From: Alicyclobacillus sp. SO9
GTDB lineage: Bacteria; Bacillota; Bacilli; Alicyclobacillales; Alicyclobacillaceae
Assembly: GCF_016406125.1 (NCBI RefSeq)
Contig: NZ_CP066339.1
Coordinates: forward strand, 372,001 to 436,000
Reading direction: 5' to 3'
Length of the DNA: 64,000 bases
Shown here: piece after piece, positions 1 to 64,000 of the stretch
How the letters are laid out: every line of letters starts with the position of its first letter
How positions within the stretch are numbered: position 1 is the stretch's first letter
Translations under genes and position numbers: made by a program
The notes under the pieces: generated by a model
What the model saw: the letters and a program-made list of their open reading frames with translations, nothing else
Told to the model about the DNA's origin: nothing
Database searches by the model: none

Positions 1-67
1 AGGCGCCTTCCTTTGTTCTGCTTTCATAGCGTTAAGATTTGAAGCAAACAAAAGGAGGACATGTCTG

Positions 68-712
68 ATGTATAGTATTATCAATCAGTTCTTTCACGCA
101 CTCTTATCCAATTTGGATGGATTTACTCATGATTGGGGTCTTGCAATCGTTATGTTTACGATTGGGATACGACTGCTGTTACTGCCACTCTCTTTTAAAG
201 TCGCCAGAAGCAGCATCGCGCAGGCATCCCTAGCGCCGGAACTCGCGCAGTTGCAGAAATCATGGACTTCATCGAAATCGGAATTGATGCAGGCACAACA
301 GAAGCTCATGAGGGAAAAAGGTGTAAAGCCGCTGGCATCTGTGAGTCTGTTAGTTCTGCAATCGCCGGTGTTCTTCCTGCTGTATAGACTATTTAGGCAC
401 TTGAACCACCCAGCAGCAACCATTCTGGTACCCTGGGTTCCGTACTTGACCGCTGCCGATCCGTTTCATATTGTCCCCATCGCAGCCGGTATTCTAATGG
501 TTGTTGGTACATTCGTCACATACAGCCAGTCACACGTGGGCGGTGCACAAATACTCAGCGGGATTGTCAGCTCTTCAGTTATGATGGTTGTTTTATGGGG
601 GGCACCCGTAGCGGTTGCACTTTACTATATTACTTCTGGAGCTTGGGGAACCTTGGAACGGCTTGTTTTCAAGAAATTGCTCCTTCCAAAGAACAAGATA
701 ATTTCAGCCTGA
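68..712 (+). CDS. YidC/Oxa1-family membrane protein insertase
   Basis: This 214-residue protein belongs to the YidC/Oxa1/Alb3 family, which inserts and folds proteins in the cytoplasmic membrane. The N-terminal segment is followed by the family's basic cytoplasmic loop (about residues 40-88, with the KVARSS and MREKGVKPL stretches) and then by hydrophobic segments near 90-110, 135-150 and 165-190. It is short and has no lipoprotein signal, unlike most Bacillus SpoIIIJ/YidC2 proteins, so it may be a specialised paralogue. The ATG has AAAGGAGG about 9 nt upstream. A strong hairpin follows the stop. Family assignment is firm; its specific clients are unknown. Confidence 0.85.
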   Translation: MYSIINQFFHALLSNLDGFTHDWGLAIVMFTIGIRLLLLPLSFKVARSSIAQASLAPELAQLQKSWTSSKSELMQAQQKLMREKGVKPLASVSLLVLQSPVFFLLYRLFRHLNHPAATILVPWVPYLTAADPFHIVPIAAGILMVVGTFVTYSQSHVGGAQILSGIVSSSVMMVVLWGAPVAVALYYITSGAWGTLERLVFKKLLLPKNKIISA

Positions 713-729
713 AGCTTGTTTAAAGCTCA

Positions 730-769
730 AAACAGTACATGCCCGTTACCATCAGGGCATGTACTGTTT
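730..769. terminator. Bidirectional terminator between convergent genes
   Basis: A perfect 15-bp inverted repeat (AAACAGTACATGCCC and its complement) surrounds a 10-nt loop. It ends in TTT on the right and has an A-run on the left, so it can end transcription of both the insertase gene and the convergent membrane-protein gene. Confidence 0.85.
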
Positions 770-776
770 GTGTTCT

Positions 777-1895
777 CTAAAAGAGCGTTTTTCCAGTGAT
801 AATACCCAGTAATAGTAGGGCGGCGATGATAATTACAATCGTGATGAATACACTTGGTCGTCCAAAATTCACTGTGAAACCAATTCCAAATCGCTTTGGT
901 ACAAATAACGATGGGTCAGAAGGGTTGAAGTAGAACACTCCGCCTTTCCAGTACTTGTCGTCATCGATTTGTACTCTTGTAGAGTGAAGTGCCTCCGGTG
1001 AGACTTTTCGTCCAGTTTGGGCTGCCCGAAAAATCCAGGCGATACAAATCACCGTGCCCGCAAACGTCATCAGGAACGAGATTGCGGTTAACGCAACTAC
1101 ATGATTTCTTCCAATTCCCCAGATGGGAAGCAGACCCACTGTTAGGCCGACATTTGTCATGCTTAACATCACCCAAAGAGATTTCATAATTGCTTGACGC
1201 AGTGTCCGATAACGTCCGCGAGAAGCGTCTAGGCTCGCAGGGTCTAACCGCATTGGGAGTCGGTTAATGTTTGCGTGCGTTAGGAAGAAAACCAGCCACA
1301 TGAAAAGTTCAATTCCGAGCATACCAAATACGCTCCAAACAGACTTATGTGCATATCCGTTGGCGACGCCGTTGGAAGCAAAGTGAATGGCGAAATGCGT
1401 TGGCAGGGAAGCATATCGAATGGATCCAATGCCAATACCGGCCACTATCCCAATCAGCCCGGGAAGTGACCAGACCAGTGAGACAGTATGTTGTTTGAGG
1501 TGGGCCCGCGTGTCGGCCGCAACGGTCTGCTGAAGTCCCTGATACCAAGATTCTGCAGTTTTCACCGATAGTAGACGCCCTCTGGCAATGTAGAAATTGG
1601 CTGCGTTCAGCACCAAGACACTCAATATAAAGATGATAGGTGCTGCCGGGCGCTCTGCCAGACCAGGGGCCGCGAAGGTTATAATACTTCCGCCAGCCAA
1701 TGTCAGTGCCAGGATAACGACCCAGAGAACATAGTACAGCCTTTTGGCCTTCGCAATGACAGGTGACTTCGTGTGTACAGGCGGGATCCGGACACTAAAC
1801 TGCGTCGTTTCAGGCGTCATCATAGGTACCAAAATAGATGCTAAATCAATGAGGACTGCACTGAATAGAATCTCTAACGAAATGATTGAGACCAT
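777..1895 (-). CDS. DUF1648/DUF5808-type integral membrane protein
   Basis: A 372-residue multi-spanning membrane protein. The middle part (about 165-200) carries the DUF1648 signature: LPTHFAIHF followed by a G-N-Y pattern. The C-terminal part has the DUF5808 pattern (YWKGGVFYFNPSDP, then an FVPKR...GFTVNFG stretch) before a last membrane helix. Proteins of this kind, including the B. subtilis SdpI group, occur next to small GntR regulators; some give immunity to toxic peptides, but the function here is unknown. It lies 7 bp downstream of the GntR gene, and its ribosome site GGAGGAG lies in the end of that gene, so the two form an operon. Confidence 0.8.
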   Translation of the reverse strand: MVSIISLEILFSAVLIDLASILVPMMTPETTQFSVRIPPVHTKSPVIAKAKRLYYVLWVVILALTLAGGSIITFAAPGLAERPAAPIIFILSVLVLNAANFYIARGRLLSVKTAESWYQGLQQTVAADTRAHLKQHTVSLVWSLPGLIGIVAGIGIGSIRYASLPTHFAIHFASNGVANGYAHKSVWSVFGMLGIELFMWLVFFLTHANINRLPMRLDPASLDASRGRYRTLRQAIMKSLWVMLSMTNVGLTVGLLPIWGIGRNHVVALTAISFLMTFAGTVICIAWIFRAAQTGRKVSPEALHSTRVQIDDDKYWKGGVFYFNPSDPSLFVPKRFGIGFTVNFGRPSVFITIVIIIAALLLLGIITGKTLF

Positions 1896-1902
1896 GATAT
1901 TT

Positions 1903-2298
1903 TCACTCCTCCGACTCGGACAAGTGAGTATTTCTCACTCGCTCCACTATGGCTTTACACTGCGCGACGACCTCCTGTGGACTCATACCTTTAACGAGCG
2001 CCTCAGACAGCCAAATCTCCGCGTTCTCCAACCACCGGTCGGGAAAATCTGGTTGACGCGGTTCAACCGATACGACGGCTCCCATCTTCCGACTCATTTT
2101 AATGACGCCTTCTTTGGCCAAAAGATCGTACGCCTTATTGACAGTGTGAAAATTGATTCCAAAATCTGCTCCTAATTGCCGCGTGGACGGCAAGGACTCA
2201 TCAGGACGCAAGCTGTTGCGTGCAATGCCTAAAATGATTTGATTGCGAATCTGCAAGTAAATCGGAACATCACTGTTTATGTCCAGACAGATGTCCAT
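1903..2298 (-). CDS. GntR-family regulator, YtrA type
   Basis: A short GntR regulator of about 131 residues. The N-terminal winged helix starts with the typical VPIYLQIRNQI and contains LPSTRQLGADFGIN. The C-terminal part is only a small helical dimer domain (about 75-131), as in the YtrA subfamily. ATG 2298 is preferred over GTG 2304 because GGAGGGG sits 6-7 nt upstream of the ATG and directly abuts the GTG. It is the first gene of a two-gene operon with the DUF1648 protein and probably represses it and itself through the TATAACA repeats upstream. Confidence 0.85.
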   Translation of the reverse strand: MDICLDINSDVPIYLQIRNQIILGIARNSLRPDESLPSTRQLGADFGINFHTVNKAYDLLAKEGVIKMSRKMGAVVSVEPRQPDFPDRWLENAEIWLSEALVKGMSPQEVVAQCKAIVERVRNTHLSESEE

Positions 2299-2342
2299 TG
2301 GCACCCCTCCTGCCCGAATACTATTGTCACACTAAGTACATG

Positions 2343-2372
2343 TGTTATACAACATATATAACAAATATAACA
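2343..2372. promoter_or_regulatory. Candidate operator for the GntR/YtrA-type regulator
   Basis: TGTTATA (2343-2349) and TATAACA (2357-2363) form an inverted repeat around 7 nt, and a third TATAACA follows at 2366-2372. The site lies about 45 bp upstream of the regulator start, as expected for self-control. Inference only. Confidence 0.45.
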
Positions 2373-2553
2373 TTTTGCGTTCATTGTCAACTATATAGAC
2401 GCCCAATCTTTGCGTTTGCGTGAGAACGCTCTAGTGCGTCCTCAATGCATATAATTTTGTCCGATAATGCATTTCAAGTCTGTCACGGCACGTATGCTAC
2501 TAAATCGGGAATAAATGGTATGATAGCAAAGACATCAGGTAAAGGAGGTGGAT

Positions 2554-2754
2554 GTGTTGGGTTTTGGATCAGTACCGACTACAAATCAGGTGAAGATTTT
2601 TCGAAGTACGAGTATCAATGACTTGGAAGAAAGTATCAACCGTTTCATTCAGGACTTCAGTTCCAACTTCTTAATTGACATTAAATACACAATGTCGAGC
2701 GTGGGGTCTTCAGAGGAGATTTACTCAGCATTGATTCTGTATAAAACGTCTTAA
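2554..2754 (+). CDS. Cse60-like small sporulation protein
   Basis: A small protein of about 66 residues. It resembles the sporulation protein Cse60 family: a QVKIF strand, the DLEESINRFIQDF helix, then FLIDIKYTMSS and a C-terminal YSALILYK strand. In Bacillus, Cse60 is a sigma-E-dependent protein of the mother cell with no known activity. AAAGGAGG at 2541-2548 supports GTG 2554 or TTG 2557 as start; the GTG at 2548 overlaps the ribosome site and is unlikely. It stands alone, divergent from the GntR operon. Confidence 0.7.
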   Translation: MLGFGSVPTTNQVKIFRSTSINDLEESINRFIQDFSSNFLIDIKYTMSSVGSSEEIYSALILYKTS

Positions 2755-2886
2755 ATCTGAGAGTCCTGTTTCGGTTCGCACAAAATAGAGTGTTCGTTTA
2801 CGGACCAAATTGAGAATATACACATTTTTAGGGTGTTGAACTTTGTGTAGGATGCAGAAGAGGAATATGCAGGAGGTGGTGAAGGC

Positions 2887-3039
2887 GTGCTGACAATCGT
2901 ATTTGGCTTTGTGGGATTACTCCTCTTTATCTGGTTCTTAGTTTCAATTAGAGAGATCAACCAGAATACTCGCCGCACAGAACAAGCCTTGCAGGAAGTC
3001 TTGACGTTGTTGCGTAATCGGTTCCCACATGAGGATTAA
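2887..3039 (+). CDS. Small single-span membrane protein (50 aa)
   Basis: A 50-residue open frame starting at GTG 2887, with AGGAGGTGG about 8 nt upstream. The product has one N-terminal membrane helix (residues 3-21, VFGFVGLLLFIWFLVS inside it) followed by a charged helix with the heptad-like pattern REINQNTRRTEQALQEVL, which could be a short coiled coil. Frame, ribosome site and composition all support a real gene. No family is recognised. It may belong with the sporulation gene upstream. Confidence 0.65.
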   Translation: MLTIVFGFVGLLLFIWFLVSIREINQNTRRTEQALQEVLTLLRNRFPHED

Positions 3040-3072
3040 CCGTCAGTGAGTGGAAATGGGCATTCTGTGACT

Positions 3073-3363
3073 CTATTGCTCTCGGACTTCCACAACCCTC
3101 AAAAATGGGCCATCCAGAGGATAACGAAAGGTGCGAAAGGAATCGGTTAGCTCTTCTGATGCCAAGATCCAAGGTGCTGTAATGCTGCCAAGAACTTTAT
3201 TGTAAACGCTGGGAATATCATTGGGACCTATCAAAAGTCTCACCAAAAGCCAGGGGAAAATTTTGCTTGGACCCGCACCAAAATTCTCGCAGTAATGAGA
3301 AACATCGAATCCATCCGTCCTGCTCAATACAGAAAACAGGAACCCGTCAATTAAAACTTGATA
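3073..3363 (-). pseudogene. 5'-truncated remnant of an unrecognised protein
   Basis: About 97 codons are open on this strand, bounded upstream by a stop at 3364-3366, with no ATG and no ribosome site. The translation has the look of real protein: FGAGPSKIFPWLLVRLLIGP, then APWILASEELTDSFRTFRYP and an LRVVEVRE end. It begins immediately downstream of the lysE stop, as if the front of a gene had been lost. The C-terminal half of a metabolic enzyme is likely; I do not recognise the family. Confidence 0.4.
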
Positions 3364-3367
3364 TCAA

Positions 3368-3982
3368 TTAGTAGTGCTTAATTCCTCTCAATACAAGGTA
3401 AACGTGTTCCCATAAGATAGATAATCCCACATAAAAAAGCAGCACTGCCATTGCCTTGTTGAAGATTTGCATGATTCGTTGATTCATCACTAAACGATGC
3501 AGATACTCCCCGACCAACGCATACAGGGTTGGGGCGCCGACAGCCAAAAGTGCCAAACACAGAGACATGAACAAAATTTCTATGCCAGTCACACCTAAGG
3601 ACGGAAATTGAATGACGGCAATCGGAAGAGTCGCAAGTATGGCTTTTGGGTTCAGTAGAGTCAAAAGCAATCCTTGTTTAAAGTCAGGAACCATGGCGTT
3701 CGAGGTAGCGTTCACATCAGTCTGCGCCCTAAATATCTTTACCGCGAGGTAGAGAATATACGTCCCGCCGAGTAAACTAATGTATGGCAAGTAGACCTTC
3801 TTCACAACTACCTGCCCTGTGTATCCAAACAATAGGAAGAAGAAACACATTGCACTCCCTACGCCAAGGAAATACCATACCGATTGCTTCAATTTATGCT
3901 GTAACCCTGCTTGGAGTCCCAGTAGATTGCCTGGACCCGGAGTGTACATGATGCCGATTGCATATAAAAAGACCCCTATCAT
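3368..3982 (-). CDS. LysE/RhtB-family amino acid exporter
   Basis: A 204-residue, six-helix exporter. The start of the protein has the LysE hallmark TPGPGNLLGLQAGL, and the middle has LLTLLNPKAILATL, the second conserved segment with N-P-K. Family members export lysine, threonine, homoserine or other amino acids. ATG 3982 is preferred because TAGGAG lies 9 nt upstream; the TTG at 3991 overlaps that site. It is divergent from a LysR regulator, a common pairing in which the regulator controls the exporter. Substrate cannot be read from the sequence. Confidence 0.88.
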   Translation of the reverse strand: MIGVFLYAIGIMYTPGPGNLLGLQAGLQHKLKQSVWYFLGVGSAMCFFFLLFGYTGQVVVKKVYLPYISLLGGTYILYLAVKIFRAQTDVNATSNAMVPDFKQGLLLTLLNPKAILATLPIAVIQFPSLGVTGIEILFMSLCLALLAVGAPTLYALVGEYLHRLVMNQRIMQIFNKAMAVLLFYVGLSILWEHVYLVLRGIKHY

Positions 3983-4115
3983 TTTATACAACTCCTAATC
4001 ACAGTGTCTTCGAGTACGAGGTAGCCAATGAATACGAGCTATGACCGTGAGGATCAGCACCGTACAAGAAGAGTGTACGTCCGTAATTGCATCATGTACA
4101 ATTAATTAAAATGAT

Positions 4116-4130
4116 AATATGAATCATATT
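4116..4130. promoter_or_regulatory. Candidate LysR-type operator
   Basis: AATATGA and TCATATT form a perfect 7-bp inverted repeat around one base, directly upstream of the LysR gene and within the lysE-lysR divergent region. Its position and symmetry fit a LysR recognition site controlling both genes. Inference. Confidence 0.45.
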
Positions 4131-4153
4131 TTGCGATGCTTGAGGAGAACCCA

Positions 4154-5020
4154 ATGGACATCAATGCTTTTAAGATGTTTTTGGCGGTGGCAAACATGGG
4201 AAGTGTCACAAAGGCTGCGGAACACCTGAACTATGCTCAGTCGAATGTGACAAGTCGTATACAGCAGTTGGAGAAAGAATTGGGAAAGCCGCTATTTTAT
4301 AGACATCACAAGAAGTTGACTTTGACGCCGGCAGGTCAAGAACTGCTGCCGTATGCCAATAAGTTGCTTCAAGACTTTAATGAGGTGATGGACGTCGTTG
4401 AGGACACCTCTATGCCTCGGGGGACATTGTCTATCGGTACTATGGACTCAACCGCAGCGGTTCGTTTGCCAAAAGTCCTTGCGCAGTATTATCGACTCTA
4501 TCCACAAGTAGAATTGAACGTGGTTACGGCACCCACGGAAAAACTAGTAGATAATGTCCTACAATATACCCTCGAAGGCGCATTCGTAGACGGACCTGTC
4601 GAACATTCCGACCTCATTGAACACTTTGCCTTTGAAGAGCAACTCGTATTAGTCACGCCTGCGACCAATCAATTGTTCGAGTTAGAACGTATTTTGCACG
4701 AACCTCTTCTGACTGCATTTGTCCGCTGTCGCTATGTAGCCAGATGGCAGCGCTGGCTGCGGGATGAGGGGCATAAACCTATGAAAGTGATAGAATTTGG
4801 CATGATTGATACGGTGCTCAGATGTATAGAAAATGGGTTTGGAGTGGCGGTTCTACCGAAGTCTATGGTCAGTTCGTGGGTCGTGAAAGGGAGCTTCAAT
4901 TATTATCCGTTACCGGATGGGTACGCTTCAATACCCACCATGTTCATACGCCGCAAAGACGCATATGCCTCGAGCGCTTTGCGTTACTTTACTACCCTGA
5001 TTGACATCGAGTTAGATTGA
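4154..5020 (+). CDS. LysR-family transcriptional regulator
   Basis: A 288-residue LysR regulator. The N-terminal helix-turn-helix is plain (FLAVANMGSVTKAAEHLNYA, then SNVTSRIQQLEKELG and LFYRHHKKLTLTPAG), followed by a two-lobed effector-binding domain (about 90-288). ATG 4154 is chosen because GAGGAG lies 6-7 nt upstream; an in-frame ATG at 4136 lies before that ribosome site. Divergent from lysE, which it likely activates in response to the exported compound. Confidence 0.88.
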   Translation: MDINAFKMFLAVANMGSVTKAAEHLNYAQSNVTSRIQQLEKELGKPLFYRHHKKLTLTPAGQELLPYANKLLQDFNEVMDVVEDTSMPRGTLSIGTMDSTAAVRLPKVLAQYYRLYPQVELNVVTAPTEKLVDNVLQYTLEGAFVDGPVEHSDLIEHFAFEEQLVLVTPATNQLFELERILHEPLLTAFVRCRYVARWQRWLRDEGHKPMKVIEFGMIDTVLRCIENGFGVAVLPKSMVSSWVVKGSFNYYPLPDGYASIPTMFIRRKDAYASSALRYFTTLIDIELD

Positions 5021-5208
5021 ATCTGGGGGTTATCTATTGACAATCATCTTGGACGTTCTCTCCGGTTTCATGATGGTCTGGTTCACCCGATTCTGAAACT
5101 CGTGTCCAATGATTTCCATCAACGTATCAATGAAAAACTAACAGGTGTTTAAAATATCTGGTGCTCTTTCAAGGTTTCACAGGATAACTAATTCGGTTTG
5201 ACAAAGGA

Positions 5209-5231
5209 ACTGTAATCGAATATATTTCAGT
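5209..5231. promoter_or_regulatory. Rrf2 operator copy 1
   Basis: ACTGTAAT-N7-ATTTCAGT, an 8-7-8 dyad 13 bp before the Rrf2 start. The same layout occurs twice more, at 5676 and 5765. It overlaps the expected promoter and ribosome-site region, so binding would repress the regulator's own gene. Confidence 0.6.
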
Positions 5232-5244
5232 AAGGGGTGTTGAT

Positions 5245-5658
5245 ATGCACAGCGAATTTGCGATAGCCATTCACAGTTTGGTTTTTTTGGCCCATACGCC
5301 GAATCGACTGAGGACCAGCGACAGCATCGCGAATAGCATTGTCATACACCCGGTGCGAGTCCGCAAAGTATTAGCTCAGCTTCGAAAGCGTGGTTATATT
5401 CAGTCAAAGGAGGGTGCAAAGGGCGGATTTTACCTGAACAAAGACCCAAAATTCATTCATCTCGACGAACTGTATGCTATCTTCACAGAGGATTCGGTCG
5501 TGCCAAAGTGGCCGGAGGTGAATCCCCGGTGTCCAGTAGGGAGTCACATTGAGGAAAGCATGGAGTCGATTTTTGAAACAGTGGAGCAAGGGGTAAAGGA
5601 ACACTTTCATCAATATACAATAGCGGATGTTTTAAATCGTATACAAGAAAAAGTATGA
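5245..5658 (+). CDS. Rrf2-family transcriptional regulator
   Basis: A 137-residue Rrf2 regulator. The winged helix is in the first 75 residues (FAIAIHSLVFLAHTP, then IHPVRVRKVLAQLRKRGYI and EGAKGGFYL). It lacks the three-cysteine iron-sulfur motif of IscR/NsrR and has a single cysteine (NPRCPVGSH, about residue 95), so it resembles the cluster-free YwnA/CymR group and may sense by thiol chemistry. The ATG has AAGGGG upstream. It precedes an MFS exporter, and matching dyads lie before both genes, so it is the likely repressor of the pair. Confidence 0.88.
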   Translation: MHSEFAIAIHSLVFLAHTPNRLRTSDSIANSIVIHPVRVRKVLAQLRKRGYIQSKEGAKGGFYLNKDPKFIHLDELYAIFTEDSVVPKWPEVNPRCPVGSHIEESMESIFETVEQGVKEHFHQYTIADVLNRIQEKV

Positions 5659-5675
5659 AATTTTTTACACACATA

Positions 5676-5698
5676 ACTGTAATGTTTTCATTTACAGA
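5676..5698. promoter_or_regulatory. Rrf2 operator copy 2
   Basis: ACTGTAAT-N7-TTTACAGA, the same 8-7-8 dyad as at 5209, placed just after the Rrf2 stop and upstream of the MFS gene. Confidence 0.6.
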
Positions 5699-5764
5699 TA
5701 TTTGGCTGCTGGTTCGTAGTGCGCCTGTAAAGACTGCCCGTTCATGTGTATAACTATTGCATTA

Positions 5765-5787
5765 ACTGTAATAAAAAATATTACAAA
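5765..5787. promoter_or_regulatory. Rrf2 operator copy 3, beside the MFS ribosome site
   Basis: ACTGTAAT-N7-ATTACAAA. The right arm runs directly into the AAAAGGAGG ribosome site of the MFS gene, so occupancy would block transcription into the gene. Confidence 0.55.
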
Positions 5788-5800
5788 AGGAGGTGTTGTC

Positions 5801-6994
5801 ATGAAGTTTCGCAACCGTAACGTTTTATCATTTTGGACGGTAACATACACGCTCTGTGTTGTCATGATGGGGACTAATGTGCCAGCACCGCTTTACAGTA
5901 TTTATAGTAGAATGTGGGATTTTTCAAGTGGCATGGTGACCCTGTTGTTTGCGACTTACGCCTTTGTTCTGGTTCCATCCAGTTTGCTTTTTGGACAATT
6001 ATCTGACCGGTTTGGCAGAAAGAAAATGCTGCTAAGCGGAGTAGTGACAGCAGCGGTTGGAACGCTCATTTTTGCAATCGCTCATGAAACCTGGATGCTT
6101 TTGTTAGGACGTGCGATACAAGGTCTCTGTGTAGGCATTCTCAACGGAAGTGCCATCGCCATGTTGGCAGAGTTACGCCCGGGTCACCGTAAAGGGGCCT
6201 CATTTGCAGCCTCTGTCGCTATCGCATTTGGCACGGCTGCTGGCCCATTGATATCAGGAATCGTGGCTGAATACACGCCTTTTCCCGTGCGGATCCCGTA
6301 TTACATGCACTTAGCCCTTCTTGTGCCGGCAATCATCGGCATCATGGTGACTAGAGAGACTCTGCAGCAACACTCCCGTACATTTCGTCTGCGCATACCC
6401 CGTGTGCCAGCGTCGATTCGATTTCCCTTTCTAACTGCCACATTTGTAGGTGTTTTTGCTTGGGCCGTTGCAGGGTTTTTTATGGTTGTTGCTCCGACAT
6501 TTGTAACAAGCCTGGTTGGTATCCGTAATCTGGCTGTTTCAGGAGCAGTTGTGTTTTTGATGCTGGGATCTTCGACTATCACACAACTCCTGTTTAAAAA
6601 AACGGCATTTGCAAGGGCGATCTTCAGAGGGTTTGTGTTTCTGACTACCGGACTTGTGGGAGTAGCTGTCTCTATCCCCGCGCATAGTGTGTGGCTGTTG
6701 TTGCTAAGTACAGCCGCAGCAGGAGTTGGGCATGGCCCTGCCGCCTCGGCTAGTTTGGGGATGGTCACAGAGATGGCTCCAGCAGCCAGTAAGGCAGATG
6801 CTGTATCAAGCTATTATGCAATAGCGTATCTCGGGGTAAGTGTACCCGTTCTGGGTCTCGGACTTGTCGCAGAGTGGCTCGGAATGTACGGGGCAATCCT
6901 GGTTTTCTCAGTTGCTGTCATAGTGGGAATCTTCATACTGTCTCGGTTTATTCCGTTGGCATTGAAAGAACCCCAACTGATGGTTGCGCCATAA
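5801..6994 (+). CDS. MFS transporter, drug-efflux type
   Basis: A 397-residue, twelve-helix major facilitator. The loop between helices 2 and 3 has the MFS motif GQLSDRFGRKKMLL, and helix 4 has the LLGRAIQGLCVGILNGSAIA pattern of efflux pumps. ATG 5801 is chosen over the longer frame from 5744 because AAAGGAGG lies 8-9 nt upstream of it. The Rrf2 regulator immediately upstream and the flanking dyads suggest inducible efflux of a reactive or toxic small molecule. Substrate unknown. Confidence 0.87.
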   Translation: MKFRNRNVLSFWTVTYTLCVVMMGTNVPAPLYSIYSRMWDFSSGMVTLLFATYAFVLVPSSLLFGQLSDRFGRKKMLLSGVVTAAVGTLIFAIAHETWMLLLGRAIQGLCVGILNGSAIAMLAELRPGHRKGASFAASVAIAFGTAAGPLISGIVAEYTPFPVRIPYYMHLALLVPAIIGIMVTRETLQQHSRTFRLRIPRVPASIRFPFLTATFVGVFAWAVAGFFMVVAPTFVTSLVGIRNLAVSGAVVFLMLGSSTITQLLFKKTAFARAIFRGFVFLTTGLVGVAVSIPAHSVWLLLLSTAAAGVGHGPAASASLGMVTEMAPAASKADAVSSYYAIAYLGVSVPVLGLGLVAEWLGMYGAILVFSVAVIVGIFILSRFIPLALKEPQLMVAP

Positions 6995-7049
6995 GTTCAA
7001 CTATCTAGCGGTCCAATGAACGGTTTGATGTTTGTGAATCTGATACATG

Positions 7050-7082
7050 GCCCCACCGGGTGTGTACTGTTGCGGATGGGGC
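7050..7082 (+). terminator. Possible terminator after the MFS gene
   Basis: GCCCCA (7050-7055) pairs with TGGGGC (7077-7082), and the CCG/CGG flanks partly extend the stem. There is no clear T-run, so this may be an mRNA-end hairpin and not a full intrinsic terminator. Confidence 0.3.
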
Positions 7083-7148
7083 TGTGGTTGTCTGAAAGCC
7101 TAAGTTGGATAGAGTAAAAATGAACCAAAACTCAATATTAAAAAATGA

Positions 7149-7178
7149 TTGACAATTTAGAGGGCTCTAAGGCATACT
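7149..7178 (+). promoter_or_regulatory. Promoter of the amino-sugar operon
   Basis: TTGACA (7149-7154) and CATACT (7173-7178) are separated by 18 nt, a good sigma-A promoter about 50 bp upstream of the ROK repressor start. Confidence 0.55.
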
Positions 7179-7227
7179 CCATGTATAAACTTCTTTCGAC
7201 GAATGAAGTAAGAAGGAGAAGTCCAAT

Positions 7228-8445
7228 ATGGATGCTGCCAACAATGTCATTCTTCATGATATCAACACGAATTCCATATTCCGGCTAGTTCAGCATCAGG
7301 GGCCTGTGTCTCGCGTCGAGATCTCTGAACGCACCGGACTTGCAGCCAGCACGGTTTCAATGATTACAGGTGAGTTGCAGGGAAACGGATTTATTCGTGA
7401 ATGTGGCTATGCAACTTCGACTGGGGGAAGGCGTCCGCGACTCTTGGAAATCAATCCGGATGGAGGGTACTTCCTTTGTGTTGACTTAGCTGGGTCAAAT
7501 ATTGCGGTAGGCGTGCTCAATTTGTCATTTGAGCTTGTGCACGAGTGGTCCTATGAAAAAACAATGGCCAGTGGAGAGAGTTTGTATCGCGAGATGGTAA
7601 AGTCCATTACCGAAGTTTTGACGTGGTGCAATGAAAACACTTTCAAAGTAATCAGCCTTGGTGTAGCCGCGCCTGGTTTGATGAACGCTGACACTGGCAA
7701 GATTGTGGAAGCGAGTAACTTGAATTGGCATGACCTGAAGTTAAATGAACTGCTCGAACAGGAGTTTCATCTTCCTGTAATTGTCGAGAATGACACAAAC
7801 GCTGCGGCCTATGGAGAGTTTCTGTACGGTTCTGAAAATGCCAGCAAAGCACAAAACATGATGTACATAGCCGTCGGCACTGGTGTTGGCGGGGGGTTGA
7901 TTATTGGCAGGGAGTTGTACAAAGGATCGCAAGGAATGGCTGGTGAGATTGGACACGTCGTAGTTCAGCCGAACGGACAGCTTTGCAGTTGCGGGAAAAA
8001 GGGGTGCCTGGAGACCTTGGTCTCTGAGTCATCACTTCTTCGCGAATATAACCATCAGACTCAAGCCAAGGCGGGTGACATTGAAGAACTGCTTGAACGC
8101 GCTGAGGCTGGCGACGCCTTGGCGAACACAGTATTTACAAGTGCGGGTGCCACTTTGGGCATGGTTGTCGGAAACCAGGTCAATATCTTGAATCTGGACA
8201 GTGTGGTATTTGGCGGTCAGGTCATTGCACGAGTTAGACCCATGTTTGAGACTATCGTCAAGAGCCTGAATGGTGTACTCCTTCCTGGTTTTGAAAGCAA
8301 TTTGGAGGTGCGAGTTTCGTCACTTAGTTCTAGCGCTGGGTACGCAGGCATTGCGTACTCTAGCTTGACTAGCGTGATGGATAAGTATGGGTTTAAGCAT
8401 CCCGTTATGTTGGAAGGGACAACGTTGTATTCACAATTTCCCTAA
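7228..8445 (+). CDS. ROK-family transcriptional repressor (NagC/XylR type)
   Basis: A 405-residue ROK repressor. Residues 1-75 form a winged helix (VSRVEISERTGLAASTVSMI, then the GGRRPRLLEINP wing), followed by a ROK sugar-binding domain with the zinc motif CSCGKKGCLE (about 253-262) and the GVGGGLI glycine loop. Such proteins release DNA when they bind a sugar or sugar phosphate. It heads a cluster for amino-sugar uptake, so GlcNAc or GlcNAc-6-P is the likely signal. AGAAGGAGAAG precedes the ATG. Confidence 0.9.
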   Translation: MDAANNVILHDINTNSIFRLVQHQGPVSRVEISERTGLAASTVSMITGELQGNGFIRECGYATSTGGRRPRLLEINPDGGYFLCVDLAGSNIAVGVLNLSFELVHEWSYEKTMASGESLYREMVKSITEVLTWCNENTFKVISLGVAAPGLMNADTGKIVEASNLNWHDLKLNELLEQEFHLPVIVENDTNAAAYGEFLYGSENASKAQNMMYIAVGTGVGGGLIIGRELYKGSQGMAGEIGHVVVQPNGQLCSCGKKGCLETLVSESSLLREYNHQTQAKAGDIEELLERAEAGDALANTVFTSAGATLGMVVGNQVNILNLDSVVFGGQVIARVRPMFETIVKSLNGVLLPGFESNLEVRVSSLSSSAGYAGIAYSSLTSVMDKYGFKHPVMLEGTTLYSQFP

Positions 8446-8466
8446 TTTAAAGGAGGTGACTGGAAA

Positions 8467-8574
8467 ATGCGTTCTCTGAGAGCGGCGAATGATGTCAGCG
8501 TACACAGGCAGACCTTGATGGCCGCCCGAAGGAGTGATCTGAAATGTATTTTGACGGTTATCGAGGGGTTCTGA
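8467..8574 (+). CDS. Possible 35-residue leader ORF before the ROK kinase
   Basis: AAAGGAGGTGA, the best ribosome site in the operon, lies 7-8 nt upstream of ATG 8467. That ATG opens a 35-codon frame ending 7 nt before the kinase ATG. The product (starting MRSLRAANDVSVHRQ, ending ILTVIEGF) is basic and has no recognised domain. The kinase itself has only a distant GAGGGG, so its translation may depend on ribosomes leaving this ORF. It could be a coupling leader, a small protein or a remnant. Confidence 0.45.
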   Translation: MRSLRAANDVSVHRQTLMAARRSDLKCILTVIEGF

Positions 8575-8581
8575 TATCAAA

Positions 8582-9523
8582 ATGTCTTACGTGATTGGCC
8601 TTGATGTTGGCGGTACGACGATTAAAGGCGGAATTTTTACAACGACAGCGCAACCGTTGGCGGAGATTCGTTTCAGGACATACGACAAAAACAATGTGAG
8701 AGACGAGATACTGGCCAGCATGTCAAGTGTGATTCATCGCTTGGAAGAACAGGCGGACCGTCTTGGCCTCGGACGGATGGAAGGTGTGGGAATTGGTGTT
8801 CCTGGGTTCGTCAGTTCCAGTGAAGGCGTGGTTTATAAGGCAGCCAACCTCGCCCTGATAAACGTGAAACTGAGGCAGTGGTTTGAGGAACGTTTCAATG
8901 TCCCGTGCGTAGTGCAGGGTGATGCCAGAACGGGTGCCCTGGGAGAGTTTGAATTCGGCGCAGGCAAAGGTGCAGAATCCCTGCTGTATGTGGTGATTGG
9001 TACCGGTGTTGGGTCAGGAATGATTTTAAATGGCGAGATATACGAAGGCGTTCACGCTTTGGCTGGTGAGATTGGCCATACCATCATTCACCCGGATGGA
9101 CAACTGTGTGCATGCGGGAAGAGAGGCTGTCTCGAAACCCTTGTGTCGGGTCCGGCTATTGTCAGAGAGTATCGAAATCGGACCGAGTCTCAGTCTGAAA
9201 CTGTCCCGGAAATCATCACGAAGCGAGCAGAGGCGGGGGAGCAAGCGGCGCTGGATGTGTACAAAAATGTGGCAAAAACACTGGGTATCGCACTAGCCAA
9301 CTATTGCACAATCGTCGATCCGTCCCGCATTGTCATCGGCGGCGGGGTTTCCCTGGCGGGATCGGTTTTATTCAATCCACTGCGTGAGTTTTTCAGAGCA
9401 TACGCGTCTCCGGGAGCAGCAAAGTCAATTGACATTAGGCCCGCGTCGCTGGGAGACCGTTCAGGACTTGTTGGTGCGAGCCTGCTCGTGAAAAAGTCCT
9501 GGCAGATGGCTGGACGCCATTAA
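8582..9523 (+). CDS. ROK-family sugar kinase (glucokinase or GlcNAc kinase)
   Basis: A 313-residue ROK kinase. It has the phosphate loop DVGGTTIKGG at the N-terminus, GVPGFVSS, the catalytic-region QGDARTGALGEF stretch, GEIGHTIIHPDGQ and the zinc motif CACGKRGCLE (about 180). There is no N-terminal DNA-binding domain, unlike the neighbouring repressor. In this cluster it most likely phosphorylates N-acetylglucosamine to GlcNAc-6-P for NagA; glucose is the main alternative. Translation may be coupled to the 35-codon ORF upstream. Confidence 0.85.
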   Translation: MSYVIGLDVGGTTIKGGIFTTTAQPLAEIRFRTYDKNNVRDEILASMSSVIHRLEEQADRLGLGRMEGVGIGVPGFVSSSEGVVYKAANLALINVKLRQWFEERFNVPCVVQGDARTGALGEFEFGAGKGAESLLYVVIGTGVGSGMILNGEIYEGVHALAGEIGHTIIHPDGQLCACGKRGCLETLVSGPAIVREYRNRTESQSETVPEIITKRAEAGEQAALDVYKNVAKTLGIALANYCTIVDPSRIVIGGGVSLAGSVLFNPLREFFRAYASPGAAKSIDIRPASLGDRSGLVGASLLVKKSWQMAGRH

Positions 9524-9601
9524 AGGGGGTGAAGCAATTCTGCTGCAATCGTCGCATGCTGTAACCTGCGTTTCCTAGATTCCTAAGGGGGGAAGATGTA
9601 C

Positions 9602-10963
9602 ATGAAATCTAAAAAGTTAATGAAAGTAATGGCACCTGTATTCATGGTTTCCTTGTCTGGTGCCGTGCTCGCTGGCTGCGGGACCAATAACCAGGCTGCA
9701 AACACGGGCAACGGATCACAAGCAAAGGCACAAAGCAGCAGTGACAAAGGCCCGCTGAAAATTATTATGTGGGTCAATCCTCCAGCCGTAGCGGCAGTGA
9801 AGAAGATTGACGCAGAATTTCAGAAGAAATACGGGGTCAAAGTCCAGCTTCAGACCACAGCCAATGACACATCTGGTTATAAAACACTGCAGCAGACGGC
9901 AGTGCAGGCGGGCACAGCAGACATCATGGCGATTCAGCCGTTTGATCCCATGCCGCAAAAAATGAACAGCAACAACATGTCAAAGACACAGGAATGGGCT
10001 GTGCATAACGTCTTTGTACCCTTGAACAATGAATCCTGGATATCCGACTTCAAGCAGAATGACTTGAATGCTGCGGCATACAAAGGCAAGGATTACGGCC
10101 TTGTGACAGGTGTCTACCAGACGGGGATTTTCTACAACAAAGCCATGTTCAAGAAGTACAATTTGAAGGTCCCGACCACCTACAATCAGTTTATTAGTGT
10201 GGCCAAGACACTGAAGTCGCACAATGTTACACCGGTTTGGACAGGACTTGCCGGCGGGGCCACCTTCTATACAGAGTTCATGATGTATCCGCTGCTGCAG
10301 GACATCTTTGCGCCAAGCCTGAACGGCGGCAGTGTCAGCACAGCACTGGCATCAGGCAAAATTAAGTGGACAGACCCGAAGATGCAGACGGTGTTCAACA
10401 GAGAGAAAAACATTGCATCCAATTACCTGGAGAAGAATTACGCGGGTCAGAACTGGCAGCAGATGCCTGGAGCATTTGCGGCTGGAAAAGCGGCCATGTT
10501 GCTTGACGGGTCTTGGGATTTGGCATCCGTTGAAAAGGCGAATCCGAACATGAAAATAGGATACTTCCCGCTTCCCGGAAGCAATACTGCTTCAGACAAC
10601 AATTCGGTTGCAAACGCCGATTTGACCTGGACAATTCTGAACAACGGTAAGCACAAGGCCCTTGCGAAAAAATGGCTGGCGTTCTTCGCCTCAAAGAAGA
10701 TCTACAGTCAGTATGTGGACATGACGGGTATTTCGCCAAGCGAAAGCGGTACCTTTAACAGCAAAACAGCAACCATCATGGGCCAGTGGTTTGGAAAAGG
10801 AAGACTGATTAAACAGACCGCAGACTGGCTGATTCCAAGCGGTCCCTATTACTTGCAGTCGAAAAACTTCTGGGCCGCACAGCTAAAAATGCTTCAAGGC
10901 GGTATGACGCCAACGAAGCTGGCTCAAAACTATCAAAAGTCTCAAGACCAAGCTTTGAAATAG
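9602..10963 (+). CDS. Sugar ABC transporter substrate-binding lipoprotein
   Basis: A 453-residue family-1 extracellular binding protein. A signal peptide with lipobox LAGC (about residue 26) is followed by a low-complexity linker rich in A, N, S and Q, then a bilobed binding domain (about 50-450) with the typical YGLVTGVYQTGIFYNKAMFKK region. It should capture an amino sugar or oligosaccharide and hand it to the two permeases downstream. ATG 9602 has AGGGGGG at good spacing; ATG 9596 is closer and less likely. No ATPase is encoded here; a shared MsmX-type ATPase elsewhere is expected. Confidence 0.9.
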   Translation: MKSKKLMKVMAPVFMVSLSGAVLAGCGTNNQAANTGNGSQAKAQSSSDKGPLKIIMWVNPPAVAAVKKIDAEFQKKYGVKVQLQTTANDTSGYKTLQQTAVQAGTADIMAIQPFDPMPQKMNSNNMSKTQEWAVHNVFVPLNNESWISDFKQNDLNAAAYKGKDYGLVTGVYQTGIFYNKAMFKKYNLKVPTTYNQFISVAKTLKSHNVTPVWTGLAGGATFYTEFMMYPLLQDIFAPSLNGGSVSTALASGKIKWTDPKMQTVFNREKNIASNYLEKNYAGQNWQQMPGAFAAGKAAMLLDGSWDLASVEKANPNMKIGYFPLPGSNTASDNNSVANADLTWTILNNGKHKALAKKWLAFFASKKIYSQYVDMTGISPSESGTFNSKTATIMGQWFGKGRLIKQTADWLIPSGPYYLQSKNFWAAQLKMLQGGMTPTKLAQNYQKSQDQALK

Positions 10964-11002
10964 TCTGAAGCAGCTATGATTTATCAAGCGAGTTAAAACG
11001 GT

Positions 11003-11027
11003 ACGGAGTCCTCGCAGAGGGCTCCGT
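11003..11027 (+). promoter_or_regulatory. Intercistronic stem-loop
   Basis: ACGGAG-T-CCTC, loop GCA, GAGG-G-CTCCGT: ten base pairs with one internal mismatch. There is no T-run. Hairpins at this place commonly protect the binding-protein mRNA and lower expression of the permeases downstream. Confidence 0.55.
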
Positions 11028-11074
11028 CAATGAAACCGTTGTCATATTCCAGACTAGATGAAGGAGTAATCCTC

Positions 11075-11965
11075 GTGAGTAACGTATTCGGTGGACGACA
11101 AAAGTCACTCATTTATCTGACAATGATTCCTGGACTGCTGGTATTCCTGCTTTTCGGGATTATCCCGTCGGTTTCCACGCTTGTCATTTCGTTTACGGAC
11201 TATACGGCCATTCCAGGTGTGCCAATGCATTTCGTTGGCTTCGCAAACTACGTTCATTTGTTTGTGAATAACTTTCAGGGGTTCAAGCAGTCTCTGGTTG
11301 CAACTTTGGAATTTGCCGCCGGCGTGACAATTTTTCAGAATCTCTTTGGCCTATGGATGGCAAACGTACTGACAAAACGCTTTCCAGCCGTCAATTTCTT
11401 TCGAACACTTGTCTTTATGCCCGCGGTTCTGGGTGTGACAGTCATTGGTCTGATGTGGTCGCTGATTTTGACTCCGTCAGGAGGACCTGTGGCATACATT
11501 TTAAGTCTGTTCGGAACGTCGTCAGCATTCTTTGGTTCAAATACCTGGGCTATGCCCCTGGTTATCTTTGTGCAAATTTGGGCGAACCTTGGCTTTACAA
11601 CCGTTGTGTACATCGCAGGCATCAACACGGTACCTCACGAGTTCCATGAAGCAGCGAAGATTGACGGGGCATCGGGATGGACGAACTTTTGGAAGGTGAC
11701 CTTTCCAATGATCGCGCCCAGCGTGACGGTGAATGTGATTCTTGCGGCAGCGGGATCGCTTCGAACCTATGACTTGATTTATGTCCTGACGGACGGGGTG
11801 CATAACACAAACACCTTAGGGATGTACATGTTTAACACCGCCTTTGAAGGTTCCGGCAACCTTGGACTTGGAGCGGGCATCGGTGTATTGCAGTTTGTTT
11901 TGACAATCATTGTGGTCTTGGTTCTGCAGAAATACTTGAACCGCAGAGAGGAGGCCATGTCATGA
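11075..11965 (+). CDS. Sugar ABC transporter permease, MalF/UgpA type
   Basis: A 296-residue permease with six membrane helices. The EAA loop for ATPase contact is clear near residue 190-215 (EFHEAAKIDGASGWTNFWKV, then FPMIAPS). GTG 11075 is chosen because AAGGAG lies 8 nt upstream; the longer frame from 11030 starts inside the intercistronic spacer. It overlaps the next permease by 4 bp (ATGA) and so is translationally coupled to it. Confidence 0.9.
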   Translation: MSNVFGGRQKSLIYLTMIPGLLVFLLFGIIPSVSTLVISFTDYTAIPGVPMHFVGFANYVHLFVNNFQGFKQSLVATLEFAAGVTIFQNLFGLWMANVLTKRFPAVNFFRTLVFMPAVLGVTVIGLMWSLILTPSGGPVAYILSLFGTSSAFFGSNTWAMPLVIFVQIWANLGFTTVVYIAGINTVPHEFHEAAKIDGASGWTNFWKVTFPMIAPSVTVNVILAAAGSLRTYDLIYVLTDGVHNTNTLGMYMFNTAFEGSGNLGLGAGIGVLQFVLTIIVVLVLQKYLNRREEAMS

Positions 11966-12798
11966 GTTTCGCAAAGGAGAACCTGTCGAAACACTGGCTG
12001 AGACTGCTCATTGTGGTGGGTCTGGTGGTGGTTATCTTCTACTTCGGACCGCTAATCTTTGTGCTGAACATTTCCTTGCAGAGCCAGCAGCAGTTTCTGA
12101 CTCATTCCATGTCTCTGCCGCATCCCATGAAATGGGGCAACTTTATTCAAGCTTGGCAAAAGGCGTCGATGAGCGAGTACTTTATGAACTCTATTGTCTA
12201 TACTTTAGTTCCAACCGTACTTGCCCTTATTTTCAGTGCATTTCTGGCCTTTCCGATTTCAAGGAAATACATCAGGTGGTCAAAGCAACTGCACGCACTG
12301 CTGACCTCTGGCTTGTTTTTTCCCGTTGCGCTGATTCCCTTGTTCATTGAGGCGCGCTGGCTGCATTTATATAACAATCGTCCCGGCTACATGATTTTGC
12401 ATATTGAAGATGCCATGGTGTTTGGTTTCTTCTTGTTTGTCGGGTATTTCCGGACCATCCCGAAGGAGTTGGATGAAAGTGCAGTGATTGACGGGTGCAA
12501 CTACATCCGCTACATTATGACCGTCATTGCACCGTTGGCAAAACCAGCTTTTGCCACGATGGGTATTTATGCAAGCATTCAAATTTGGAACGATCTCATT
12601 GGCCCAGTGGTATTCCTCGCCTCGCCCAATCTGTTCCCGCTGTCAAGGGGTTTGTTTGCCTTTTACAGCAGTTATGCCAGCGAATGGACTCTCTTGGCAG
12701 CTGGTGTCCTGATTGCCGCAGCGCCTTTGATTGTCGCGTTCCTGTTTTTGCAAAGGTACTTTATTGAAGGTGCAACAGCAGGTTCGCTTAAAGGATGA
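11962..12798 (+). CDS. Sugar ABC transporter permease, MalG/UgpE type
   Basis: The partner permease, 278 residues and six helices. The EAA-type loop is present in a slightly degenerate form (PKELDESAVIDGCNYIRYI, then APLAKPA). Together with the gene upstream it forms the membrane channel for the sugar captured by the lipoprotein. The start overlaps the preceding stop. Confidence 0.9.
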   Translation: MSFAKENLSKHWLRLLIVVGLVVVIFYFGPLIFVLNISLQSQQQFLTHSMSLPHPMKWGNFIQAWQKASMSEYFMNSIVYTLVPTVLALIFSAFLAFPISRKYIRWSKQLHALLTSGLFFPVALIPLFIEARWLHLYNNRPGYMILHIEDAMVFGFFLFVGYFRTIPKELDESAVIDGCNYIRYIMTVIAPLAKPAFATMGIYASIQIWNDLIGPVVFLASPNLFPLSRGLFAFYSSYASEWTLLAAGVLIAAAPLIVAFLFLQRYFIEGATAGSLKG

Positions 12799-12905
12799 GA
12801 TGAGGGTGACGGCGTTTCAGGTTTTCTTAATAACAAAGTATTCGGTAACAAAGCAGTTGTAATGCGCGGTTTGCATTGGCGTCAGAGGGCGGGAGGTATC
12901 GAAGC

Positions 12906-14033
12906 GTGGAGACCACGATAATCAGCGGATCGATAAATGGAGTACAAGTGCAGATTAAGGTTGAAGACGGCATGATTCAACAAATAGGAGACCTAGCCAA
13001 AACAGACTTTACGGGTGCGACACTGATTCAGACCGACGGTGAGATTCTGCCTGGCTTCATTGACGTTCACGTTCACGGCGGCGGTGGAGCAGAAGTGATG
13101 GAAGGCACGGAAGAAGCGTTTGAGCAGGTGTGCACAACCCATGCCAAACATGGCACAACCGGACTGCTTTTGACCACGGTAACAAGTCCTGCAGCAGAAC
13201 TGGATAAGGTGTTCTCAGCCTATCAGAAAGGACGCGTTCGAAACGGGGCAGAAGTCCTGGGGTTTCACCTTGAAGGACCATTTATCAATCCTGAGAAACC
13301 AGGAGCACAGCCGAAAGAGCATATTATCTTACCGAATACAGACTTGTTCAAACACTGGCAGTCCCTGTGCGGGGGCGCAATTCGGTATGTCACGGTCGCA
13401 CCTGAGATGGAACACGCAGAGTCACTGATTCGATGGGCTGCAAACGAGGGCGTGATTGTTTCCATGGGCCACTGCAACGCAACTGCGGAGGAGGCGGCCC
13501 AAGGAATTGAATGGGGTGCAAAAAGCACAACCCATCTGTTTAACGCCATGAGCAGTGCGCATCACCGTAAACCGGGATTGGCTGGCACATCCCTTGGCGA
13601 CAATCGGATTATGGCAGAACTGATTGCAGATTTGATTCACGTACACCCGTTGATGCTGACTGCGGCCATCCGCGCTAAAGGCTTACATCGCATTATGCTG
13701 ATTACAGATGCGGTGCACGCTGCAGACATGCCGGAAGGGGAATATGTTTGGGGCAATCGGACGGTTCAACTCCGAGACGGTGCCGTAAGGCTGCCAGACG
13801 GGACACTGGCGGGAAGCACACTAACATTGGATCGGGCAGTTCACAATCTCCTTAGTATCCATGCACTAGAGCCTGCGGATGTGCCCCAAGTTACCTCAGG
13901 CAACCAATCGGAACTGCTGGGCTTGCCACACGGCCGCATTGCTGTAGGAGCACCTGCAAACCTGATTGCAGTCAATCAAAGTTGGGAAGTGACACACACC
14001 GTTGTTCGAGGCAAGCTCGTATATCGCTCCTGA
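12906..14033 (+). CDS. nagA: N-acetylglucosamine-6-phosphate deacetylase
   Basis: NagA removes acetate from GlcNAc-6-P to give glucosamine-6-P. The 375-residue protein has the amidohydrolase features expected: FIDVHVHGGGG, FHLEGPFINPEKPGA, SMGHCNATAEEA, STHLFNAMS and the catalytic ITDAVHA aspartate, then the closing LIAVN strand. GTG 12906 is used because GGGAGGT lies 9-10 nt upstream. It follows the transporter genes in the same operon. Confidence 0.95.
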   Translation: METTIISGSINGVQVQIKVEDGMIQQIGDLAKTDFTGATLIQTDGEILPGFIDVHVHGGGGAEVMEGTEEAFEQVCTTHAKHGTTGLLLTTVTSPAAELDKVFSAYQKGRVRNGAEVLGFHLEGPFINPEKPGAQPKEHIILPNTDLFKHWQSLCGGAIRYVTVAPEMEHAESLIRWAANEGVIVSMGHCNATAEEAAQGIEWGAKSTTHLFNAMSSAHHRKPGLAGTSLGDNRIMAELIADLIHVHPLMLTAAIRAKGLHRIMLITDAVHAADMPEGEYVWGNRTVQLRDGAVRLPDGTLAGSTLTLDRAVHNLLSIHALEPADVPQVTSGNQSELLGLPHGRIAVGAPANLIAVNQSWEVTHTVVRGKLVYRS

Positions 14034-14086
14034 CCAATTGGCGTTTTGAATCTTAGCGAAGGCCTAAAGGCGGGATTATAGCCAAC

Positions 14087-15244
14087 ATGGCGAGACAGAC
14101 TTATGCACGAATGTCGCTCTATTATTTCTTCTTTTACACAACCATCGCGGTGTTTGCACCGTACTTCAATTTGTATTTGGCATCGCGCGGACTAAGCAGC
14201 GAACAAGTAGGAATGGTACTGGCAGTCATACCCCTTGGCGGCATTCTGATGCAGCCCTTGTGGGGCATGATGAATGACAGGCTGCAAATTCAAAAGACAA
14301 CCATCTTTTTGGCGCTGGTTGTTCCGGCCATTACACTACTTTTGTATCCACATTTGCACTCGTTTCCTGTGTATGTGCTGGGCACAGCCGTGCTTGCTGT
14401 GTTTCAATCCGTGGCTGTTCCTGTTGCAGACAGTATGACGATTGAGACAGCCGGAACAGGTCACTACGGCAAGATTCGATTATTTGGATCCCTTGGCTAC
14501 GCCATCGCGGCAGCCATTGCCGCTGCATTATATAAGCACTATGGTGTCTCAGAGATTTCCGTTGTTTATGGTTTCACCGTCGTGCTGGCTCTGTTCGGAC
14601 TCATCTTTTATCCGAAGCCTGCAAAAATGCACTCTGGGCATCAGAGACCTGCTCTGTTTTCGGGTATGATTGTTCTGCTGAGTAACAAGAAATTCTTGCT
14701 GATTCTGTGTTTTACCTTGCTGATTACTATTAGTCAAGCTGTGAACAGTAACTTCTTCACTCTTTATTACCATGCTCTGGGTCGGCCTATGGGCTGGCTC
14801 GGTATCATCTATGCACTGGGCGCATTGAGCGAGCTGCCGTTCTTTTTTATTATCGGCAGGTTTATCGGCAAGTACGGTGCAGAACGGATTTTCTTGCTGG
14901 GCGGGGCAATATTTCTGTTGCGGTGGATTGTGCTCTGTTTTGAACCTCCAACCTGGGTTATCGTCATGATGCAACTATCCCACGGGCTTTCGTTCACCCT
15001 GACCTTTACAGCTGGGGTGTCCATGGCTGCACAAGCGAGTGCACGGGATAACCAAGTCACCGCGCAGACCGTATATAACTCGGTGAATATGGGCTTATCG
15101 GCGATTATTGGAAGTTTAATCGGCGGCGTTGTCCTCAATCAATTCGGGCCGCGAGGACTCTACGGCTTTGCCGCAGCCATTTGCGTGCTGGGACTCATAG
15201 CCATGTTCGGTTTAATTCGCAGCACATCAGCCCGGTCAGACTGA
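14087..15244 (+). CDS. MFS sugar permease (MFS_1-like, LacY/NupG group)
   Basis: A 385-residue, twelve-helix transporter. The start (YYFFFYTTIAVFAPYFNLYL) and the GMVLAVIPLGGILMQPLWGMM region are typical of the MFS_1-like group, which includes oligosaccharide and nucleoside symporters. Its place between nagA and nagB suggests a second amino-sugar route, import of a monosaccharide or export of excess, beside the ABC system. Direction of transport cannot be told from sequence. Confidence 0.85.
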   Translation: MARQTYARMSLYYFFFYTTIAVFAPYFNLYLASRGLSSEQVGMVLAVIPLGGILMQPLWGMMNDRLQIQKTTIFLALVVPAITLLLYPHLHSFPVYVLGTAVLAVFQSVAVPVADSMTIETAGTGHYGKIRLFGSLGYAIAAAIAAALYKHYGVSEISVVYGFTVVLALFGLIFYPKPAKMHSGHQRPALFSGMIVLLSNKKFLLILCFTLLITISQAVNSNFFTLYYHALGRPMGWLGIIYALGALSELPFFFIIGRFIGKYGAERIFLLGGAIFLLRWIVLCFEPPTWVIVMMQLSHGLSFTLTFTAGVSMAAQASARDNQVTAQTVYNSVNMGLSAIIGSLIGGVVLNQFGPRGLYGFAAAICVLGLIAMFGLIRSTSARSD

Positions 15245-15302
15245 TGAACACTAAAAAGTGATGAAAAAGAACTTCTATTACTATGATACGAGGAGGTTTC
15301 CC

Positions 15303-16040
15303 ATGGTAATCCGCATTTTTGACAATCAGGACGAAGCAGGTCTCTACGCAGCCTCTCTTGCCGAGCGAGCGATTATGGGCGCCGCCCATCCCGTCTTAGG
15401 GCTGGCCACCGGAAGTACTGTCATTCCATTCTATCGCGAACTGGTTCGACTGGTGCAGTGCGGGCTGGACTTATCTCACATAACCACTATCAATCTGGAC
15501 GAATACATTGGGCTACCGCCTCATCACGAACAAAGCTATCATGCCTTCATGAAGCGGCACCTCTTCTCCCGCGTCAACATTCCTGAAAGCCAGGTGTTCA
15601 TTCCCGACGGATCTGTTCCAGATTTGGCAGCTGAATGCGGTCGTTATGACGAAATTATTCGGGAATACCCGATTGACCTACAAATTCTCGGGATTGGGGT
15701 AAACGGACACATTGGTTTCAACGAACCGGATGACCTCCTCGTCTCCCGCACGCACGTGGTTGAACTCAGCGAGGAAACAATCCGCAGTAATTCCCGCTTC
15801 TTTGCCGATGTTTCCGAAGTCCCGACGAGAGCCATTACCATGGGTGTACAAGCCATTCTCCAGGCTCGTCAAATTGTTCTGATGGCGTTCGGTGAAGAAA
15901 AGGCACATATTGTAGCAAAGGCCATCCGCGGGGAAGTTCGTACAGACATTCCAGCCAGCATTCTGCAACTGCACCGCGACGTCATTTTTGTACTTGATAA
16001 AGGCAGTGCCAAGGAGCTCTCGCTCGCCAAGGACGCGTAA
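15303..16040 (+). CDS. nagB: Glucosamine-6-phosphate deaminase
   Basis: NagB converts glucosamine-6-P to fructose-6-P and ammonia, the last step of the pathway here. The 245-residue protein has LGLATGSTVIPFYREL, the catalytic-region TTINLDEYIGL, GIGVNGHIGFNEP with the active-site His, and the C-terminal HRDVIFVLD. ATG 15303 follows AGGAGG by 6 nt; the frame opens earlier at 15258 but without a good site. It ends the operon. Confidence 0.95.
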   Translation: MVIRIFDNQDEAGLYAASLAERAIMGAAHPVLGLATGSTVIPFYRELVRLVQCGLDLSHITTINLDEYIGLPPHHEQSYHAFMKRHLFSRVNIPESQVFIPDGSVPDLAAECGRYDEIIREYPIDLQILGIGVNGHIGFNEPDDLLVSRTHVVELSEETIRSNSRFFADVSEVPTRAITMGVQAILQARQIVLMAFGEEKAHIVAKAIRGEVRTDIPASILQLHRDVIFVLDKGSAKELSLAKDA

Positions 16041-16162
16041 TATTAGTATCTTGGCATATAAACTGTCCAACCTGATGTATCGAGTGGTCGTTCCGGGCCA
16101 CACTGAAAATGGTCCTGCCGGGCTAGTGCGGTCTAAGTGAAAAACGAGACATAATAGGGGTA

Positions 16163-16258
16163 ATGAAAATGGGTGAACTTCCGGGTGCGAGCTGCAATTT
16201 CGACGCTGCTAACAACCTGAATAGGGGCTGTACCTGGGCTCACTCAATATCGGAGTGA
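16163..16258 (+). CDS. Possible 31-residue upstream ORF of the LuxR regulator
   Basis: ATG 16163 or 16169, after AGGGG, opens a frame of 31 codons that ends at a TGA inside the ribosome-site region of the LuxR gene (stop 16256-16258, next start 16264). The peptide contains two cysteines (ELPGASCNF and NRGCTWAHS). It could be a coupling leader or a short secreted or signalling peptide, but chance is not excluded. Confidence 0.35.
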   Translation: MKMGELPGASCNFDAANNLNRGCTWAHSISE

Positions 16259-16263
16259 CGAAT

Positions 16264-17175
16264 GTGGTCTTCAAACGAAGTGCACTGTCTCGCCTGTTTT
16301 TAATTCGTGCTACGTTTCCCCTCATTATTCTTGCTGTGCTTGTATCAAATCAGGGCCCGCACTTTTGGTTGTTGGGCTTTTTCATTTTGAGTCTGCTGGA
16401 TTTCATAGGCGGTATCATACAGTTGATTTGGAAGCCTGGCTTAATCGATTACAAGTTTGCGGCAGTGCGCGATGTCATTTATGCGGCTGCATTTTATCTG
16501 TTAGTTCTTCAAAACATTCATATACCGGCTATGATGCTCGCTCCGTCGGCGCTGGCCGAAGTGTTTGTGTTGTTCGGCTATAGGGTTTTTCTTCGAGCGT
16601 TTATCGCTGAGGCGTTGATGCTGGTTGTGCGAATGTCCACCGTTTATTATAAGTATCACTTTATTCACCCTAATTGGGCCATCATGATTTGTACCGCAAG
16701 TCTTGTGATGGGACTGTTGGGGCTGGAAATTAAGCGCATGGAAGAACTCCAGAGAGAGATTGTGCTACAACAGAGAGACCTGAAGGCTACGTTAGCCGAA
16801 ATGGTGACGGCCACGCTGTCTTCCAGCGGTATTGACAAGGCTTTCATACAGCAAAAAAAGATAAATCCCATGCTTGAAGAGATCTGCGAGCAAGCAAGTT
16901 TGGCAAAGGGGAGGGAAATTGGGCAGCACCTGGCAGATGCCATTGCTGAGAGACAAGCAATCGCAGATTTGTTTACGTCGCGGGAGCTGGAAGTTCTTGA
17001 GATGGCAGTTGAGGAACAGTCCTACAGGCAGATTGCCGAGCAGTTGCAAGTCAGTCCGGGGACGGTCCGGGCACATGTGGCGAGCATCATGCGAAAAGCT
17101 GGTGTTCACACCAAGGACGATCTCGTTCACTGGGCCCACGACCACCGTTTGCTCTCTGTTGAAAAGAGTGTTTAG
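16264..17175 (+). CDS. LuxR-type regulator with N-terminal membrane domain
   Basis: About 303 residues. The first 155 hold five or six membrane helices; a coiled-coil linker follows (MEELQREIVLQQRDLKATL), and the end is a LuxR/NarL helix-turn-helix (LFTSRELEVLEMAVEEQSYR, then QIAEQLQVSPGTVRAHVASI). There is no kinase or receiver domain, so it would bind DNA while tied to the membrane, sensing through the helices. GTG 16264 has CGGAG 8 nt upstream. It stands just downstream of nagB, convergent with a broken hydrolase. Target unknown. Confidence 0.85.
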   Translation: MVFKRSALSRLFLIRATFPLIILAVLVSNQGPHFWLLGFFILSLLDFIGGIIQLIWKPGLIDYKFAAVRDVIYAAAFYLLVLQNIHIPAMMLAPSALAEVFVLFGYRVFLRAFIAEALMLVVRMSTVYYKYHFIHPNWAIMICTASLVMGLLGLEIKRMEELQREIVLQQRDLKATLAEMVTATLSSSGIDKAFIQQKKINPMLEEICEQASLAKGREIGQHLADAIAERQAIADLFTSRELEVLEMAVEEQSYRQIAEQLQVSPGTVRAHVASIMRKAGVHTKDDLVHWAHDHRLLSVEKSV

Positions 17176-17745
17176 ACAGGGAAGCAGGTAGAAATAAATT
17201 GGAGGGTTTCGTCCATGACGAAGGGAAGGTGTTCTTTGATGGTATGTCCACAATTCGGGATAGGTACGATTCGGGCCTGTGGTGCATGCCGTTGAAATGT
17301 TGAAAGGCCATCTTTGCGCATGTCTTCCTTGCTGTAAAGTTAGGTAGCCACCCTCTATCAGCACCAGCCCTTTGATTCTTGTGGATAAAGCAGGACTGCA
17401 CATGCAGGCTGAATATGCTCCATAGGAATAGCCCCCAATGAAAGCTTGGTTCGCTTGGAGATAGTCTAACAGGGCCGTCCAGACTACCAGTTGACTGTTT
17501 GGCGAATAGTCCGTGCGGGGGTCATCGGATAATCCGTGACCAGGTGGATCGAACACAGCAATATTAAGGTCTTGATTAGCCACTAACTCGAACGCGATGA
17601 GCAGGGATTCTGCTGCATCACCTTGACCTGGACTGAGTATGAGCCAAGGCGACTCTGTGGACGTTTGGCGCGCTAGCACTCGGACTGTACCTTCCTTGGT
17701 GGGAACCGTTCGAGAGGCCACTTCATGTGGTAATTTGCTTCGCAT
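17172..17745 (-). pseudogene. Alpha/beta hydrolase with internal deletion and frameshift
   Basis: The first 140 or so residues are a normal hydrolase: ILSPGQGD, FDPPGHGLSD and the nucleophile elbow GGYSYGAYSA, up to IEGGYLTLQQ. At about 17335 the frame changes. The rest of the fold resumes in another frame, with the catalytic His in RIVPIPNCGHTIKEHLPFV and a stop at 17172. Some 60-80 residues of the usual 260-280 are missing, so this is a deletion plus frameshift. AAAGGAGG precedes ATG 17745. The end overlaps the LuxR stop by 4 bp. Confidence 0.75.
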
Positions 17746-18008
17746 CAGGTCTGACCTCCTTTTGTCCAATCATAACATCATCTGGGAAAGCAATCTTGGC
17801 GATTCCACACATCCTCTTTAAAGCACGGTAAGAACCCTTGCTTTTTGACTTTGTTATCTCTTTCTGTGTAACCCTATCTTTCACTCGAAGGTCTTAGAAA
17901 AAATAAGAACCCTAACCAATGGAATATCAGAACGACGTAATGCTACTTTCTCCTCAAGGTCAACGCGAGCAATGGTTGACTGAACAGACCTGAGGGGAGA
18001 GATGAAAC

Positions 18009-18587
18009 ATGGGAACTGTGGCGAGCCACATCCGGTATGAGAGTAAAGAGAGAGAAAGGTCTGAAACAAAATCTCCTGAGTTTGCACCCATGAGTTATTT
18101 ATGGGCCTTACGATTTGTCATTGGCTTTCAATTTCTTTCTGCATTTATTCGTAGATACATTAATGCTCCGGCCAAGATGAATCCTGCTTCACCTGCATTT
18201 CTAGGGCACAAGTTTAGTACGTTTTACCCGCATGCGATTTGGCCGGTAAAGCCGATTCTGAGTGTGATTATCCAGCATCCCAATACGACGTTCGGGTTCC
18301 TTACCTTCTTTTCAATTGTGGAATTGCTGGTGGGCCTCTTCCTGATTACTGGAACCCTGACCAAACTTGCGGGATTTGGCGGAGCTATGCTGAGTCTTAT
18401 GATTTTACTTGGATCCGGTTGGATGGGCACGAGCTGTGTAGACGAGTGGCAGATTGGCACGGTCGAGGGGATTGCTGCTATGGTCTTTATGTTTGCGGGA
18501 TCGGGCAAATTTGGCGTAGACCATTGGATTCGCCGCCATTGGGACGGAAAGTTGAAGCTTGGCAAGTTTCACATCTCCCTGCTGTAG
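18009..18587 (+). CDS. doxD: Thiosulfate:quinone oxidoreductase subunit, DoxD type
   Basis: A 192-residue DoxD/DoxX-family membrane protein with about four helices. Conserved stretches are LWALRFVIGFQFLSAFIRRY, the amphipathic FLGHKFSTFYPHA loop, FFSIVELLVGLFLITG and LGSGWMGTSCVDEWQIG. With DoxA it forms a thiosulfate:quinone oxidoreductase, known from acidophiles such as Acidianus, which oxidises thiosulfate to tetrathionate and feeds electrons to quinone. The ATG has GGGGAG upstream; a later ATG at 18090 is possible. doxA follows after about 110 bp. Confidence 0.82.
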   Translation: MGTVASHIRYESKERERSETKSPEFAPMSYLWALRFVIGFQFLSAFIRRYINAPAKMNPASPAFLGHKFSTFYPHAIWPVKPILSVIIQHPNTTFGFLTFFSIVELLVGLFLITGTLTKLAGFGGAMLSLMILLGSGWMGTSCVDEWQIGTVEGIAAMVFMFAGSGKFGVDHWIRRHWDGKLKLGKFHISLL

Positions 18588-18696
18588 AGACGGTGTGTGA
18601 GCGTCTGCTTTGGCAACATGACCAAGAGACAGGGACTCATTTTTGATTGAACTGCCTTGATTGAACTGTCTTGACTGAAATGATGGAGGGATAACC

Positions 18697-19260
18697 ATGA
18701 CAATCCATACACCTGTGCAAGAGACAGAGGGGAACGTGGCAATAAATCCGGATGTGAAAGTTAAAAGTCGGGTACGCATGCAAGGCATCGCAATGTTACT
18801 TGTCGGAGTATTCTTCACCCTGTTCACATACCAGTACTTTCACCACGGATTGTGGGGTAAGCTGAACAACTATAACAAAAAACCCATGGTCACACTTCAA
18901 GGGACCACCATCAAGAACAATCAACTGAATCTGGCATTATACAGACCCAACGGGCCTGATACCTATGGTTCTTTTGTGGAGAAAGTTGCTGTCTCTGTAC
19001 CTGGGACCGCCAATCCAGTTGAGACGTGGACTCCTACCGTGCTGGCGAAGGTTTCTAAGGGGGACATCACGAACATCTCAAAGTTTCAGCATGTCCATAC
19101 AGGACCCTGGGGCCTGATTGTACCTTTGGCCGCCAAGGCTAAAGTAGACCTCCCTTTGAACGCGGCTGCGCAGTCGGCCGTGCAAAAGGCTGGCCAAGCG
19201 GTTGTCACAGTTCAGGATGTGAGCGGGGCCAAATGGACTGTGTCTGCAGCAGTGAAGTAA
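18697..19260 (+). CDS. doxA: Thiosulfate:quinone oxidoreductase subunit, DoxA type
   Basis: A 187-residue protein with one N-terminal membrane helix (GIAMLLVGVFFTLFTYQYF, about residues 31-50) and an extracytoplasmic beta-rich domain. The pattern HGLWGKLNNYNKKPMVTL, then FQHVHTGPWGLIVPLAAKA, matches the DoxA partner of DoxD. ATGGAGGGAT precedes the start. The pair suggests electron supply from reduced sulfur compounds. Confidence 0.8.
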   Translation: MTIHTPVQETEGNVAINPDVKVKSRVRMQGIAMLLVGVFFTLFTYQYFHHGLWGKLNNYNKKPMVTLQGTTIKNNQLNLALYRPNGPDTYGSFVEKVAVSVPGTANPVETWTPTVLAKVSKGDITNISKFQHVHTGPWGLIVPLAAKAKVDLPLNAAAQSAVQKAGQAVVTVQDVSGAKWTVSAAVK

Positions 19261-19607
19261 CAAAGCCAGGTTGAACGGTTAGAGTGAGCTGATAACGGGG
19301 ACTGTCCTGTGAATTGAGCACCATTGGGCGGCCCTCGTGTGATTTATATATAAGAGGCCGGCTCGCGTTCGGAACCTCACCAGAAAAACATATTTTTGAA
19401 GAAATAGATAAGTGCTAGAAGTGTCACACTGGCACTACCTGCTTAAGCCCCGACAATTCTGCAGAATCATCGAGGTAGGTGTATCCATCGTACTATCTAC
19501 GCCAAAACTCTCATGCAACGGTCATACTCCGCTGTTTCTGCTTCCGGCGGTTCCACAAAACTTGCAACGCAATGAATCCGCCTCCTCGTCTTAAAGAATC
19601 CCGGGTA
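19261..19607. other. Gene-free spacer between convergent genes
   Basis: About 347 bp between doxA and the glycine-zipper gene on the other strand. A GC-rich stretch near 19330-19365 could form an imperfect hairpin. I see no convincing gene, RNA motif or clean terminator. Confidence 0.4.
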
Positions 19608-20669
19608 TTAGAACAAGTGTTTGACACTTTTCCACAGAGAAACAGAATGATGTTGAACCCAAGGGACGGCATTGCCAAGATGCCCACCTATGACAGCACC
19701 GTAGTGTCCTCCAACAAAAGAGCCTACTGCGGACCCAATAAAGTCGCCAGCCGCAGCTCCAACGACCGTACCGCCACCAGGTTCAATTAGGGTCCCAAGG
19801 ATACCTCCAATTACAGTTCCAATCTCCCCACCGGCACTTACACCTACTATACCCCCGGCAACACTCCCTACTGCGCGACCAGTATCATTCAGGACAACTT
19901 TCGTCTTGGTTTGAGCGGAATCGTTTGAGTGAATCTCTTTCCAGGCGTCGATTGTTGCCGGCACAACACTCACCACATCCCCCACATATCCGCCTATTTT
20001 GCTTACTTTCTCTAAGGTTTCTAAAGTTCTCGTTCGCCTAAGATATTTCATCAATTTGCGACGAGTCCCCTTAGCATTTCCGTTCTTGATCCGTTTGAGC
20101 AAATCATCAATTGAGAAATATTCGTTGAGCATTTTACCGTTCTTCCCGATACTGTCTATATATTCATCCACCTTCTTCCCGAATTCCACCCAATCTCTTT
20201 TCTCTCTTTTTCTTTGACGAGAATTTGTAATCAAGCCACCAGCTATACCGAGACCTGAGATAAGGAATATGAGCCACGGCGGAAGCGAGTGATTGTCATT
20301 CCCAAACAACCTGCTCCAGAGTGAATTTTGGTTGTTAGCTGATGCATGCTTCAAGTGAAAATGTGATTCTCGGGATATAGTCAACGTCGTAGGCCCCAAC
20401 GCTAAGACAGTGACCTTCCCGCTAGCGGCATCTTTCGCTATAATCGTTGTCCCTAGAAGCTCCTTAAGAGACACTTGAGCTTGAGCAATTGAATGCTTCG
20501 ATTCATCAACGGTCTGTTGCATAGTGGTTAAAATCGGTTGGACGTTTTCGCTAGGGACGGCCTTCTTGATGTTTTGAGTCCATGTGCCAATTGAATTATG
20601 GAATGCCTGCTCGGTAAGTTGCGGGCTAATCAACAAAACTTCCTGTTTTTCGTTACTACTCAAGTCCAA
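19608..20669 (-). CDS. Glycine-zipper protein, C-terminal part of a frameshifted gene
   Basis: About 353 residues. The order is an alpha-helical N-terminal part (EQAFHNSIGTWTQNIKKAV), a beta segment, one membrane helix (PPWLIFLISGLGIAGGLI), a basic coiled stretch, and a long glycine-zipper region (VGSVAGGIVGVSAGGEIG through GSFVGGHYGAVIGGHLG). Such zippers occur in pre-toxin and membrane-inserting regions of secreted Bacillota proteins. The only start is a TTG without a ribosome site. The reading frame joins the short upstream frame by a single-base slip, so the two are probably one gene. Function unknown. Confidence 0.6.
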   Translation of the reverse strand: MDLSSNEKQEVLLISPQLTEQAFHNSIGTWTQNIKKAVPSENVQPILTTMQQTVDESKHSIAQAQVSLKELLGTTIIAKDAASGKVTVLALGPTTLTISRESHFHLKHASANNQNSLWSRLFGNDNHSLPPWLIFLISGLGIAGGLITNSRQRKREKRDWVEFGKKVDEYIDSIGKNGKMLNEYFSIDDLLKRIKNGNAKGTRRKLMKYLRRTRTLETLEKVSKIGGYVGDVVSVVPATIDAWKEIHSNDSAQTKTKVVLNDTGRAVGSVAGGIVGVSAGGEIGTVIGGILGTLIEPGGGTVVGAAAGDFIGSAVGSFVGGHYGAVIGGHLGNAVPWVQHHSVSLWKSVKHLF

Positions 20670-20923
20670 TCGGAAGGACCAATACTTTTTCCGTTAATGG
20701 AGGACAAATTCTTATTAATTGAGTTCAACCCCTCGGAAATATACAACAAATAAGGCTGTACGGAGTTGTAGTATTGATACCCGGCCGTTCCATAATCAAG
20801 AGTTTTGAAGTGCTGACTTTCCCAATTCAATGTATCTTGTGCGTAATACCACGATTTCCATGCGGAAATCGTGGCCCTGTCATTGCTCTTAGTAACTTTC
20901 ACATGAATAACGCGGGATGACAT
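20660..20923 (-). CDS. N-terminal part of the frameshifted glycine-zipper gene
   Basis: An 87-residue frame (MSSRVIHVKVTKSNDRATIS, then the aromatic-rich AGYQYYNSVQPYLLYIS) ending 10 nt inside the next frame. The downstream frame is open back to a run of five T (plus strand 20686-20690). One inserted base there, or a minus-one slip, would fuse the two into a protein of about 440 residues. No strong ribosome site precedes ATG 20923. Family not recognised. Confidence 0.5.
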   Translation of the reverse strand: MSSRVIHVKVTKSNDRATISAWKSWYYAQDTLNWESQHFKTLDYGTAGYQYYNSVQPYLLYISEGLNSINKNLSSINGKSIGPSDWT

Positions 20924-21003
20924 ACTGCGCTATTTTCTTAAACTACATTTCTGTAACAAAACCATGTTGACTTGCATCATATCTGTGAAAGCGGAGTGCT
21001 TAG

Positions 21004-21261
21004 TTGGATTCTGAACAGCAGCTACGACTATGGGTTGCACAATATACGGAACGGTTGGTTCGACTGGCAGACTCCTACGTTCAAGACTTGGCCACTGCGC
21101 AACATCGTGTTCAGGACGCATTCCTAAAGGCTTTTCACAATCTGTCTTTGCTTCAATGCAAATTACACCATCTCTTACGGGGCAACGCTACGATAAAAAC
21201 CATCAGAGTGTGTCGTTTTCAACAAATTCTGGAGTCGCTCTCAACGCTTATCACAATCTGA
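21004..21261 (+). pseudogene. Remnant of an ECF sigma factor
   Basis: TTG 21004, with GGAG 7 nt upstream, opens a frame whose first 45 residues match sigma-70 region 2 of extracytoplasmic-function sigma factors (QYTERLVRLADSYVQDLATA, then QHRVQDAFLKAFHNL). After that the frame loses similarity and ends without region 4. A nearby frame to about 21380 ends in a short stretch that could be part of an anti-sigma-like product. The gene is truncated and fused to unrelated DNA. Confidence 0.6.
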
Positions 21262-21531
21262 CGAAAGCCATGGTAATCGACGGGACGACTATCTCCTCCC
21301 CAAGTGTCAAGACCACGACTTTCGATGGTGCTGAGGTGAAGATTTTTACGTTTCACGGTCAAGTGACAAGCAATTTGTAAAGGGACTGAAGAGTGAAAGG
21401 TAATAAGCCGAAATGAACATAACAGCGGGCTCTTCAATCAGCATCTCTGGACCTTCATTGTGAGCAGTAAATCCAGTCCAAGTGTCAAAGTCTGCCTCAT
21501 CATCTAAAGCTGTTTCAGTAAAACGAGACCT

Positions 21532-22308
21532 CTAGATGACCTCCGGTCTGTGGAAATAATATCCTTGCGCTAGGGATGTGCCAATCTGAGAGAAGAATTG
21601 AGCCTCTTCTTTCCGCTCAATCCCCTCAGCAATGACGTAAACTCTTTCCTCGCGCCAGTAGTCGACTAGTGATGTCATCATGTGTTGTCGATAGGGGTCT
21701 GCGTCTATATGAGATACCAGTTGTCGGTCTATCTTTACGTAGTCTGGTTTTACCATCGCCAACGTGTGAAGTCCAGAGTAACCCATTCCCACATCGTCTA
21801 CAGCTATTTTCATACCTGTATGCTGCAAAGTGTGAATCACGGATTCAACGTCAGTTTTAGAATAGGTGTCCAGCCCTTCGCGTTCCGACAACTCCAGTAC
21901 AATCATGTCTGGGGCAATCGGAAAATCTGCTAACCAGCGGTTCCATTCTTCTGAAAACAGGGTCGACAAGTGTACATTGAGAAACACATGCCTGTTATTT
22001 CGTTTGTTCTCTGCTATTCCCGACTCGGCGAAGCGCTCCAAACCTAGCTGTAGTGTATAAACATCCAGTTCCTGACTTCGTCCATGGGAGGCGCTGAATG
22101 AAAAAAATTCTTCAGTGCTCGAGAACTCTGTGCCCAGCATAGGTCTATTTAAAATCTCTATTCCGTGGATCCGTTTGTCACACGGGTCCGCGCTCATCTG
22201 CACAATCTCTTGCTGGAAAGTCTGGAACTTCTGTTCTTCAAGGTCTGCAGTGACTCTTTGCATCTTGATTTCACAGGGAGTCAGTGATCTGCGGCGTGCG
22301 AACATCAT
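21532..22308 (-). CDS. EAL-domain cyclic-di-GMP phosphodiesterase
   Basis: A 258-residue protein that is almost entirely an EAL domain. The EAL motif reads EIL within HGIEILNRP; the metal and catalytic positions are otherwise kept: NVHLSTLF, LELSER, AVDDVGMGYSGL, DYVKIDRQLV, VIAEGIERKEE and AQGYYFHRP. It lacks a sensory domain, and residues 1-45 are short and basic. It probably hydrolyses c-di-GMP in the cytoplasm. This matters because a c-di-GMP riboswitch lies in the same window. No clear ribosome site is seen, so the start is uncertain. Confidence 0.85.
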   Translation of the reverse strand: MMFARRRSLTPCEIKMQRVTADLEEQKFQTFQQEIVQMSADPCDKRIHGIEILNRPMLGTEFSSTEEFFSFSASHGRSQELDVYTLQLGLERFAESGIAENKRNNRHVFLNVHLSTLFSEEWNRWLADFPIAPDMIVLELSEREGLDTYSKTDVESVIHTLQHTGMKIAVDDVGMGYSGLHTLAMVKPDYVKIDRQLVSHIDADPYRQHMMTSLVDYWREERVYVIAEGIERKEEAQFFSQIGTSLAQGYYFHRPEVI

Positions 22309-22537
22309 AGACTCATCTCACTTCCTTGCCATCTCTGCTTGTCGATTTCTGTCGTAACAGGGAACTTTGACGTTAAATTCGACTGCATCACAGATGAATC
22401 CTGTTTTAAGTTTCACACATTAAACCGTGCTGGACTGGCTGGAGGAATATGAACAGCTCCTAGAGAAATATAGAACAAGCCTTTGGGAATTTTGGAATTC
22501 TTACACCTTTGCACCAAACAACAAGGAGCCAAAAAAT

Positions 22538-23389
22538 TTGAATGTTAACAAACTTACAGTTGTAGGCGCGGGAACAATGGGTCAAGGCATTGCTTACACA
22601 GCGGCGGCGTCTGGGTTTGAAGTAATGCTTTTTGACAATCAAGCAGAACAGTTGGATAAAGCAAAGGGGTTCATGGAGGGAAGGTTGAAGCGTGATGAAG
22701 AGAGGGGCAGGCTGAAGGAGTCAAAAGAGCGTGTTCTCTCCAGAGTAAGTCTGTTTTCCAATCTTGCCAAGGCCGCTTCTGATGCAGACTTTGTTATTGA
22801 AGCAGTTCCCGAGATTCTTAGTGTCAAGCTGGACGTCTTCAAAACCTTGGATGAAGTGTGCCGTTCCACCACGGTGCTGGCGACTAACACATCGACCATG
22901 AGTCCGACTGAAATTGGTGCTGGAACAAATCGTCCCGACCGCACGATTGCAATGCATTTTTTCAATCCGGTGCACAGAATGAAATTAGTAGAAATTGTTC
23001 GCGGCCTGGATACATCTAATGAGACTTACAATCTGGCGCGCACCGTCGCACAAGAGATGGGTAAGGAAACGGTTGAGGTGAATGAATTCCCTGGTTTTAT
23101 TACCAGTCGTATCAATTGTCTGGTTGGAAACGAAGCCATGGTAATGCTGCAGGAAGGCGTTGCTTCAGCAAAGGATATCGATAAGGCTCTCAGGCTGGGT
23201 CTGAATTACCCAATGGGACCCTTGGAACTGGTAGATTTGGTGGGTCTTGATGTTCGTCTTCGCAACATGCAGTACTTGCATGAAAAACTTGGGGAAAAGT
23301 TTAAGCCGGCTCCACTTCTTGAGAAGTATGTGAAGTCAGGCAGGCTGGGTCGTAAGAGTGGTGAAGGGTTCTATAAGTACGATGAATGA
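22538..23389 (+). CDS. 3-hydroxyacyl-CoA (3-hydroxybutyryl-CoA) dehydrogenase
   Basis: A 283-residue NAD-dependent dehydrogenase acting on 3-hydroxyacyl-CoA in fatty acid or butyrate metabolism. It has the Rossmann motif TVVGAGTMGQGIAYTAA, VIEAVPE, the catalytic HFFNPVHRMKLVEIV with its His, and the C-terminal GFITSRINCLVGNEA and MGPLELVDLVGLD. TTG 22538 with AAGGAG 9 nt upstream gives the family's usual length. The frame is open for 37 more codons from GTG 22427, without a good ribosome site. Stands alone, divergent from the EAL gene. Confidence 0.88.
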   Translation: MNVNKLTVVGAGTMGQGIAYTAAASGFEVMLFDNQAEQLDKAKGFMEGRLKRDEERGRLKESKERVLSRVSLFSNLAKAASDADFVIEAVPEILSVKLDVFKTLDEVCRSTTVLATNTSTMSPTEIGAGTNRPDRTIAMHFFNPVHRMKLVEIVRGLDTSNETYNLARTVAQEMGKETVEVNEFPGFITSRINCLVGNEAMVMLQEGVASAKDIDKALRLGLNYPMGPLELVDLVGLDVRLRNMQYLHEKLGEKFKPAPLLEKYVKSGRLGRKSGEGFYKYDE

Positions 23390-23544
23390 CATGTGTTTGT
23401 CATTGCCCGTTCACATGACTTCACAATTTCTGTAGCTTTTTGTCCATAATTATGTGTCGAACATAGTGTTACATTTCGACAGACTTATGAAACTAACTCT
23501 GCTATAGTCGTTTCAGAATCAGTTTCATGTAAGGCGGGATTGTA

Positions 23545-23967
23545 TTGGAATACAGAGTTAATGCTGGTGCGACGTTTCGAGCTTTTACCATGTTATTGCT
23601 GATTTTATTTGTAGCGGCTGATATTGCCGGGCAACCGAATCATCAATCATTAGTGTTGCATCTGGGGCTGGTAACGCTGATTCTCTGGCTGATCTTACGT
23701 TTTCGATTCATCTCACGATATCGAAGACTTAGGTTTGAATCCCATTCTCTGCGATTTGCGAAGCGAACGGTAGATGCCAGGGACATAGACTACATCTTTC
23801 TTGACGATGCAGAATGCTCCTTCAAGATTGTTTTCCGCGAGTCGCTCATTCCGGTTCGTCTTTCTTATTCAAACTCTGAGAGTAAAAGCGTGGGCCCACA
23901 AATCCGCCAGTGGGCGTCGGCAAACCATGTCCCCATACGAACAACGGAGACGGGCAACACAGAGTAA
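23545..23967 (+). CDS. Hypothetical membrane protein with two helices
   Basis: About 140 residues from TTG 23545, with GGCGGG upstream. Two hydrophobic helices (about 12-27 and 38-53) are followed by a cytoplasmic part of beta character (RLRFESHSLRFAKRTVDARD, IDYIFLDD, FKIVFRESLIPVRLSY) that suggests a small PH-like domain as in bacterial membrane PH proteins. Standing alone between the dehydrogenase and a convergent secreted pair. Function unknown. Confidence 0.6.
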   Translation: MEYRVNAGATFRAFTMLLLILFVAADIAGQPNHQSLVLHLGLVTLILWLILRFRFISRYRRLRFESHSLRFAKRTVDARDIDYIFLDDAECSFKIVFRESLIPVRLSYSNSESKSVGPQIRQWASANHVPIRTTETGNTE

Positions 23968-24084
23968 TCTGTTACATGACGGGAATTCATTGAATTCATG
24001 AAATTACAGTCGCAAAGGAGTGTTTTCCTTTTGCTTTTCTGCTGTTGCCTTTCTCCTTATAGCGGTCTTTATCAGTCTGCCTGT

Positions 24085-24768
24085 TTAAACTGTCTGTGAA
24101 TTGTGTTTTGGGTAAAACAGTCCGAGAATGGGCAGGTATTTCTTCTTCCCAGTTGTGCCCCAATACTGCGATCCCCATTGTGACATCAGGTCTGCTCCTA
24201 CAAAGGACCAGTTCGGATTGTTTGGAATTCCGGCGCGATACTCCAGCTTTTTAATTTCCTTGTTTGCTGGGACATACACAAGATTCCAGGTGGCATCCAC
24301 TGCTCTATTGGTTGCTGGAGTTGCAGTTTTGTACTTGTATTCTTGGAAATTGGTTGTGTTGTCTACATCGAAAGTTTTCCCGCTTTCCGTAACCGGATGT
24401 AAGGTGTGATACCATCCAAACATTTTTACGGCAATGGCACCAGCCCTCAATGCATTTTGATTCCATCCTGGCATCCATTCATTTGGCAAAACGTCCTTAC
24501 AGTACGATTTGAATGATACCGTTTGAACATACAGGATTTTTCCGCTGGGATTATTGTTGGCTCGAATTGCCACGCGAATTCTGTTCGGGTATTTTGTGTT
24601 GTCAATGGTTTTCAAGGTTTGGGCATTGGCGTGTAAAGGTATGAATGTACAGAGACAGAGACTCATTAGTGCAGCCGTTCCGGTGGATTTCTTCACTGTA
24701 GATGGCTTCAACAATGCAGATACTTTGAATAACCTACGTGGTTTGAACAATGCAGATTGTTTGAACAT
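24085..24768 (-). CDS. SpoIID/LytB-domain secreted protein
   Basis: A 227-residue protein with a long basic start, a signal sequence (LMSLCLCTFIPLHANA, about 35-50) and a SpoIID-type domain (VSFKSYCKDVLPNEWMPGW, then ALRAGAIAVKMFGWYHT). SpoIID proteins are lytic transglycosylases acting on peptidoglycan during engulfment; here the short length and extra signal suggest a secreted relative. GAGGTGAT precedes the ATG. It follows the next secreted gene by 26 bp, so the two form an operon. Confidence 0.78.
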   Translation of the reverse strand: MFKQSALFKPRRLFKVSALLKPSTVKKSTGTAALMSLCLCTFIPLHANAQTLKTIDNTKYPNRIRVAIRANNNPSGKILYVQTVSFKSYCKDVLPNEWMPGWNQNALRAGAIAVKMFGWYHTLHPVTESGKTFDVDNTTNFQEYKYKTATPATNRAVDATWNLVYVPANKEIKKLEYRAGIPNNPNWSFVGADLMSQWGSQYWGTTGKKKYLPILGLFYPKHNSQTV

Positions 24769-24794
24769 AAACTATCACCTCGTCTCGTTTTTGC

Positions 24795-25349
24795 CTATTT
24801 TTCCTCATTTGGTCCCCATGGGGCATAGCCGTAATCACCTGGAACAGGAGACTGTCGTTGCAGATGCAACTGGTTCGCGTACCTGTCCACCATTCTCATA
24901 ATATCCAAGCGGTGTATGTTGCCGATGCTGTAGCTTGGTTGATTTTCACTATTGGGCCCAAGTTTCTTCATCGTAATCGGCTGCTGTCCCTGTTTTATAA
25001 CGGGTACGTCAAACACAACGGATTCGTTGTATCCTTTTGCTACCGCCATAGCTGTAATGGTTCCCATTTTCTCCGCTTTGTTGAATCTGGGGTCTTGTTT
25101 TAATTGCAAATTCGCTGTCCAATCTCCATGCTGGTTGGTTAGACCAGATTGAAGTACCTTTCCATCGGGATTGATGCACGAAACTCTTGCGCCTGAAATA
25201 TCCTTTTGGCCCGTTGAGATGACGTGAAATGTGATTGTTTCACTCTGTGCCGACTTCAGCTTTGCATAGGTCACAGGCACTAGTGAAGATGAAAAGAACA
25301 TGAGAGCTGCAATGGACAGCGTGGCTCCTGAAAGCTTGCGTTGACTCAA
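24795..25349 (-). CDS. Secreted protein with an Ig-like or carboxypeptidase-regulatory domain
   Basis: About 184 residues. TTG 25349 is chosen since GGGAGG lies 8 nt upstream. A signal peptide ends near SLVPVTYA; the middle (about 40-115) has the pattern of a beta-sandwich domain (ISGARVSCINPDGKVLQSG, then TNQHGDWTANLQL). The C-terminal part has a helical segment RLDIMRMVDRYANQL. It precedes the SpoIID-like gene and may deliver or bind it in the cell wall. Function unknown. Confidence 0.6.
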   Translation of the reverse strand: MSQRKLSGATLSIAALMFFSSSLVPVTYAKLKSAQSETITFHVISTGQKDISGARVSCINPDGKVLQSGLTNQHGDWTANLQLKQDPRFNKAEKMGTITAMAVAKGYNESVVFDVPVIKQGQQPITMKKLGPNSENQPSYSIGNIHRLDIMRMVDRYANQLHLQRQSPVPGDYGYAPWGPNEEK

Positions 25350-25509
25350 ACGATATCGCCTCCCATGCAACGGTGTGATGGTCTAAACTGTCCAAATTGT
25401 TGACCAACCTCTGATAGGAGGTTCTCCAAGTTGAGTAGAAACATACGGGTGGGATATAGTGGAGTTTGGTAGTGAAGTAGTGAAGTGCACTCAGCGAGGA
25501 AGTGAAGAT

Positions 25510-27243
25510 GTGTGGGAACTGTTTTGGAAACTGCTGAAGCCGTATAAGGGGGCAGTTATATTTGTACTTGTCCTCACCTTTTTACAGACACTGGCCAACT
25601 TGTATCTGCCTACACTGATGGCAAACATTGTGGACATCGGTATTGTGAAAACAAATGTGCCCTACATCGTGCATGTTGGCTTGTGGATGCTTCTGGTTTC
25701 GGCTTTAGGCGTCGCCTTTTCGATAGTTGCAAGTTATTACTCGGCTAAAGTGTCCAGCGGATTCGGTATGGTGCTACGGAATGATGTTTTTACACATGTT
25801 GAATCTTTCTCAAGACAAGGATTTGACACCATTGGTACGGCATCCCTCATCACACGCACCACAGATGACATTACGAGGTTGCAGCAAGTGCTGACAATGA
25901 TACTAAGAATGATGATTATGGCGCCTATGATGAGCATTGGCGGTATCCTCATGGCTGTTATGAAAAATGGGCGACTGTCCCTGATTTTACTTGCGGTCAT
26001 CCCCATCCTCGGTGTATCTATTTGGCTGATAACCCGTTCCGGCCTTCCGTTGTTCAGGCTGTTGCAGAAACGGATGGACGGACTGAATCTAGTGGTTCGG
26101 GAAGGCTTGACCGGCATCAGGGTTATCCGGGCTTTTAACCGGGAGGCGAGAGAGGAGGAGCGGTTCGACGAAGCCAATGAGAACTTGGCTGATACAGCGG
26201 TTCGCGTAAATCGCATTATGTCTCTGCTGATGCCTGTCATGATGGTATTGATGAACTTCTCAACGATTGCGATTGTCTGGTTTGGGAGCCGTCTGATTAA
26301 TGTGCAGCAACTGCAGGTTGGCGATTTAATGGCCTTTATTCAATATGCAATGCAGATTATGTTCTCTTTAATTATGGTCTCCATGATGTTTGTCATGATC
26401 CCCAGAGGGGCGGTTTCGGCGGTCCGGATCAACGAGGTGTTGCATACGGATATTGATATTGCCGATCCCGTCAATCCCCTCCCACTTTCCCCCGACAGCA
26501 CCGGTGAAGTAGAGTTTCGTAACGTCAGCTTTCAATATCCTGGGGCGGAAGCTGCTGCATTAAAGGACGTGACGTTTCGTGCCGAGTCTGGGAAAGTGAC
26601 TGCTGTCATCGGCGGAACAGGATGTGGAAAATCTACCCTCGTGAGACTGCTGCCTCGTCTCTTCGATGCAAGCAGCGGACACATCCTTCTAGGCGGGGAG
26701 GATATTCGCCAACTGACACAGGTAGAACTGCGATCAAAAATCGGATTCGTTCCCCAACAAGCCTTGCTTTTTACAGGAACCGTAGCCGACAACATTCGCT
26801 ATGGGAGAGAAACTGCTTCGATGGCAGAAATACAGCACGCGGCACACGTGGCACAGGCTGATGAGTTTATTCAGGAGATGCCGGAGGGATATGATGCCGT
26901 GATAACCCAAGGCGGAAGCAACCTGTCCGGCGGACAAAAGCAGCGCCTAAGCATTGCCAGAGCATTGGTTCGTCGACCGGACATCTACATATTCGACGAC
27001 AGTTTTTCAGCTCTCGATGCAAAAACCGATGCGCTGCTGCGAACAGCCCTGTTTCGCGAAACCGGTGACGCTACGGTCATTATCGTCTCTCAGAGGGTCA
27101 GTACGATTTTAAACGCAGATAAGATTGTTGTACTTGACGAAGGCAGAGTTGCAGGCATTGGGAAACACAGCGATTTAATGGAGAGTTGCGGTGTCTATCG
27201 CGAGCTTGTGGCATCCCAGTTGGCGCGGGAGGGAACAGCGTGA
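25510..27243 (+). CDS. ABC exporter half-transporter with degenerate ATP site
   Basis: A 577-residue type-IV exporter half. Six helices (about 15-310) precede an ATPase domain with Walker A GGTGCGKST, signature NLSGGQKQR and Walker B IYIFDDSFSALD. The residue after the Walker B aspartate is Asp, not the catalytic Glu, as in one half of heterodimeric exporters such as BmrC/BmrD. GTG 25510 has GAGGA 9 nt upstream and gives the usual length. It overlaps the next gene (TGATG). Likely exports drugs or lipids. Confidence 0.9.
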   Translation: MWELFWKLLKPYKGAVIFVLVLTFLQTLANLYLPTLMANIVDIGIVKTNVPYIVHVGLWMLLVSALGVAFSIVASYYSAKVSSGFGMVLRNDVFTHVESFSRQGFDTIGTASLITRTTDDITRLQQVLTMILRMMIMAPMMSIGGILMAVMKNGRLSLILLAVIPILGVSIWLITRSGLPLFRLLQKRMDGLNLVVREGLTGIRVIRAFNREAREEERFDEANENLADTAVRVNRIMSLLMPVMMVLMNFSTIAIVWFGSRLINVQQLQVGDLMAFIQYAMQIMFSLIMVSMMFVMIPRGAVSAVRINEVLHTDIDIADPVNPLPLSPDSTGEVEFRNVSFQYPGAEAAALKDVTFRAESGKVTAVIGGTGCGKSTLVRLLPRLFDASSGHILLGGEDIRQLTQVELRSKIGFVPQQALLFTGTVADNIRYGRETASMAEIQHAAHVAQADEFIQEMPEGYDAVITQGGSNLSGGQKQRLSIARALVRRPDIYIFDDSFSALDAKTDALLRTALFRETGDATVIIVSQRVSTILNADKIVVLDEGRVAGIGKHSDLMESCGVYRELVASQLAREGTA

Positions 27244-29234
27244 TGACTGGCAAAAAAGGCAGTAATGTTAGCAGCAATCAGAGCAGCAATCAGGCGATGA
27301 ACCAGTCCGGGTCCGCAAGAATGAGAAATCGGGGCATGGGACCAGGGGGCTTTGGTCCACCTGGCGGAGGCATGCCGGTTCAGAAAGCGAAAAACTTCAG
27401 AGGGACACTAAAGCGACTGTTGTCTTATCTCGGACAACACCGGATGGCTTTGAGCGTTGTCTTCATTACATCTATTTTTAGTACTGTGTTTACCATTATC
27501 AGTCCGAAACTGCTGGGACAGATAACAACAAAGTTGTATTCGGGTATGATGCTGAAACTGCGAGGAACACCAGGTATGACCCTTGACTTCCCCTACATTT
27601 GGCGGATGCTGCTGATTTTGGGTGTACTGTACCTGTTCAGTGCGGTTTTCGGGTATGTCCAACAGTATGTCATGGCGGGCGTAGCCCAACGAATTGTCTA
27701 TCAAATGCGAAAAGAACTGCAGGCAAAGCTGGCAAGAGTTCCGCTGAAGTTCTTCGACAATCGCAGTCACGGTGAAATCCTAAGCCGCGTTGTCAATGAT
27801 ATGGATAACATCAGCAGCACATTGCAACAAAGTCTAGTCCAGTTGGTCACGTCCATTGTAACGCTGGTGGGTGTCATTGTGATGATGTTGTCCATCAGTT
27901 GGATTATGACCCTCATTGTCATTGTCACGCTGCCATTTAGTTTTCTAATTACCGTCAAGATTGCATCCAAATCACAGCGCTACTTTATGGACCAACGAAA
28001 GCTCATCGGAGAACTGAATGGACATGTGGAGGAAGTGTACACAGGCCACGATATTGTGAAAGCATTTAATCGTGAAGAAGATTCCATTCGCAAGTTCAAG
28101 AGCAAGAACAAGCAGTTGTATGAAGTCGGTTGGAAAGCTCAATTCATTTCCGGAATGATAATGCCGTTCATGTCCTTCATCGGCAACATTGGGTACGTTT
28201 TAGTGTGCGTCGTCGGAGGTGTATTGGTGACTCGAGGGTCTATACAAGTTGGGGATATTCAGGCGTTTATTCAATACGCCAGGCAGTTTTCACAACCGAT
28301 TACCCGGGTTGCCAACATCGCGAACATCATTCAATCTACGATTGCATCTGCTGAACGAGTCTTTGAAGTGTTGGATGAACCAGAAGACAGTGACCAGTTG
28401 ATTGCCAACGAAGCGGCAAACACAGCTGCCAACGAAGCGGCCGGTGCCGGGCAGATGGTGGAGAACCTTGCTGTTCAAGGGAATGTACAGTTTCACGATG
28501 TCTCCTTTAGTTATAATCAAGATGTGCCGTTGCTAAGGAATATCCGTATTAGGGTAAAACCTGGACAATCGGTAGCAATTGTGGGTCCAACCGGGGCGGG
28601 GAAAACAACACTGGTTAACCTGCTCATGCGCTTCTACGAAATTGACAGCGGAAGCATAACTGTGGACGGTGTGGATATAGCCGAGTTGCGGAAATCCCAA
28701 CTGCGCGGTTTCTTTGGTATGGTGCTGCAGGATACGTGGCTCTTTCATGGTACAATCCGTGAAAACATTGCGTACGGACGCATTGATGCAACCGAGGATG
28801 AAATTGTTCAGGCTGCCATGGCCGCCCATGCCCATCACTTTATTCTTACGCTTCCTGATGGGTATGAGACGGTCATTAACCAGGAAGCCTCAAACTTGTC
28901 TCAAGGTCAGAAACAACTGCTTACCATTGCCCGAGCCTTTCTGGCAGATCCGCCCATCCTCATTCTTGACGAAGCGACAAGCAGTGTGGATACAAGGACA
29001 GAAGTCCAAATTCAAAACGCGATGCAAGCGTTGATGAAAGGCAGAACCAATTTCATCATTGCCCATCGTCTCTCTACAATTCGCGACGCGAATCTCATTT
29101 TAGTCATGGACAAAGGAGCAATTATCGAACAGGGGACCCATAGTGAACTGTTACAGAAAAACGGTTTCTACGCGGAACTGTACCACAGCCAATTTGGGAA
29201 TCAGTTCAACGATGTTTCTAGCTACGGTATGTGA
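27243..29234 (+). CDS. ABC exporter half-transporter with canonical ATP site
   Basis: The 663-residue partner. A disordered start (repeated SNQ and a G/P-rich MGPGGFGPPGGGMP) of about 45 residues leads into six helices and an ATPase domain with Walker A GPTGAGKTT, signature NLSQGQKQL, and Walker B ILILDEATSSVD with the catalytic Glu. An extra A/N-rich loop (NEAANTAANEAAG) lies before the ATPase. GGGAGGG precedes ATG 27243. Together the pair forms a heterodimer with one working ATP site. Confidence 0.9.
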   Translation: MTGKKGSNVSSNQSSNQAMNQSGSARMRNRGMGPGGFGPPGGGMPVQKAKNFRGTLKRLLSYLGQHRMALSVVFITSIFSTVFTIISPKLLGQITTKLYSGMMLKLRGTPGMTLDFPYIWRMLLILGVLYLFSAVFGYVQQYVMAGVAQRIVYQMRKELQAKLARVPLKFFDNRSHGEILSRVVNDMDNISSTLQQSLVQLVTSIVTLVGVIVMMLSISWIMTLIVIVTLPFSFLITVKIASKSQRYFMDQRKLIGELNGHVEEVYTGHDIVKAFNREEDSIRKFKSKNKQLYEVGWKAQFISGMIMPFMSFIGNIGYVLVCVVGGVLVTRGSIQVGDIQAFIQYARQFSQPITRVANIANIIQSTIASAERVFEVLDEPEDSDQLIANEAANTAANEAAGAGQMVENLAVQGNVQFHDVSFSYNQDVPLLRNIRIRVKPGQSVAIVGPTGAGKTTLVNLLMRFYEIDSGSITVDGVDIAELRKSQLRGFFGMVLQDTWLFHGTIRENIAYGRIDATEDEIVQAAMAAHAHHFILTLPDGYETVINQEASNLSQGQKQLLTIARAFLADPPILILDEATSSVDTRTEVQIQNAMQALMKGRTNFIIAHRLSTIRDANLILVMDKGAIIEQGTHSELLQKNGFYAELYHSQFGNQFNDVSSYGM

Positions 29235-29526
29235 CGACAGGTCAAATGACAGATCATTGAGACCACTGACAGCAGAAGATATTCTGATTGGCCATCCGGA
29301 GACCGTGGTAGAGAGGTGGAGGAGAGTGCGGCATCTTGGCACTCCGTCATTAGATTGGGAGAGAATGATATGGCTCATAAGCACAAGTTGACGTTTCCAG
29401 AAAAACTACCTGGGGCTTTGAAACCATTAAAATCATTTCAGTAAATAATATGGTGTTCTCCACAAAAAAAACAAATCTCATCAATCTCTCTGCAACATTC
29501 CGCGAGTAATATATGACTCAGGAGAG

Positions 29527-29709
29527 ATGGCAAATGTGGCTGTCGAGGCGGATCGCGAAGGTGGGGCGGCCGCAAATACTTCAGGTGTGGAGGTGGAAAC
29601 GGTAATGATTGCGACGATTGGTACTGCCGCAATCCTGTTCGGTGTTGTTCTGATGAACTGGAAGTTCCGGTCTATGACAAAGCGACTTGAAGCCAAGCTG
29701 AATCGATAA
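29527..29709 (+). CDS. Small membrane protein (60 aa)
   Basis: A 60-residue product with one membrane helix (VMIATIGTAAILFGVVLMNW, about 26-45) and a basic tail that could form a coiled coil (FRSMTKRLEAKLNR). GGAG stands close to ATG 29527; GTG 29536 would have better spacing. A terminator follows at 29820. Family not recognised. Confidence 0.5.
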   Translation: MANVAVEADREGGAAANTSGVEVETVMIATIGTAAILFGVVLMNWKFRSMTKRLEAKLNR

Positions 29710-29819
29710 ACTGAGTGCACAGTTTGCCATAAATACAGCTACTGAAACGCCGGGAGGCGTTGAGAACACATATGAAACGACCAGCGGTAATTTTGGTATC
29801 AGCATAGAGCAACAGAACC

Positions 29820-29855
29820 AGCCCCCGACCTTACATAGCTAGGGGGCTGTTTTTA
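29820..29855 (+). terminator. Intrinsic terminator
   Basis: AGCCCCC (29820-29826) and GGGGGCT (29842-29848) form a GC-rich stem followed by GTTTTTA. It ends the unit with the small membrane protein. Confidence 0.75.
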
Positions 29856-30105
29856 TAGATTTATGCCACAGCCAATCATGTGAAATGGAATAGTGAGTAT
29901 TGCAGCAGTGAGTACTGGAATAGCTTACGCTGCCGGTGTCATTCGGTTTGTTTCAATGGACAGGATTATCCGGATCGACAACGGACAGGGTTAGCGGGAT
30001 CGACAAGTTTCGACGAAGGTTCTGGTTATGGGACAACGTATTCTGACACCCTTTTTGCGATGGTTGAGCTATTCTCTCTGTAAAACCGTGAGGGGAGGAT
30101 ATTTT

Positions 30106-30384
30106 GTGTCAAATGCGACGCTTTCAAGAGCTTGTGTGGAATACATAGGGCTGCTGAGACAGCATCAATCCGAACAACCGCTGGTTTTACAGCCAAACAG
30201 ACCTCAATTCCAGAGGCAACGGCGGCGCCTTGGGAAGCTTGCGCTCGAAGTCGGTTGTCGGATAAAATTACAGACAAGCCTAGACTTTGATGTGATTGGT
30301 TTGCGTGCTGGATTTAAGGTGCGAGAGGAACCGGTGCAAACACCGCATCGTCCCAAGACTCCGGAAAAGGATGATTCCGTCTAG
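30106..30384 (+). CDS. Hypothetical protein (92 aa)
   Basis: GTG 30106 lies 8 nt after GGGGAGGA and opens a 92-codon frame. The product is rich in Arg and Gln (HQSEQPLVLQPNRPQFQRQR) and ends in a basic, Pro-rich tail. No domain, signal or membrane helix is visible. The strong ribosome site is the main support. The frame is also open upstream to 30028, without a better start. Confidence 0.45.
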   Translation: MSNATLSRACVEYIGLLRQHQSEQPLVLQPNRPQFQRQRRRLGKLALEVGCRIKLQTSLDFDVIGLRAGFKVREEPVQTPHRPKTPEKDDSV

Positions 30385-30672
30385 TTCGTTTTCGTTGCTT
30401 TCAGTTACTCGTATAAAACAGACCAAAATCGTGATGGCGTGTTATCAGAGCGATTCTATTTGCTCTGTGTGACTTTTTTGTCTTGTACTACTTTAAAACG
30501 CGAAAGGTGAGTATCCTCCAACTGATTAGTTCGTGTCGGAAAGACAGATGAACGACCCCCACTATCATCATTTTAATGTATTCTCTCCTACCCGTTCTTC
30601 ATAAACTGTTAGTTGAATATCGCTTCATCTAAAACTAGTTTCATTTCATGCGTGCCTTGGGGAGGAACCAAG

Positions 30673-32994
30673 TTGAAACAAAAAAAGAAGAAATCTGGAC
30701 GTAAGCTAAATGCATTGCAGAAGACTGTACTTGCGGTGACTGGTGTACTTATTTTTGCTATTGCCCTGTTCGCTGGAGGTTTTGTGGCCTACGTTGAAAG
30801 GACTCCTATTCCTGTGTCGAAGTTGGCCAGTCCGTTGGGGCCAACGGTTGTTTACGACAGAAACGGGAATGTTTATATGAAAATCGGTACCAATACTGCA
30901 GATTTGACGTATGAGCAGATTCCAAAAAACCTTCAAAACGCCTTGGTTGCTACTGAAGACCATAATTTTTGGTCTGGTTCGAGTATCAATTTAAAGAGTA
31001 TTTTCCGGTCCGCCTATGTCGATCTCTTGAAAGGCAACAGGAATCAGGGTGGCAGCACCATTGAGGAACAACTTGCTAAAATTGTTTATCTGAACGATGA
31101 TAAGTCTCTTTCCTATAAGTTTAAAGAGATTGCGATGGGTGTTCAGTTAAATCGGTATTTCACGAAACAACAAATTCTCACTATGTATTTGAATAAGGTT
31201 TTTCTCGGGGAAAATTCAGTGGGTGTAAGGCAGGCTGCCCTTCGCTATTTTGGCGTGGATTTAGCCAAACACCCGAATCAGCTTACACTGGATGAAGCGG
31301 CTTTGTTGGCGGGGTTGCCTCAGGCTCCATCCGGCTACGATCCGTTGGCGCATCCGAAGGCAGCCCTGAACAGAAGAAATCAAGTACTTCAAAACATGGT
31401 GAAATACGGCTACGTTTCGCAAGCGCAGGCATCTGCAGCTGAAGAGAAGCCGTTGGGTGTACATTTTCACGGGACGCCGTCCTGGAATACGCACCCACTG
31501 TTTACGAATATCCTTTTCGACGATGCAAAAAAGATTGGAATTTCACAGGCGCAACTGATGCAAGGTGGTCTAAAAATCTACACCACAATTGATCCGCAAG
31601 TACAAAGTGCGGTTTATCAGGTGTTTTGGAACAACAAGTATGACAAGGACTTCCCGGGGCCTGTAGAAGGAGCAGGAGTTTTTGTTGATCCCAAGAGCGG
31701 AGGGGTACTTGGCGCTGCACCATCGCGCAAGGTCGGATTTGCACCTTTGGGGACTAATCGCATTTATAGTAACAGTTCACCGGGATCGTCTATTAAACCC
31801 GTTATGGAGTATGCGCCAGCGATTGAATCTGGAAAGTGGACTCCCAGCTCAATTCTCGATAATCGGCCCCACGATTTTGGTGGAGGCTACACACCGCAAA
31901 ACTGGGAAGGGGTGAACGGGCCGGCGAAAGTCACACTCAAATATGCGCTGCAGTGGTCTCAGAACGTCGCATCAGTGTGGCTGTTACAGCAAATCGGGCT
32001 TCAAACTGGAACCAGTTTTGCAATCAAGGACGGGATCGAATTAACAAAAAAAGACAAACAACACTTAGGTGTGGCGATTGGCGGGATGGAGTACGGCGTG
32101 AATCCCATGGAAATGGCTCAAGCATACATTCCATTTGACAACAACGGAGTTCAAATGAAAGCTCATTTGATTACCAGCATCAAAAATCAGGACAATCAGA
32201 CGATGTACGCCTTTCAGCCGGTCTCAAAGCAAATTATGTCATCTCATACAGCTGGCGTTATGACAAGTCTGATGCAGACTGTGGTCAATAACGGAACGGG
32301 GACTTCGGCTCGCGTGTCCGGTTGGGGTGTTGCCGGAAAAACGGGAACAGTTCAGTATGACTCGGGGTTGATAAATAATCACCCGAACTGGATTCGGGAT
32401 GCGTGGTTTGATGGATATACACCGAATCTCGTAGGCTCTGTGCATATCGGATACGATGTGTCGTCACCATCCCATCACATGACCATGTCCCCGCTGGATC
32501 CTTCGGCTAACGCGGCAAAGATCTTTGCTGATGTGGTTCGGCTCGCGGAACAAGGAAAAACGCCGCAGGCATTTCATTATACGAACAACGCTCAGACGAA
32601 TGAGGCAGGTTCTACAGGCACGCAGGTGAATAATCAGACGAACAATCAGACCAGCAATCAGACGAGTAACCAGACGAGTAATCAGACGCAAAACACAGTC
32701 GATAATTCGTCAAATACAACCTCCGGCAATCAGGGCAACCAGGGCAACAGCACAGATAACTCATCGGGTGCAGGCGCAGGAAATTCGGTCAACAACGGCA
32801 ACGCCTCAGGGACTCCACAGAACCCGACGGGATCGGGAGTGTCGAATACGACCCCTGGGAGCAACGCCACTAACAACACTACCTCGGGCAGCAATACGGG
32901 AGGAAGCAGTACGGGGAGCAATAGTACGTCCGGCAGTAATGCGGGAGGGACCAGTACAGAAAGCACCAGTACGTCCGGCGGTAACCTAGGTTGA
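30673..32994 (+). CDS. Class A penicillin-binding protein (transglycosylase/transpeptidase)
   Basis: A 773-residue bifunctional cell-wall synthase. It has a short basic cytoplasmic start, one membrane anchor (TVLAVTGVLIFAIALFAGGF), a GT51 domain with VATEDHNFW and QGGSTIEEQLAK (usually STITQQ), and a transpeptidase domain with the active-site SSIK, then SQN and KTGT. The last 150 residues are low complexity: NQT/SNQ repeats, then blocks of S, G, N and T. TTG 30673 follows GGGGAGGA by 7 nt; the longer frame from 30613 has none. Acts outside the membrane. Confidence 0.92.
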   Translation: MKQKKKKSGRKLNALQKTVLAVTGVLIFAIALFAGGFVAYVERTPIPVSKLASPLGPTVVYDRNGNVYMKIGTNTADLTYEQIPKNLQNALVATEDHNFWSGSSINLKSIFRSAYVDLLKGNRNQGGSTIEEQLAKIVYLNDDKSLSYKFKEIAMGVQLNRYFTKQQILTMYLNKVFLGENSVGVRQAALRYFGVDLAKHPNQLTLDEAALLAGLPQAPSGYDPLAHPKAALNRRNQVLQNMVKYGYVSQAQASAAEEKPLGVHFHGTPSWNTHPLFTNILFDDAKKIGISQAQLMQGGLKIYTTIDPQVQSAVYQVFWNNKYDKDFPGPVEGAGVFVDPKSGGVLGAAPSRKVGFAPLGTNRIYSNSSPGSSIKPVMEYAPAIESGKWTPSSILDNRPHDFGGGYTPQNWEGVNGPAKVTLKYALQWSQNVASVWLLQQIGLQTGTSFAIKDGIELTKKDKQHLGVAIGGMEYGVNPMEMAQAYIPFDNNGVQMKAHLITSIKNQDNQTMYAFQPVSKQIMSSHTAGVMTSLMQTVVNNGTGTSARVSGWGVAGKTGTVQYDSGLINNHPNWIRDAWFDGYTPNLVGSVHIGYDVSSPSHHMTMSPLDPSANAAKIFADVVRLAEQGKTPQAFHYTNNAQTNEAGSTGTQVNNQTNNQTSNQTSNQTSNQTQNTVDNSSNTTSGNQGNQGNSTDNSSGAGAGNSVNNGNASGTPQNPTGSGVSNTTPGSNATNNTTSGSNTGGSSTGSNSTSGSNAGGTSTESTSTSGGNLG

Positions 32995-33123
32995 GAATGA
33001 CGGCTTTGGGGGGCGAATTGTGAGACATGACAGTGTGCCTACTGTGGTGCGACACAGTGAGGCTGTCCCGAAGTAAAGGAAATAGAGTGGAGAAGTGAGT
33101 AGTGAGTGGGGTGCAGGTGAGTA

Positions 33124-34330
33124 GCGCGGGCCCGGCGCTGGTAATGGAGTGGAGGATAAGCGTTTGAGAAACGCTTATCTTCAACATTTGGGGGTTGAAG
33201 GAGCGAATAGAGATCCGAGAGGAGCTTATCGGCGGTCCAGGGGTGCGAAAGAGGGGTGTTGGAGCCGGATAAGCATTCGAGAAGAGATTAATCTGGCGAA
33301 TTTCGGTGCAAATGGTGAAATAGCGATCCGGGAGGAGCCTATCGGCGGCTGGGCTGAGGCTGAGGCTGAGGCTGGACTGCGGCTGGAGCGGCGAGTGCGG
33401 GGGTGCAGGTGAGTGGCGCGGGCCCGGCGCTGGTAATGGAGTGGAGGATAAGCGTTTGAGAAACGCTTATCTTCAACATTTGGGGGTTGAAGGAGCGAAT
33501 AGCGATCCGAGAAGAGCTTATCGACGGTCCAGGGGTGCGGAAGAGGGGTGTTGGGGCCGGATAAGCATTCGAGAAGAGCTTAATTTGGCGAATTTCGGTG
33601 CAAATGGTGAAATAGCGATCCGGGAGGAGCTTATCGGCGGCTGGACTGCGGCTGGAGCGGCGAGTGCGGGGGTGCAGGTGAGTGGCGCGGGCGTAGGTGA
33701 GTGGCGCGGGCCCGGCGCTGGTAATGGAGTGGAGGATAAGCGTTTGAGAAACGCTTATCTTCAACATTTGGGGGTTGAAGGAGCGAATAGCGATCCGAGA
33801 AGAGCTTATCGACGGTCCAGGGGTGCGGAAGAGGGGTGTTGGGGCCGGATAAGCATTCGAGAAGAGCTTAATTTGGCGAATTTCGGTGCAAATGGTGAAA
33901 TAGCGATCCGGGAGGAGCTTATCTGCGGCTGGGCAGAGGCTGGGCTGCGCCCGGAGCGGCGAGTGCGGGGGTGCAGGTGAGTAGCGCGGGCCCGGCGCTG
34001 GTAATGGAGTGGAGGATAAGCGTTTGAGAAACGCTTATCTTCAACATTTGGGGGTTGAAGGAGGGAATAGCGATCCGAGAAGAGCTTATCGGCGGTCCGT
34101 GGGTGCGGAAGAGGGGTGTTGGGGCCGGATAAGCATTCGAGAGGAGCTTAATTCGGCGAATTTCGGTGCAAATGGTGAAATAGCGATCCGAGAAGAGCTT
34201 ATCGGCGGTCCAGGGGTGCGAAAGAGGGGTGTTGGAGCCGGATAAGCATTCGAGAAGAGCTTAATTTGGCGAATTTCGGTGCAAATGGTGAAATAGCGAT
34301 CCGAGAGGAGCTTATCGGCGGCTGGGCTGA
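33124..34330. repeat. Four tandem copies of a 280-290 bp GC-rich repeat
   Basis: Copies begin at about 33124, 33416, 33704 and 33984 (at a shared GCGCGGGCCCGGCGCTGG), and the fourth has its second half repeated (about 34189-34330). Each copy carries a perfect 25-bp palindrome with arms GATAAGCGTTT (33155-33179, 33447-33471, 33735-33759, 34015-34039) and further elements in which AATAGCGATCCGAG leads to GCTTATC. Open frames run through the copies on both strands but follow the repeat, not a protein family, so I treat the block as non-coding. Confidence 0.85.
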
Positions 34331-34458
34331 GGTTGGGCTGCGGCTGGGCAGAGGCTGGGCAGAGGCTGGGCTGCGCCCCGAGCGCCCCGAGCGGCCGGGC
34401 AGCGCCGAACGGCCCCGGGCAACCGGATCGGCCCGGGCGTCCAAAGCACTCTGGCACT

Positions 34459-36609
34459 CTAGTACTGCCAGTTGACAGTGACATCGCTTTCCGTGCTTGT
34501 CGGGGTGGTATAGGTATGGTTCGATCCGTTTTCCCACACGACACTTCCGCCGGCCTGCAAGTCGAAGAACTTAAATTGAAGATTTGTGTTGGCGGGAACA
34601 CTGGCCATGGAGAACCAAGTTGGATTGTTGGGATCGAGCAAGGGTCCCCACGCTGAGGTGGTGGTGTTCGTTCCAAGGCCTGTATTTGTACTCCAGTTGC
34701 CAAGCTCGGGCGTGTTTCCGCTGAGGTAAATGTTGTCGCCATAGCTGGTTGGGTAAGCGTTGGTGACTTTAAAGTTTACGGGTACCTGTTTGCCGCTGAG
34801 TACACTGAAGACAATGCCGTTTGATGTCCCGGAACTGGTAACTACAGATATGTTCTGGTTGCCTGGCGTGACGCTGGGCACTTTTACCTGGATGGACGTA
34901 TTGCTCCAAGACACTACTTGGGCAGGAGTGCTGCCGAAGTTGACGGTGCCTTGAGTCGAGCCAAACCCATCGCCGGCGATTGTGATGGTGTTGCCTGCTT
35001 GGCCGTTGACGGGATCGACATTGCCAACTTCAGGTTTGGAAGGTGCAGACGTGTATGACCATACGGCAGCTTGGTTCGGCCCGAGGGTGAAGGCATTGGC
35101 AGGGTTGTTGCCGCTTGAACCACTGTTGACGGTCAGACTTTGGCCGCCCATCAGTCCGCCGAGAACGTCCTGGTACGTACCGCTTGGCAGGGCTGTATCC
35201 AGTCCGGTGATATTGTAGGAGGTTGTGGTGCTCTTGTTGACGGCTGTCAGAACAACGGAATTATAAAACTTTCGTTCGTAAACGTAGACATCGTTATTCA
35301 TCCACCTTTGCGTACTTGTGCCAAAGCGCAAAGCTGGATTCTGTTTGCGCAGGTTGGACAAATCCTGCGTGATTTTGTAGGGAGTCGTGGTCTCGCTCCA
35401 ACTGTTCATCATGGGGCGGTTGTACGGGTCTCCACCGCCGTTGGTGTCATTGTGGAGGTATTGTTCGTCTCCATAGTAGATGTCCGGAATTCCTTGCGCG
35501 TTTAACTCAAAGACGAGCGCGTCGTTGAAGAGGTTTTTGTTGTTGTTCACACTGAGAAAGCGCGGTTCGTCGTGGCTGTCGAAGAAATTGACTAATTGGT
35601 TTGGATACGTGAATTCCGTTGCATCCTGGTTGATGGCGTCATTTAGTTGGCTCATGTTGGCGTTGTTGGCAAAGACGCTGCGAATCGCATTATTCAAGTT
35701 GAAGTTCAATAGGGAAATTCCAGTCGTGTTTGCAAATTTCACTTCTTCCGGCCACAAGGTCGCACTGGAGTCGTCGGCCCATTCGCCAAAAATAAATGTG
35801 TTGTGATTGGTGTATACGTGGTTGGCGAAGGTTTTCAGCCAGCCTGCAGGCATGTGTTTGACTGCATCCAAACGAATGCCGTCTACGCCATGACTCATCC
35901 ACGTGTCAATCGCTGACTTGAGGTACTGGTCGACATTAGGATTCCCTTGAGACAAATCGGCCAAGTCAAACAGGTTCTTGTACTCTACGTCGTAAAGGTT
36001 GTTGTAATTCGAAATACTTCCGTTGTGATGAAAATATCCATTGGGGTCATTTTGGTAATCAGCGAGTTTTGTTCCGTTATCGTAGAGTGCGCCATATGCA
36101 CCGGTATCGTTGGGATTCGTATGGTTGGGTGCGTAATCGATAATGACCTTGATGCCGTACGAATGTGCTGTCTTAACAAGGTTGTCGAAGGCACTCCAGT
36201 CTCCGAAATGGGGCTCTGGTACCATAAAATCCATACCCCAGTAGCCGTGGTATCCTGCTTCATCCACGCCGTTGTAGACAGCCGGTACATTAATGTTTTG
36301 ATACGGGGGTGAAATCCATATGGCGCCTACGCCCATGTTCGCGAGGTAAGGAATTTTGTCTGCAATACCTTGCCAGTCTCCTCCCCAATAGAGCTTCCAG
36401 TTGCTGTGATTGGCACTGAACAGATTGGGGCTCGATGATGGATTATCATTGCTTGTATTCCCGTCATAGAAGCGATCGGTGACAACTTGGTAAATCACTT
36501 TGCCTGTGTAGTCTGATGCATACGCAGGCGTTACGGAAAGTGAGACAGCAACCACTGAGAAGAGCAGTGAACTTCCCAAAAGCTTGCCGAGTTTTCCTTT
36601 CATTTTCAT
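34459..36609 (-). CDS. Secreted five-domain GH13 amylase (CGTase-like) with starch-binding domain
   Basis: A 716-residue extracellular starch-degrading enzyme. A signal peptide ends at TPAYA (residue 31). The GH13 barrel has DYAPNHT, GIRLDAVKH with nucleophile Asp248, FIFGEWA with acid/base Glu276, and FFDSHDEPR with Asp347. An all-beta domain C, an IPT/TIG domain (about 525-605) and a C-terminal CBM20 (about 610-716, LSGNTPELGNWS) follow. This is the layout of CGTases and maltogenic amylases. Product type cannot be read here. ATG 36609 follows GGAAGGGG. Confidence 0.93.
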   Translation of the reverse strand: MKMKGKLGKLLGSSLLFSVVAVSLSVTPAYASDYTGKVIYQVVTDRFYDGNTSNDNPSSSPNLFSANHSNWKLYWGGDWQGIADKIPYLANMGVGAIWISPPYQNINVPAVYNGVDEAGYHGYWGMDFMVPEPHFGDWSAFDNLVKTAHSYGIKVIIDYAPNHTNPNDTGAYGALYDNGTKLADYQNDPNGYFHHNGSISNYNNLYDVEYKNLFDLADLSQGNPNVDQYLKSAIDTWMSHGVDGIRLDAVKHMPAGWLKTFANHVYTNHNTFIFGEWADDSSATLWPEEVKFANTTGISLLNFNLNNAIRSVFANNANMSQLNDAINQDATEFTYPNQLVNFFDSHDEPRFLSVNNNKNLFNDALVFELNAQGIPDIYYGDEQYLHNDTNGGGDPYNRPMMNSWSETTTPYKITQDLSNLRKQNPALRFGTSTQRWMNNDVYVYERKFYNSVVLTAVNKSTTTSYNITGLDTALPSGTYQDVLGGLMGGQSLTVNSGSSGNNPANAFTLGPNQAAVWSYTSAPSKPEVGNVDPVNGQAGNTITIAGDGFGSTQGTVNFGSTPAQVVSWSNTSIQVKVPSVTPGNQNISVVTSSGTSNGIVFSVLSGKQVPVNFKVTNAYPTSYGDNIYLSGNTPELGNWSTNTGLGTNTTTSAWGPLLDPNNPTWFSMASVPANTNLQFKFFDLQAGGSVVWENGSNHTYTTPTSTESDVTVNWQY

Positions 36610-36736
36610 TTCATTTCTGACCCCTTCCAGATCAAAAATACCCCCTAAATTGACTGGAACTGACCAGTCAGTTACGGGGTTGTTGTGCAAAGTCTCCACA
36701 ATGCATGGCCCTTAAGTTGTTGTATTCTGTACATTC

Positions 36737-37642
36737 CTACGCTGCCGGATTTGGATTTTCGTGACCTAAATTCCTCCGGCCAAACTTGACTCCCGCCCCA
36801 AACAGGGCACTGGCCAGGAGCACCGATGCAACACCCACTGTCGTCCACTTGAACCAGGCCTGCTTGTAGATTGGGATGTGTACAGCTACGGATGACTGCT
36901 TGCTGTTTGGCGGTGTCACCAGCGTTCCGTTTTTGGCGTAGAGAGCTACCTGTCCGCCTTTGGTCTGAACGAGATCGAGTAATTGAGGAGTCTTTTTCCA
37001 CGGCACCATGTAGTAAAACAAGGTTACGTGCGGACTGGAAGTCAGGTAATTGTCAGCGTGATTGATGATGTTTTGCTGTGACAGTACGCCTTTCTTCTCC
37101 GGGAACGCCACGCTGTTTGACCAGGTACGACTGTACGATCCGATGGATCCGTTTTTATTGACGGCTACCTTGAAACCGTTGGCCGGAAACGGGATGCCGT
37201 TGGCAACTCTGGTAAAACTCACAGTAAATTGGGCACCTTTTAAAACATTTGGATGCAAAGGGTCCAATTTTACGAGTTTGGAATGAGACGGATCCAGTTG
37301 TTGAATCAGTTTCCGGGCAATGGCCACAGCCTGTTTGTTCGTGGTTTTTCCTTTGGCAGAGGCCGCAGTAGCGATGGAAGAGAACCGCTCAACTGTTCCG
37401 GACATAGACACAAGTGCAGTGGAACCGTTTGCATATAAAATGTTCCATTCCGGCAGCTTTTGTTGATTGGAGATCTTTGTGGCTTTCTCAACAGATCCAG
37501 GGTGAAATGCGTTGGAAACTATGTTTTCCGCTTGTTGTTTAGAAATTTGAGATGCAGCCTGAGATGTGCAAACGCTTGCATTAACTGCCGCAAAAAAACC
37601 GAGGATGGAGAACAGAGCCCAAAACTTCGCCTTTAACCGCAA
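36737..37642 (-). CDS. YcdB/YcdC-domain secreted membrane-anchored protein
   Basis: About 301 residues. A signal sequence (FWALFSILGFFAAVNASVC) is followed by an extracellular PepSY/YcdB-type region with IPFPANGFKVAVNKNGSIG, then SYSRTWSNSVAFPEKKG. A C-terminal membrane helix (VGVASVLLASALFGAGVKF) ends in a short basic tail. TTG 37642 has AGAGG 8 nt upstream; GTG 37651 overlaps that site. Proteins with this domain are common on spore-formers' surfaces; the role is unknown. Stands upstream of the amylase with a gap, so co-transcription is uncertain. Confidence 0.7.
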   Translation of the reverse strand: MRLKAKFWALFSILGFFAAVNASVCTSQAASQISKQQAENIVSNAFHPGSVEKATKISNQQKLPEWNILYANGSTALVSMSGTVERFSSIATAASAKGKTTNKQAVAIARKLIQQLDPSHSKLVKLDPLHPNVLKGAQFTVSFTRVANGIPFPANGFKVAVNKNGSIGSYSRTWSNSVAFPEKKGVLSQQNIINHADNYLTSSPHVTLFYYMVPWKKTPQLLDLVQTKGGQVALYAKNGTLVTPPNSKQSSVAVHIPIYKQAWFKWTTVGVASVLLASALFGAGVKFGRRNLGHENPNPAA

Positions 37643-37901
37643 TATGTTCACCTCTTTTCATTTTAAGTTCAAAGTAAAGTTGAAAAATGAAGTTGAAAAA
37701 TTGAATGCAAGAAGTCGATGGATTGTCTTGTGAGACGTTCAGTCGATGACGCAGAAGTTTAAGACAAACATTTGACTCTTGTAACATCACTACCATAAAA
37801 CAAGTCGTTTGTAAATAGGTCTGCGTTTGAAGAGGTTTGTGCTCAAACGGTGAAAACTGAACGGATCCCCTTTTAAAATAGGTCTTGATAAATGATTTTA
37901 G

Positions 37902-37933
37902 TTGACAAAATTCGATAAATCATGCAGGATAAT
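37902..37933 (+). promoter_or_regulatory. Candidate promoter of the riboswitch-che operon
   Basis: TTGACA at 37902-37907 and GATAAT at 37928-37933, with a long 20-nt spacer, lie just before the c-di-GMP riboswitch. The spacing is not ideal, so the exact start needs mapping. Confidence 0.35.
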
Positions 37934-37954
37934 AGAGATAAAATTTCAGAAAAA

Positions 37955-38030
37955 CGGCATACCAATGGAAACATTGGGGCGCAAAGCTACGGGGCTAAGG
38001 GACTTTTGTACTATGCCGGCCGAGTTGCCT
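37955..38030 (+). ncRNA. Cyclic-di-GMP-I (GEMM-I) riboswitch aptamer
   Basis: The sequence matches the GEMM-I consensus. A closing stem pairs GGCA (37956-37959) with TGCC (38026-38029). The first hairpin is CCAATGGAAACATTGG with a GAAA-type loop. The conserved core GGGGCGCAAAGC follows, then ACGGGGCTAAGG, a second hairpin arm and GCCGGCCGAGTTGCC. This RNA binds c-di-GMP and here sits upstream of cheX-cheY-cheA. An open frame across it has no ribosome site and is not a gene. Confidence 0.92.
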
Positions 38031-38051
38031 GAGTATATTTACTCTAAAGAT

Positions 38052-38078
38052 GCGCCTGTGTTTGAGGCGCTATTTTTT
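38052..38078 (+). terminator. Riboswitch expression-platform terminator
   Basis: GCGCCT (38052-38057) and AGGCGC (38065-38070) form a stem with a 7-nt loop, followed at once by TATTTTTT. It lies 22 nt after the aptamer, so c-di-GMP binding can decide between termination and read-through into cheX. Which state is ON is not certain from sequence. Confidence 0.85.
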
Positions 38079-38231
38079 ATATCCAAATCCTTGGGAGATG
38101 AATACAGGGCAACTGCTGATAGACTACGTCGTACATAGCACTCATACGAATTTAATGCTCAGCTTCCCAGCGTAGTCATTATCGTGACAAGACAATTCAT
38201 TCTACTCGCAGCACGAGGGAGGCATATAGAA

Positions 38232-38699
38232 ATGGGCGGAAATTCGGCCTTATCGTCGGTAGTGACGGAGATTTTAAACAGCACATTGGACGCAGTGACC
38301 ACAGTCATTTCATCACCAGTCAATCTTGGAGCTCCAGAATTACTGAAAAATGCTATTCACCAACCGGAAATGGGCGTCTTAATTGGCATTGCAGGTGACT
38401 ACCCAAGCCGGCTCATCATTGAAGCGAAACGGGATGTCTACTCCACACTGGCCGCTTCGATGTACGGAATGGCTCTAGAGGGAGAGATGCTGGAGTCATT
38501 CGTAGGAGAAATAGGAAACATGGTTGGCGGAAACATGTGTACCAACATGTCAGAACGAGGAATGCTGCTGGAGGTAACGCCGCCTACGGTTTTGGTCGGG
38601 CAAACCAAATTGAGCGGGTTTCATACAGCCTTGTCAGTGGCGGGAACGGTAGAGAGTGTGGGTGACATGAGAATTAGCCTGCTCATTACAGAAGGTTGA
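38232..38699 (+). CDS. cheX: CheX-like CheY-P phosphatase
   Basis: A 155-residue protein of the CheC/CheX/FliY phosphatase family, which removes phosphate from CheY. The active-site helix is visible (FVGEIGNMVGGNMCTNM: Glu and Asn of the E-N motif). ATG 38232 has GAGGGAGG 9 nt upstream; the frame opens earlier at 38184 without one. It is the first gene after the c-di-GMP riboswitch and is followed by cheY and cheA. Confidence 0.85.
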   Translation: MGGNSALSSVVTEILNSTLDAVTTVISSPVNLGAPELLKNAIHQPEMGVLIGIAGDYPSRLIIEAKRDVYSTLAASMYGMALEGEMLESFVGEIGNMVGGNMCTNMSERGMLLEVTPPTVLVGQTKLSGFHTALSVAGTVESVGDMRISLLITEG

Positions 38700-38806
38700 C
38701 GAGTTGGTATCTATATACAAACGCCTGCTTCGCATTGTGCGAGTCAACCAGCGGCGACAATGATAGATGGGGTAACAGAATAATTTTGTTCAGGGGGTAA
38801 TGGGTG

Positions 38807-39166
38807 ATGGCCAATGTATTAATTGTAGACGATGCAGCCTTTATGCGGATGATGATGAAAAACATGTTGGAGAAAAATGGATTCACCGTTGTGGGTGAAG
38901 CAGCCAACGGAAATGAAGCGCTTGAGCAGTTCAAGGCACTTAATCCGGACATTGTCACATTGGATATAACTATGCCGGAAAAGGACGGCCTGACGGCGCT
39001 CAAGGAAATTCGACAACTGGATCCGAATTCCAAGATTATTATGGCATCTGCCATGGGTCAGCAAAACATGGTGATTGAAGCGGTTCAAGCGGGCGCAGTT
39101 GACTTCGTCGTGAAGCCCTTCGAAGAATCCAGAGTTGTCGAAGCCTTGAAGAAGGTTGTGGGCTAA
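38807..39166 (+). CDS. cheY: CheY-like single-domain response regulator
   Basis: A 119-residue receiver domain. It has the acidic pair in LIVDDAAFMR, the phosphorylated Asp in TLDITMPEKDG, Ser in MASAMG in place of the usual Thr, and the lysine in FVVKPF. No output domain is attached. GGGGGTAATGGGTG precedes ATG 38807. It is the likely substrate of both the CheA kinase just downstream and the CheX phosphatase upstream, but with no motor gene here its target could be something other than the flagellum. Confidence 0.9.
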   Translation: MANVLIVDDAAFMRMMMKNMLEKNGFTVVGEAANGNEALEQFKALNPDIVTLDITMPEKDGLTALKEIRQLDPNSKIIMASAMGQQNMVIEAVQAGAVDFVVKPFEESRVVEALKKVVG

Positions 39167-39168
39167 AC

Positions 39169-41514
39169 ATGAGCAGTGAATATCTTTCCATGTTCATTGA
39201 TGAAACCAGGGAAAACTTGCAGTCGTGGTCCGACGGCATCCTGGAGATGGAACAATCACAGGACGATGCGCAAGTACCAACTATCTTCCGGGCGGCTCAT
39301 ACCATCAAAGGTATGGCTATGACCATGGGATTTCAGCGCATGGGGGAGATTACACATCGGGCAGAGAACCTCCTTGACGGCATTCGACAAGGGAGTGTCG
39401 AGCTTTCTACGGATGTTGTGAATGTGTTGCTGCAGTCACTCGATGTCCTTGAACAACTGCTTGACGGGATTGAAGAAACACAAGTTGAACCAGAGACAGA
39501 TGTCCGGGAATTGGTGCAGGCGGTTGAGCGGCTCGCCAATGGACAAACACAGGCTCCGAAGGAAGTCTCTGCAACAGCGGAACGTCAAGTGCAGGAGATA
39601 TCAGTGGACACATCTGGTACCGCGTCCGCGCAGCTTCAGGACTCAATTGAGTCCATTGCACGGAAGGCCATCGAAAAAGGCTACCAAGTCTATGACATCA
39701 CCATTGGGTTTGCAACAGAGTGTATCATGCCAATGGCAAGATGGGCTCAGGTGTTGCAAGGCCTCAATCAAGATGAGCTGTTGTCCACCAATCCTGATGC
39801 TGCAGTACTTGAAACAGGAGAACATACAGGAGATATTTCGTTTGTTCTGGCAACCAAGGATGATATTGAAGCCATTGGTAAGCGTGTTTCATCAGTAACT
39901 GAAGTGGAGATTCGGGTTTTACAACAGTGGACTGGACAAGCTGGTCTGACAAGTGATCAAGGCAGCCTGTTACCCCAGGAAAAACTCTCTAATGAAGACC
40001 ACATCCTGACTGCTGTGGAGGCAGCGTTGTCCCAGCAAAAAAACGTGTATGAAGCAGGGGTTCGGTTGTACCCGGATACAGCCATGAAGAGCGCTCGTTT
40101 GTACATGTTGTTCGAAGCTGTCGGCGGACAGGATAGACTCCTATACACTTCTCCTTCGATGGCCGACATTGACAATGAAAAACTAGACACTGATGTGTTG
40201 TTCATTATGTGGTCGGACAAGACGGAAGAAGCCGTTCGTGCCATGCTTGAATCTGTTTCCAGTGTTGCAGAAGTTGCGGTTCGGAACTGGACGGCAGACA
40301 GCACTACTGTCGCTGAAGGCACGGCTGACGCGGCCAAGCAGAAAAGTGAAGGGGCTTCTTCGTCAAAATCGAAGCGGAAAGCCTCAAGTACAGTTCGTGT
40401 GGATACCGAAAAACTGGACGTATTAATGAACTTATTTTCAGAATTGGTCATTGACAAAACCAGGTTACAAAAGATTGAACAGGATTTGGGCCACACGGAA
40501 CTGGGCGAGACCGTGGCGCACATGAGCCGCATCTCTAATGAACTTCAAGAAATTGTCATGAGTATCCGTATGGTCCCCGTCAGTACCGTCTTCCACCGTT
40601 TTCCCAGAATGGTTCGCGATACATCACAGAAACTGGACAAGCAAGTCTCTTTTGAAATGACAGGTGAGGAGACAGAACTGGACAGAACTGTTGTTGAAGA
40701 AATCGGCGATCCCATTATGCATATGCTTCGCAATGCGCTCGATCACGGTTTAGAATCCTCACAGGACCGCATATCCGCCGGTAAGCCTGTCCAAGGCCAC
40801 ATTTTCCTTCGCGCTTATTCTTCAGGAAACTCCGTGTTTATTGAAGTTGAGGATGACGGCGGCGGCATCAACAGAGATGCAGTTTTGTCACGTGCCATAG
40901 AGCGGGGCATCGTTGAGGACGGGAGAGCAATGAGCGATGAGCAAGTCTATCAACTCTTGTTCGCTTCTGGTTTCTCCACAGCGGAGACTGTGACAGACTT
41001 GTCTGGCCGCGGTGTTGGCCTGGATGTCGTGAAGTCAAAGATTGAGTCGTTGGGCGGACGCATTGAGATTCAAAGCGAACTGGGAAAAGGAAGCAAGTTC
41101 ATTATTCAACTCCCTATGACTCTGGCAATCATGCAAGGCCTCATGGTGTCCGTCGGCGGCTCCCCATACCTTCTGCCGCTTAGCAGCGTGTCTGAAGTTG
41201 AAGCGGATGTGTCGGTACAGACCGTGAGCGGACAAGAAGTGTTTAAGTGGCGAGACGAAGTCGTTCCCTTGGTTCGAGTCAACTCTGCTTTTGGCATGGA
41301 TAGCGGGAAGGACCAGTACACCATTGTTGTACACAAAGGAAATCGTAAACTCGGCTTGGCAGTGGACGATGTGTTAGGTCAATCTGAAGTTGTTCTGAAG
41401 CCGCTTGGATCTCGGTTGCGAGAAGTACAGTGGTTCTCCGGCGGTACGATTCTGGGCGACGGAACCGTTGCACTCATCATGGATCCGAACTCCTTCTTTG
41501 AGAACGCAGTATAA
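39169..41514 (+). CDS. cheA: CheA histidine kinase with two P2-like domains
   Basis: A 781-residue chemotaxis-type kinase starting 2 bp after cheY. The P1 phosphotransfer domain has the phosphorylated His44 (FRAAHTIKGMA). Two related P2-like segments follow (about 155-250 with MARWAQVLQGLNQDELLSTN, and 270-370 with SARLYMLFEAVGGQDRLLYT), then a P3 dimer helix (VRVDTEKLDVLMNLFSELVI), a P4 kinase domain with MLRNALDHGLE and VEDDGGGIN, and a P5 CheW-like end. Double P2 is unusual and may let it serve more than one response regulator. Confidence 0.93.
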   Translation: MSSEYLSMFIDETRENLQSWSDGILEMEQSQDDAQVPTIFRAAHTIKGMAMTMGFQRMGEITHRAENLLDGIRQGSVELSTDVVNVLLQSLDVLEQLLDGIEETQVEPETDVRELVQAVERLANGQTQAPKEVSATAERQVQEISVDTSGTASAQLQDSIESIARKAIEKGYQVYDITIGFATECIMPMARWAQVLQGLNQDELLSTNPDAAVLETGEHTGDISFVLATKDDIEAIGKRVSSVTEVEIRVLQQWTGQAGLTSDQGSLLPQEKLSNEDHILTAVEAALSQQKNVYEAGVRLYPDTAMKSARLYMLFEAVGGQDRLLYTSPSMADIDNEKLDTDVLFIMWSDKTEEAVRAMLESVSSVAEVAVRNWTADSTTVAEGTADAAKQKSEGASSSKSKRKASSTVRVDTEKLDVLMNLFSELVIDKTRLQKIEQDLGHTELGETVAHMSRISNELQEIVMSIRMVPVSTVFHRFPRMVRDTSQKLDKQVSFEMTGEETELDRTVVEEIGDPIMHMLRNALDHGLESSQDRISAGKPVQGHIFLRAYSSGNSVFIEVEDDGGGINRDAVLSRAIERGIVEDGRAMSDEQVYQLLFASGFSTAETVTDLSGRGVGLDVVKSKIESLGGRIEIQSELGKGSKFIIQLPMTLAIMQGLMVSVGGSPYLLPLSSVSEVEADVSVQTVSGQEVFKWRDEVVPLVRVNSAFGMDSGKDQYTIVVHKGNRKLGLAVDDVLGQSEVVLKPLGSRLREVQWFSGGTILGDGTVALIMDPNSFFENAV

Positions 41515-41537
41515 AGAAAAATGTAATGTAGCGGGTG

Positions 41538-42170
41538 ATGAAGATGTATATAGACGAGAAGGCGATATCGGCTAAGACCAACGACCAAGACCTACAGTAT
41601 GTTATTAAAACAATGGAGTCTGAGCTCGACTGGCTTGTCAACAAGTTCATCAGGCAGTGGCCTGTGGAACGCGATGAGATTAAGCAGTGGCTCCGGATTG
41701 AAATTTGGCACGCCGTGAAAAAGTTTGAGCCAAACAAACTCTCCTTTCCGGCGTATTGTCGGTTTGTAGCCTCAAACCATATTAAGGCTCGTATCCGTCG
41801 TTACATGTACAGCAAGAAATCCTACGCCAATAGAACGGCAATTCGGCTGGATACAGAAGAAGAGGAAGGTACCTTCGAGTGGGTCCTGACTGAGTTGCCG
41901 AAAGCGGGATCGGCTGAAAGTGGTTTTCTGCGCCGCACCGCACTCTCCTCCGTGCAACAATACTTAATGAACGGAGATTTCACCACTCTGGAGCGCGATT
42001 GCTTGAAGCTATTCTATATCCATGGATACACCTACGAAGAAATACAGAAAATTCTCAAACTGCAAAGTAAAAAATCCATCGATAATGCTTTGAGAAGAGG
42101 AAAAAAGAAGATTAAGTGTAAACCGGAAATGTATAACACCTATCAGGAACTTCAGGTCCTGCCAAACTGA
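41538..42170 (+). CDS. Sigma-70-family-like regulator at the end of the che operon
   Basis: About 210 residues. The N-terminal half resembles sigma region 2 (FIRQWPVERDEIKQWLRIEI, then FEPNKLSFPAYCRFVASNHI and IKARIRRYM). The C-terminal half has a region-4 helix-turn-helix (TLERDCLKLFYIHGYTYEEI, then KSIDNALRRGKKKIK). It resembles SigH/SigI-type alternative sigma factors more than typical ECF ones. It begins 23 bp after cheA, so it lies in the riboswitch-controlled operon. The ribosome site is weak (GCGGGTG). Regulon unknown. Confidence 0.7.
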   Translation: MKMYIDEKAISAKTNDQDLQYVIKTMESELDWLVNKFIRQWPVERDEIKQWLRIEIWHAVKKFEPNKLSFPAYCRFVASNHIKARIRRYMYSKKSYANRTAIRLDTEEEEGTFEWVLTELPKAGSAESGFLRRTALSSVQQYLMNGDFTTLERDCLKLFYIHGYTYEEIQKILKLQSKKSIDNALRRGKKKIKCKPEMYNTYQELQVLPN

Positions 42171-42222
42171 CTGCCAGCCGAACTATGGGGCGGCCATAGG
42201 ATGTTAGGTTAGGTTACGTTCA

Positions 42223-42442
42223 GAAGGATGGAAGTTCGGAAGGATGGAAGTTCGGAAGGATGGAAGTTCGGAAGGATGGAAGTTCGGAAGGATGGAAGTT
42301 CGGAAGGATGGAAGTTCGGAAGGATGGAAGTTCGGAAGGATGGAAGTTCGGAAGGATGGAAGTTCGGAAGGATGGAAGTTCGGAAGGATGGAAGTTCGGA
42401 AGGATGGAAGTTCGGAAGGATGGAAGTTCGGAAGGATGGAAG
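42223..42442. repeat. Tandem array of a 16-bp unit, about 13.7 copies
   Basis: The unit GAAGGATGGAAGTTCG repeats without visible error directly after the sigma-like gene. Because 16 is not a multiple of 3, all three forward frames are open and encode the same peptide shifted in phase; these frames have no ribosome site and are not genes. Confidence 0.92.
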
Positions 42443-42622
42443 CAGGCTGGCGGAGTTGTTTGACCGAATTAGTCTTTATTTTCGCATGATTCCGCTTTAT
42501 TTCTCCTTTTGTGTACCTTTTGTTCCTAATTGAGTCGCGAAGAGGGTGCGTCTGACGCAGGCACCCGAACAGTTGCAGGCGGTCAGATTCATCGAGTCTG
42601 TTTTTGTCACATTCACATTTGC

Positions 42623-42867
42623 TTAGTGATCCTTTTGATCCCTATCACAATATCCGCTAACTGATAGTGATCGATTCGATCCCTATGGCCAATGGCCGAT
42701 TTAGAATAGGGATCCCGATGCTCCCTATTATCCACGCTGCATTTTGACGCTACCCAGATTAGTGCGCATTTATGACACTAAAGTTTTCGGCAAGTGGCAT
42801 TAGGGATCATTGCGATCACAATTGCATCGCGGCTTGGAGGATTAGTGATCTTTTCAGGCACTAACGG
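42623..42867. repeat. Dispersed GATC-rich repeat, copy A
   Basis: About 240 bp built of short dyads with the pattern TTAGNGATC...GATCNCTAA, for example TTAGTGATCCTTTTGATCCC, AATAGGGATCCC with a downstream TCCCTATT, and TTAGGGATCATTGCGATCAC. Long parts match the block at 57466-57660 in the same order. No gene is visible. Confidence 0.75.
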
Positions 42868-43209
42868 CCTTGCAGGCAAGGCGCGTAGGCGAGGCCGGCA
42901 GGCAAGGGGCGCGGCGGGATTCCCGGGATCGCCTGGGCCGCCGGGAGCCAGCGTGATCGAAGGAAAAAATAAGCGGACGAATTGCCTTTATTAACTGTAG
43001 TCGCTACAGTTTCGCTGAATACCGAATGATACGATTGAATAAGTGGGTTTGATTGTGATTGGCTTTTTCTCTGCACGCCCAGAACTAGAGGACATTGGCA
43101 TAGGTGTGAGAACTGTTGGTGGAGACTTCCTGTTGCTGTAAGTTTGGGAGCCCTGGGACATGCCCAGTAACTCCAGATCCTCTTTCCGCTTTGCAGAGGG
43201 AACAGCAAG

Positions 43210-43950
43210 TCACCATCTTCGACGGAAAATTTCTAAGCGAAAGCGACTGGGAAGGAAATAATCTTCAGAAATCAGAAGCGGAAATCCTTTCTGATTCAGA
43301 TGTACCTGATGAAGGTGCAACAACGCGGTTTCCGGAAGGACTTCGAGTTTTTCTGCAATGCCTTGCGACGGGTGTCCTACGTCAATTGACGTGTCAGCAG
43401 TCGTAACGATTTCACGAAACTTTGTCTCTAAATAGACAAAGAGAGATTCACCCATGTCGGCCTCATTTGCAGGCATATACTGAAGCGGCAAAATATCTAC
43501 ACAGTGCATTACTGGAACATCGTCCGCGGTACGAATACGGCGAATTACGCCTACTTCTTCCATATCCCAGTTCTTTAACAGCTCTTTTTCCTTGCGAGTG
43601 ATAGCACGCGTTGAAAATTCTACATTCTTTGTACCGGGTTTGTAGCCATGCTTTTCTATCCATTGCGTAACACTGACCAAGCTCTCAAGTCCGCCTTGGA
43701 TTCTGGTACTGACAAAAGTACCAACCCCTCGTCGTCTTTCCAAAACGCCGCGCTGTATTAAATACGAGACGGCTTCACGCAGTGTAGCCCTTGATATGCC
43801 GAACATTTCCGATAGTTCATCTTCGGACGGGATCTTTTCGCCAATGTCCCATTCCTTTGTCGAAAGTTTCTGCTGTATTTCTTCTATCACTTGTAAATAT
43901 AGCGGTTCTCTATGCCCAAGCACCGAATACACTGCCTCATTTCTCAACAA
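43210..43950 (-). CDS. GntR-family regulator with UTRA domain (HutC subfamily)
   Basis: About 246 residues. The winged helix is clear (EPLYLQVIEEIQQKL, then KIPSEDELSEMFGISRATLR and LERRRGVGTFV), followed by a UTRA ligand-binding domain (about 95-246) with ERL-type strands and a LISEDYFLPSRF end. TTG 43950 is chosen because AAAGAGG lies 8 nt upstream; ATG 44004 has no ribosome site. It stands isolated between repeat blocks, so its target is likely elsewhere or in the hut cluster 4 kb away. Confidence 0.8.
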   Translation of the reverse strand: MLRNEAVYSVLGHREPLYLQVIEEIQQKLSTKEWDIGEKIPSEDELSEMFGISRATLREAVSYLIQRGVLERRRGVGTFVSTRIQGGLESLVSVTQWIEKHGYKPGTKNVEFSTRAITRKEKELLKNWDMEEVGVIRRIRTADDVPVMHCVDILPLQYMPANEADMGESLFVYLETKFREIVTTADTSIDVGHPSQGIAEKLEVLPETALLHLHQVHLNQKGFPLLISEDYFLPSRFRLEIFRRRW

Positions 43951-44075
43951 AGTGGAATCCTCTTTATATTGGCTCAAATTCAGCCGGGAATCAATCAGAG
44001 ACATAAATTAATGACTAGTCCACTCCGTGATCAGCTCAATCGTTGGCTCTGTGCCCGACGGTCAAGCTATTGGGA

Positions 44076-44933
44076 TTACCCAGCTATTCTCATTTTTGCC
44101 GCCAGAATTCCTACATACTCATGGATTGCCGTTTCCGTTATTTTGAGCGCGTCAGCAGACGGGAAAAAACTGTTGTAGCTAATGGATTTGTCTTCATTAG
44201 CGTAGTAACCACATGGGAAAGGAAGAACCTGTACACCTGCATTCCTAAAGTCCAACACCGCACGGCGCATGTGGTATGCGGAGGTGATTAGTATTGGATG
44301 CGACAGGCCAAGGTGCTTCAAAATTGCCTTGGTGTGAATTGCATTCTGCCTCGTATCAAGACTGTGGTTGTCTATGAATACACGGTTAGAGGGGACTCCC
44401 AGACGAACCAAATTGGCCTTCGCAATGAGTGAAGGAGAGGTGCCGTCGCGGACAGGCAAACCCGTTAGAATAATAGGCAATTGCGTCTCCTTGTACAAAA
44501 GGGCCGTTGTTAACAATCTATTGGCGCCATCTCCCGAAAGATTGCCTAATGAGGTAATAGACGGTGTACCAAAGGTTGCCCCGGCCCCGAGCATTACCAG
44601 CGCGTCCCCATTCAGCGTTTTGGGAGGACTGTAGCTCTGTTCCAAGGGGCGTATTAAAGCATAGGCGACGAACGAGGTAGAAGAGAGGTAGAGAATTAAG
44701 GCAACGGCGATGACGAAGGATGCATAGACACGGACTCTGAGGAATCGCCCTTTCGGCAGGCGTATGGACGGTTCGTGGCGAGAGTTTGCGTTGTCTGTCG
44801 GTGCAGAGTTGACCGCGTCCCTTCGCTTGCTTGACCACAATATGGATGCCGCTGCAACCAGCAGTAAAACAATAAACAGTCCTGGCAACAAGAAGAGGCT
44901 CTCAATGAATTTTACGATGTAAAAGTAGAACAC
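44076..44933 (-). CDS. YdcF/SanA-family (DUF218) membrane protein
   Basis: About 285 residues. Two N-terminal membrane helices (LFLLPGLFIVLLLVAAASIL and FVIAVALILYLSSTSFVAYA) lead into a DUF218 domain: DALVMLGAGATF, then RLLTTALLYKE, LPIILTGLP, the DNHSLDTRQNA motif and LITSAYHMRRAVL. Family members such as ElyC and YdcF act in envelope or cell-wall lipid metabolism. GTG 44933 has GAAAGAG 8 nt upstream. Isolated between repeats. Confidence 0.85.
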   Translation of the reverse strand: MFYFYIVKFIESLFLLPGLFIVLLLVAAASILWSSKRRDAVNSAPTDNANSRHEPSIRLPKGRFLRVRVYASFVIAVALILYLSSTSFVAYALIRPLEQSYSPPKTLNGDALVMLGAGATFGTPSITSLGNLSGDGANRLLTTALLYKETQLPIILTGLPVRDGTSPSLIAKANLVRLGVPSNRVFIDNHSLDTRQNAIHTKAILKHLGLSHPILITSAYHMRRAVLDFRNAGVQVLPFPCGYYANEDKSISYNSFFPSADALKITETAIHEYVGILAAKMRIAG

Positions 44934-44972
44934 CTGTATCACTCTTTCTGCATGAGGAATGAAGAGTCAGTA

Positions 44973-45078
44973 TGTATGGATTGTACTGCATGGTATGGAT
45001 TGTACTGCATCCAGAGGATGTTGAGTATAGTGATTGCGGTGCAGCGAGAGGAAGAGGAAGAGGAAGAGGAAGAGGAAG
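44973..45078. repeat. Short direct repeat and GAGGAA microsatellite
   Basis: GGTATGGATTGTACTGCAT occurs twice in a row near 44973-45010 (first copy with a one-base change), and AGAGGA is then repeated about five times (45046-45078). This marks slippage-prone DNA upstream of the ydcF-like gene. Confidence 0.7.
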
Positions 45079-45160
45079 GCGTGGCTTCAGGGACAATGAA
45101 CGAAAATGTGCGAAGGGAGGAAGCGAAGGGAGGAAGCGAAGGGAGGAAGAATTCAGTTCC

Positions 45161-46106
45161 GCCCACATCACACCCCTCCGTTCACAAATCCGCCATAAAT
45201 TAGTATCTGCCGTGGTTCGGATGTGACGAAAATGTGACGGTGGGTGGTCCTCGGGAGCTGATCAGCAGAAATAGCGATCCCCGAGACGCTTATCTGGCAT
45301 TGAGGCTACACGTACACACAAATAAGCTCCTGCAAAGTGCTTAAGCACCCGAATGGCCCGGGGATCTGATGGCTGCCTTAGGAATAAGCTTGTCTCGCGC
45401 GCTTATTTTGATGGCGGGGACCTGATTTCAGGCAATAAGCGCTTCTCGGATCTCTATTGTCCACGCCCCGCCCACATCACACCCCTCCGTTCACAAATCC
45501 GCCATAAATTAGTATCTGAAGTGGTTCGGATGTGACGACAATGTGACGGTGGGTGGTCCTCGGGAGCTGATCAGTAGAAATAGCGATCCCCGAGACGCTT
45601 ATATGGCATTGAGGCTACACGTACACACAAATAAGCTCCTGAGAAGTGCTTAAGCACCCAAATGGCCCCGGGATCCGATGGCTGCCTTAGGAATAAGCTT
45701 GTCTCGCGCGCTTATTTTGATGGTGGGGACCTGATTTCAGGCAATAAGCGCTTCTCGGATCTCTATTGTCGAGGCCCCGCCCACATCACACCCCTCCGTT
45801 CACAAATCCGCCATAAATTAGTATCTGAAGTGGTTCGGATGTGACGAAAATGTGACGGTGGGTGGTCCCCGGGAGCTGATCAGCAGAAATAGCGATCCAC
45901 GAGACGCTTATATGGCATTGAGGCGACACGCACACACAAATAAGCTCCTGCGAAGTGCTTAAGCACCCGAATGGCCCTGGGATCCGATGGCTGCCTTGGG
46001 AATAAGCTTGTCTCGCGCGCTTATTTTGATGGCGGGGACCTGATTTCAGGCAATAAGCGCTTCTCGGATCTCTATTGGCTCAGCCTCGCCCGCATCACAC
46101 CCCTCT
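45161..46106. repeat. Three tandem copies of a 309-bp repeat plus a partial fourth
   Basis: Copies start at 45161, 45470 and 45779, and a fourth begins at 46088 and breaks off after about 19 bp. They are nearly identical. Each contains AATAGCGATCC...GCTTAT, AATAAGCTCCTG...AAGTGCTTAAGCACC, AATAAGCTTG...GCGCTTATT and AATAAGCGCTTCTCGGATC, i.e. the same AATAAGC/GGATC elements seen at 33-34 kb. The period is 103 codons, so a 60-codon frame recurs in each copy; it has no ribosome site and is not taken as a gene. Confidence 0.92.
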
Positions 46107-46600
46107 GTAGTGGGATTTCGCGGTTCTCAGCACCGCCCCTGCCACGCCTCTCCTGTGCCCGTCCTGTCCCGGCGAGCTAGCTCGCAGGCAGGCCATCTTA
46201 CACATAGATTCCGCTACGGAACGTAATTCAACAAAAAAGCAATACCATAATCAAATATTTAGTGACGTTATTGTGAACATTGTGTATACTTTTAAATAAA
46301 TAAACCGATAATTCTGATATAAACTTCTTGACACGTAGGTATATCATATCGGAGACTGATATCCCGGCTTCAAATCCTGGTTTCAGACCCTAATCTCAAA
46401 TCCTGGCTTCAAACTCTAATATCAAATTCTGATGTGTCGTTCGAACATAGAACGTCGAATCGAGATCTCGTTTTTCAAGGCATCCAGACAGTCAATTCAA
46501 CCTAATTGTATGGATGCGCAAACGCATCCAATATGCCAACATGCTGTGGCTTCGCAATTTCCAATGTGAACAATCAATCGAATGAAAGGGAGGGAGACTG
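46107..46600. other. AT-rich gene-free spacer with imperfect short repeats
   Basis: About 490 bp. From 46370 to 46435 the motif CAAATCCTGG/CTTCAAAC recurs two to three times at roughly 30-bp spacing. The rest is AT-rich, with no open frame of note and no clear RNA structure. It probably holds the promoter of the orphan gene downstream. Confidence 0.4.
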
Positions 46601-47086
46601 GTGCGGGAGCATTCTCTTTGCATAGGAGACTGGGTAGATTTTTATTGCTTAGATGGAGACAAGCCTCTCACAGGGTTTATAGTGGACATGTCGGCATCAG
46701 CTAAAGTCTTCCATGTATTTGTTCCGGCAGGGACGAGCGGAACGGCCGGCGCTGACGGAATTAAGCGGGAATTGGTAACTGGCAAATCATCTTGGGCTTC
46801 ACTTACCTCGAAGACTGCAGGGTCTTCGGAGACTGCTAGGGTTTCGGCCAATCGCACTCCCCGTGGCAACCGAACCTACACGGTGCGGTTCTGCGATGCA
46901 GAACCGTCGCCAACTCGATTGTATCTCTCTGACATCCCTGCCCTCACGGATATCTCGCTGGATACAAGAGATGAAAAGTGGTTTTATCACCTCGTAAACT
47001 ATGTGCCCAAGACGCCTGTGAATGCAAACACGAGATTCCTGCTGTTTTTCGTTCCTCTGCTATCTCTCTTTGTTGTGTTGGTGTAA
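46601..47086 (+). CDS. Orphan protein, possibly IDEAL-domain related
   Basis: GTG 46601 lies 6-8 nt after GGGAGGGAG. The 161-residue product starts with a beta-rich part (IGDWVDFYCLDGDKPLTGFI, then KVFHVFVPAG), has a Ser/Thr/Arg-rich middle, then YTVRFCDAEP and an ALTDISLDTRDEKWFYHLV helix. That helix resembles the IDEAL motif of small Bacillota proteins. The last 16 residues are hydrophobic (LLFFVPLLSLFVVLV) and may be a membrane tail. Family assignment is tentative. Confidence 0.5.
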   Translation: MREHSLCIGDWVDFYCLDGDKPLTGFIVDMSASAKVFHVFVPAGTSGTAGADGIKRELVTGKSSWASLTSKTAGSSETARVSANRTPRGNRTYTVRFCDAEPSPTRLYLSDIPALTDISLDTRDEKWFYHLVNYVPKTPVNANTRFLLFFVPLLSLFVVLV

Positions 47087-47148
47087 TACCTCTAATTATG
47101 TCCCGGGCTGAACAAATGTCGCCGGTTCTAAAAGTGTCAACGTATCCC

Positions 47149-47376
47149 GGGCTCCGAACGTCTCACCTGGGCTCGCAATTGAGCCCGGGCAGCGCCGGTG
47201 TAGCCGGGCTCCGAACGTCTCACCTGGGTCCGCAACTGAGCCCGGGCAGCGCCGGTGTAGCCGGGCTCCGAACGTCTCACCTGGGTCCGCAACTGAGCCC
47301 GGGCAGCGCCGGTGTAGCCGGGCTCCGAACGTCTCACCTGGGTCCGCAATTGAGCCCGGGCAGCGCCCAGCGGGGC
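47149..47376. repeat. Four tandem copies of a 57-bp GC-rich unit
   Basis: The unit runs from GGGCTCCGAACGTCTCACC through GAGCCCGGGCAGCGCCGG to GTAGCC. It starts at 47149, 47206, 47263 and 47320, with the fourth ending differently. The period is a multiple of 3, so frames stay open on both strands. It lies between the orphan gene and the hutG end and may affect the end of the hut transcript. Confidence 0.88.
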
Positions 47377-47414
47377 CCGGGTCCGTGAATGCAACCGGGA
47401 TCGGGCCGCAAATG

Positions 47415-48470
47415 TTACGGTTGGCGAAGTGCGAGGCCGGTCAAGAAGGAGAGGACCAAGGTGCTTGCAACCCGGGTTGTCAAATCGCGAAAGTCTTGAT
47501 TTGGATCTGCGCAGACCACATCCATAGCTTCTACATTTGATTGCTGACCGAGCCACTCCAGTGTTTCAATGGTTTCCCAGATATCCAGGCCGCCTGGGCT
47601 GGGGGCGGGTACGCCTGGAACAAAGCTCTGATCGAGCACGTCCATATCAAAGCTGACATACACCGCATCGGTACCTTTACTGGCTATGTCAAAACTCTGC
47701 TGGACCAATTCAAGCAGGCCTTGCTTGCGTACATCGCGTGCGGTGTAGACAGTGGCACCGTGATGGAGGACATATTCGTGGTAGGCCTGTGCATTGGTAA
47801 AATCACGGAGTCCAATTTGAACCAGTTTGTGCCCGTCAATGGCTTCACTTTCAAGCAGAGTTCGGAAGGGTGTCCCGTTGGTCCGTCCGCCGTCTTCCAG
47901 GTTTCGAACGTCGTGGTGCGCATCAAAGTGGACAATTCCACAGCTCAGGCCGGTGGCTTCCGTCATGCCGAGGATGGAGGCGCCTGTGATGGAGTGATCA
48001 CCGCCCAGCAGCACGAGGGGTTTTCGATGCTGCTGCCAATAGGACTTTGCAGCTGCCTCAATATTTTGTTGGCAAAGCCCCAAGTCAGTCTTGTGCATCT
48101 GGACATTGCCGATGTCGACCACGCGGAGTCGGTCTGCCAGGTTGAGGCGGTGGTGCACACTGTACGGCGTAAACGCCTGGAATGACTTGCGGATTGCATC
48201 TGGGAGCTGAAAGGCTGCTGAGTGACTGATGGACGTCTTGCTCAGCGGGGCTCCCAGCAAAGCCGCATCAAATTCCGCCGGACCTTCATCCGCGTGACCC
48301 GCGTGACCCGCGTGACCCATGTGATCCGTGTGAGCCGTGTGACCGGTCTGACTCGTACCGTTGGTACCGCCACCGCCATAGGCCTGTATCCAATCTGCCA
48401 CTTTGGGATCATATTTATCGCGAAAACGGCTTCCTGCCTTTTCTGTATTGTCGATCACGCTTCTACTCAC
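47415..48470 (-). CDS. hutG: Formimidoylglutamase (arginase family)
   Basis: HutG hydrolyses N-formimino-glutamate to glutamate and formamide, the last step of one histidine route. The 351-residue protein has the manganese motifs of ureohydrolases: LGGDHS, HFDAHHDVR and SFDMDVLD. Unusually, residues 40-60 hold a His/Gly-rich insert (TGHTAHTDHMGHAGHAGHAD) made by a short DNA repeat. GTG 48470 follows AGGAAGGAT. It lies 26 bp after hutI in the operon. Confidence 0.9.
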   Translation of the reverse strand: MSRSVIDNTEKAGSRFRDKYDPKVADWIQAYGGGGTNGTSQTGHTAHTDHMGHAGHAGHADEGPAEFDAALLGAPLSKTSISHSAAFQLPDAIRKSFQAFTPYSVHHRLNLADRLRVVDIGNVQMHKTDLGLCQQNIEAAAKSYWQQHRKPLVLLGGDHSITGASILGMTEATGLSCGIVHFDAHHDVRNLEDGGRTNGTPFRTLLESEAIDGHKLVQIGLRDFTNAQAYHEYVLHHGATVYTARDVRKQGLLELVQQSFDIASKGTDAVYVSFDMDVLDQSFVPGVPAPSPGGLDIWETIETLEWLGQQSNVEAMDVVCADPNQDFRDLTTRVASTLVLSFLTGLALRQP

Positions 48471-48496
48471 ATCCTTCCTGCATATTCTGCCCGCTG

Positions 48497-49918
48497 CTAG
48501 TCGGTAATGGGCTTTCCGCCTGAGACCACTTTGCGTCCTTTCTTGAACACGCAGTCAACATGGTTGATGCCGAAGTGGTAGGGGATATAGGCTACATCAT
48601 CTGTATTAAACAGGCACAAGTCTGCTTGTTTACCGACTTCTATGGTACCAATGCGATGGCCGCGGCCGATGGCATAGGCAGCATTCCGCGTTACTGCGGT
48701 CAAAATTTCCTCAGGTGTCATGCCCAACAGGTTGGCACCAAAGGCCATAATCAGTTGCAGGGACTCGGTCGGGCAACTGCCTGGGTTGTAGTCTGTTGCC
48801 AGTGCCACAGCGCCGTTGGCTTCGTCAATCAAGTAACGGGCGTCGGCGTGTTTGGGTGACCTTAGGTTCCAGGATGTGCCGGGTAGAATCACCGCGATGG
48901 TTCCAGACTTGGCAATGTCCTGCAGACCTTCTTTAGATGCAGCCAGCAGGTGCTCAACGGAAGTCGCCCCGAGTTCTGCAGCCAATTCTGTACCGCCTAA
49001 GGGTTCAATTTCGTCTGCGTGAATTTTGATGTCGAAGCCCTTGTTTTTGCAGGCAGCGAGAAAACGACGACTCTGCTCCACGGAGAATACGCCAGATTCG
49101 CAGAAGATATCGCAGAACTCAGCCAGTTTTTCTTCCTTAATTTCATCCAGCATTTCAATCATCAAGTCGAGAAATTCATCCGGGTGAGACCTGTATTCCG
49201 GCGGCAGTGCATGCGGCCCGAGAAAGGTGGAAACGACTTCAACGGGTTGGAGGTCGTTCAACTTGTTGGCAACTTTCAATTGCTTTAGTTCTGTCTCTCG
49301 CTCCAAACCGTAGCCGCTTTTGGCTTCCACTGTTGTTGTTCCCTGCTCCAGCATGGTGTGTAAAGACTGCAGGGCTTGCGCTTCCAGTTCCTCTTCGCTG
49401 GCAGCCCGGGTGGACTTCACGGTGGATAGAATTCCGCCGCCTTGTTCGAGAATCTCCAAATAGCTCTTGCCGGCTAGTTTCATGGCTAGTTCTTGTTGGC
49501 GGGATCCGCCGTGGACAAGGTGTGTATGCGGATCAATCAGGCCAGGCGTCAAAAGACGCCCGCCTGCATCCAGGGTTTCATGTGCTGAGATGTCTGCGCG
49601 CTCAAACTCATGTGCCGTTCCGACGAAAACAATGTCTTCGCCGCGGATGCCTACAACACCGTCTTCAATCAGGCCAATGTCGCGCATCTCGCTCCCGCGC
49701 TTCGGCCCGCTGGTCAGCCCTTCGCCAGGCTGGACGTTCGCTTCGCCGGCACCGTTCCCCAGTTCGGGAGTCTGGCCGTCGGTTGGTGCAGCAGCAGGCG
49801 ATCCGCTGCCATCCCTGCTGGTCAGCCCTTCGCCTGCTCCAGCGGATGCACCCGTGCCGACCGGCGAACTCAGCGTTGCGACTTTTGCGTTCTTGATAAT
49901 CAAATCAACCTTTGTCAC
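48497..49918 (-). CDS. hutI: Imidazolonepropionase
   Basis: HutI opens the imidazolone ring to give N-formimino-glutamate. It has the amidohydrolase motif [10 protein letters not shown], then [52 protein letters not shown] and [15 protein letters not shown]. At 473 residues it is about 60 longer than usual: near residue 20 a G/A/P/S-rich insert repeats GEGLTS twice. GTG 49918 follows AGGAGGGG and overlaps the hutU end by 14 bp. Confidence 0.93.
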
Positions 49919-51584
49919 TGGACCCCTCCTGTGCTCTCCACATGGGAATGTAAATATCTTTCTCCTTGGCCACTTCAATGGCTTTTGGGTAGCCTGCGTC
50001 CACGTGGCGCATGACGCCTGTGCCAGGGTCTGATGTCAGCACCCGTTCCAGCTTCCGTGCTGCTCTATCTGTGCCGTCTGCCACAACCACCATGCCTGCG
50101 TGAATGGCGTAGCCCATGCCGACGCCGCCGCCGTGGTGGACCGAGATCCAACTGCCGCCTGCAGCCGTGTTGATGAGGGCGTTCAAAATCGGCCAGTCTG
50201 CCACGGCGTCGCTGCCGTCCCGCATGCTTTCGGTTTCGCGGTTGGGGCTGGCGACGGAGCCTGCGTCCAGGTGATCACGTCCAATCACAATAGGCCCGGA
50301 CAACTCCCCGCTTCTCACCATCTCATTGAGGGCCAAGCCAAATTTCGCCCGTGCACCGTAACCGAGCCAGCAGATACGGGCAGGCAGTCCTTGGAATGAG
50401 ACCTTTTCCTGTGCCATTTGGATCCAGCGGTTCAGGTGCTCATCTTCAGGGAACAGCTTTTGAATCAAAGCGTCCGTTTTATAGATGTCTTCGGGGTCTC
50501 CGGATAATGCGGCCCAGCGGAAGGGCCCTTTGCCTTCGCAGAACAACTCGCGGATATAGGCGGGAACGAAGCCGGGGAAGCGGAATGCGTCTTTCAGACC
50601 TCTGTTGTATGCCACCTGGCGGATGTTGTTGCCGTAGTCGAACACGGTGGAACCGAGATCGATTAAATCAAGCATGGCTTGCACATGGGTCACAATGCTT
50701 TGCTCTGCCCGCTCCAGATAGTCGTCTGGGTCGGACTGGCGCAGCTTCTCTGCATCATCTACATTGAGGCCCACAGGGACGTAGCCGTTGAGAGGGTCGT
50801 GAGCGGATGTCTGGTCTGTCACAAAGTCCGGGACAAACTTGCGTTTCACTACTTCTGGTACAATCTCCGCTGCATTGCCCAAGAGTGCGATGGACAAGGG
50901 GCGTTTCTCCTCCTTGGCTTTCATCGCCATGTCGATGGCTTCGTCCAAAGTTTTGGCCATGACGTCGCAATACTTCGTTTCCAGTCTGCGCTGTACCCGA
51001 TGCTCATCTACTTCAATGACAATGGCAACGCCGCCGTTCATGGTGACAGCCAACGGTTGTGCACCGCCCATGCCGCCGAGGCCTGCAGTCAAGGTGATGG
51101 TGCCCGCCATACTCTCAAGGCCCTTCTGCCGTGCTGCTTCCGCAAAGGTCTCATAGGTGCCTTGGAGGATGCCTTGGGAGCCGATGTAAATCCACGATCC
51201 CGCGGTCATTTGACCAAACATCATCAGGCCCTTTTTCTCGAGTTCACGAAAGTGATCCCAATTAGCCCACGCCGGTACCAGCATAGAGTTGGATAAGAGA
51301 ACCCGGGGTGCATCTTCATGTGTGCGGAACTTGCCAACGGGTTTTCCCGATTGAATTAGCAGTGTTTCGTCGTTCTCCAGTTCCTTCAGGCTGTGCACAA
51401 TGGCGTCGTAGCTGTCCCAGTTGCGGGCAGCTTTTCCGATACCGCCGTACACCACCAGGTCTTGCGGGCGTTCTCCGACCGCCGGGTCGAGATTGTTCAT
51501 CAGCATTCGCAGTGCAGCCTCCTGCTCCCAGCCCTTGCAGTGAAGGGTGGAACCGTGGGGGGCGTGAATTGGTGCTCTCGTCAT
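49905..51584 (-). CDS. hutU: Urocanate hydratase (canonical)
   Basis: HutU adds water to urocanate with tightly bound NAD. The 559-residue protein has the NAD loop [49 protein letters not shown], and the active-site cysteine at residue 405 in [12 protein letters not shown], then [20 protein letters not shown] 51584 lies 8 nt after AGGAGG; a longer frame to 51659 has no site. First gene of the hutU-hutI-hutG operon. hutH is not in this window. Confidence 0.95.
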
Positions 51585-51785
51585 GTACTTTTCCTCCTGA
51601 CATAGCGAATGAAAGCGCTTAGTTTGCGTCCGAAAAAAGACCATTTTTGTGCCTGTCAAAGAGGCAAGGCGCAGTAGACTTCTCGCCTCTTCTCGGGGAA
51701 CCTCTACGACTTATACTGTAAAGCAGTTGCAAACTGATGTAACTAGAATCGTTTGCGGTGTGTCTAAACAATATTGCTGTCGAAG

Positions 51786-52937
51786 TCAAAGCAGTCTTCG
51801 GAACTCGCTGGGCGACTTGCCAAAGTATGTACGAAAGGTCTTGCTAAAGTAGTTTGGATCCTGAAAGCCCACCTGATACGCGATATTGGCAACTGTCTGA
51901 CCGGAATCGCCAAGCAGCCACAGAGCACGTTCCATGCGGGCTTTACGAACAAAGGCGGTGACGGTGCTGCCGGTTTCCTTGCGAAACAGATGACTCAGGT
52001 AGTAGTGGCTGACAGAGCAGTGCCTTGCAATGTTCTCAAGGGACAACTCTTCGTGCAGATGGCTGACAATGTATTGTATCGATTTTTCAATCACCGCCGA
52101 TCTCGTTTGGTCCACCAACTCAGCCACCCGCTCGAGGAATGTGAAGCCGCTGGTCTCTATCCACAGTGACAGCTTCTGTGGACTGTTTACTTCAAGCAGA
52201 CTCTGAAACAGGGACGTGTTGTGCAGCAATTCGTCGTCAGCGGGGAGCCCCTGTTCTCGACAGTTGTTTAAGAGCTGGACAAGGCTGTCCAGAACCTCCC
52301 GTTTGCGGTTGTCCAACGCTTCTGATTCACGGGTTTGGACTGCTGCAAGCGTACGCTGGACAGAGGCGATGGCCGTTTCCAGGTTGTCTTCTTCTGCGGC
52401 AGTGATTGGCTTGTCTGAGGAACTCAACTCCATATCGTCCGAATGGGCCAGTTTGGTGGCTTGCTTGGCTGCATACAGTGCGGCGGCTCGGGCCTTGCGG
52501 ACGGCACTGGTCAAGAGCGCTGGAGTGTCAATCACCGGTGATGTACCAATGGAAAGCTGCGCATCCTGTAACACGGTAGCTGTTTGGAGCAGTTTTTTCG
52601 CTGTCTCTTCAACCTGCGTCTTATCCAGCTCATAGGAAACCGACAGCAGAATAATGCACTCGTTCTGTTCATGCCAGTTCAGCAGCAGCGACCTCCAAGC
52701 AGACTTGACAGCCTGTGTTAGTTCTTGGCGCAGTTCGTACTGCTGTCTGTCACTGATCCAAAGTCCAGTGTCTGTCGGGAATTCATAGCGCAGCGATAAA
52801 GCCAGGTTCGGCGGCGCTTTCCAGGACAGGGCCTTCATCCAGGACCAGAATTCCATGGGACTTTGCAAATTGCCTACGGTGATGTTGTGAACAAAAACCT
52901 GCTCGAGCATGTCTTGGGTCAGTGTGCCCTCACTCAT
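51786..52937 (-). CDS. AraC-family regulator with GGDEF-like sensor region
   Basis: A 383-residue regulator. The last 100 residues hold two AraC helix-turn-helices (LENIARHCSVSHYYLSHLF, then VANIAYQVGFQDPNYFSKTF). Residues 95-165 resemble the degenerate GGDEF-like region of YesN-type regulators (LSIGTSPVIDTPALLTSAVR), and a long helix follows. There is no receiver domain. The start overlaps the end of the second hutU by 8 bp, so it is translated with it and probably controls it, the hut operon or the divergent permease. Confidence 0.85.
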   Translation of the reverse strand: MSEGTLTQDMLEQVFVHNITVGNLQSPMEFWSWMKALSWKAPPNLALSLRYEFPTDTGLWISDRQQYELRQELTQAVKSAWRSLLLNWHEQNECIILLSVSYELDKTQVEETAKKLLQTATVLQDAQLSIGTSPVIDTPALLTSAVRKARAAALYAAKQATKLAHSDDMELSSSDKPITAAEEDNLETAIASVQRTLAAVQTRESEALDNRKREVLDSLVQLLNNCREQGLPADDELLHNTSLFQSLLEVNSPQKLSLWIETSGFTFLERVAELVDQTRSAVIEKSIQYIVSHLHEELSLENIARHCSVSHYYLSHLFRKETGSTVTAFVRKARMERALWLLGDSGQTVANIAYQVGFQDPNYFSKTFRTYFGKSPSEFRRLL

Positions 52938-54696
52938 CGGCAGCCCGCCTCGGTGTTCGCGCTGCGGCTTGGCCGTCTACCTGTTTGTCGGCCTGCTCGT
53001 TATCCTGCCTGTCCGCTTTCCTGTCCACTTGCCTGTCTGCGGTCCTGTCTGCTTGCTCGTTAGCCTGTTTGTTTCCTGGATGGAATGTCGCTGCAGTCTG
53101 TTTTGCTTTCGGGTAGCCAGCGTTGGCATAGCGAAGGACACCGAGTTGTGACTCATTCAACAAGACCCGCCTCACTTTGTTGCCGTTGCCTGGACTTCCA
53201 TCCAGAATCACGGTGGTTCCGGCGTGAATGGAGTACCCGATACCGACACCTCCGCCTTGCTGTACAGACACCAATGACGCGCCCGTACTTGCCATCAGGA
53301 GAGCGTTCAAAATCGGCCAGTCGGCGACCGCGTCGGATCCATCCAGCATCTGCTCCGTTTCGCGGTGGGGGGAGGCCATGGTTGCTCCAGCAAAGTGATC
53401 GCGAGTAATCGCCACAGGCCCCTTCAGTCCTCCCGCTTCCACAACCCGAACCAGTGCATCGATGAAGAGTTGACGCTCGTCATAAGTGAGCCATACGGAA
53501 CGGGCTGGCAGACCCTGGAAGTGAACGCGGTGTTCTGCATAGCGAATCCACGTCACCAAGCGCGTGTCATCCGGGAACGCTTTTAGCAGCCAGTCGTCAA
53601 TGGCGTAGATGTCTTCCGGATTACCGGATAGTGCAATGAAGCGAAGGGACTCGGTTCCTGCCGTCAACCTGTCTCTCGCAAACAGAGTAACAAAGGAAGG
53701 GATGGTCATGGCTTCTGGCAACTCAGGTTCAGCTTGTCCGCGCAGGTGATTTCCGTATTCAAACACGACCGATCCCGCTCTTCGAAACAGCAACATCGCC
53801 CCCACATGGCTGACAATGCTGTTTTTGGCCGACTTAATGTACTCATTGGGGTGTTCTACCCGCATCGCCCGAATTTCGCCAGCCTCTAGACCTGCGGGGA
53901 CATATCCGTTCAACAAATCATGCGCAGCCGTCTGGTCCGTCACAACATCCGGCACAATCCCCTGGGAAAGTACAAACTCGTATACTTCCACCGCATTTCC
54001 GACCAGACCAATGGTCCGCGCAATGCCCTGTGCAACTGCTTCATTTGCAAGGCGGAGAGCATCCATTGCGCTGTCTGTGGCAAAGTGAATAAAGTTGGTT
54101 TCCAGACGTTTCATCACTTTATCCCTGTCCACTTCCACAATAATAGCCACACCGCCGTTCATCTCAACGGCCAGCGGTTGCGCAGATCCCATCCCGCCAA
54201 GTCCGCTGCTCAGGACCAGCTTTCCTTTTAGTGTGCCGGCAAAGTGAGTATTCGCAATCTCCCACAGCGTTTCAAAGGTGGCTTGCAGGATTCCCTGTGC
54301 ACCAATGTATGCCCACGAAGAAGCCGTGGATTGTCCAAACAAAGTCAGGTTCTTCTGTTCCAGTTCACGAAAGTGACTCCAATTGGCCCAATTGGGCACC
54401 AGCATAGCGGTCGACATCACCACTCGCGGTGCGTCCTGATGCGTTCGGAAGACACCAACAGGCTTACCGGACTGAACCAGCAGTGTTTCATCATCTTCCA
54501 AGTTCTCAAGGGACTGTTTGATTGCCGCCAATGCATCGAAGTCCCGGACAGCCTTACCTCTCCCGTAGACAATCAGTTCATATGGATTTTCGGCCACATC
54601 GGGGGCCAGAACGTTCTCCAGAAGGCGATAGATTCCTTCTTGCTGCCAACCTTTGCAGTGCATTGTGGCCAGAACTTTTGCTGAAAGCACGTACAT
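52930..54696 (-). CDS. Divergent urocanate hydratase paralogue lacking the active-site Cys
   Basis: A 588-residue protein alignable with HutU along its length ([54 protein letters not shown]). Key positions differ: ARICW becomes ARSVW, so the conserved Cys is Val401; the HH before GGGVG is QQ; and CEGKGPFRW is replaced by another sequence. The NAD loop is kept. This suggests a urocanate analogue as substrate, as in thiourocanate and S-methyl-thiourocanate hydratases. The last 45 residues are a Q/A/D/R/K-rich repeat tail. AAAGGAC precedes ATG 54696. Confidence 0.85.
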   Translation of the reverse strand: MYVLSAKVLATMHCKGWQQEGIYRLLENVLAPDVAENPYELIVYGRGKAVRDFDALAAIKQSLENLEDDETLLVQSGKPVGVFRTHQDAPRVVMSTAMLVPNWANWSHFRELEQKNLTLFGQSTASSWAYIGAQGILQATFETLWEIANTHFAGTLKGKLVLSSGLGGMGSAQPLAVEMNGGVAIIVEVDRDKVMKRLETNFIHFATDSAMDALRLANEAVAQGIARTIGLVGNAVEVYEFVLSQGIVPDVVTDQTAAHDLLNGYVPAGLEAGEIRAMRVEHPNEYIKSAKNSIVSHVGAMLLFRRAGSVVFEYGNHLRGQAEPELPEAMTIPSFVTLFARDRLTAGTESLRFIALSGNPEDIYAIDDWLLKAFPDDTRLVTWIRYAEHRVHFQGLPARSVWLTYDERQLFIDALVRVVEAGGLKGPVAITRDHFAGATMASPHRETEQMLDGSDAVADWPILNALLMASTGASLVSVQQGGGVGIGYSIHAGTTVILDGSPGNGNKVRRVLLNESQLGVLRYANAGYPKAKQTAATFHPGNKQANEQADRTADRQVDRKADRQDNEQADKQVDGQAAARTPRRAADE

Positions 54697-54852
54697 TCGT
54701 CCTTTCCGATTCCCGCGGATTGCCCGATTCGCTACTTTTACTATAGGGGTTTGCTATGAATTCTGACAACAACAAGATATTCCCGGTCGGGAGCAACTCT
54801 GTCCATGGTTATTTTGTTTGAATATTTGTAGTATTGAGCCAACCTGCCAAAG

Positions 54853-54908
54853 AGACAAGGATTGAGACCCGCAACAGACATGAACACAGGTATGTCTTGT
54901 GCTTGTCT
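54853..54908. other. Nested hairpin in the divergent hutU2-permease region
   Basis: AGACAAG (54853-54859) pairs with CTTGTCT (54902-54908), and inside it AGACAT (54876-54881) pairs with ATGTCT (54892-54897). There is no T-run. It may be an RNA control element or a protein site. No known riboswitch consensus was recognised in this 341-bp region. Confidence 0.35.
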
Positions 54909-55037
54909 TTAAGATGGGTGAAAAGGCTTTCTGTATTTCGAAAATTCAGTGTACCGGAAGGGGGGAGTTGCATGTGAACTGCAAGCCCGCTGTTGGGTCA
55001 TGAGATAACGATACCGAATGAAGCGGAGGGATAAGAC

Positions 55038-56426
55038 GTGCAGGTTGAAAACCACAGTATTGATTTTATACCAGAGGATGAGCGGCATGGTCACATTTCT
55101 AATTTGTTCACTGTGTGGTTTGCATCCAATATGCAAATTACACCGTTGGTTACAGGTGCTCTTGCCATTGTCCTGGGTCTGAATCTGGCATGGAGCGTGA
55201 TTGTCATTATCCTTGGAAACTTAATTGGCGGAATTTTTATGGCCTACCACTCTGCCCAAGGTCCTAAGCTTGGCATTCCACAGATGATTCAAAGCCGAGC
55301 ACAATTTGGCGTCATAGGGGCCATGATTCCCTTAATTATTGTAATTCTGATGTATGTGGGCTTTTTTGCATCCAGCGGTGTTCTTGGCGGCCAGGCCCTG
55401 TCAGGGTTGACAAACTCTCATTTGAATACTAACTGGGCAATTATCATTCTCAGTCTGTTGACTTTAATGATTACGATAGTCGGGTATGATTTAATTCACT
55501 CACTGGAGCGCTGGCTTTCTCTGATTTTTGCTATTGTATTCATTTTTGTCACTGTGAAGGCCTTCTCGCTGCCGCTCCCTGCCCACAGTTGGTCACTGGC
55601 TGGTCCAAAGTGGCCCATGGTGCTTTTGACACTTACAATCGTTGTAACGTGGCAAATTGCTTATGCACCCTATGTTGCTGATTATTCACGCTATATGAAA
55701 AAAGAGACTTCCGTCGGCAAAACTTTTATCTATACTTATGCAGGCTCAGTCGTCAGCAGCGCTTGGATGATGATTCTCGGCGTCGTGCTGACACTAGGCA
55801 TTCCCAAGTTTCTCGATAATTCCAGTGTGAATGTGGCTCATCTCCTAGGCAAAGGCGCAGGTTCCATCCTGATGTACGTAATTATTGTTCTCGGTATCAT
55901 CGCCGTGAACGTACTGAACTTGTACGGTGCGTTCATGTCCATGACAACGTGTACGCAGGCTGTCATCGATATCAAGATTACCCGCAACGTACGGTCTGGT
56001 TTTGTCATCATAATGGCTGTCGTCGCAACAGTTCTGGCAGTTTGGGGCGAAGGAAACTTCTTGACCAATTTCACAGATTTCATTTTGTTCCTGGCATACT
56101 TTCTGATTCCGTGGACTGCTATTAATCTGGTGGACTTCTACTTCGTCCGTCACGGAGAATACAGTATTGCGGATATCTTTAAACTGGATGGTATTTACGG
56201 GCGTTACAATTGGAGAACACTGACTGTCTATGCCATTGGGGTTTTAGTGGAAATTCCGTTTATGAATACAACGTTCTATACAGGTCATTTGGCTAAAGCC
56301 ATGGGAGGAGCAGACATTTCCTGGATTGTGGGTCTGGTAGTTTCGGCACCATTGTACTACATCGTGATGAAAGGTAAGGCGGAGAGAGAAGTCGTGCCCC
56401 TTTCGGAAAGCACGCTGCACAATTGA
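55038..56426 (+). CDS. NCS1-family permease (cytosine/purine/hydantoin type)
   Basis: A 462-residue, twelve-helix permease of the nucleobase:cation symporter-1 family. The start (FIPEDERHGHISNLFTVWFA) and helix 1-3 region (NMQITPLVTGALAIVLGL, GPKLGIPQMIQSRAQFG) are typical, and ADYSRYMKKETS lies in the middle loop. Substrates include cytosine, purines, allantoin and hydantoins. It is divergent from the atypical HutU, so an imidazole-type compound is a reasonable guess. GTG 55038 follows GGAGGG. Confidence 0.87.
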   Translation: MQVENHSIDFIPEDERHGHISNLFTVWFASNMQITPLVTGALAIVLGLNLAWSVIVIILGNLIGGIFMAYHSAQGPKLGIPQMIQSRAQFGVIGAMIPLIIVILMYVGFFASSGVLGGQALSGLTNSHLNTNWAIIILSLLTLMITIVGYDLIHSLERWLSLIFAIVFIFVTVKAFSLPLPAHSWSLAGPKWPMVLLTLTIVVTWQIAYAPYVADYSRYMKKETSVGKTFIYTYAGSVVSSAWMMILGVVLTLGIPKFLDNSSVNVAHLLGKGAGSILMYVIIVLGIIAVNVLNLYGAFMSMTTCTQAVIDIKITRNVRSGFVIIMAVVATVLAVWGEGNFLTNFTDFILFLAYFLIPWTAINLVDFYFVRHGEYSIADIFKLDGIYGRYNWRTLTVYAIGVLVEIPFMNTTFYTGHLAKAMGGADISWIVGLVVSAPLYYIVMKGKAEREVVPLSESTLHN

Positions 56427-56435
56427 CATGTCTCC

Positions 56436-56466
56436 AGAGCGTGAGTTCTCTATGAATTCGCGCTCT
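56436..56466 (+). terminator. Weak terminator after the NCS1 permease
   Basis: AGAGCG (56436-56441) and CGCTCT (56461-56466) form a stem with a long loop, followed by CATTTATTCC. Only moderately convincing. Confidence 0.35.
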
Positions 56467-56734
56467 CATTTATTCCTCTATGTCCGCGGTCACAACTTTC
56501 ACAAAAACGAGGTCCCCGTTTGTCTTGACACTAAAATAAACCGAGTGTAACTAGTCGTTAATTGGCTGCGTCTCTTGTATTAAGGGGGCTCATACGACAT
56601 GAAGCGATTTAAACAGCAACTCTTGACTTGCCCAACCAAAGTGAGTCTTGAGCAACTGCAGATAAACTACATATCAAGATTTTATGATAACAGTAATGAC
56701 CGCTCATACGTCTATTCAAAAAAGGGGTGGTCAT

Positions 56735-57205
56735 GTGAAAAAAATCTTGGGCTCCATTGGAATGTGTTCTGGATTGTGTTCGCTCTTACTTGGGGGCTGT
56801 GGCACTACTTCACAATCAACATCACCTTACACTTCAAGTTCAACAGATGGTATTCAACCACCACCCGCTTGGGTTAAAGTCGGTAGTCAACAAATCAAGA
56901 TGGTCATAAACGGGTATCAATGGACTTATGGAAATCGTACAGCGATAGCCGATGCAGCTAACGACCCTGCAAAGCATCTCCATAAATATGATGAGTCAAT
57001 TGGAGCGAGAGTAACATTACGATTTGCTCAAAAACCCAACACCATCCAACTTGCAATGTGGAAGAATGGAAACCAGGTTTCTGAATCATCATTGGCTGGC
57101 TCCTTGTTTAGGTTGCCAACGACAGCCGGTGATTACACATATGAAGTCACTGGTCACTGGGATAATGACTATGTAACTTATGATTTTGCAGTTCACGTCC
57201 ATTAG
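56735..57205 (+). CDS. Small secreted lipoprotein
   Basis: A 156-residue protein. GTG 56735 follows AGGGGTGG. The signal peptide ends in the lipobox LLGGC (about residue 22), followed by a S/T-rich linker and a beta-rich domain (KMVINGYQWTYGNRTAI, IGARVTLRFAQKP, YTYEVTGHWDNDYVTY). Family unknown; it resembles small extracellular ligand-binding or adhesion lipoproteins of spore-formers. An overlapping frame from 56599 is not supported. Confidence 0.7.
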   Translation: MKKILGSIGMCSGLCSLLLGGCGTTSQSTSPYTSSSTDGIQPPPAWVKVGSQQIKMVINGYQWTYGNRTAIADAANDPAKHLHKYDESIGARVTLRFAQKPNTIQLAMWKNGNQVSESSLAGSLFRLPTTAGDYTYEVTGHWDNDYVTYDFAVHVH

Positions 57206-57246
57206 ACCATTGCTGTCGGCTTATTCGCCTATTTAAAGTGGCTAAG

Positions 57247-57914
57247 CGATCACAATCGGATTGGGCCAACGCCCGTTAGGGATCATTGCGATCACTAACT
57301 GCCTCACGCCAATCCAGACAGCCTGCGACGGCAGCGGGATCAACAAGATTTAACCAAACACAAGCGGAATGTATTAACATAAAATACTGTTACATCCAGT
57401 TCGATGCGCAGCGGAGCTGGTGCAGGCTCTCAGTCTGGGCTTCGTTCTTCGCTGCGCCCGTTGGTTAAGGATCCTTTTGCGCCCTATCCCAACCCTCGTC
57501 AAAAAATAGTGATCGATTCAATCCCTATCCCCAGTAGCCGTCTAGAATAGGGATCCCGTTGATCCCTATCAACTACGCCCCACTCTGCCGCCTCCCACAT
57601 TAGGGAGCTTTGCGATCACTAATGTCCCGGGCGCGGAGCATTAGGGATCTTTGCGATCACAATCGGATTGGGCCAACGCCCGTTAGGGATCATTGCGATC
57701 ACTAACTGCCTCACGCCAATCCAGACAGCCTGCGACGGCAGCGGGATCAACAAGATTTAACCAAACACAAGCGGAATGTATTAACATAACATACTGTTAC
57801 ATCCAGTCCGATGCGCAACGGAGCCGGTGCAGGCTCTCAGCGGGGCTCGGGCCTTTGTAGCGCCAGTTGGTTAAGGATCCTTTTGCTCCCTATCCCAACG
57901 CTCGTCAAAGTAAG
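57247..57914. repeat. Dispersed GATC-rich repeat, copy B, with a 260-bp direct duplication
   Basis: Bases 57247-57507 recur at 57654-57914 (offset 407) with few changes. Both begin CGATCACAATCGGATTGGGC and end near CCTATCCCAAC. The segment between, and the ends, carry TTAGGGATC...GATCACTAA dyads and match copy A at 42.6-42.9 kb. No gene is visible in the block. Confidence 0.85.
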
Positions 57915-57952
57915 GTTTCAGCATCACTTAGTTAGCAGTATTGTTCTTTCTG

Positions 57953-58090
57953 CTACGAGTGATTGAATAGCTTTGTGAAAAAGATATCGAAAAACTGATA
58001 CAAAAACATTAAGACAAAGGCAAGGACTACAACTCCTACTATTAAGCTAAGCAGTTTTAACGCTGGATTTTGCTGTTTCCACCAATTCAC
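57953..58090 (-). CDS. Small membrane protein of the ABC transporter unit (45 aa)
   Basis: GTG 58090, with GAGGAGG about 9-10 nt upstream, opens a 45-codon frame 29 bp after the ABC permease. The product is an almost continuous membrane helix (LLSLIVGVVVLAFVLMFLYQ) with a basic, aromatic start (NWWKQQ). It is the third gene of the unit and may be a transporter accessory or immunity-type peptide. Supported by ribosome site, length and context, not by homology. Confidence 0.6.
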   Translation of the reverse strand: MNWWKQQNPALKLLSLIVGVVVLAFVLMFLYQFFDIFFTKLFNHS

Positions 58091-58119
58091 TGGCTTATCT
58101 CCTCCTCAGGTCCAACAAT

Positions 58120-58866
58120 CTATTTCCATCTGAATTTTAGGGATGCCACCCCCGTGCAGACAATAAACACGGCGAGCAAATAATAGACGTCGAATTGCGT
58201 AACCTGACTTGTGCCGTTCCAATAGTAATTAAGGCCTTGAATAAAGCTTTTGGCAGGTATCCAGTGAGACAAGGTTGTCATGACACCTTGCATTTTTTCA
58301 ACGGGAATGAGTATGCCCCCTAATAGGTCAAAGAGGAAGAAAACAATCAGGGAAACAGAGAGTGCTGACCGCTCGTCATTGCTAAAAGTGCCCAGCAGCA
58401 ATCCGATGCTAATCATTGAAAGAAACCCCATGAGATAAAACAAACTAAACAGCATAAGATGACCGAAGTCAGGAATGCTGACTCCATAAATCATTTTTGC
58501 GATAGCGAGAATTAATAGCGATGAGAGAAATGTTACACAAAAGTAGACTAGAATCTGGGTGAACATAATCAGGAGTGGAGAAAATCCAATCAATTTGTAC
58601 CTGATATATATTTTGCGGCTTCTGTTCCCAGCCAGAGCTACAGACGTAGCAATGATTCCATTCGCGATGGCCGTTGCTGCGAAGGTGACAGGGATATAAT
58701 AATTAACGGTACCAATGTTTCCTAATTGCGCAGTGGGTTTGTTTCCATAGGCAGATGCGAAAATAAATAGGAGCAGCAGAGGGAATGCCAAGGAAAATAA
58801 AAAAGCAAAGGGTATTCTTGCAAACAGTTTAAATTCCAGCAGAAAGTACTTCATAAATTGCCTCAT
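58120..58866 (-). CDS. ABC-2-type transporter permease
   Basis: A 248-residue protein with six membrane helices in the ABC-2 pattern (FAFLFSLAFPLLLLFIFASA at the start, then the helices around YFCVTFLSSLLILAIAKMIY and LMGFLSMISIGLLLGTF, and the GGILIPVEKMQGVM loop). It overlaps the ATPase gene by 4 bp (ATGA), so the two are co-translated. Such two-gene exporters often handle antibiotics, peptides or lipids. Substrate not known. Confidence 0.87.
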   Translation of the reverse strand: MRQFMKYFLLEFKLFARIPFAFLFSLAFPLLLLFIFASAYGNKPTAQLGNIGTVNYYIPVTFAATAIANGIIATSVALAGNRSRKIYIRYKLIGFSPLLIMFTQILVYFCVTFLSSLLILAIAKMIYGVSIPDFGHLMLFSLFYLMGFLSMISIGLLLGTFSNDERSALSVSLIVFFLFDLLGGILIPVEKMQGVMTTLSHWIPAKSFIQGLNYYWNGTSQVTQFDVYYLLAVFIVCTGVASLKFRWK

Positions 58867-59573
58867 CGGTAAACGGCCTCGTACATGTATTCAAGACTTG
58901 GACTCATTGGGTGCATCTCTGATTTTACGTTGAGAGCCTTGATTAAATCATTTTTTGTCCCCTGGCCTAGAACCTCTCCGTCTTTCAGGAAGACGAAGTA
59001 GTCGCATACTGCTTCCAACTCGTCTAAATAGTGACTTGTCATCACAATACTCTGGCCGCTTTCCTTCAATTCATTCAGAAACTGAATGATGTCTTTTCGG
59101 TTGATTTGATCGACATTGGATGTTACTTCATCCAGAAACAAAAGTTCTGGCCGGTTAGCCAAAGCTGCCACAAGAGAGAATTTTTGCTTTTCTCCTCCTG
59201 ACAAATTGGAAACATACGCTTTCTTTTTCTTCAGCAGATTAAATTTCTCTAGTAAAGTATCTACGTACGCCCAGTTTCCATCCCCGTTCACGAGAATCAA
59301 ATCCAACATCTCATACAACCTTATTTTGCTGTGGTAGGACCCATCTTGGAGTTGAACCCCTATTTTCTTGTACAGCGTTCTGCGAGAGACATCCATCTTA
59401 ATTAAACCGGATGATGGCTTTTCAATGCCGATGAGACAGTGAATCAGCGTTGTCTTTCCGGAACCGTTTGGACCTACAAGGCCAATTGTGCGATTTGGTT
59501 CAACAGTGAGAGTTACGTTATTCAAGGCGAATCCCTTATAATTCCTGCAGAGGTTTTTTGCTTCAATCCGCAC
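58863..59573 (-). CDS. ABC transporter ATP-binding protein
   Basis: A 237-residue ATPase with Walker A GPNGSGKTT, Q-loop GVQLQDGSYHS, signature NLSGGEKQK, Walker B LLFLDEVTS and the H-loop MTSHYLDEL. GTG 59573 is chosen because GGGAGG lies about 8 nt upstream and the ATPase fold starts there. The same frame stays open upstream for 165 codons, which is treated separately. Partner of the ABC-2 permease. Confidence 0.9.
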   Translation of the reverse strand: MRIEAKNLCRNYKGFALNNVTLTVEPNRTIGLVGPNGSGKTTLIHCLIGIEKPSSGLIKMDVSRRTLYKKIGVQLQDGSYHSKIRLYEMLDLILVNGDGNWAYVDTLLEKFNLLKKKKAYVSNLSGGEKQKFSLVAALANRPELLFLDEVTSNVDQINRKDIIQFLNELKESGQSIVMTSHYLDELEAVCDYFVFLKDGEVLGQGTKNDLIKALNVKSEMHPMSPSLEYMYEAVYR

Positions 59574-60045
59574 GATGTCAGCCTCCCAATGGGGTTGTCG
59601 ATAAGATGACCTCTCACATATATTTTCTTCCTTAATAGGAACAATATATATTTTGTTGTGGAGGAGTTCAAGGTAAAAACGGAATTTTCTGAATGCAGTG
59701 GCATATTGGTTGTGGCCAGGTCGAAGTTGACCGTGTTTAGCGAGGAGATTTTGCGATACTTTGAGATAGGCGGTTTCTTTAGCCAGATTTTGGGGAGTAC
59801 CTTGGATTGAACGAGATTGGGGAAGGCAGACGTCATAGCCCATGCCGTCAACAAACCTCCAAACTACATCCCTCAATTTTGCAAACCTGTATGTTGCAAC
59901 CAAGGATGAAATGCTAGTGAAACATTTTGTAATCTGATTTCCACACGAATGATAAGGACATGTAATTGTGGCGGTGTACCCTTTTTGTATCAGCGATTTC
60001 ACAGTCCGATTAGCGGCTGCACTGATACTGCAACGGAGGGGTACA
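59574..60045 (-). other. 472-bp divergent region with a long open frame of unknown nature
   Basis: No stop occurs in the ATPase frame from 60068 to 59573. The translation includes a Cys-containing part (ITCPYHSCGNQITKCF) and a helical, aromatic part (ATAFRKFRFYLELLHNKIYI). An internal ATG at about 59842 has GGAGG 12 nt upstream. It could be an N-terminal extension, a separate short gene that has fused in frame, or the remnant of a decayed gene. A second frame here is open too. Confidence 0.3.
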
Positions 60046-61143
60046 GTGGCTTCACATGTACGATACAATCAGCTGGATTCTCTGAGAGGCATTGCAGCAC
60101 TGACTGTCGTGGCAGAACATTGTATGAATACCCTAGGGAAGGCCCCCGTTAAGAACTGGTTTGCTCACTTCAGCCCTTTGCACGTGCTCATTTCCGGTCA
60201 TCAAGCGGTGATTCTCTTCTTTTTGCTGAGCGGTTTCGTGCTTTCTCTTCCTTACTACCAAGGAAGGATCTATACGTATACCGAGTTTATCACCAAGCGA
60301 GTCTTTCGCCTGTACATTCCATATATCATTGCTTTGGCCTTTGGCTTGATGATGAGAGTTATCTTTGTTCATCATTCCATTGACGGATTGTGGGGCGGTC
60401 ACATTGGCCCCAAGATAATCCTGCAGGAATTGTTCATGCTTGACCAGTTCAATCAAAATTATGTCGATCCCGTTGTCTGGTCCCTTGTTCAAGAAATGCG
60501 CATCTCTTTGATTTTCCCGCTCTTGATTCTCTTTCTTTCCCGGTATAGATGGAAAACTGTGATTGTCACCGGATTCGCTGTTTCGTGTATCGGGATTTAT
60601 GTGCATCTTCTGTTTCGGTCACATGTCAATGTGTTTACAAATTATCCTGACACACTTCACTACATCATTATTTTCATCATGGGGGCCGTTCTGGCAAAGC
60701 ACAAGGATACACTAGTGGCCTACCTGCGCAGAACACCAAAAACCGCAAAATGGTCCCTCGGTATTACAGCACTCCTGTTGTACACGTATACCCAGAGCCT
60801 TCTATCGCAACACTGGGCGCTAGGACTGGGATTAACAGGAAGACTCATGTCAGATTGGATTACTGCACTCTCTGCCAGTGTTTTCATCCTGCTGGCCATC
60901 AGTGAGCCGGGAGTAAAGCGAGCTCTGTCTGTGCGCCCGCTTGTCTTTATTGGGAAAATATCCTTCAGCATTTATTTGTTTCACTTGATTATTCTTTTGT
61001 CGCTGATAAGCCTGTTTCCGCACCTCCATGTGCTGGATGTTGCGGGCACTTTCCTTTTGACCATTGGTCTCGCTACCGCAGGGTATTACTACGTGGAGCG
61101 ACCGAGCATCCGGATTGGCAAAATTGTAGTGCAGAGGCTCTAA
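60046..61143 (+). CDS. Acyltransferase family 3 (OafA/YrhL type)
   Basis: A 365-residue membrane acyltransferase of about ten helices that moves acyl groups onto polysaccharides, peptidoglycan or small molecules. It has QLDSLRGIAALTVVAEH near the start, the HQAVILFFLLSGFVLSLPY pattern, and ISFSIYLFHLIILLSLI near the end. GTG 60046 follows GGAGGGG. A strong terminator lies about 90 bp after the stop. Target unknown. Confidence 0.88.
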   Translation: MASHVRYNQLDSLRGIAALTVVAEHCMNTLGKAPVKNWFAHFSPLHVLISGHQAVILFFLLSGFVLSLPYYQGRIYTYTEFITKRVFRLYIPYIIALAFGLMMRVIFVHHSIDGLWGGHIGPKIILQELFMLDQFNQNYVDPVVWSLVQEMRISLIFPLLILFLSRYRWKTVIVTGFAVSCIGIYVHLLFRSHVNVFTNYPDTLHYIIIFIMGAVLAKHKDTLVAYLRRTPKTAKWSLGITALLLYTYTQSLLSQHWALGLGLTGRLMSDWITALSASVFILLAISEPGVKRALSVRPLVFIGKISFSIYLFHLIILLSLISLFPHLHVLDVAGTFLLTIGLATAGYYYVERPSIRIGKIVVQRL

Positions 61144-61234
61144 CTGAGAGATCGTAAATATAGCAGGTAACTTTTAGGATGTGCCACTTGAGTGAAGCCT
61201 AGGTACTGAGCTAAAATAAGACTCAGAATATGCT

Positions 61235-61268
61235 AGTACACCCTTAAGGAAAAGTGGTGTACTTTTTC
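61235..61268 (+). terminator. Intrinsic terminator after the acyltransferase
   Basis: AGTACACC (61235-61242) and GGTGTACT (61256-61263) form a perfect 8-bp stem followed by TTTTT. Confidence 0.85.
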
Positions 61269-61326
61269 ATTTGGCAGGTTCTACAATGACGAGAGAAGGT
61301 TCGTATCGAAATAAGGAGATGCCAGC

Positions 61327-61602
61327 ATGAATGAACTGGAGCAAGTGCGGCGCTTGCGTGAGCAATATGACAAGATTAAACGCGACGCTAATCGTCTCTA
61401 TGAACAATCGAACGGCGATAGAAACAGTTCTGACTATAAAGAAGCGGTGACAAATTGGATTGAACTGACATCCATTGCAGACCAACTTAAAGCCCTTGGC
61501 GTGCGCTTTGCAGATGTGAAGACAGTCAGAACGATTGGCTTGTTGGAGGGAACTGACGAAAAGAAGGTGGACGAACATTCCAACGAGCCGAAAGGTGAAT
61601 AA
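61327..61602 (+). CDS. Small helical protein of unknown function (91 aa)
   Basis: A charged, mostly helical protein with a likely coiled coil at the start (ELEQVRRLREQYDKIKRD) and an acidic, flexible end. ATAAGGAG lies 8-9 nt upstream of the ATG, and strong terminators lie before and after, so it is a single-gene unit. No family recognised. Confidence 0.7.
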   Translation: MNELEQVRRLREQYDKIKRDANRLYEQSNGDRNSSDYKEAVTNWIELTSIADQLKALGVRFADVKTVRTIGLLEGTDEKKVDEHSNEPKGE

Positions 61603-61684
61603 TCGCAGGGCGTTGTCCGGTGTGACCCTGCTCAATTCTAGAAACTGATTGATTAGGCCTGTGCCGGGTTAGTTCATCATTGTG

Positions 61685-61731
61685 AAGCTTCCATGTATCG
61701 TTTCACAAACGATATTTGGAAGCTTTTTTAT
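61685..61731 (+). terminator. Strong intrinsic terminator
   Basis: AAGCTTCCA (61685-61693) pairs with TGGAAGCTT (61717-61725), with an inner TATCGT/ACGATA stem, followed by TTTTTA. Confidence 0.85.
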
Positions 61732-61760
61732 GTGTTTTCTGCATCCCGTTCACCGTATGT

Positions 61761-61812
61761 TTGTTGTATCAATGTATAGAATGTATAATAATTTTTATAC
61801 ATTCTATACATT
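61761..61812 (+). promoter_or_regulatory. gbsR promoter with a perfect operator dyad
   Basis: TTGTTG (61761-61766) and TATAAT (61784-61789) are 17 nt apart. The -10 box lies inside a perfect inverted repeat with 18-bp arms, AATGTATAGAATGTATAA (61771-61788) and its complement (61795-61812), around a 6-nt centre. Binding by GbsR would block the promoter, so the gene controls itself. Confidence 0.75.
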
Positions 61813-61833
61813 GCATGATGAGGGGGTGGGAAG

Positions 61834-62403
61834 ATGGACAAACCGGAATCTGGAAATGCCCTTCAACAGATTCATAATCAAATAGCTTCAGCCATGGAGC
61901 AAACCATGCGAGTGTACGGGCTTTCGCAATCAGTCGGACGGATCTACGGCATTTTATATGTGGCAAAAACACCGATGTCTTTTCAAGAGATTCAGGATGC
62001 AGTTGGAATGAGCAGAGCCAGTATTAACAATGGATTGCGGACTCTTGTCGACACCGGCAGTGTTGTTAAGACTTGGAACAAGGAACGTCATCGCAACACT
62101 TACGCTGCCGAAAAAGACTTCTATAAGAATTTCCCTGCATTCATTGTGAATAGTTTGCGAAAAGAACGCGCTGCGTACACCCGCACAGCAGAAGTCGTAA
62201 AACCTAAACTCCAGGAATTGGCTGCTCATCGGGGGGACACGGAGGTTCAAGCAGAGGCGAGCCAAAATCTCAGAGACATGGAAGCCGCATTACAGTTTTA
62301 TGAATGGCTCAGTCAATTTGCCGACTTGTTGGAGACGGGAAAGATCTTTCATTACCTGCCGAAGGATATGTCCCTTCCGAGTGACACTTCGAGTAACACT
62401 TAA
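61834..62403 (+). CDS. gbsR: GbsR-family (MarR-like) repressor
   Basis: A 189-residue GbsR-type regulator. The winged helix is in residues 25-85 (GRIYGILYVAKTPMSFQEIQ, then AVGMSRASINNGLRTLVDTG and RHRNTYAAEKDF), followed by a helical dimer region (about 100-175). In B. subtilis, GbsR senses choline and controls glycine betaine synthesis and uptake genes. Here the betaine-type binding protein follows by 71 bp, and the strong dyad lies upstream. AGGGGGTGGGAAG precedes the ATG. Confidence 0.9.
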   Translation: MDKPESGNALQQIHNQIASAMEQTMRVYGLSQSVGRIYGILYVAKTPMSFQEIQDAVGMSRASINNGLRTLVDTGSVVKTWNKERHRNTYAAEKDFYKNFPAFIVNSLRKERAAYTRTAEVVKPKLQELAAHRGDTEVQAEASQNLRDMEAALQFYEWLSQFADLLETGKIFHYLPKDMSLPSDTSSNT

Positions 62404-62474
62404 TGCCGCGTCACGGGAGACTGTATAGGCACGGGTATACTTCTTAAAAATACGACAAAGGAGAAGATGAAGAG

Positions 62475-63416
62475 ATGAAATCGAAAAGCTTTACAGGAAC
62501 ACTTGCGGTATTGGCGCTTTCTGCCGGTTTGACTGCGTGCGGCACCAGCGGGCAAGGTTCCAATTCATCTGCCGGCAGCACATCCAACACTGCTGCGAAC
62601 CAAACAACGGGATCAACGGGCGCAAAGACAGGCAGCAAAGGAACGGTAAAGATTGGATATGTCACATGGACAGAGGATGTGGCAGACGTCTATTTATGGA
62701 AGCACCTGTTGGAACAGCGGGGATACAAGGTACAATTAACAAACATGCAAGCGGGCCCCTTATGGCTGGGGTTGTCCAAGGGCGGTATTGACTTTCACTT
62801 TGACGTGTGGCTGCCGCACACGGATAAGACGTATATGAACAAGTACAAGTCAAGTCTGGTTAATCTAGGAAAATGGTATCAAGGTAAAACAAGAATTGGC
62901 TTGGTTGTTCCTCAGTACGTAAAGATTAATTCCATCTCACAGTTAAACGCTCATAGCAAGGAGTTCGGCAATCGCATTGTCGGAATTGATGCAGGTGCGG
63001 GTGAAACACAGACCATCGAAAAAAAGGTCATTCCTGCTTATGGATTAAAACTCAAACTTGTAAACAGTAGTTCTCCTGCTATGCTTTCAGCTTTAAAATC
63101 TGCTTATGCCAAGCATAAACCAATTGTTGTAGCACTGTGGAGTCCGCACTGGGCCTTCTCAAAATGGAAACTCAAGTACCTCAAAGACCCGAAAGGAGCC
63201 TTTGGAAAACCGGGCTGGATTCAAACGGAAGCCAATAAAAAGTGGGCTGCACAACATCCAACAGTGGTGAAGTGGCTAAAGAACTTTAAACTAAACCAAC
63301 AACAGTTAGGTGAATTGGAAGTCGACATCAACGATGCGAAGACAAAGGATGCTGGAGTGACAAAATGGATTCAGAGTCACAAGTCCCTGGTAAACAGTTG
63401 GTTTCAAACATCCTGA
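62475..63416 (+). CDS. Glycine betaine/choline-type binding lipoprotein (OpuAC family)
   Basis: A 313-residue substrate-binding lipoprotein. Lipobox LTAC (about residue 22) is followed by a S/T/N/G-rich linker and an OpuAC domain with GYVTWTEDVADVYLWKHLLE, DFHFDVWLPHT and VALWSPHWAFSKWKLKYL, whose aromatic residues form the cage for a quaternary ammonium group. The start has AAAGGAG upstream. The ATPase and permease genes do not follow; the next gene, coupled by TGATG, is a lactonase-like hydrolase. Confidence 0.9.
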   Translation: MKSKSFTGTLAVLALSAGLTACGTSGQGSNSSAGSTSNTAANQTTGSTGAKTGSKGTVKIGYVTWTEDVADVYLWKHLLEQRGYKVQLTNMQAGPLWLGLSKGGIDFHFDVWLPHTDKTYMNKYKSSLVNLGKWYQGKTRIGLVVPQYVKINSISQLNAHSKEFGNRIVGIDAGAGETQTIEKKVIPAYGLKLKLVNSSSPAMLSALKSAYAKHKPIVVALWSPHWAFSKWKLKYLKDPKGAFGKPGWIQTEANKKWAAQHPTVVKWLKNFKLNQQQLGELEVDINDAKTKDAGVTKWIQSHKSLVNSWFQTS

Positions 63417-64000
63417 TGAAGAGTGCCCGAATGAAGCTGTACGTTCTTGCAAACGGAATTTTGCACATGGACAGGTCTTGGTTTGTACCGGAATTGTCGG
63501 CAGGTCTCACAAGTCTTGATGTGTCGTTGCCGAAGACAGTAGCCGCCCCTGTCTATGCTGTCCTTATTGAACACCCTGAGGGTGTAATACTGTTTGATAC
63601 AGGTTGTCACCCTGACTCCATGGGAGCAGGCGGGCGTTGGGCCCAGTCGTTGCAATCGGAGTTTCCGTGGTCAGTAGAGGATGGAGCGTACCTGCATCAG
63701 CGGCTGGAGCAATTGAACATCCGACCGTCGGACATTCGATATACTGTAGCATCGCATTTGCATTGCGATCACGCAGGTAATATCGCACTCTTTCCCCATT
63801 CAGCAACCATTGTTCATGAGGATGAACTGAGTGCTGCACAACGCGCTTATCATGCTGGGTTGGACACGGGAGAGTTTGTGTTGGCTGATCTGGAAGAATG
63901 GCATCGCAAAGACGTGAACTGGAAAACGATTCATCCTGGTCAAAGGGAACTTAAGTTAGCCTCCGGCGTTCGAATTCATAACCTCGGTCCAGGTCATTCC
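63416..64000 (+). CDS. Metallo-beta-lactamase-fold hydrolase, N-acyl homoserine lactonase type (3' cut off)
   Basis: The gene runs off the window. ATG 63416 overlaps the preceding stop (TGATG); ATG 63431 is an alternative. The product has the layout of AHL lactonases (AttM/AiiA group): MKLYVLANGILHMDRSWF, the AAPVYAVLIEHPEGVILFDT strand pair, the metal motif SHLHCDHAGN and a later GPGHS. Two zinc ions are expected. Whether it really cleaves a signal lactone or another ester is open. Confidence 0.82.
   Translation, partial: MKSARMKLYVLANGILHMDRSWFVPELSAGLTSLDVSLPKTVAAPVYAVLIEHPEGVILFDTGCHPDSMGAGGRWAQSLQSEFPWSVEDGAYLHQRLEQLNIRPSDIRYTVASHLHCDHAGNIALFPHSATIVHEDELSAAQRAYHAGLDTGEFVLADLEEWHRKDVNWKTIHPGQRELKLASGVRIHNLGPGHS

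Follow-up and report, generated by a model that had tools for sequence, protein, structure and literature searches.

Known targets of cyclic di-GMP are motors, reached through PilZ proteins, flagellar operons and individual receptors. Flagellar chemotaxis of the Bacillus/Thermotoga type uses a CheA with domains P1-P5, together with CheY, CheX, CheC, CheD, CheR, CheW and receptors. Riboswitches are already known to control receptors and, in C. difficile, the flagellar operon. In C. difficile the class I c-di-GMP riboswitch Cd1 lies before the flgB operon, where it acts in the OFF sense through a terminator, with motility genes and sigD downstream (PMC6366702). The Bc1 riboswitch of the B. cereus group precedes a receptor (MCP) gene (PMC11218506; the B. 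anthracis case is in PMC6366702), and expression from a riboswitch before an MCP gene in this group was unresponsive to c-di-GMP in vivo (PMC11218506).

The window, a stretch of 64,000 nucleotides from Alicyclobacillus sp. SO9, contains a riboswitch of this class ahead of cheX, cheY, cheA and a sigma-like gene (Table 1). Like Cd1 it is of class I and is followed by a terminator; whereas Cd1 heads an early flagellar operon, it heads a chemotaxis operon lying away from the fla/che genes, and the sigma is SigH-like where C. difficile has SigD (PMC6366702). Like Bc1 it stands ahead of a chemotaxis gene, and four receptor operons of the SO9 genome resemble Bc1 themselves. The target of Bc1 is an MCP (PMC11218506), whereas here it is the kinase with a phosphatase and a regulator, so all receptors using this CheA would be affected. 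It would seem likely that the operon is the chemotaxis kinase module of the genome, placed under c-di-GMP control, with the terminator determining how much of the kinase, the phosphatase, the second CheY and the sigma is available for flagellar chemotaxis.

Table 1. Features of the riboswitch-headed operon (positions in the window).
Feature	Position	Strand	Basis
c-di-GMP-I (GEMM-I) riboswitch aptamer	37946..38032	+	RF01051, 79.7 bits, E 4.9e-14, model 1-87 of 87
GGGCGCA within the core of the aptamer, proposed to pair with 38051-38057 as anti-terminator	37977..37983	+	minimum-energy fold, pairs with UGCGCCU
Intrinsic terminator, putative expression platform	38052..38079 (stem 38052-38070, then T-run)	+	scan and fold
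cheX, predicted CheY-P phosphatase	38232..38699	+	PF13690 49.2 bits and PF04509 31 bits, both above cut-off
cheY2, second single-domain CheY of the genome	38807..39166	+	PF00072 118.3 bits
cheA, P2 domain doubled	39169..41514	+	Hpt, P2, H-kinase_dim, HATPase_c and CheW domains
SigH-like sigma-70-family gene, about 20 bases 3' of cheA	41538..42170	+	TIGR02937, PF08281; listed ORF from GTG 41535

The covariance search with RF01051 gave a strong, full-length match, far above the gathering score of 35, and this was the sole Rfam match in the 64 kb window at the gathering threshold. The first-pass annotation, made from the letters, had placed a GEMM-I aptamer at 37955-38030 and a terminator at 38052-38078 ahead of cheX, cheY, cheA and a sigma-like gene; the Rfam match, the scan and fold, and the domain matches bear out this arrangement. 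The ligand-contact residues of c-di-GMP-I riboswitches are G20, A47 and C92 in Vc2 and G11, A38 and C81 in Bc1 (PMC11218506). With the numbering matched to that paper, the window aptamer has G11 and A38, plus C83, an invariant column in the alignment of 20 riboswitches of the same genome; this last residue was matched by position and by eye. It thus carries the contact residues, and is predicted to bind c-di-GMP and to switch. Directly 3' of the terminator stem is TATTTTTTAT. Terminator-like sites as a class are not enriched in the region (three, against a mean of 4.2 in shuffles), so the meaning of the one at 38052 comes from its position behind the aptamer. A separate promoter for cheX, which the first-pass annotation had said would count against the riboswitch, was not detected between terminator and cheX, by a weak scan that gave six promoter-like sites in the region with 5.5 expected by chance. 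Nor was a consensus promoter found for the operon, the TTGACA at 37902 having no -10 hexamer at an allowed spacing, and by eye no shared promoter stood out among the 20 leaders of the genome.

CheX scores well above the PF13690 cut-off of 27 and carries GEIGN, in which EIGN fits the E-x-x-N motif that we take to be that of the CheX phosphatase; together these identify it as a CheX, outside the Thermotogales-specific equivalog NF041094 (65.3 against 280). It probably starts at the ATG at 38232, behind GAGGGAGG as a ribosome-binding site, and not at the listed GTG at 38184. CheY2 shares 63% identity with CheY1, encoded in the fla/che operon, and keeps its sequence pattern. CheA has the five Pfam families of a CheA histidine kinase above cut-off and in the expected order, and its two P2 stretches match one another (E 2e-9). 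The component set is that of the Bacillus/Thermotoga type, from which the locus differs in that cheA lies outside the fla/che operon, grouped with cheX and another cheY downstream of a riboswitch, and in the two P2 domains of CheA. The neighbouring genes tested against Pfam encode an alpha-amylase, a YcdB/YcdC-domain protein, a GntR-UTRA regulator and a DUF218 protein; as the first reading had it, no receptor, cheW, cheB, cheR or flagellar gene adjoins the operon. Its description as a complete phosphorelay holds in that kinase, regulator and phosphatase are linked to c-di-GMP along with the sigma-like gene, but neither receptors nor CheW are encoded in the operon itself.

Receptor, cheW, cheR and flagellar genes are found elsewhere in the genome. 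The CheA of the window is the only one found in the genome, and one of the three CheW-domain matches falls in its 803-codon frame. The fla/che operon contains cheY, cheW, cheC and cheD, with no cheA between flhG and cheW, the place where relatives retain one. There is a single match genome-wide for FlhA and for CheR, flagellin is present, and 11 matches correspond to ten MCP genes. With flagellar genes, receptors and CheR in the genome and no other CheA found, the kinase most likely serves flagellar chemotaxis. A non-flagellar system, suggested as possible when only the letters were read, would have some other output, such as pili (type IV or Tad), development or sigma-driven gene expression. 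In its favour are the isolation of the operon from receptor, cheW and flagellar genes, the second CheY, the sigma-like gene within it and a riboswitch found ahead of a pilus cluster (below). Set against the gene content just described, CheC, CheD and CheY1 included, and against the CheY1 pattern kept in CheY2, this is very improbable, and we reject it, on what is indirect evidence. The likeness of CheY2 to CheY1 leads us to infer that phosphate from CheY2 would reach the flagellar switch.

The genome has 20 RF01051 matches, four of which head MCP genes or operons, so that four of the ten MCP genes are riboswitch-headed where 0.03 would be expected. Another precedes a Tad/Flp pilus cluster with TadE. 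The flagellar structural genes of SO9 are not under c-di-GMP-I riboswitches, which indicates that steering rather than the motor would be gated. At high c-di-GMP, as in sessile cells, the aptamer would close, freeing the terminator arm and stopping transcription, and kinase, CheX and CheY2 would drop together with some of the receptors. At low c-di-GMP the arm would pair with the aptamer core, RNA polymerase would read through and the cell could steer. With a riboswitch in front of its sole CheA, the cell would go on building the flagellum while chemotaxis as a whole became optional.

Modelling of the leader suggests that control of the terminator by c-di-GMP is probably in the OFF sense. For transcripts ending at 38058 and 38064 the free minimum-energy fold includes the anti-terminator; its energies are -33.2 and -34.4, compared with -29.3 and -31.2 when the aptamer is imposed. 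For the transcript ending at 38070 the fold includes the terminator. At equilibrium the terminator has a probability of 0.99 whether or not the aptamer is imposed, which would require the switch to be kinetic. When 29 riboswitches were pooled, the fit of the terminator arms to their own aptamers beat swapped fits in 99.6% of permutations (fraction 0.004), and the arm of the window ranked first of the 29 for its own aptamer. This result depends on the version: the second gave 0.049 for the SO9 genome only and 0.048 for the relatives only, and the first, with other limits, gave 0.095 for 14 SO9 riboswitches. An ON switch, by which c-di-GMP would relieve termination and raise cheA, for example for surface sensing, has a precedent in Bc1, reported to activate fused reporter genes in B. 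subtilis (PMC11218506). Energy models do not fix the sense, and three riboswitches of the SO9 genome lack an arm-to-aptamer fit; own-aptamer fit was among the worst for the MCPd, FapA and L036 riboswitches. The nascent-chain folds, the pooled fit and the first rank of the window arm nevertheless favour OFF for this leader, and we regard ON as unlikely.

By investigating the CheA loci of the family (46, all strong matches) we found that half (23) lie outside fla/che operons, and that in 10 of these 23 a riboswitch heads the cheA operon, where a figure of about 0.03 would be expected for the 1,500 nt upstream; the ten include L239 of G032, where it stands at the operon start. At the 23 fla/che loci there was none within the stretches examined. 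Upstream sequence was cut off at six or seven loci, and the RNA model (R1) has only seven base pairs, being mostly a sequence model, though it recovered the Rfam matches with which it was compared. Three genomes (G002, G003 and G018) show a single CheA each, riboswitch-headed, and G024 shows three, all riboswitch-headed; of the riboswitch-headed cheA operons in relatives, three are of types that also have cheX and cheY. No riboswitch was seen within the stretches examined for the close CheA relatives of family f2; the G017 and G001 loci, for example, have complete upstream regions and no riboswitch. On the CheA tree the ten riboswitch rows require six gains or losses, at least five of them forced by well-supported branches. 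Such repeated occurrence in different CheA lineages points to selection for the arrangement, and the same kind of riboswitch ahead of differently built kinase operons suggests, as far as sequence goes, that steering has repeatedly come under c-di-GMP. The literature searched, mostly outside subscription papers, yielded no account of a riboswitch preceding cheA or cheX, of its recurrent placement on CheA or of the linked sigma, which is weak evidence of absence.

The gene behind cheA belongs to the sigma-70 family (TIGR02937, sigma-70 superfamily, 45.4 against a cut-off of 42.9). The profile of its family matches the solved SigH 3mzy (5.6e-14), which with the NCBIfam SigH models is its nearest solved or curated relative. 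It shares with these the possession of regions 2 and 4 only and differs in scoring 36.7 bits against the 294.8 of the sporulation SigH equivalog TIGR02859; a better SigH-like match lies elsewhere in the genome (C1:4706987-4707553). We also considered it as the missing SigD and reject this. No FliA/WhiG (SigD) match to TIGR02479 above the cut-off of 189.6 bits exists in the whole genome, the best being 126.9; the window protein scores as SigH-like and is absent among the 19 TIGR02479 matches listed.

Among 59 genomes of the order the sigma family, chosen by sequence alone, has four members (264-302 bits with its profile, the next at 104), and all four lie behind or beside a riboswitch, with 0.015 expected for riboswitches alone. 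The order is riboswitch-cheX-cheY-cheA-sigma in the window, riboswitch-sigma in L244, sigma-riboswitch-cheX in L246 and riboswitch-MCP-sigma in L253. We hypothesise that the sigma provides a transcription output, an idea strengthened by this recurrent neighbourhood: co-expressed with the kinase, it might activate a set of genes when cells are motile, the least certain step of the mechanism. The sigma could be unrelated to chemotaxis. More tentatively, the family may possess a recurring module in which the riboswitch controls chemotaxis genes together with a dedicated sigma, coupling steering capacity to a separate transcription programme. Such a chemotaxis-state sigma would be a new kind of output for c-di-GMP riboswitches, and its location with riboswitch-controlled chemotaxis genes a route from second messenger to gene programme. 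That it is instead a passenger behind cheA by chance, with the neighbourhood of its relatives a coincidence or annotation noise, is rather doubtful given the four of four. Consistent with a passenger, three more distant relatives outside the order (one in G070, two in G078) had no riboswitch within the stretches examined and no adjoining chemotaxis genes recognised by the reference set, and region 2 of the window protein is below its Pfam cut-off (20 against 24), region 4 (PF08281) being just above (26.1 against 25.7). In its relatives region 2 is below the cut-off in L246 and above it in L244, L253 and L247.

The window CheA is the only CheA found in the SO9 genome (5.29 Mb, two contigs), and its gene stands behind a c-di-GMP-I riboswitch. 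The profile PF01584, which matches both CheW and the CheA C-terminus, has three matches genome-wide, two of which are stand-alone CheW frames. The GEMM-I aptamer proposed in the first-pass annotation is borne out by the RF01051 covariance match, and behind it follow a terminator, cheX, cheY, cheA and a sigma gene in the order proposed. With gene starts as assigned here, the gaps between cheX, cheY2 (the window CheY), cheA and the sigma gene are about 107, 2 and 23 bases. A scan found no promoter-like site between terminator and cheX, though this is a weak test as sites in the region occur in chance number. The CheA carries two P2 domains (mutual match E 2e-9), and the genome encodes two CheY proteins.

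Elements and genes of the window operon
Feature	Position	Strand	Basis
Divergent gene 5' of riboswitch	36737-37651	minus	
c-di-GMP-I riboswitch	37946-38032	+	RF01051, 79.7 bits (gathering 35)
Terminator stem, then T-run	38052-38070 (stem)	+	terminator scan
cheX	38232-38699	+ (riboswitch strand)	
cheY2	38807-39166	+ (riboswitch strand)	
cheA	39169-41514	+ (riboswitch strand)	
Sigma-70-family gene	41538-42170	+ (riboswitch strand)	

Elsewhere the genome has one FlhA, one CheR, three CheX/CheC/FliY-type proteins, MCP (receptor) matches numbering 11 in 10 genes (two in one frame) and flagellin, with two matches, the weaker a 299-residue frame adjoining the other. The flagellar/chemotaxis (fla/che) operon (L044, L045), its genes named by position and likeness and only partly by profile, includes fliG to flhA, flhF, flhG, cheW, cheC and cheD, with a cheY behind fliY. 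Reading of this locus showed cheA and cheB to be absent between flhG and cheW, and sigD between cheD and rpsB. In 23 cheA loci of SO9's own family (f1) the kinase still adjoins flhF/flhG/flhA (in L295 it was placed from the CheA search match, ORF calling having missed it), so in the SO9 lineage cheA is missing from its ancestral place, and a CheA of another lineage lies behind the riboswitch. No FliA match exceeds the cut-off in the whole genome. A 176-residue sigma-like protein (L242:13113-13643; G000:C1:4201112-4201642, minus), between a YvyF-like gene and flgM-flgN-flgK-flgL-hag, has a region 4 nearest FliA at 59.7 bits, below cut-off, and is a candidate for a truncated sigma factor of the flagellar type.

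In the CheA tree (50 rows: 28 of 46 f1 loci, 17 from f2, a second family of the order, and 5 others) the window CheA falls among the 17 f2 rows with support 100/100. The window CheX is 44-48% identical to most f1 CheX (39% for L251) and 31-32% to f2 CheX, which suggests that the operon may be a mosaic. The f2 CheA relatives mostly have the same length as the double-P2 protein.

All 46 strong f1 CheA matches (41 f1 and 18 f2 genomes were compared) were scanned with R1, an RF01051-type search model of only 7 base pairs, mostly a sequence model. Outside fla/che operons a riboswitch heads the operon in 10 of 23 loci, against a chance expectation of 0.03 within 1,500 nt upstream; the tail value is only indicative as the relatives are not independent. 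In the other 13, sequence stops <100 bases upstream of cheA in four (L232, L301, L306, L308), a contig edge lies just behind an ORF occupying the EAL gene's place in two (L297, L302), L233 has only 1.2 kb of sequence, and no riboswitch was found by R1 in the rest. None was found around cheA in the 23 f1 fla/che loci, where the operon head lies ~20 kb upstream, outside the stretch scanned, nor in 17 f2 cheA loci or L133, one further locus whose cheA is incomplete, nor in the 62 scanned of 80 named loci (the other 18, L161-L178, are Campylobacter).

Gene orders at riboswitch-linked cheA and sigma loci
Locus	Order
Window (cheA and sigma)	riboswitch-cheX-cheY2-cheA-sigma
G024 L222	riboswitch-cheA
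G024 L246 and L245/L310	riboswitch-cheX-cheY-MCP-cheW-MCP-cheW-cheA
G002 L225	riboswitch-cheA
G014 L243	riboswitch-EAL-cheW-cheA
G003 and G018 (L259, L260)	riboswitch-MCP-cheA-cheW
G030 and G032 (L305, L312/L239)	riboswitch-EAL-MCP-cheY-cheX-MCP-cheA
L244 sigma	riboswitch-sigma, with divergent riboswitch-MCP
L253 sigma	riboswitch-MCP-sigma
L246 sigma	immediately before riboswitch-cheX and hence outside that riboswitch's control

On the tree the riboswitch requires 6 changes, at least 5 forced by well-supported branches, which may be gains or losses as the tree cannot tell these apart. No label shuffle of 500 was as low, because close relatives share the riboswitch. Since the first genes differ between the operons, separate recruitment of the riboswitch is favoured. 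An EAL-domain (c-di-GMP hydrolase) gene comes first in L243:7092-7955, L305:713-1540 and L312:3676-4506 (the last assigned by overlap with L239 and likeness, not profile), and could close a feedback loop. In G024 the cluster copies L245 and L246 are near-identical, encode the same CheA sequence and are separated by ~34 kb.

The SO9 genome contains 20 RF01051 matches, with targets assigned for 19. The first targets are the window operon and four MCP genes (one with an AMP-binding gene before it), seven genes for GGDEF or GGDEF-EAL proteins (e.g. L025, L029, L032-L035), a Tad/Flp pilus cluster, a fatty acid desaturase, a FapA-like gene, a TIG-domain protein and three without Pfam match. The fla/che and flagellin regions hold no match, by genome position or by R1 scan of L044, L045 and L242. 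Aptamer position 11, corresponding to Vc2 G20, is A for G before the desaturase (L030:3001-3087) and before the MCP-sigma pair of G037 (L253:7429-7512); in these two the G-to-A change may favour 3',3'-cGAMP. Seven of the 20 riboswitches precede genes making or breaking c-di-GMP, a position described as rare for this class in a review (PMC6366702). The same text treats c-di-GMP riboswitches before motility, chemotaxis and adhesion genes as established (PMC6366702). No published example before cheA or cheX was found in the literature searched, so the present arrangement appears new as a variant, not as a new kind of control.

For transcripts ending at 38058 and 38064 the best fold pairs the terminator 5' arm with GGGCGCA (37977-37983) in the aptamer core; by 38070 the terminator wins. 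Ligand holding the core would favour the terminator, and on this folding model the window riboswitch is probably OFF. In the 29 of 35 leaders with a usable terminator, the arms as a set match their own aptamers more closely than exchanged ones, 0.4% of permutations reaching an equal fit; an earlier version with 14 own leaders gave 9.5%. Equilibrium probabilities were the same with or without the aptamer constraint. Published members go both ways: Cd1 is OFF (PMC6366702), and Bc1 is ON in a B. subtilis reporter and unresponsive in its home organism (PMC11218506).

Searching 81 genomes with the window sigma alone gave strong relatives in G070, G014 and G024 and weaker ones in G078 (two loci) and G037. 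A profile of these, run on 59 genomes of the order, gave four members at 264-302 bits, all of them training rows, the next scoring 104. All four lie by a riboswitch, from locus reading and R1; R1 found none at the loci of G070 and G078. A riboswitch also stands before SigH-like sigma genes in G010, G028, G011 and G021 (with an MCP between in G021); judged by sequence these belong to another family, since the one in L247 reaches 162 bits against a SigH-type model. The nearest solved structure to the window family is SigH 3mzy. A bold reading is of a sigma factor linked with riboswitch-controlled chemotaxis. Directly 3' of the sigma gene, 42218-42442 holds fourteen near-perfect copies of a 16-base unit, and further repeat arrays lie at 33108-34208 and 45159-46105.

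Follow-up and report, generated by a model that had tools for sequence, protein, structure and literature searches.

HutU2, a urocanase-like protein encoded beside an AraC-family regulator in several Bacillota, is a possible degenerate urocanase and co-regulator of the hut operon

Urocanate hydratase (HutU; EC 4.2.1.49; PDB 1uwk, 2fkn) is encoded in the window, i.e., the whole stretch of 64,000 nucleotides analyzed here, next to a second gene of the same family, designated HutU2, and the locus raises the question of whether the second product is another hydratase, and for which substrate, or has a different role. The genes follow each other on the minus strand in the order HutU2, AraC, HutU, HutI, and HutG (Table 1). 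The AraC start lies within the 3' end of HutU2 (8-bp overlap, ATGAGTGA), the longest HutU ORF starts 126 bp 3' of AraC, and the end of HutU is overlapped by the HutI ORF, which is followed after 26 bp by HutG. The only hutH copy of the genome is found at 1.70 Mb, 1.3 Mb from the locus; its local absence was considered as a sign of another substrate and rejected, given this distant copy and the presence of hutH inside the cluster of a same-family genome (G015). A GntR gene at 43210-44004 is unsupported as HutC (82 bits vs. 220), and promoter and terminator scans at the locus gave results at chance level. Tandem arrays are also present in the window, at 42218-42442 (16 bp x14), 45159-46105 (309 bp x3), 33108-34208 (~290 bp x4), and 47147-47367 (57 bp x4), the last one just beyond hutG.

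Table 1. Features of the HutU2 locus (window coordinates)
Feature	Position	Strand	Remark
HutG-type formimidoylglutamase	47415..48470	-	227.7 bits vs. cut-off 229.15
HutI (imidazolonepropionase)	48497..49978	-	
Canonical HutU (urocanate hydratase)	49905..51659	-	likely start at an internal ATG, giving Cys405
AraC-family regulator, 383 aa	51786..52937	-	degenerate GGDEF-like domain, helical linker, AraC HTH
HutU2 (urocanase-fold paralogue, 588 aa)	52930..54696	-	predicted degenerate urocanase / co-regulator
Codons Gln479-Gln480 (P. putida His488-His489)	53257..53262	-	
Codon Ala436 (P. putida Asp445)	53389..53391	-	Asp identical across active classes
Codon Val401 (P. putida Cys410)	53494..53496	-	
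Intergenic region HutU2/permease, 341 bp	54697..55037	.	presumed divergent promoter/operator
NCS1-family permease, divergent	55038..56426	+	predicted, likely hut-cluster importer

The HutU2 ORF is intact, its product contains the Urocanase_N, Urocanase, and Urocanase_C domains, and it shares 52% identity with the HutU of the window. With the NCBIfam hutU model TIGR01228 it scores 680 bits against a cut-off of 375, but this model also accepts thiourocanate hydratase (TUH; 726 bits) and therefore does not discriminate. The AlphaFold model (pLDDT 84) superimposes on the B. subtilis urocanase 2fkn with a TM-score of 0.92 (target length) at 50% identity, and is also close to the structures of TUH and of S-methylthiourocanate hydratase (SMTU). 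A K/Q/D-rich, repeat-like C-terminal helix (~residues 540-588; window 52930-53080) seems to be lacking in the orthologues. In three close pairs of HutU2-type genes, dN/dS is 0.06-0.08, i.e., these genes are maintained under strong purifying selection.

Regarding the active site, residue numbers and roles follow P. putida HutU (UniProt P25080); the correspondence was checked by residue pattern only, in that the known NAD and Cys positions matched the residues expected once the PDB chain index was shifted by one. The first-pass annotation had described a HutU paralogue with three substitutions, all of which are confirmed: Val401 at the position of the HutU cysteine (Cys405 when counted from the internal ATG), QQ (479-480) instead of the HH preceding GGGVG, and TAGTESLRF in place of CEGKGPFRW. 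Its statement that the NAD loop is kept holds for GLGGMG, but the second NAD loop is one residue short (YGGIG to YG-RG). One Q of the QQ pair corresponds to His488, which together with Asp445 (replaced by Ala) is common to all active classes, and compared with HutU, Arg201 is changed to Lys, Met131 to Ser, and Ile409 is also changed. Chance does not account for these changes: QQ is fixed among the close orthologues (5/5), and selection on the subfamily is purifying.

In the order survey of 59 genomes, four besides that of the window have clear orthologues (57-66% identity), and these four belong to the same family as the window. In a first tree, the nearest relatives of HutU2 were two proteins of other families, whose loci harbor a urocanase-like gene, AraC, a true urocanase, and HutI, as in the window. 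When 398 genomes from the phylum were searched with a seven-sequence profile, eight more HutU2-type proteins were obtained. No new top-scoring member emerged from a class-wide search of 399 genomes, and one scan of genome contigs gave ordinary HutUs only; however, screening the loci of the class-wide search for the paralogue residues revealed two more His488-less proteins in another family, for a total of 17. With the long urocanase as outgroup, 15 HutU2-type proteins form one clade (99/92; 100/99 once long-branch sequences are removed), with which the two late members group in a quick tree (SH-aLRT 98). This clade is placed outside HutU, as the first-pass annotation had anticipated for a distinct paralogue, and also outside the TUH/SMTU clade that it had wished to see compared, to which it is at best sister (98/97). 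As this sister relation rests on long branches, it is less sure than the monophyly of HutU2. Judging by these trees, HutU2 is a monophyletic, ancient, and distinct urocanase branch present in several Bacillota families.

Comparison across classes indicates which positions set this branch apart. While 82 positions are identical in HutU, long HutU, TUH, and SMTU, 51 of these are retained in 15/15 HutU2 proteins and four, namely Asn104, Gly179, Ile409, and His488, are lost in at least 13 of the 15. His488, retained by the four other classes, is Gln, Tyr, or Phe in 17/17. Further lesions differ between the two main branches: in that of the window, Cys410 is replaced by Val or Ala, Asp445 by Ala, and one residue is gone from the Gly52-Gly53 NAD loop, while in the other Cys410 and Asp445 are retained and Gly176 of an NAD loop is Glu, Val, Ser, or Ala. 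Gln130, Gln263, His267, Tyr322, Arg361, Asp442, His443, Arg454, Gly490, and Gly492 are invariant across HutU2. Thus HutU2 resembles HutU in fold, in most NAD residues, and in Arg361, Asp442-His443, and Arg454, and differs from it by the absence of His488, the changes at Arg201 and Ile409, its separate clade, and its constant position 5' of AraC, to which the branch of the window adds the lack of Cys410, Asp445, and one NAD-loop residue. The loss of Cys410, confined within HutU2 to the branch of the window, was rejected as proof of inactivity since TUH (PDB 7ned) and SMTU (PDB 8q9u/8q9v) also lack this residue; both retain His488 and Asp445, unlike the HutU2 of the window. In its RETE motif, 8q9u has an alanine, which was likewise dismissed as a natural change, the entry being an engineered R450A variant.

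HutU2 also has a constant neighbor. An AraC gene lies directly 3' on the same strand in 15/15 HutU2-type genes vs. 0/107 other urocanase-family genes (Fisher p 1.6e-19, relatedness ignored and with the loci fetched before the two late members were found). Those two members, which came to notice through their residues (His488 to Gln) rather than their neighbors, also have AraC directly 3' with a gap of ~37 bp, making 17/17, and since canonical HutU lies 5' of HutU2 in both, the pair is independent of a fixed HutU2-AraC-HutU block. Spacing ranges from overlap to 37 bp across the 17, the HutU2 stop and AraC start overlapping in the family of the window. Distances for HutU2 and AraC correlate closely (Mantel r 0.97), an agreement expected for any two co-inherited genes. 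A degenerate GGDEF-like domain, a helical linker, and an AraC HTH are modeled for the regulator, the GGDEF-like domain being found also in the partners from G747 and G206. Regulators of the YesN/AraC type that contain a GGDEF-like domain (PF17853, PF12833) share this architecture; the partner differs from them in coming after a urocanase-like gene at every locus seen here and in its degenerate GGDEF motif. In some hut operons, a related AraC is found 5' of HutU and HutU2 is absent, as in G002 (AraC-HutU-HutI-HutG-HutH), which implies that such an AraC can work alone.

The surroundings of the pair are far more diverse. In the five genomes of the same family, HutU2 is followed by AraC and other hut genes are nearby. 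NCS1 is divergent from HutU2 in 3/5 of them; G001 and G016 have another urocanase in the divergent position, and NCS1 comes after this gene. This urocanase, the only other one there (L034:10043-11872; L035:8971-10668), is a HutU variant with Cys410 changed to Ala and a long branch; Ala is found at the same position in G734 (L171). Over the whole set, the HutU2-AraC pair remains constant while the operon varies between HutG and FtcD, short and long HutU, and NCS1, Gate-type, or ABC transporters. Most members sit in ordinary hut operons, and neither a dedicated lyase nor a second HutI was seen with HutU2 in the loci examined. NCS1 adjoins HutU in G007, G018, and G054 without HutU2, G018 and G054 having NCS1-HutU-HutI-HutG and neither HutU2 nor its AraC, and the permease was thus rejected as evidence for a separate route. 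The first-pass annotation had taken the divergent NCS1 gene and an AraC gene proper to HutU2 as hints of a separate route for an imidazole compound. AraC did prove to be an invariant neighbor, but it belongs to the hut gene run: it overlaps HutU2 by its first bases and stands between HutU2 and HutU on the same strand, and hence is not set apart from the hut operon. With this shared operon, the absence of a dedicated lyase in the loci examined, and the same NCS1 beside HutU alone, the idea of a separate route is weakened, and the interpretation as a whole is only partly supported.

Several loci depart from the usual organization. In G660, the pair (L121:1124-7601) is found on a contig other than that of the hut operon, and is preceded there by genes for a DcuC-type permease and three molybdenum hydroxylase components (Fer2, FAD-binding, MoCo-binding). 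In G206 and G120 (L186:3920-11422; L187:138-7618), a family III CoA-transferase, an acyl-CoA dehydrogenase, an extra HutU, HutU2, and AraC form one run with an SSF symporter nearby and the HutI locus elsewhere; from this Pfam content, it may be speculated that the run would suit a route in which imidazolepropionate is turned into urocanate by way of CoA thioesters, with HutU acting next. The hut operon of G613 contains a third urocanase-type gene (L123:7756-9399) with His488 changed to Cys and other changes, which is not HutU2 by tree, and three urocanase-type genes are found also in G683 (L122).

On balance, we lean, with modest confidence, toward a regulatory role of HutU2: as a degenerate urocanase with urocanate as its ligand, it would control the hut operon jointly with AraC. 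Observations counted in favor of this reading are the AraC linkage, the monophyly, the loss of His488 with differing further lesions, the persistence of the pair, the Mantel correlation, the low dN/dS, and the stop/start overlap. With His488 lost and Arg361, Asp442, His443, and Arg454 retained, hydratase activity has probably been lost while the fold, most NAD-contacting residues, the substrate-site arginines, and the Asp-His pair have been kept. HutU2 would then most likely bind urocanate or a closely related compound (imidazolepropionate, for example), whether or not NAD is bound as well; the ligand-bound form may pass a signal to AraC by physical contact, and AraC would in turn activate both the hut operon and the divergent permease gene in the presence of substrate. 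Against the proposal, a related AraC occurs alone in some hut operons, most NAD and substrate residues are retained, and adjacency to a regulator can arise in an ordinary operon; the sister placement to two active modified-urocanate hydratases would also fit an enzyme.

An enzyme-derived co-regulator is already a known concept. In Lactococcus, the degenerate dihydroxyacetone kinase DhaQ co-activates, with DhaS, the operon of its own pathway, and HutU2 and AraC are proposed to act in a similar manner. In both cases, a paralogue of a pathway enzyme is encoded with the regulator of the pathway; the protein families are unrelated. DhaQ has been called the "DhaKLM operon coactivator" (PMC7911632). 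A literature search found no urocanase-derived co-regulator, an absence which is no proof.

Alternatively, HutU2 could be an enzyme that hydrates a modified or alternative urocanate, e.g., one that is N-methylated, cis-, or substituted in another way, with AraC simply controlling the operon. This reading is kept as a rival because HutU2 is the probable sister of the sulfur-urocanate hydratases and retains most substrate and NAD residues. Since TUH and SMTU are active without Cys410, its loss can accompany a bulkier ring, and the purifying selection and the one pair behind a molybdenum hydroxylase trio also agree with an enzyme. However, the His488 that four active classes retain is gone in all HutU2 proteins, as is Asp445 in the branch of the window, most members belong to plain hut operons with no dedicated lyase or second HutI seen, and the sister relation unites long branches. 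As for the thiourocanate or S-methylthiourocanate type of relative named in the first-pass annotation, HutU2 stays well under the corresponding models (583 vs. a cut-off of 930 for NF058530; 574 vs. 880 for NF058531). All things considered, such an enzyme is unlikely.

That HutU2 acts as a regulatory or helper subunit in mixed oligomers with true HutU is improbable. Precedents come from trypanosomes, where two reports describe catalytically dead paralogues in mixed oligomers, namely the AdoMetDC prozyme (PMC5201418) and deoxyhypusine synthase (PMC3663545), and the identical fold and the presence of HutU in the same operon in most cases would suit such a role. In the operons of G747, G785, and G496, however, the sole other urocanase is of the distant long type, and G660 has HutU on a different contig while the AraC neighbor is still there. 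Finally, HutU2 is very improbable as a further urocanase of the ordinary kind or as a duplicate in decay; the pass with the broad hutU model might speak for this, but the separate clade, the selection in the subfamily, and the clade-wide fixed changes at invariant sites contradict it.

Returning to HutU2 as a co-regulator, its extension beyond the window appears evenly poised: it may represent a Bacillota-wide, previously unrecognized subfamily of urocanase-like pseudoenzymes that sense urocanate or imidazole compounds for the adjacent AraC, as a two-gene module carried into different imidazole-catabolic clusters. As database models name such proteins urocanate hydratase, an additional enzyme enters metabolic reconstructions although the protein is probably a regulator. 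The residue set of His488, Asp445, and the Gly176 loop would help to separate the parts of urocanase needed for catalysis from those needed only for binding. If true, this would be a bacterial case of an enzyme fold put to new use in sensing the pathway from which it came, and the inducer, enzyme, look-alike, and regulator of the system are all small and open to testing.
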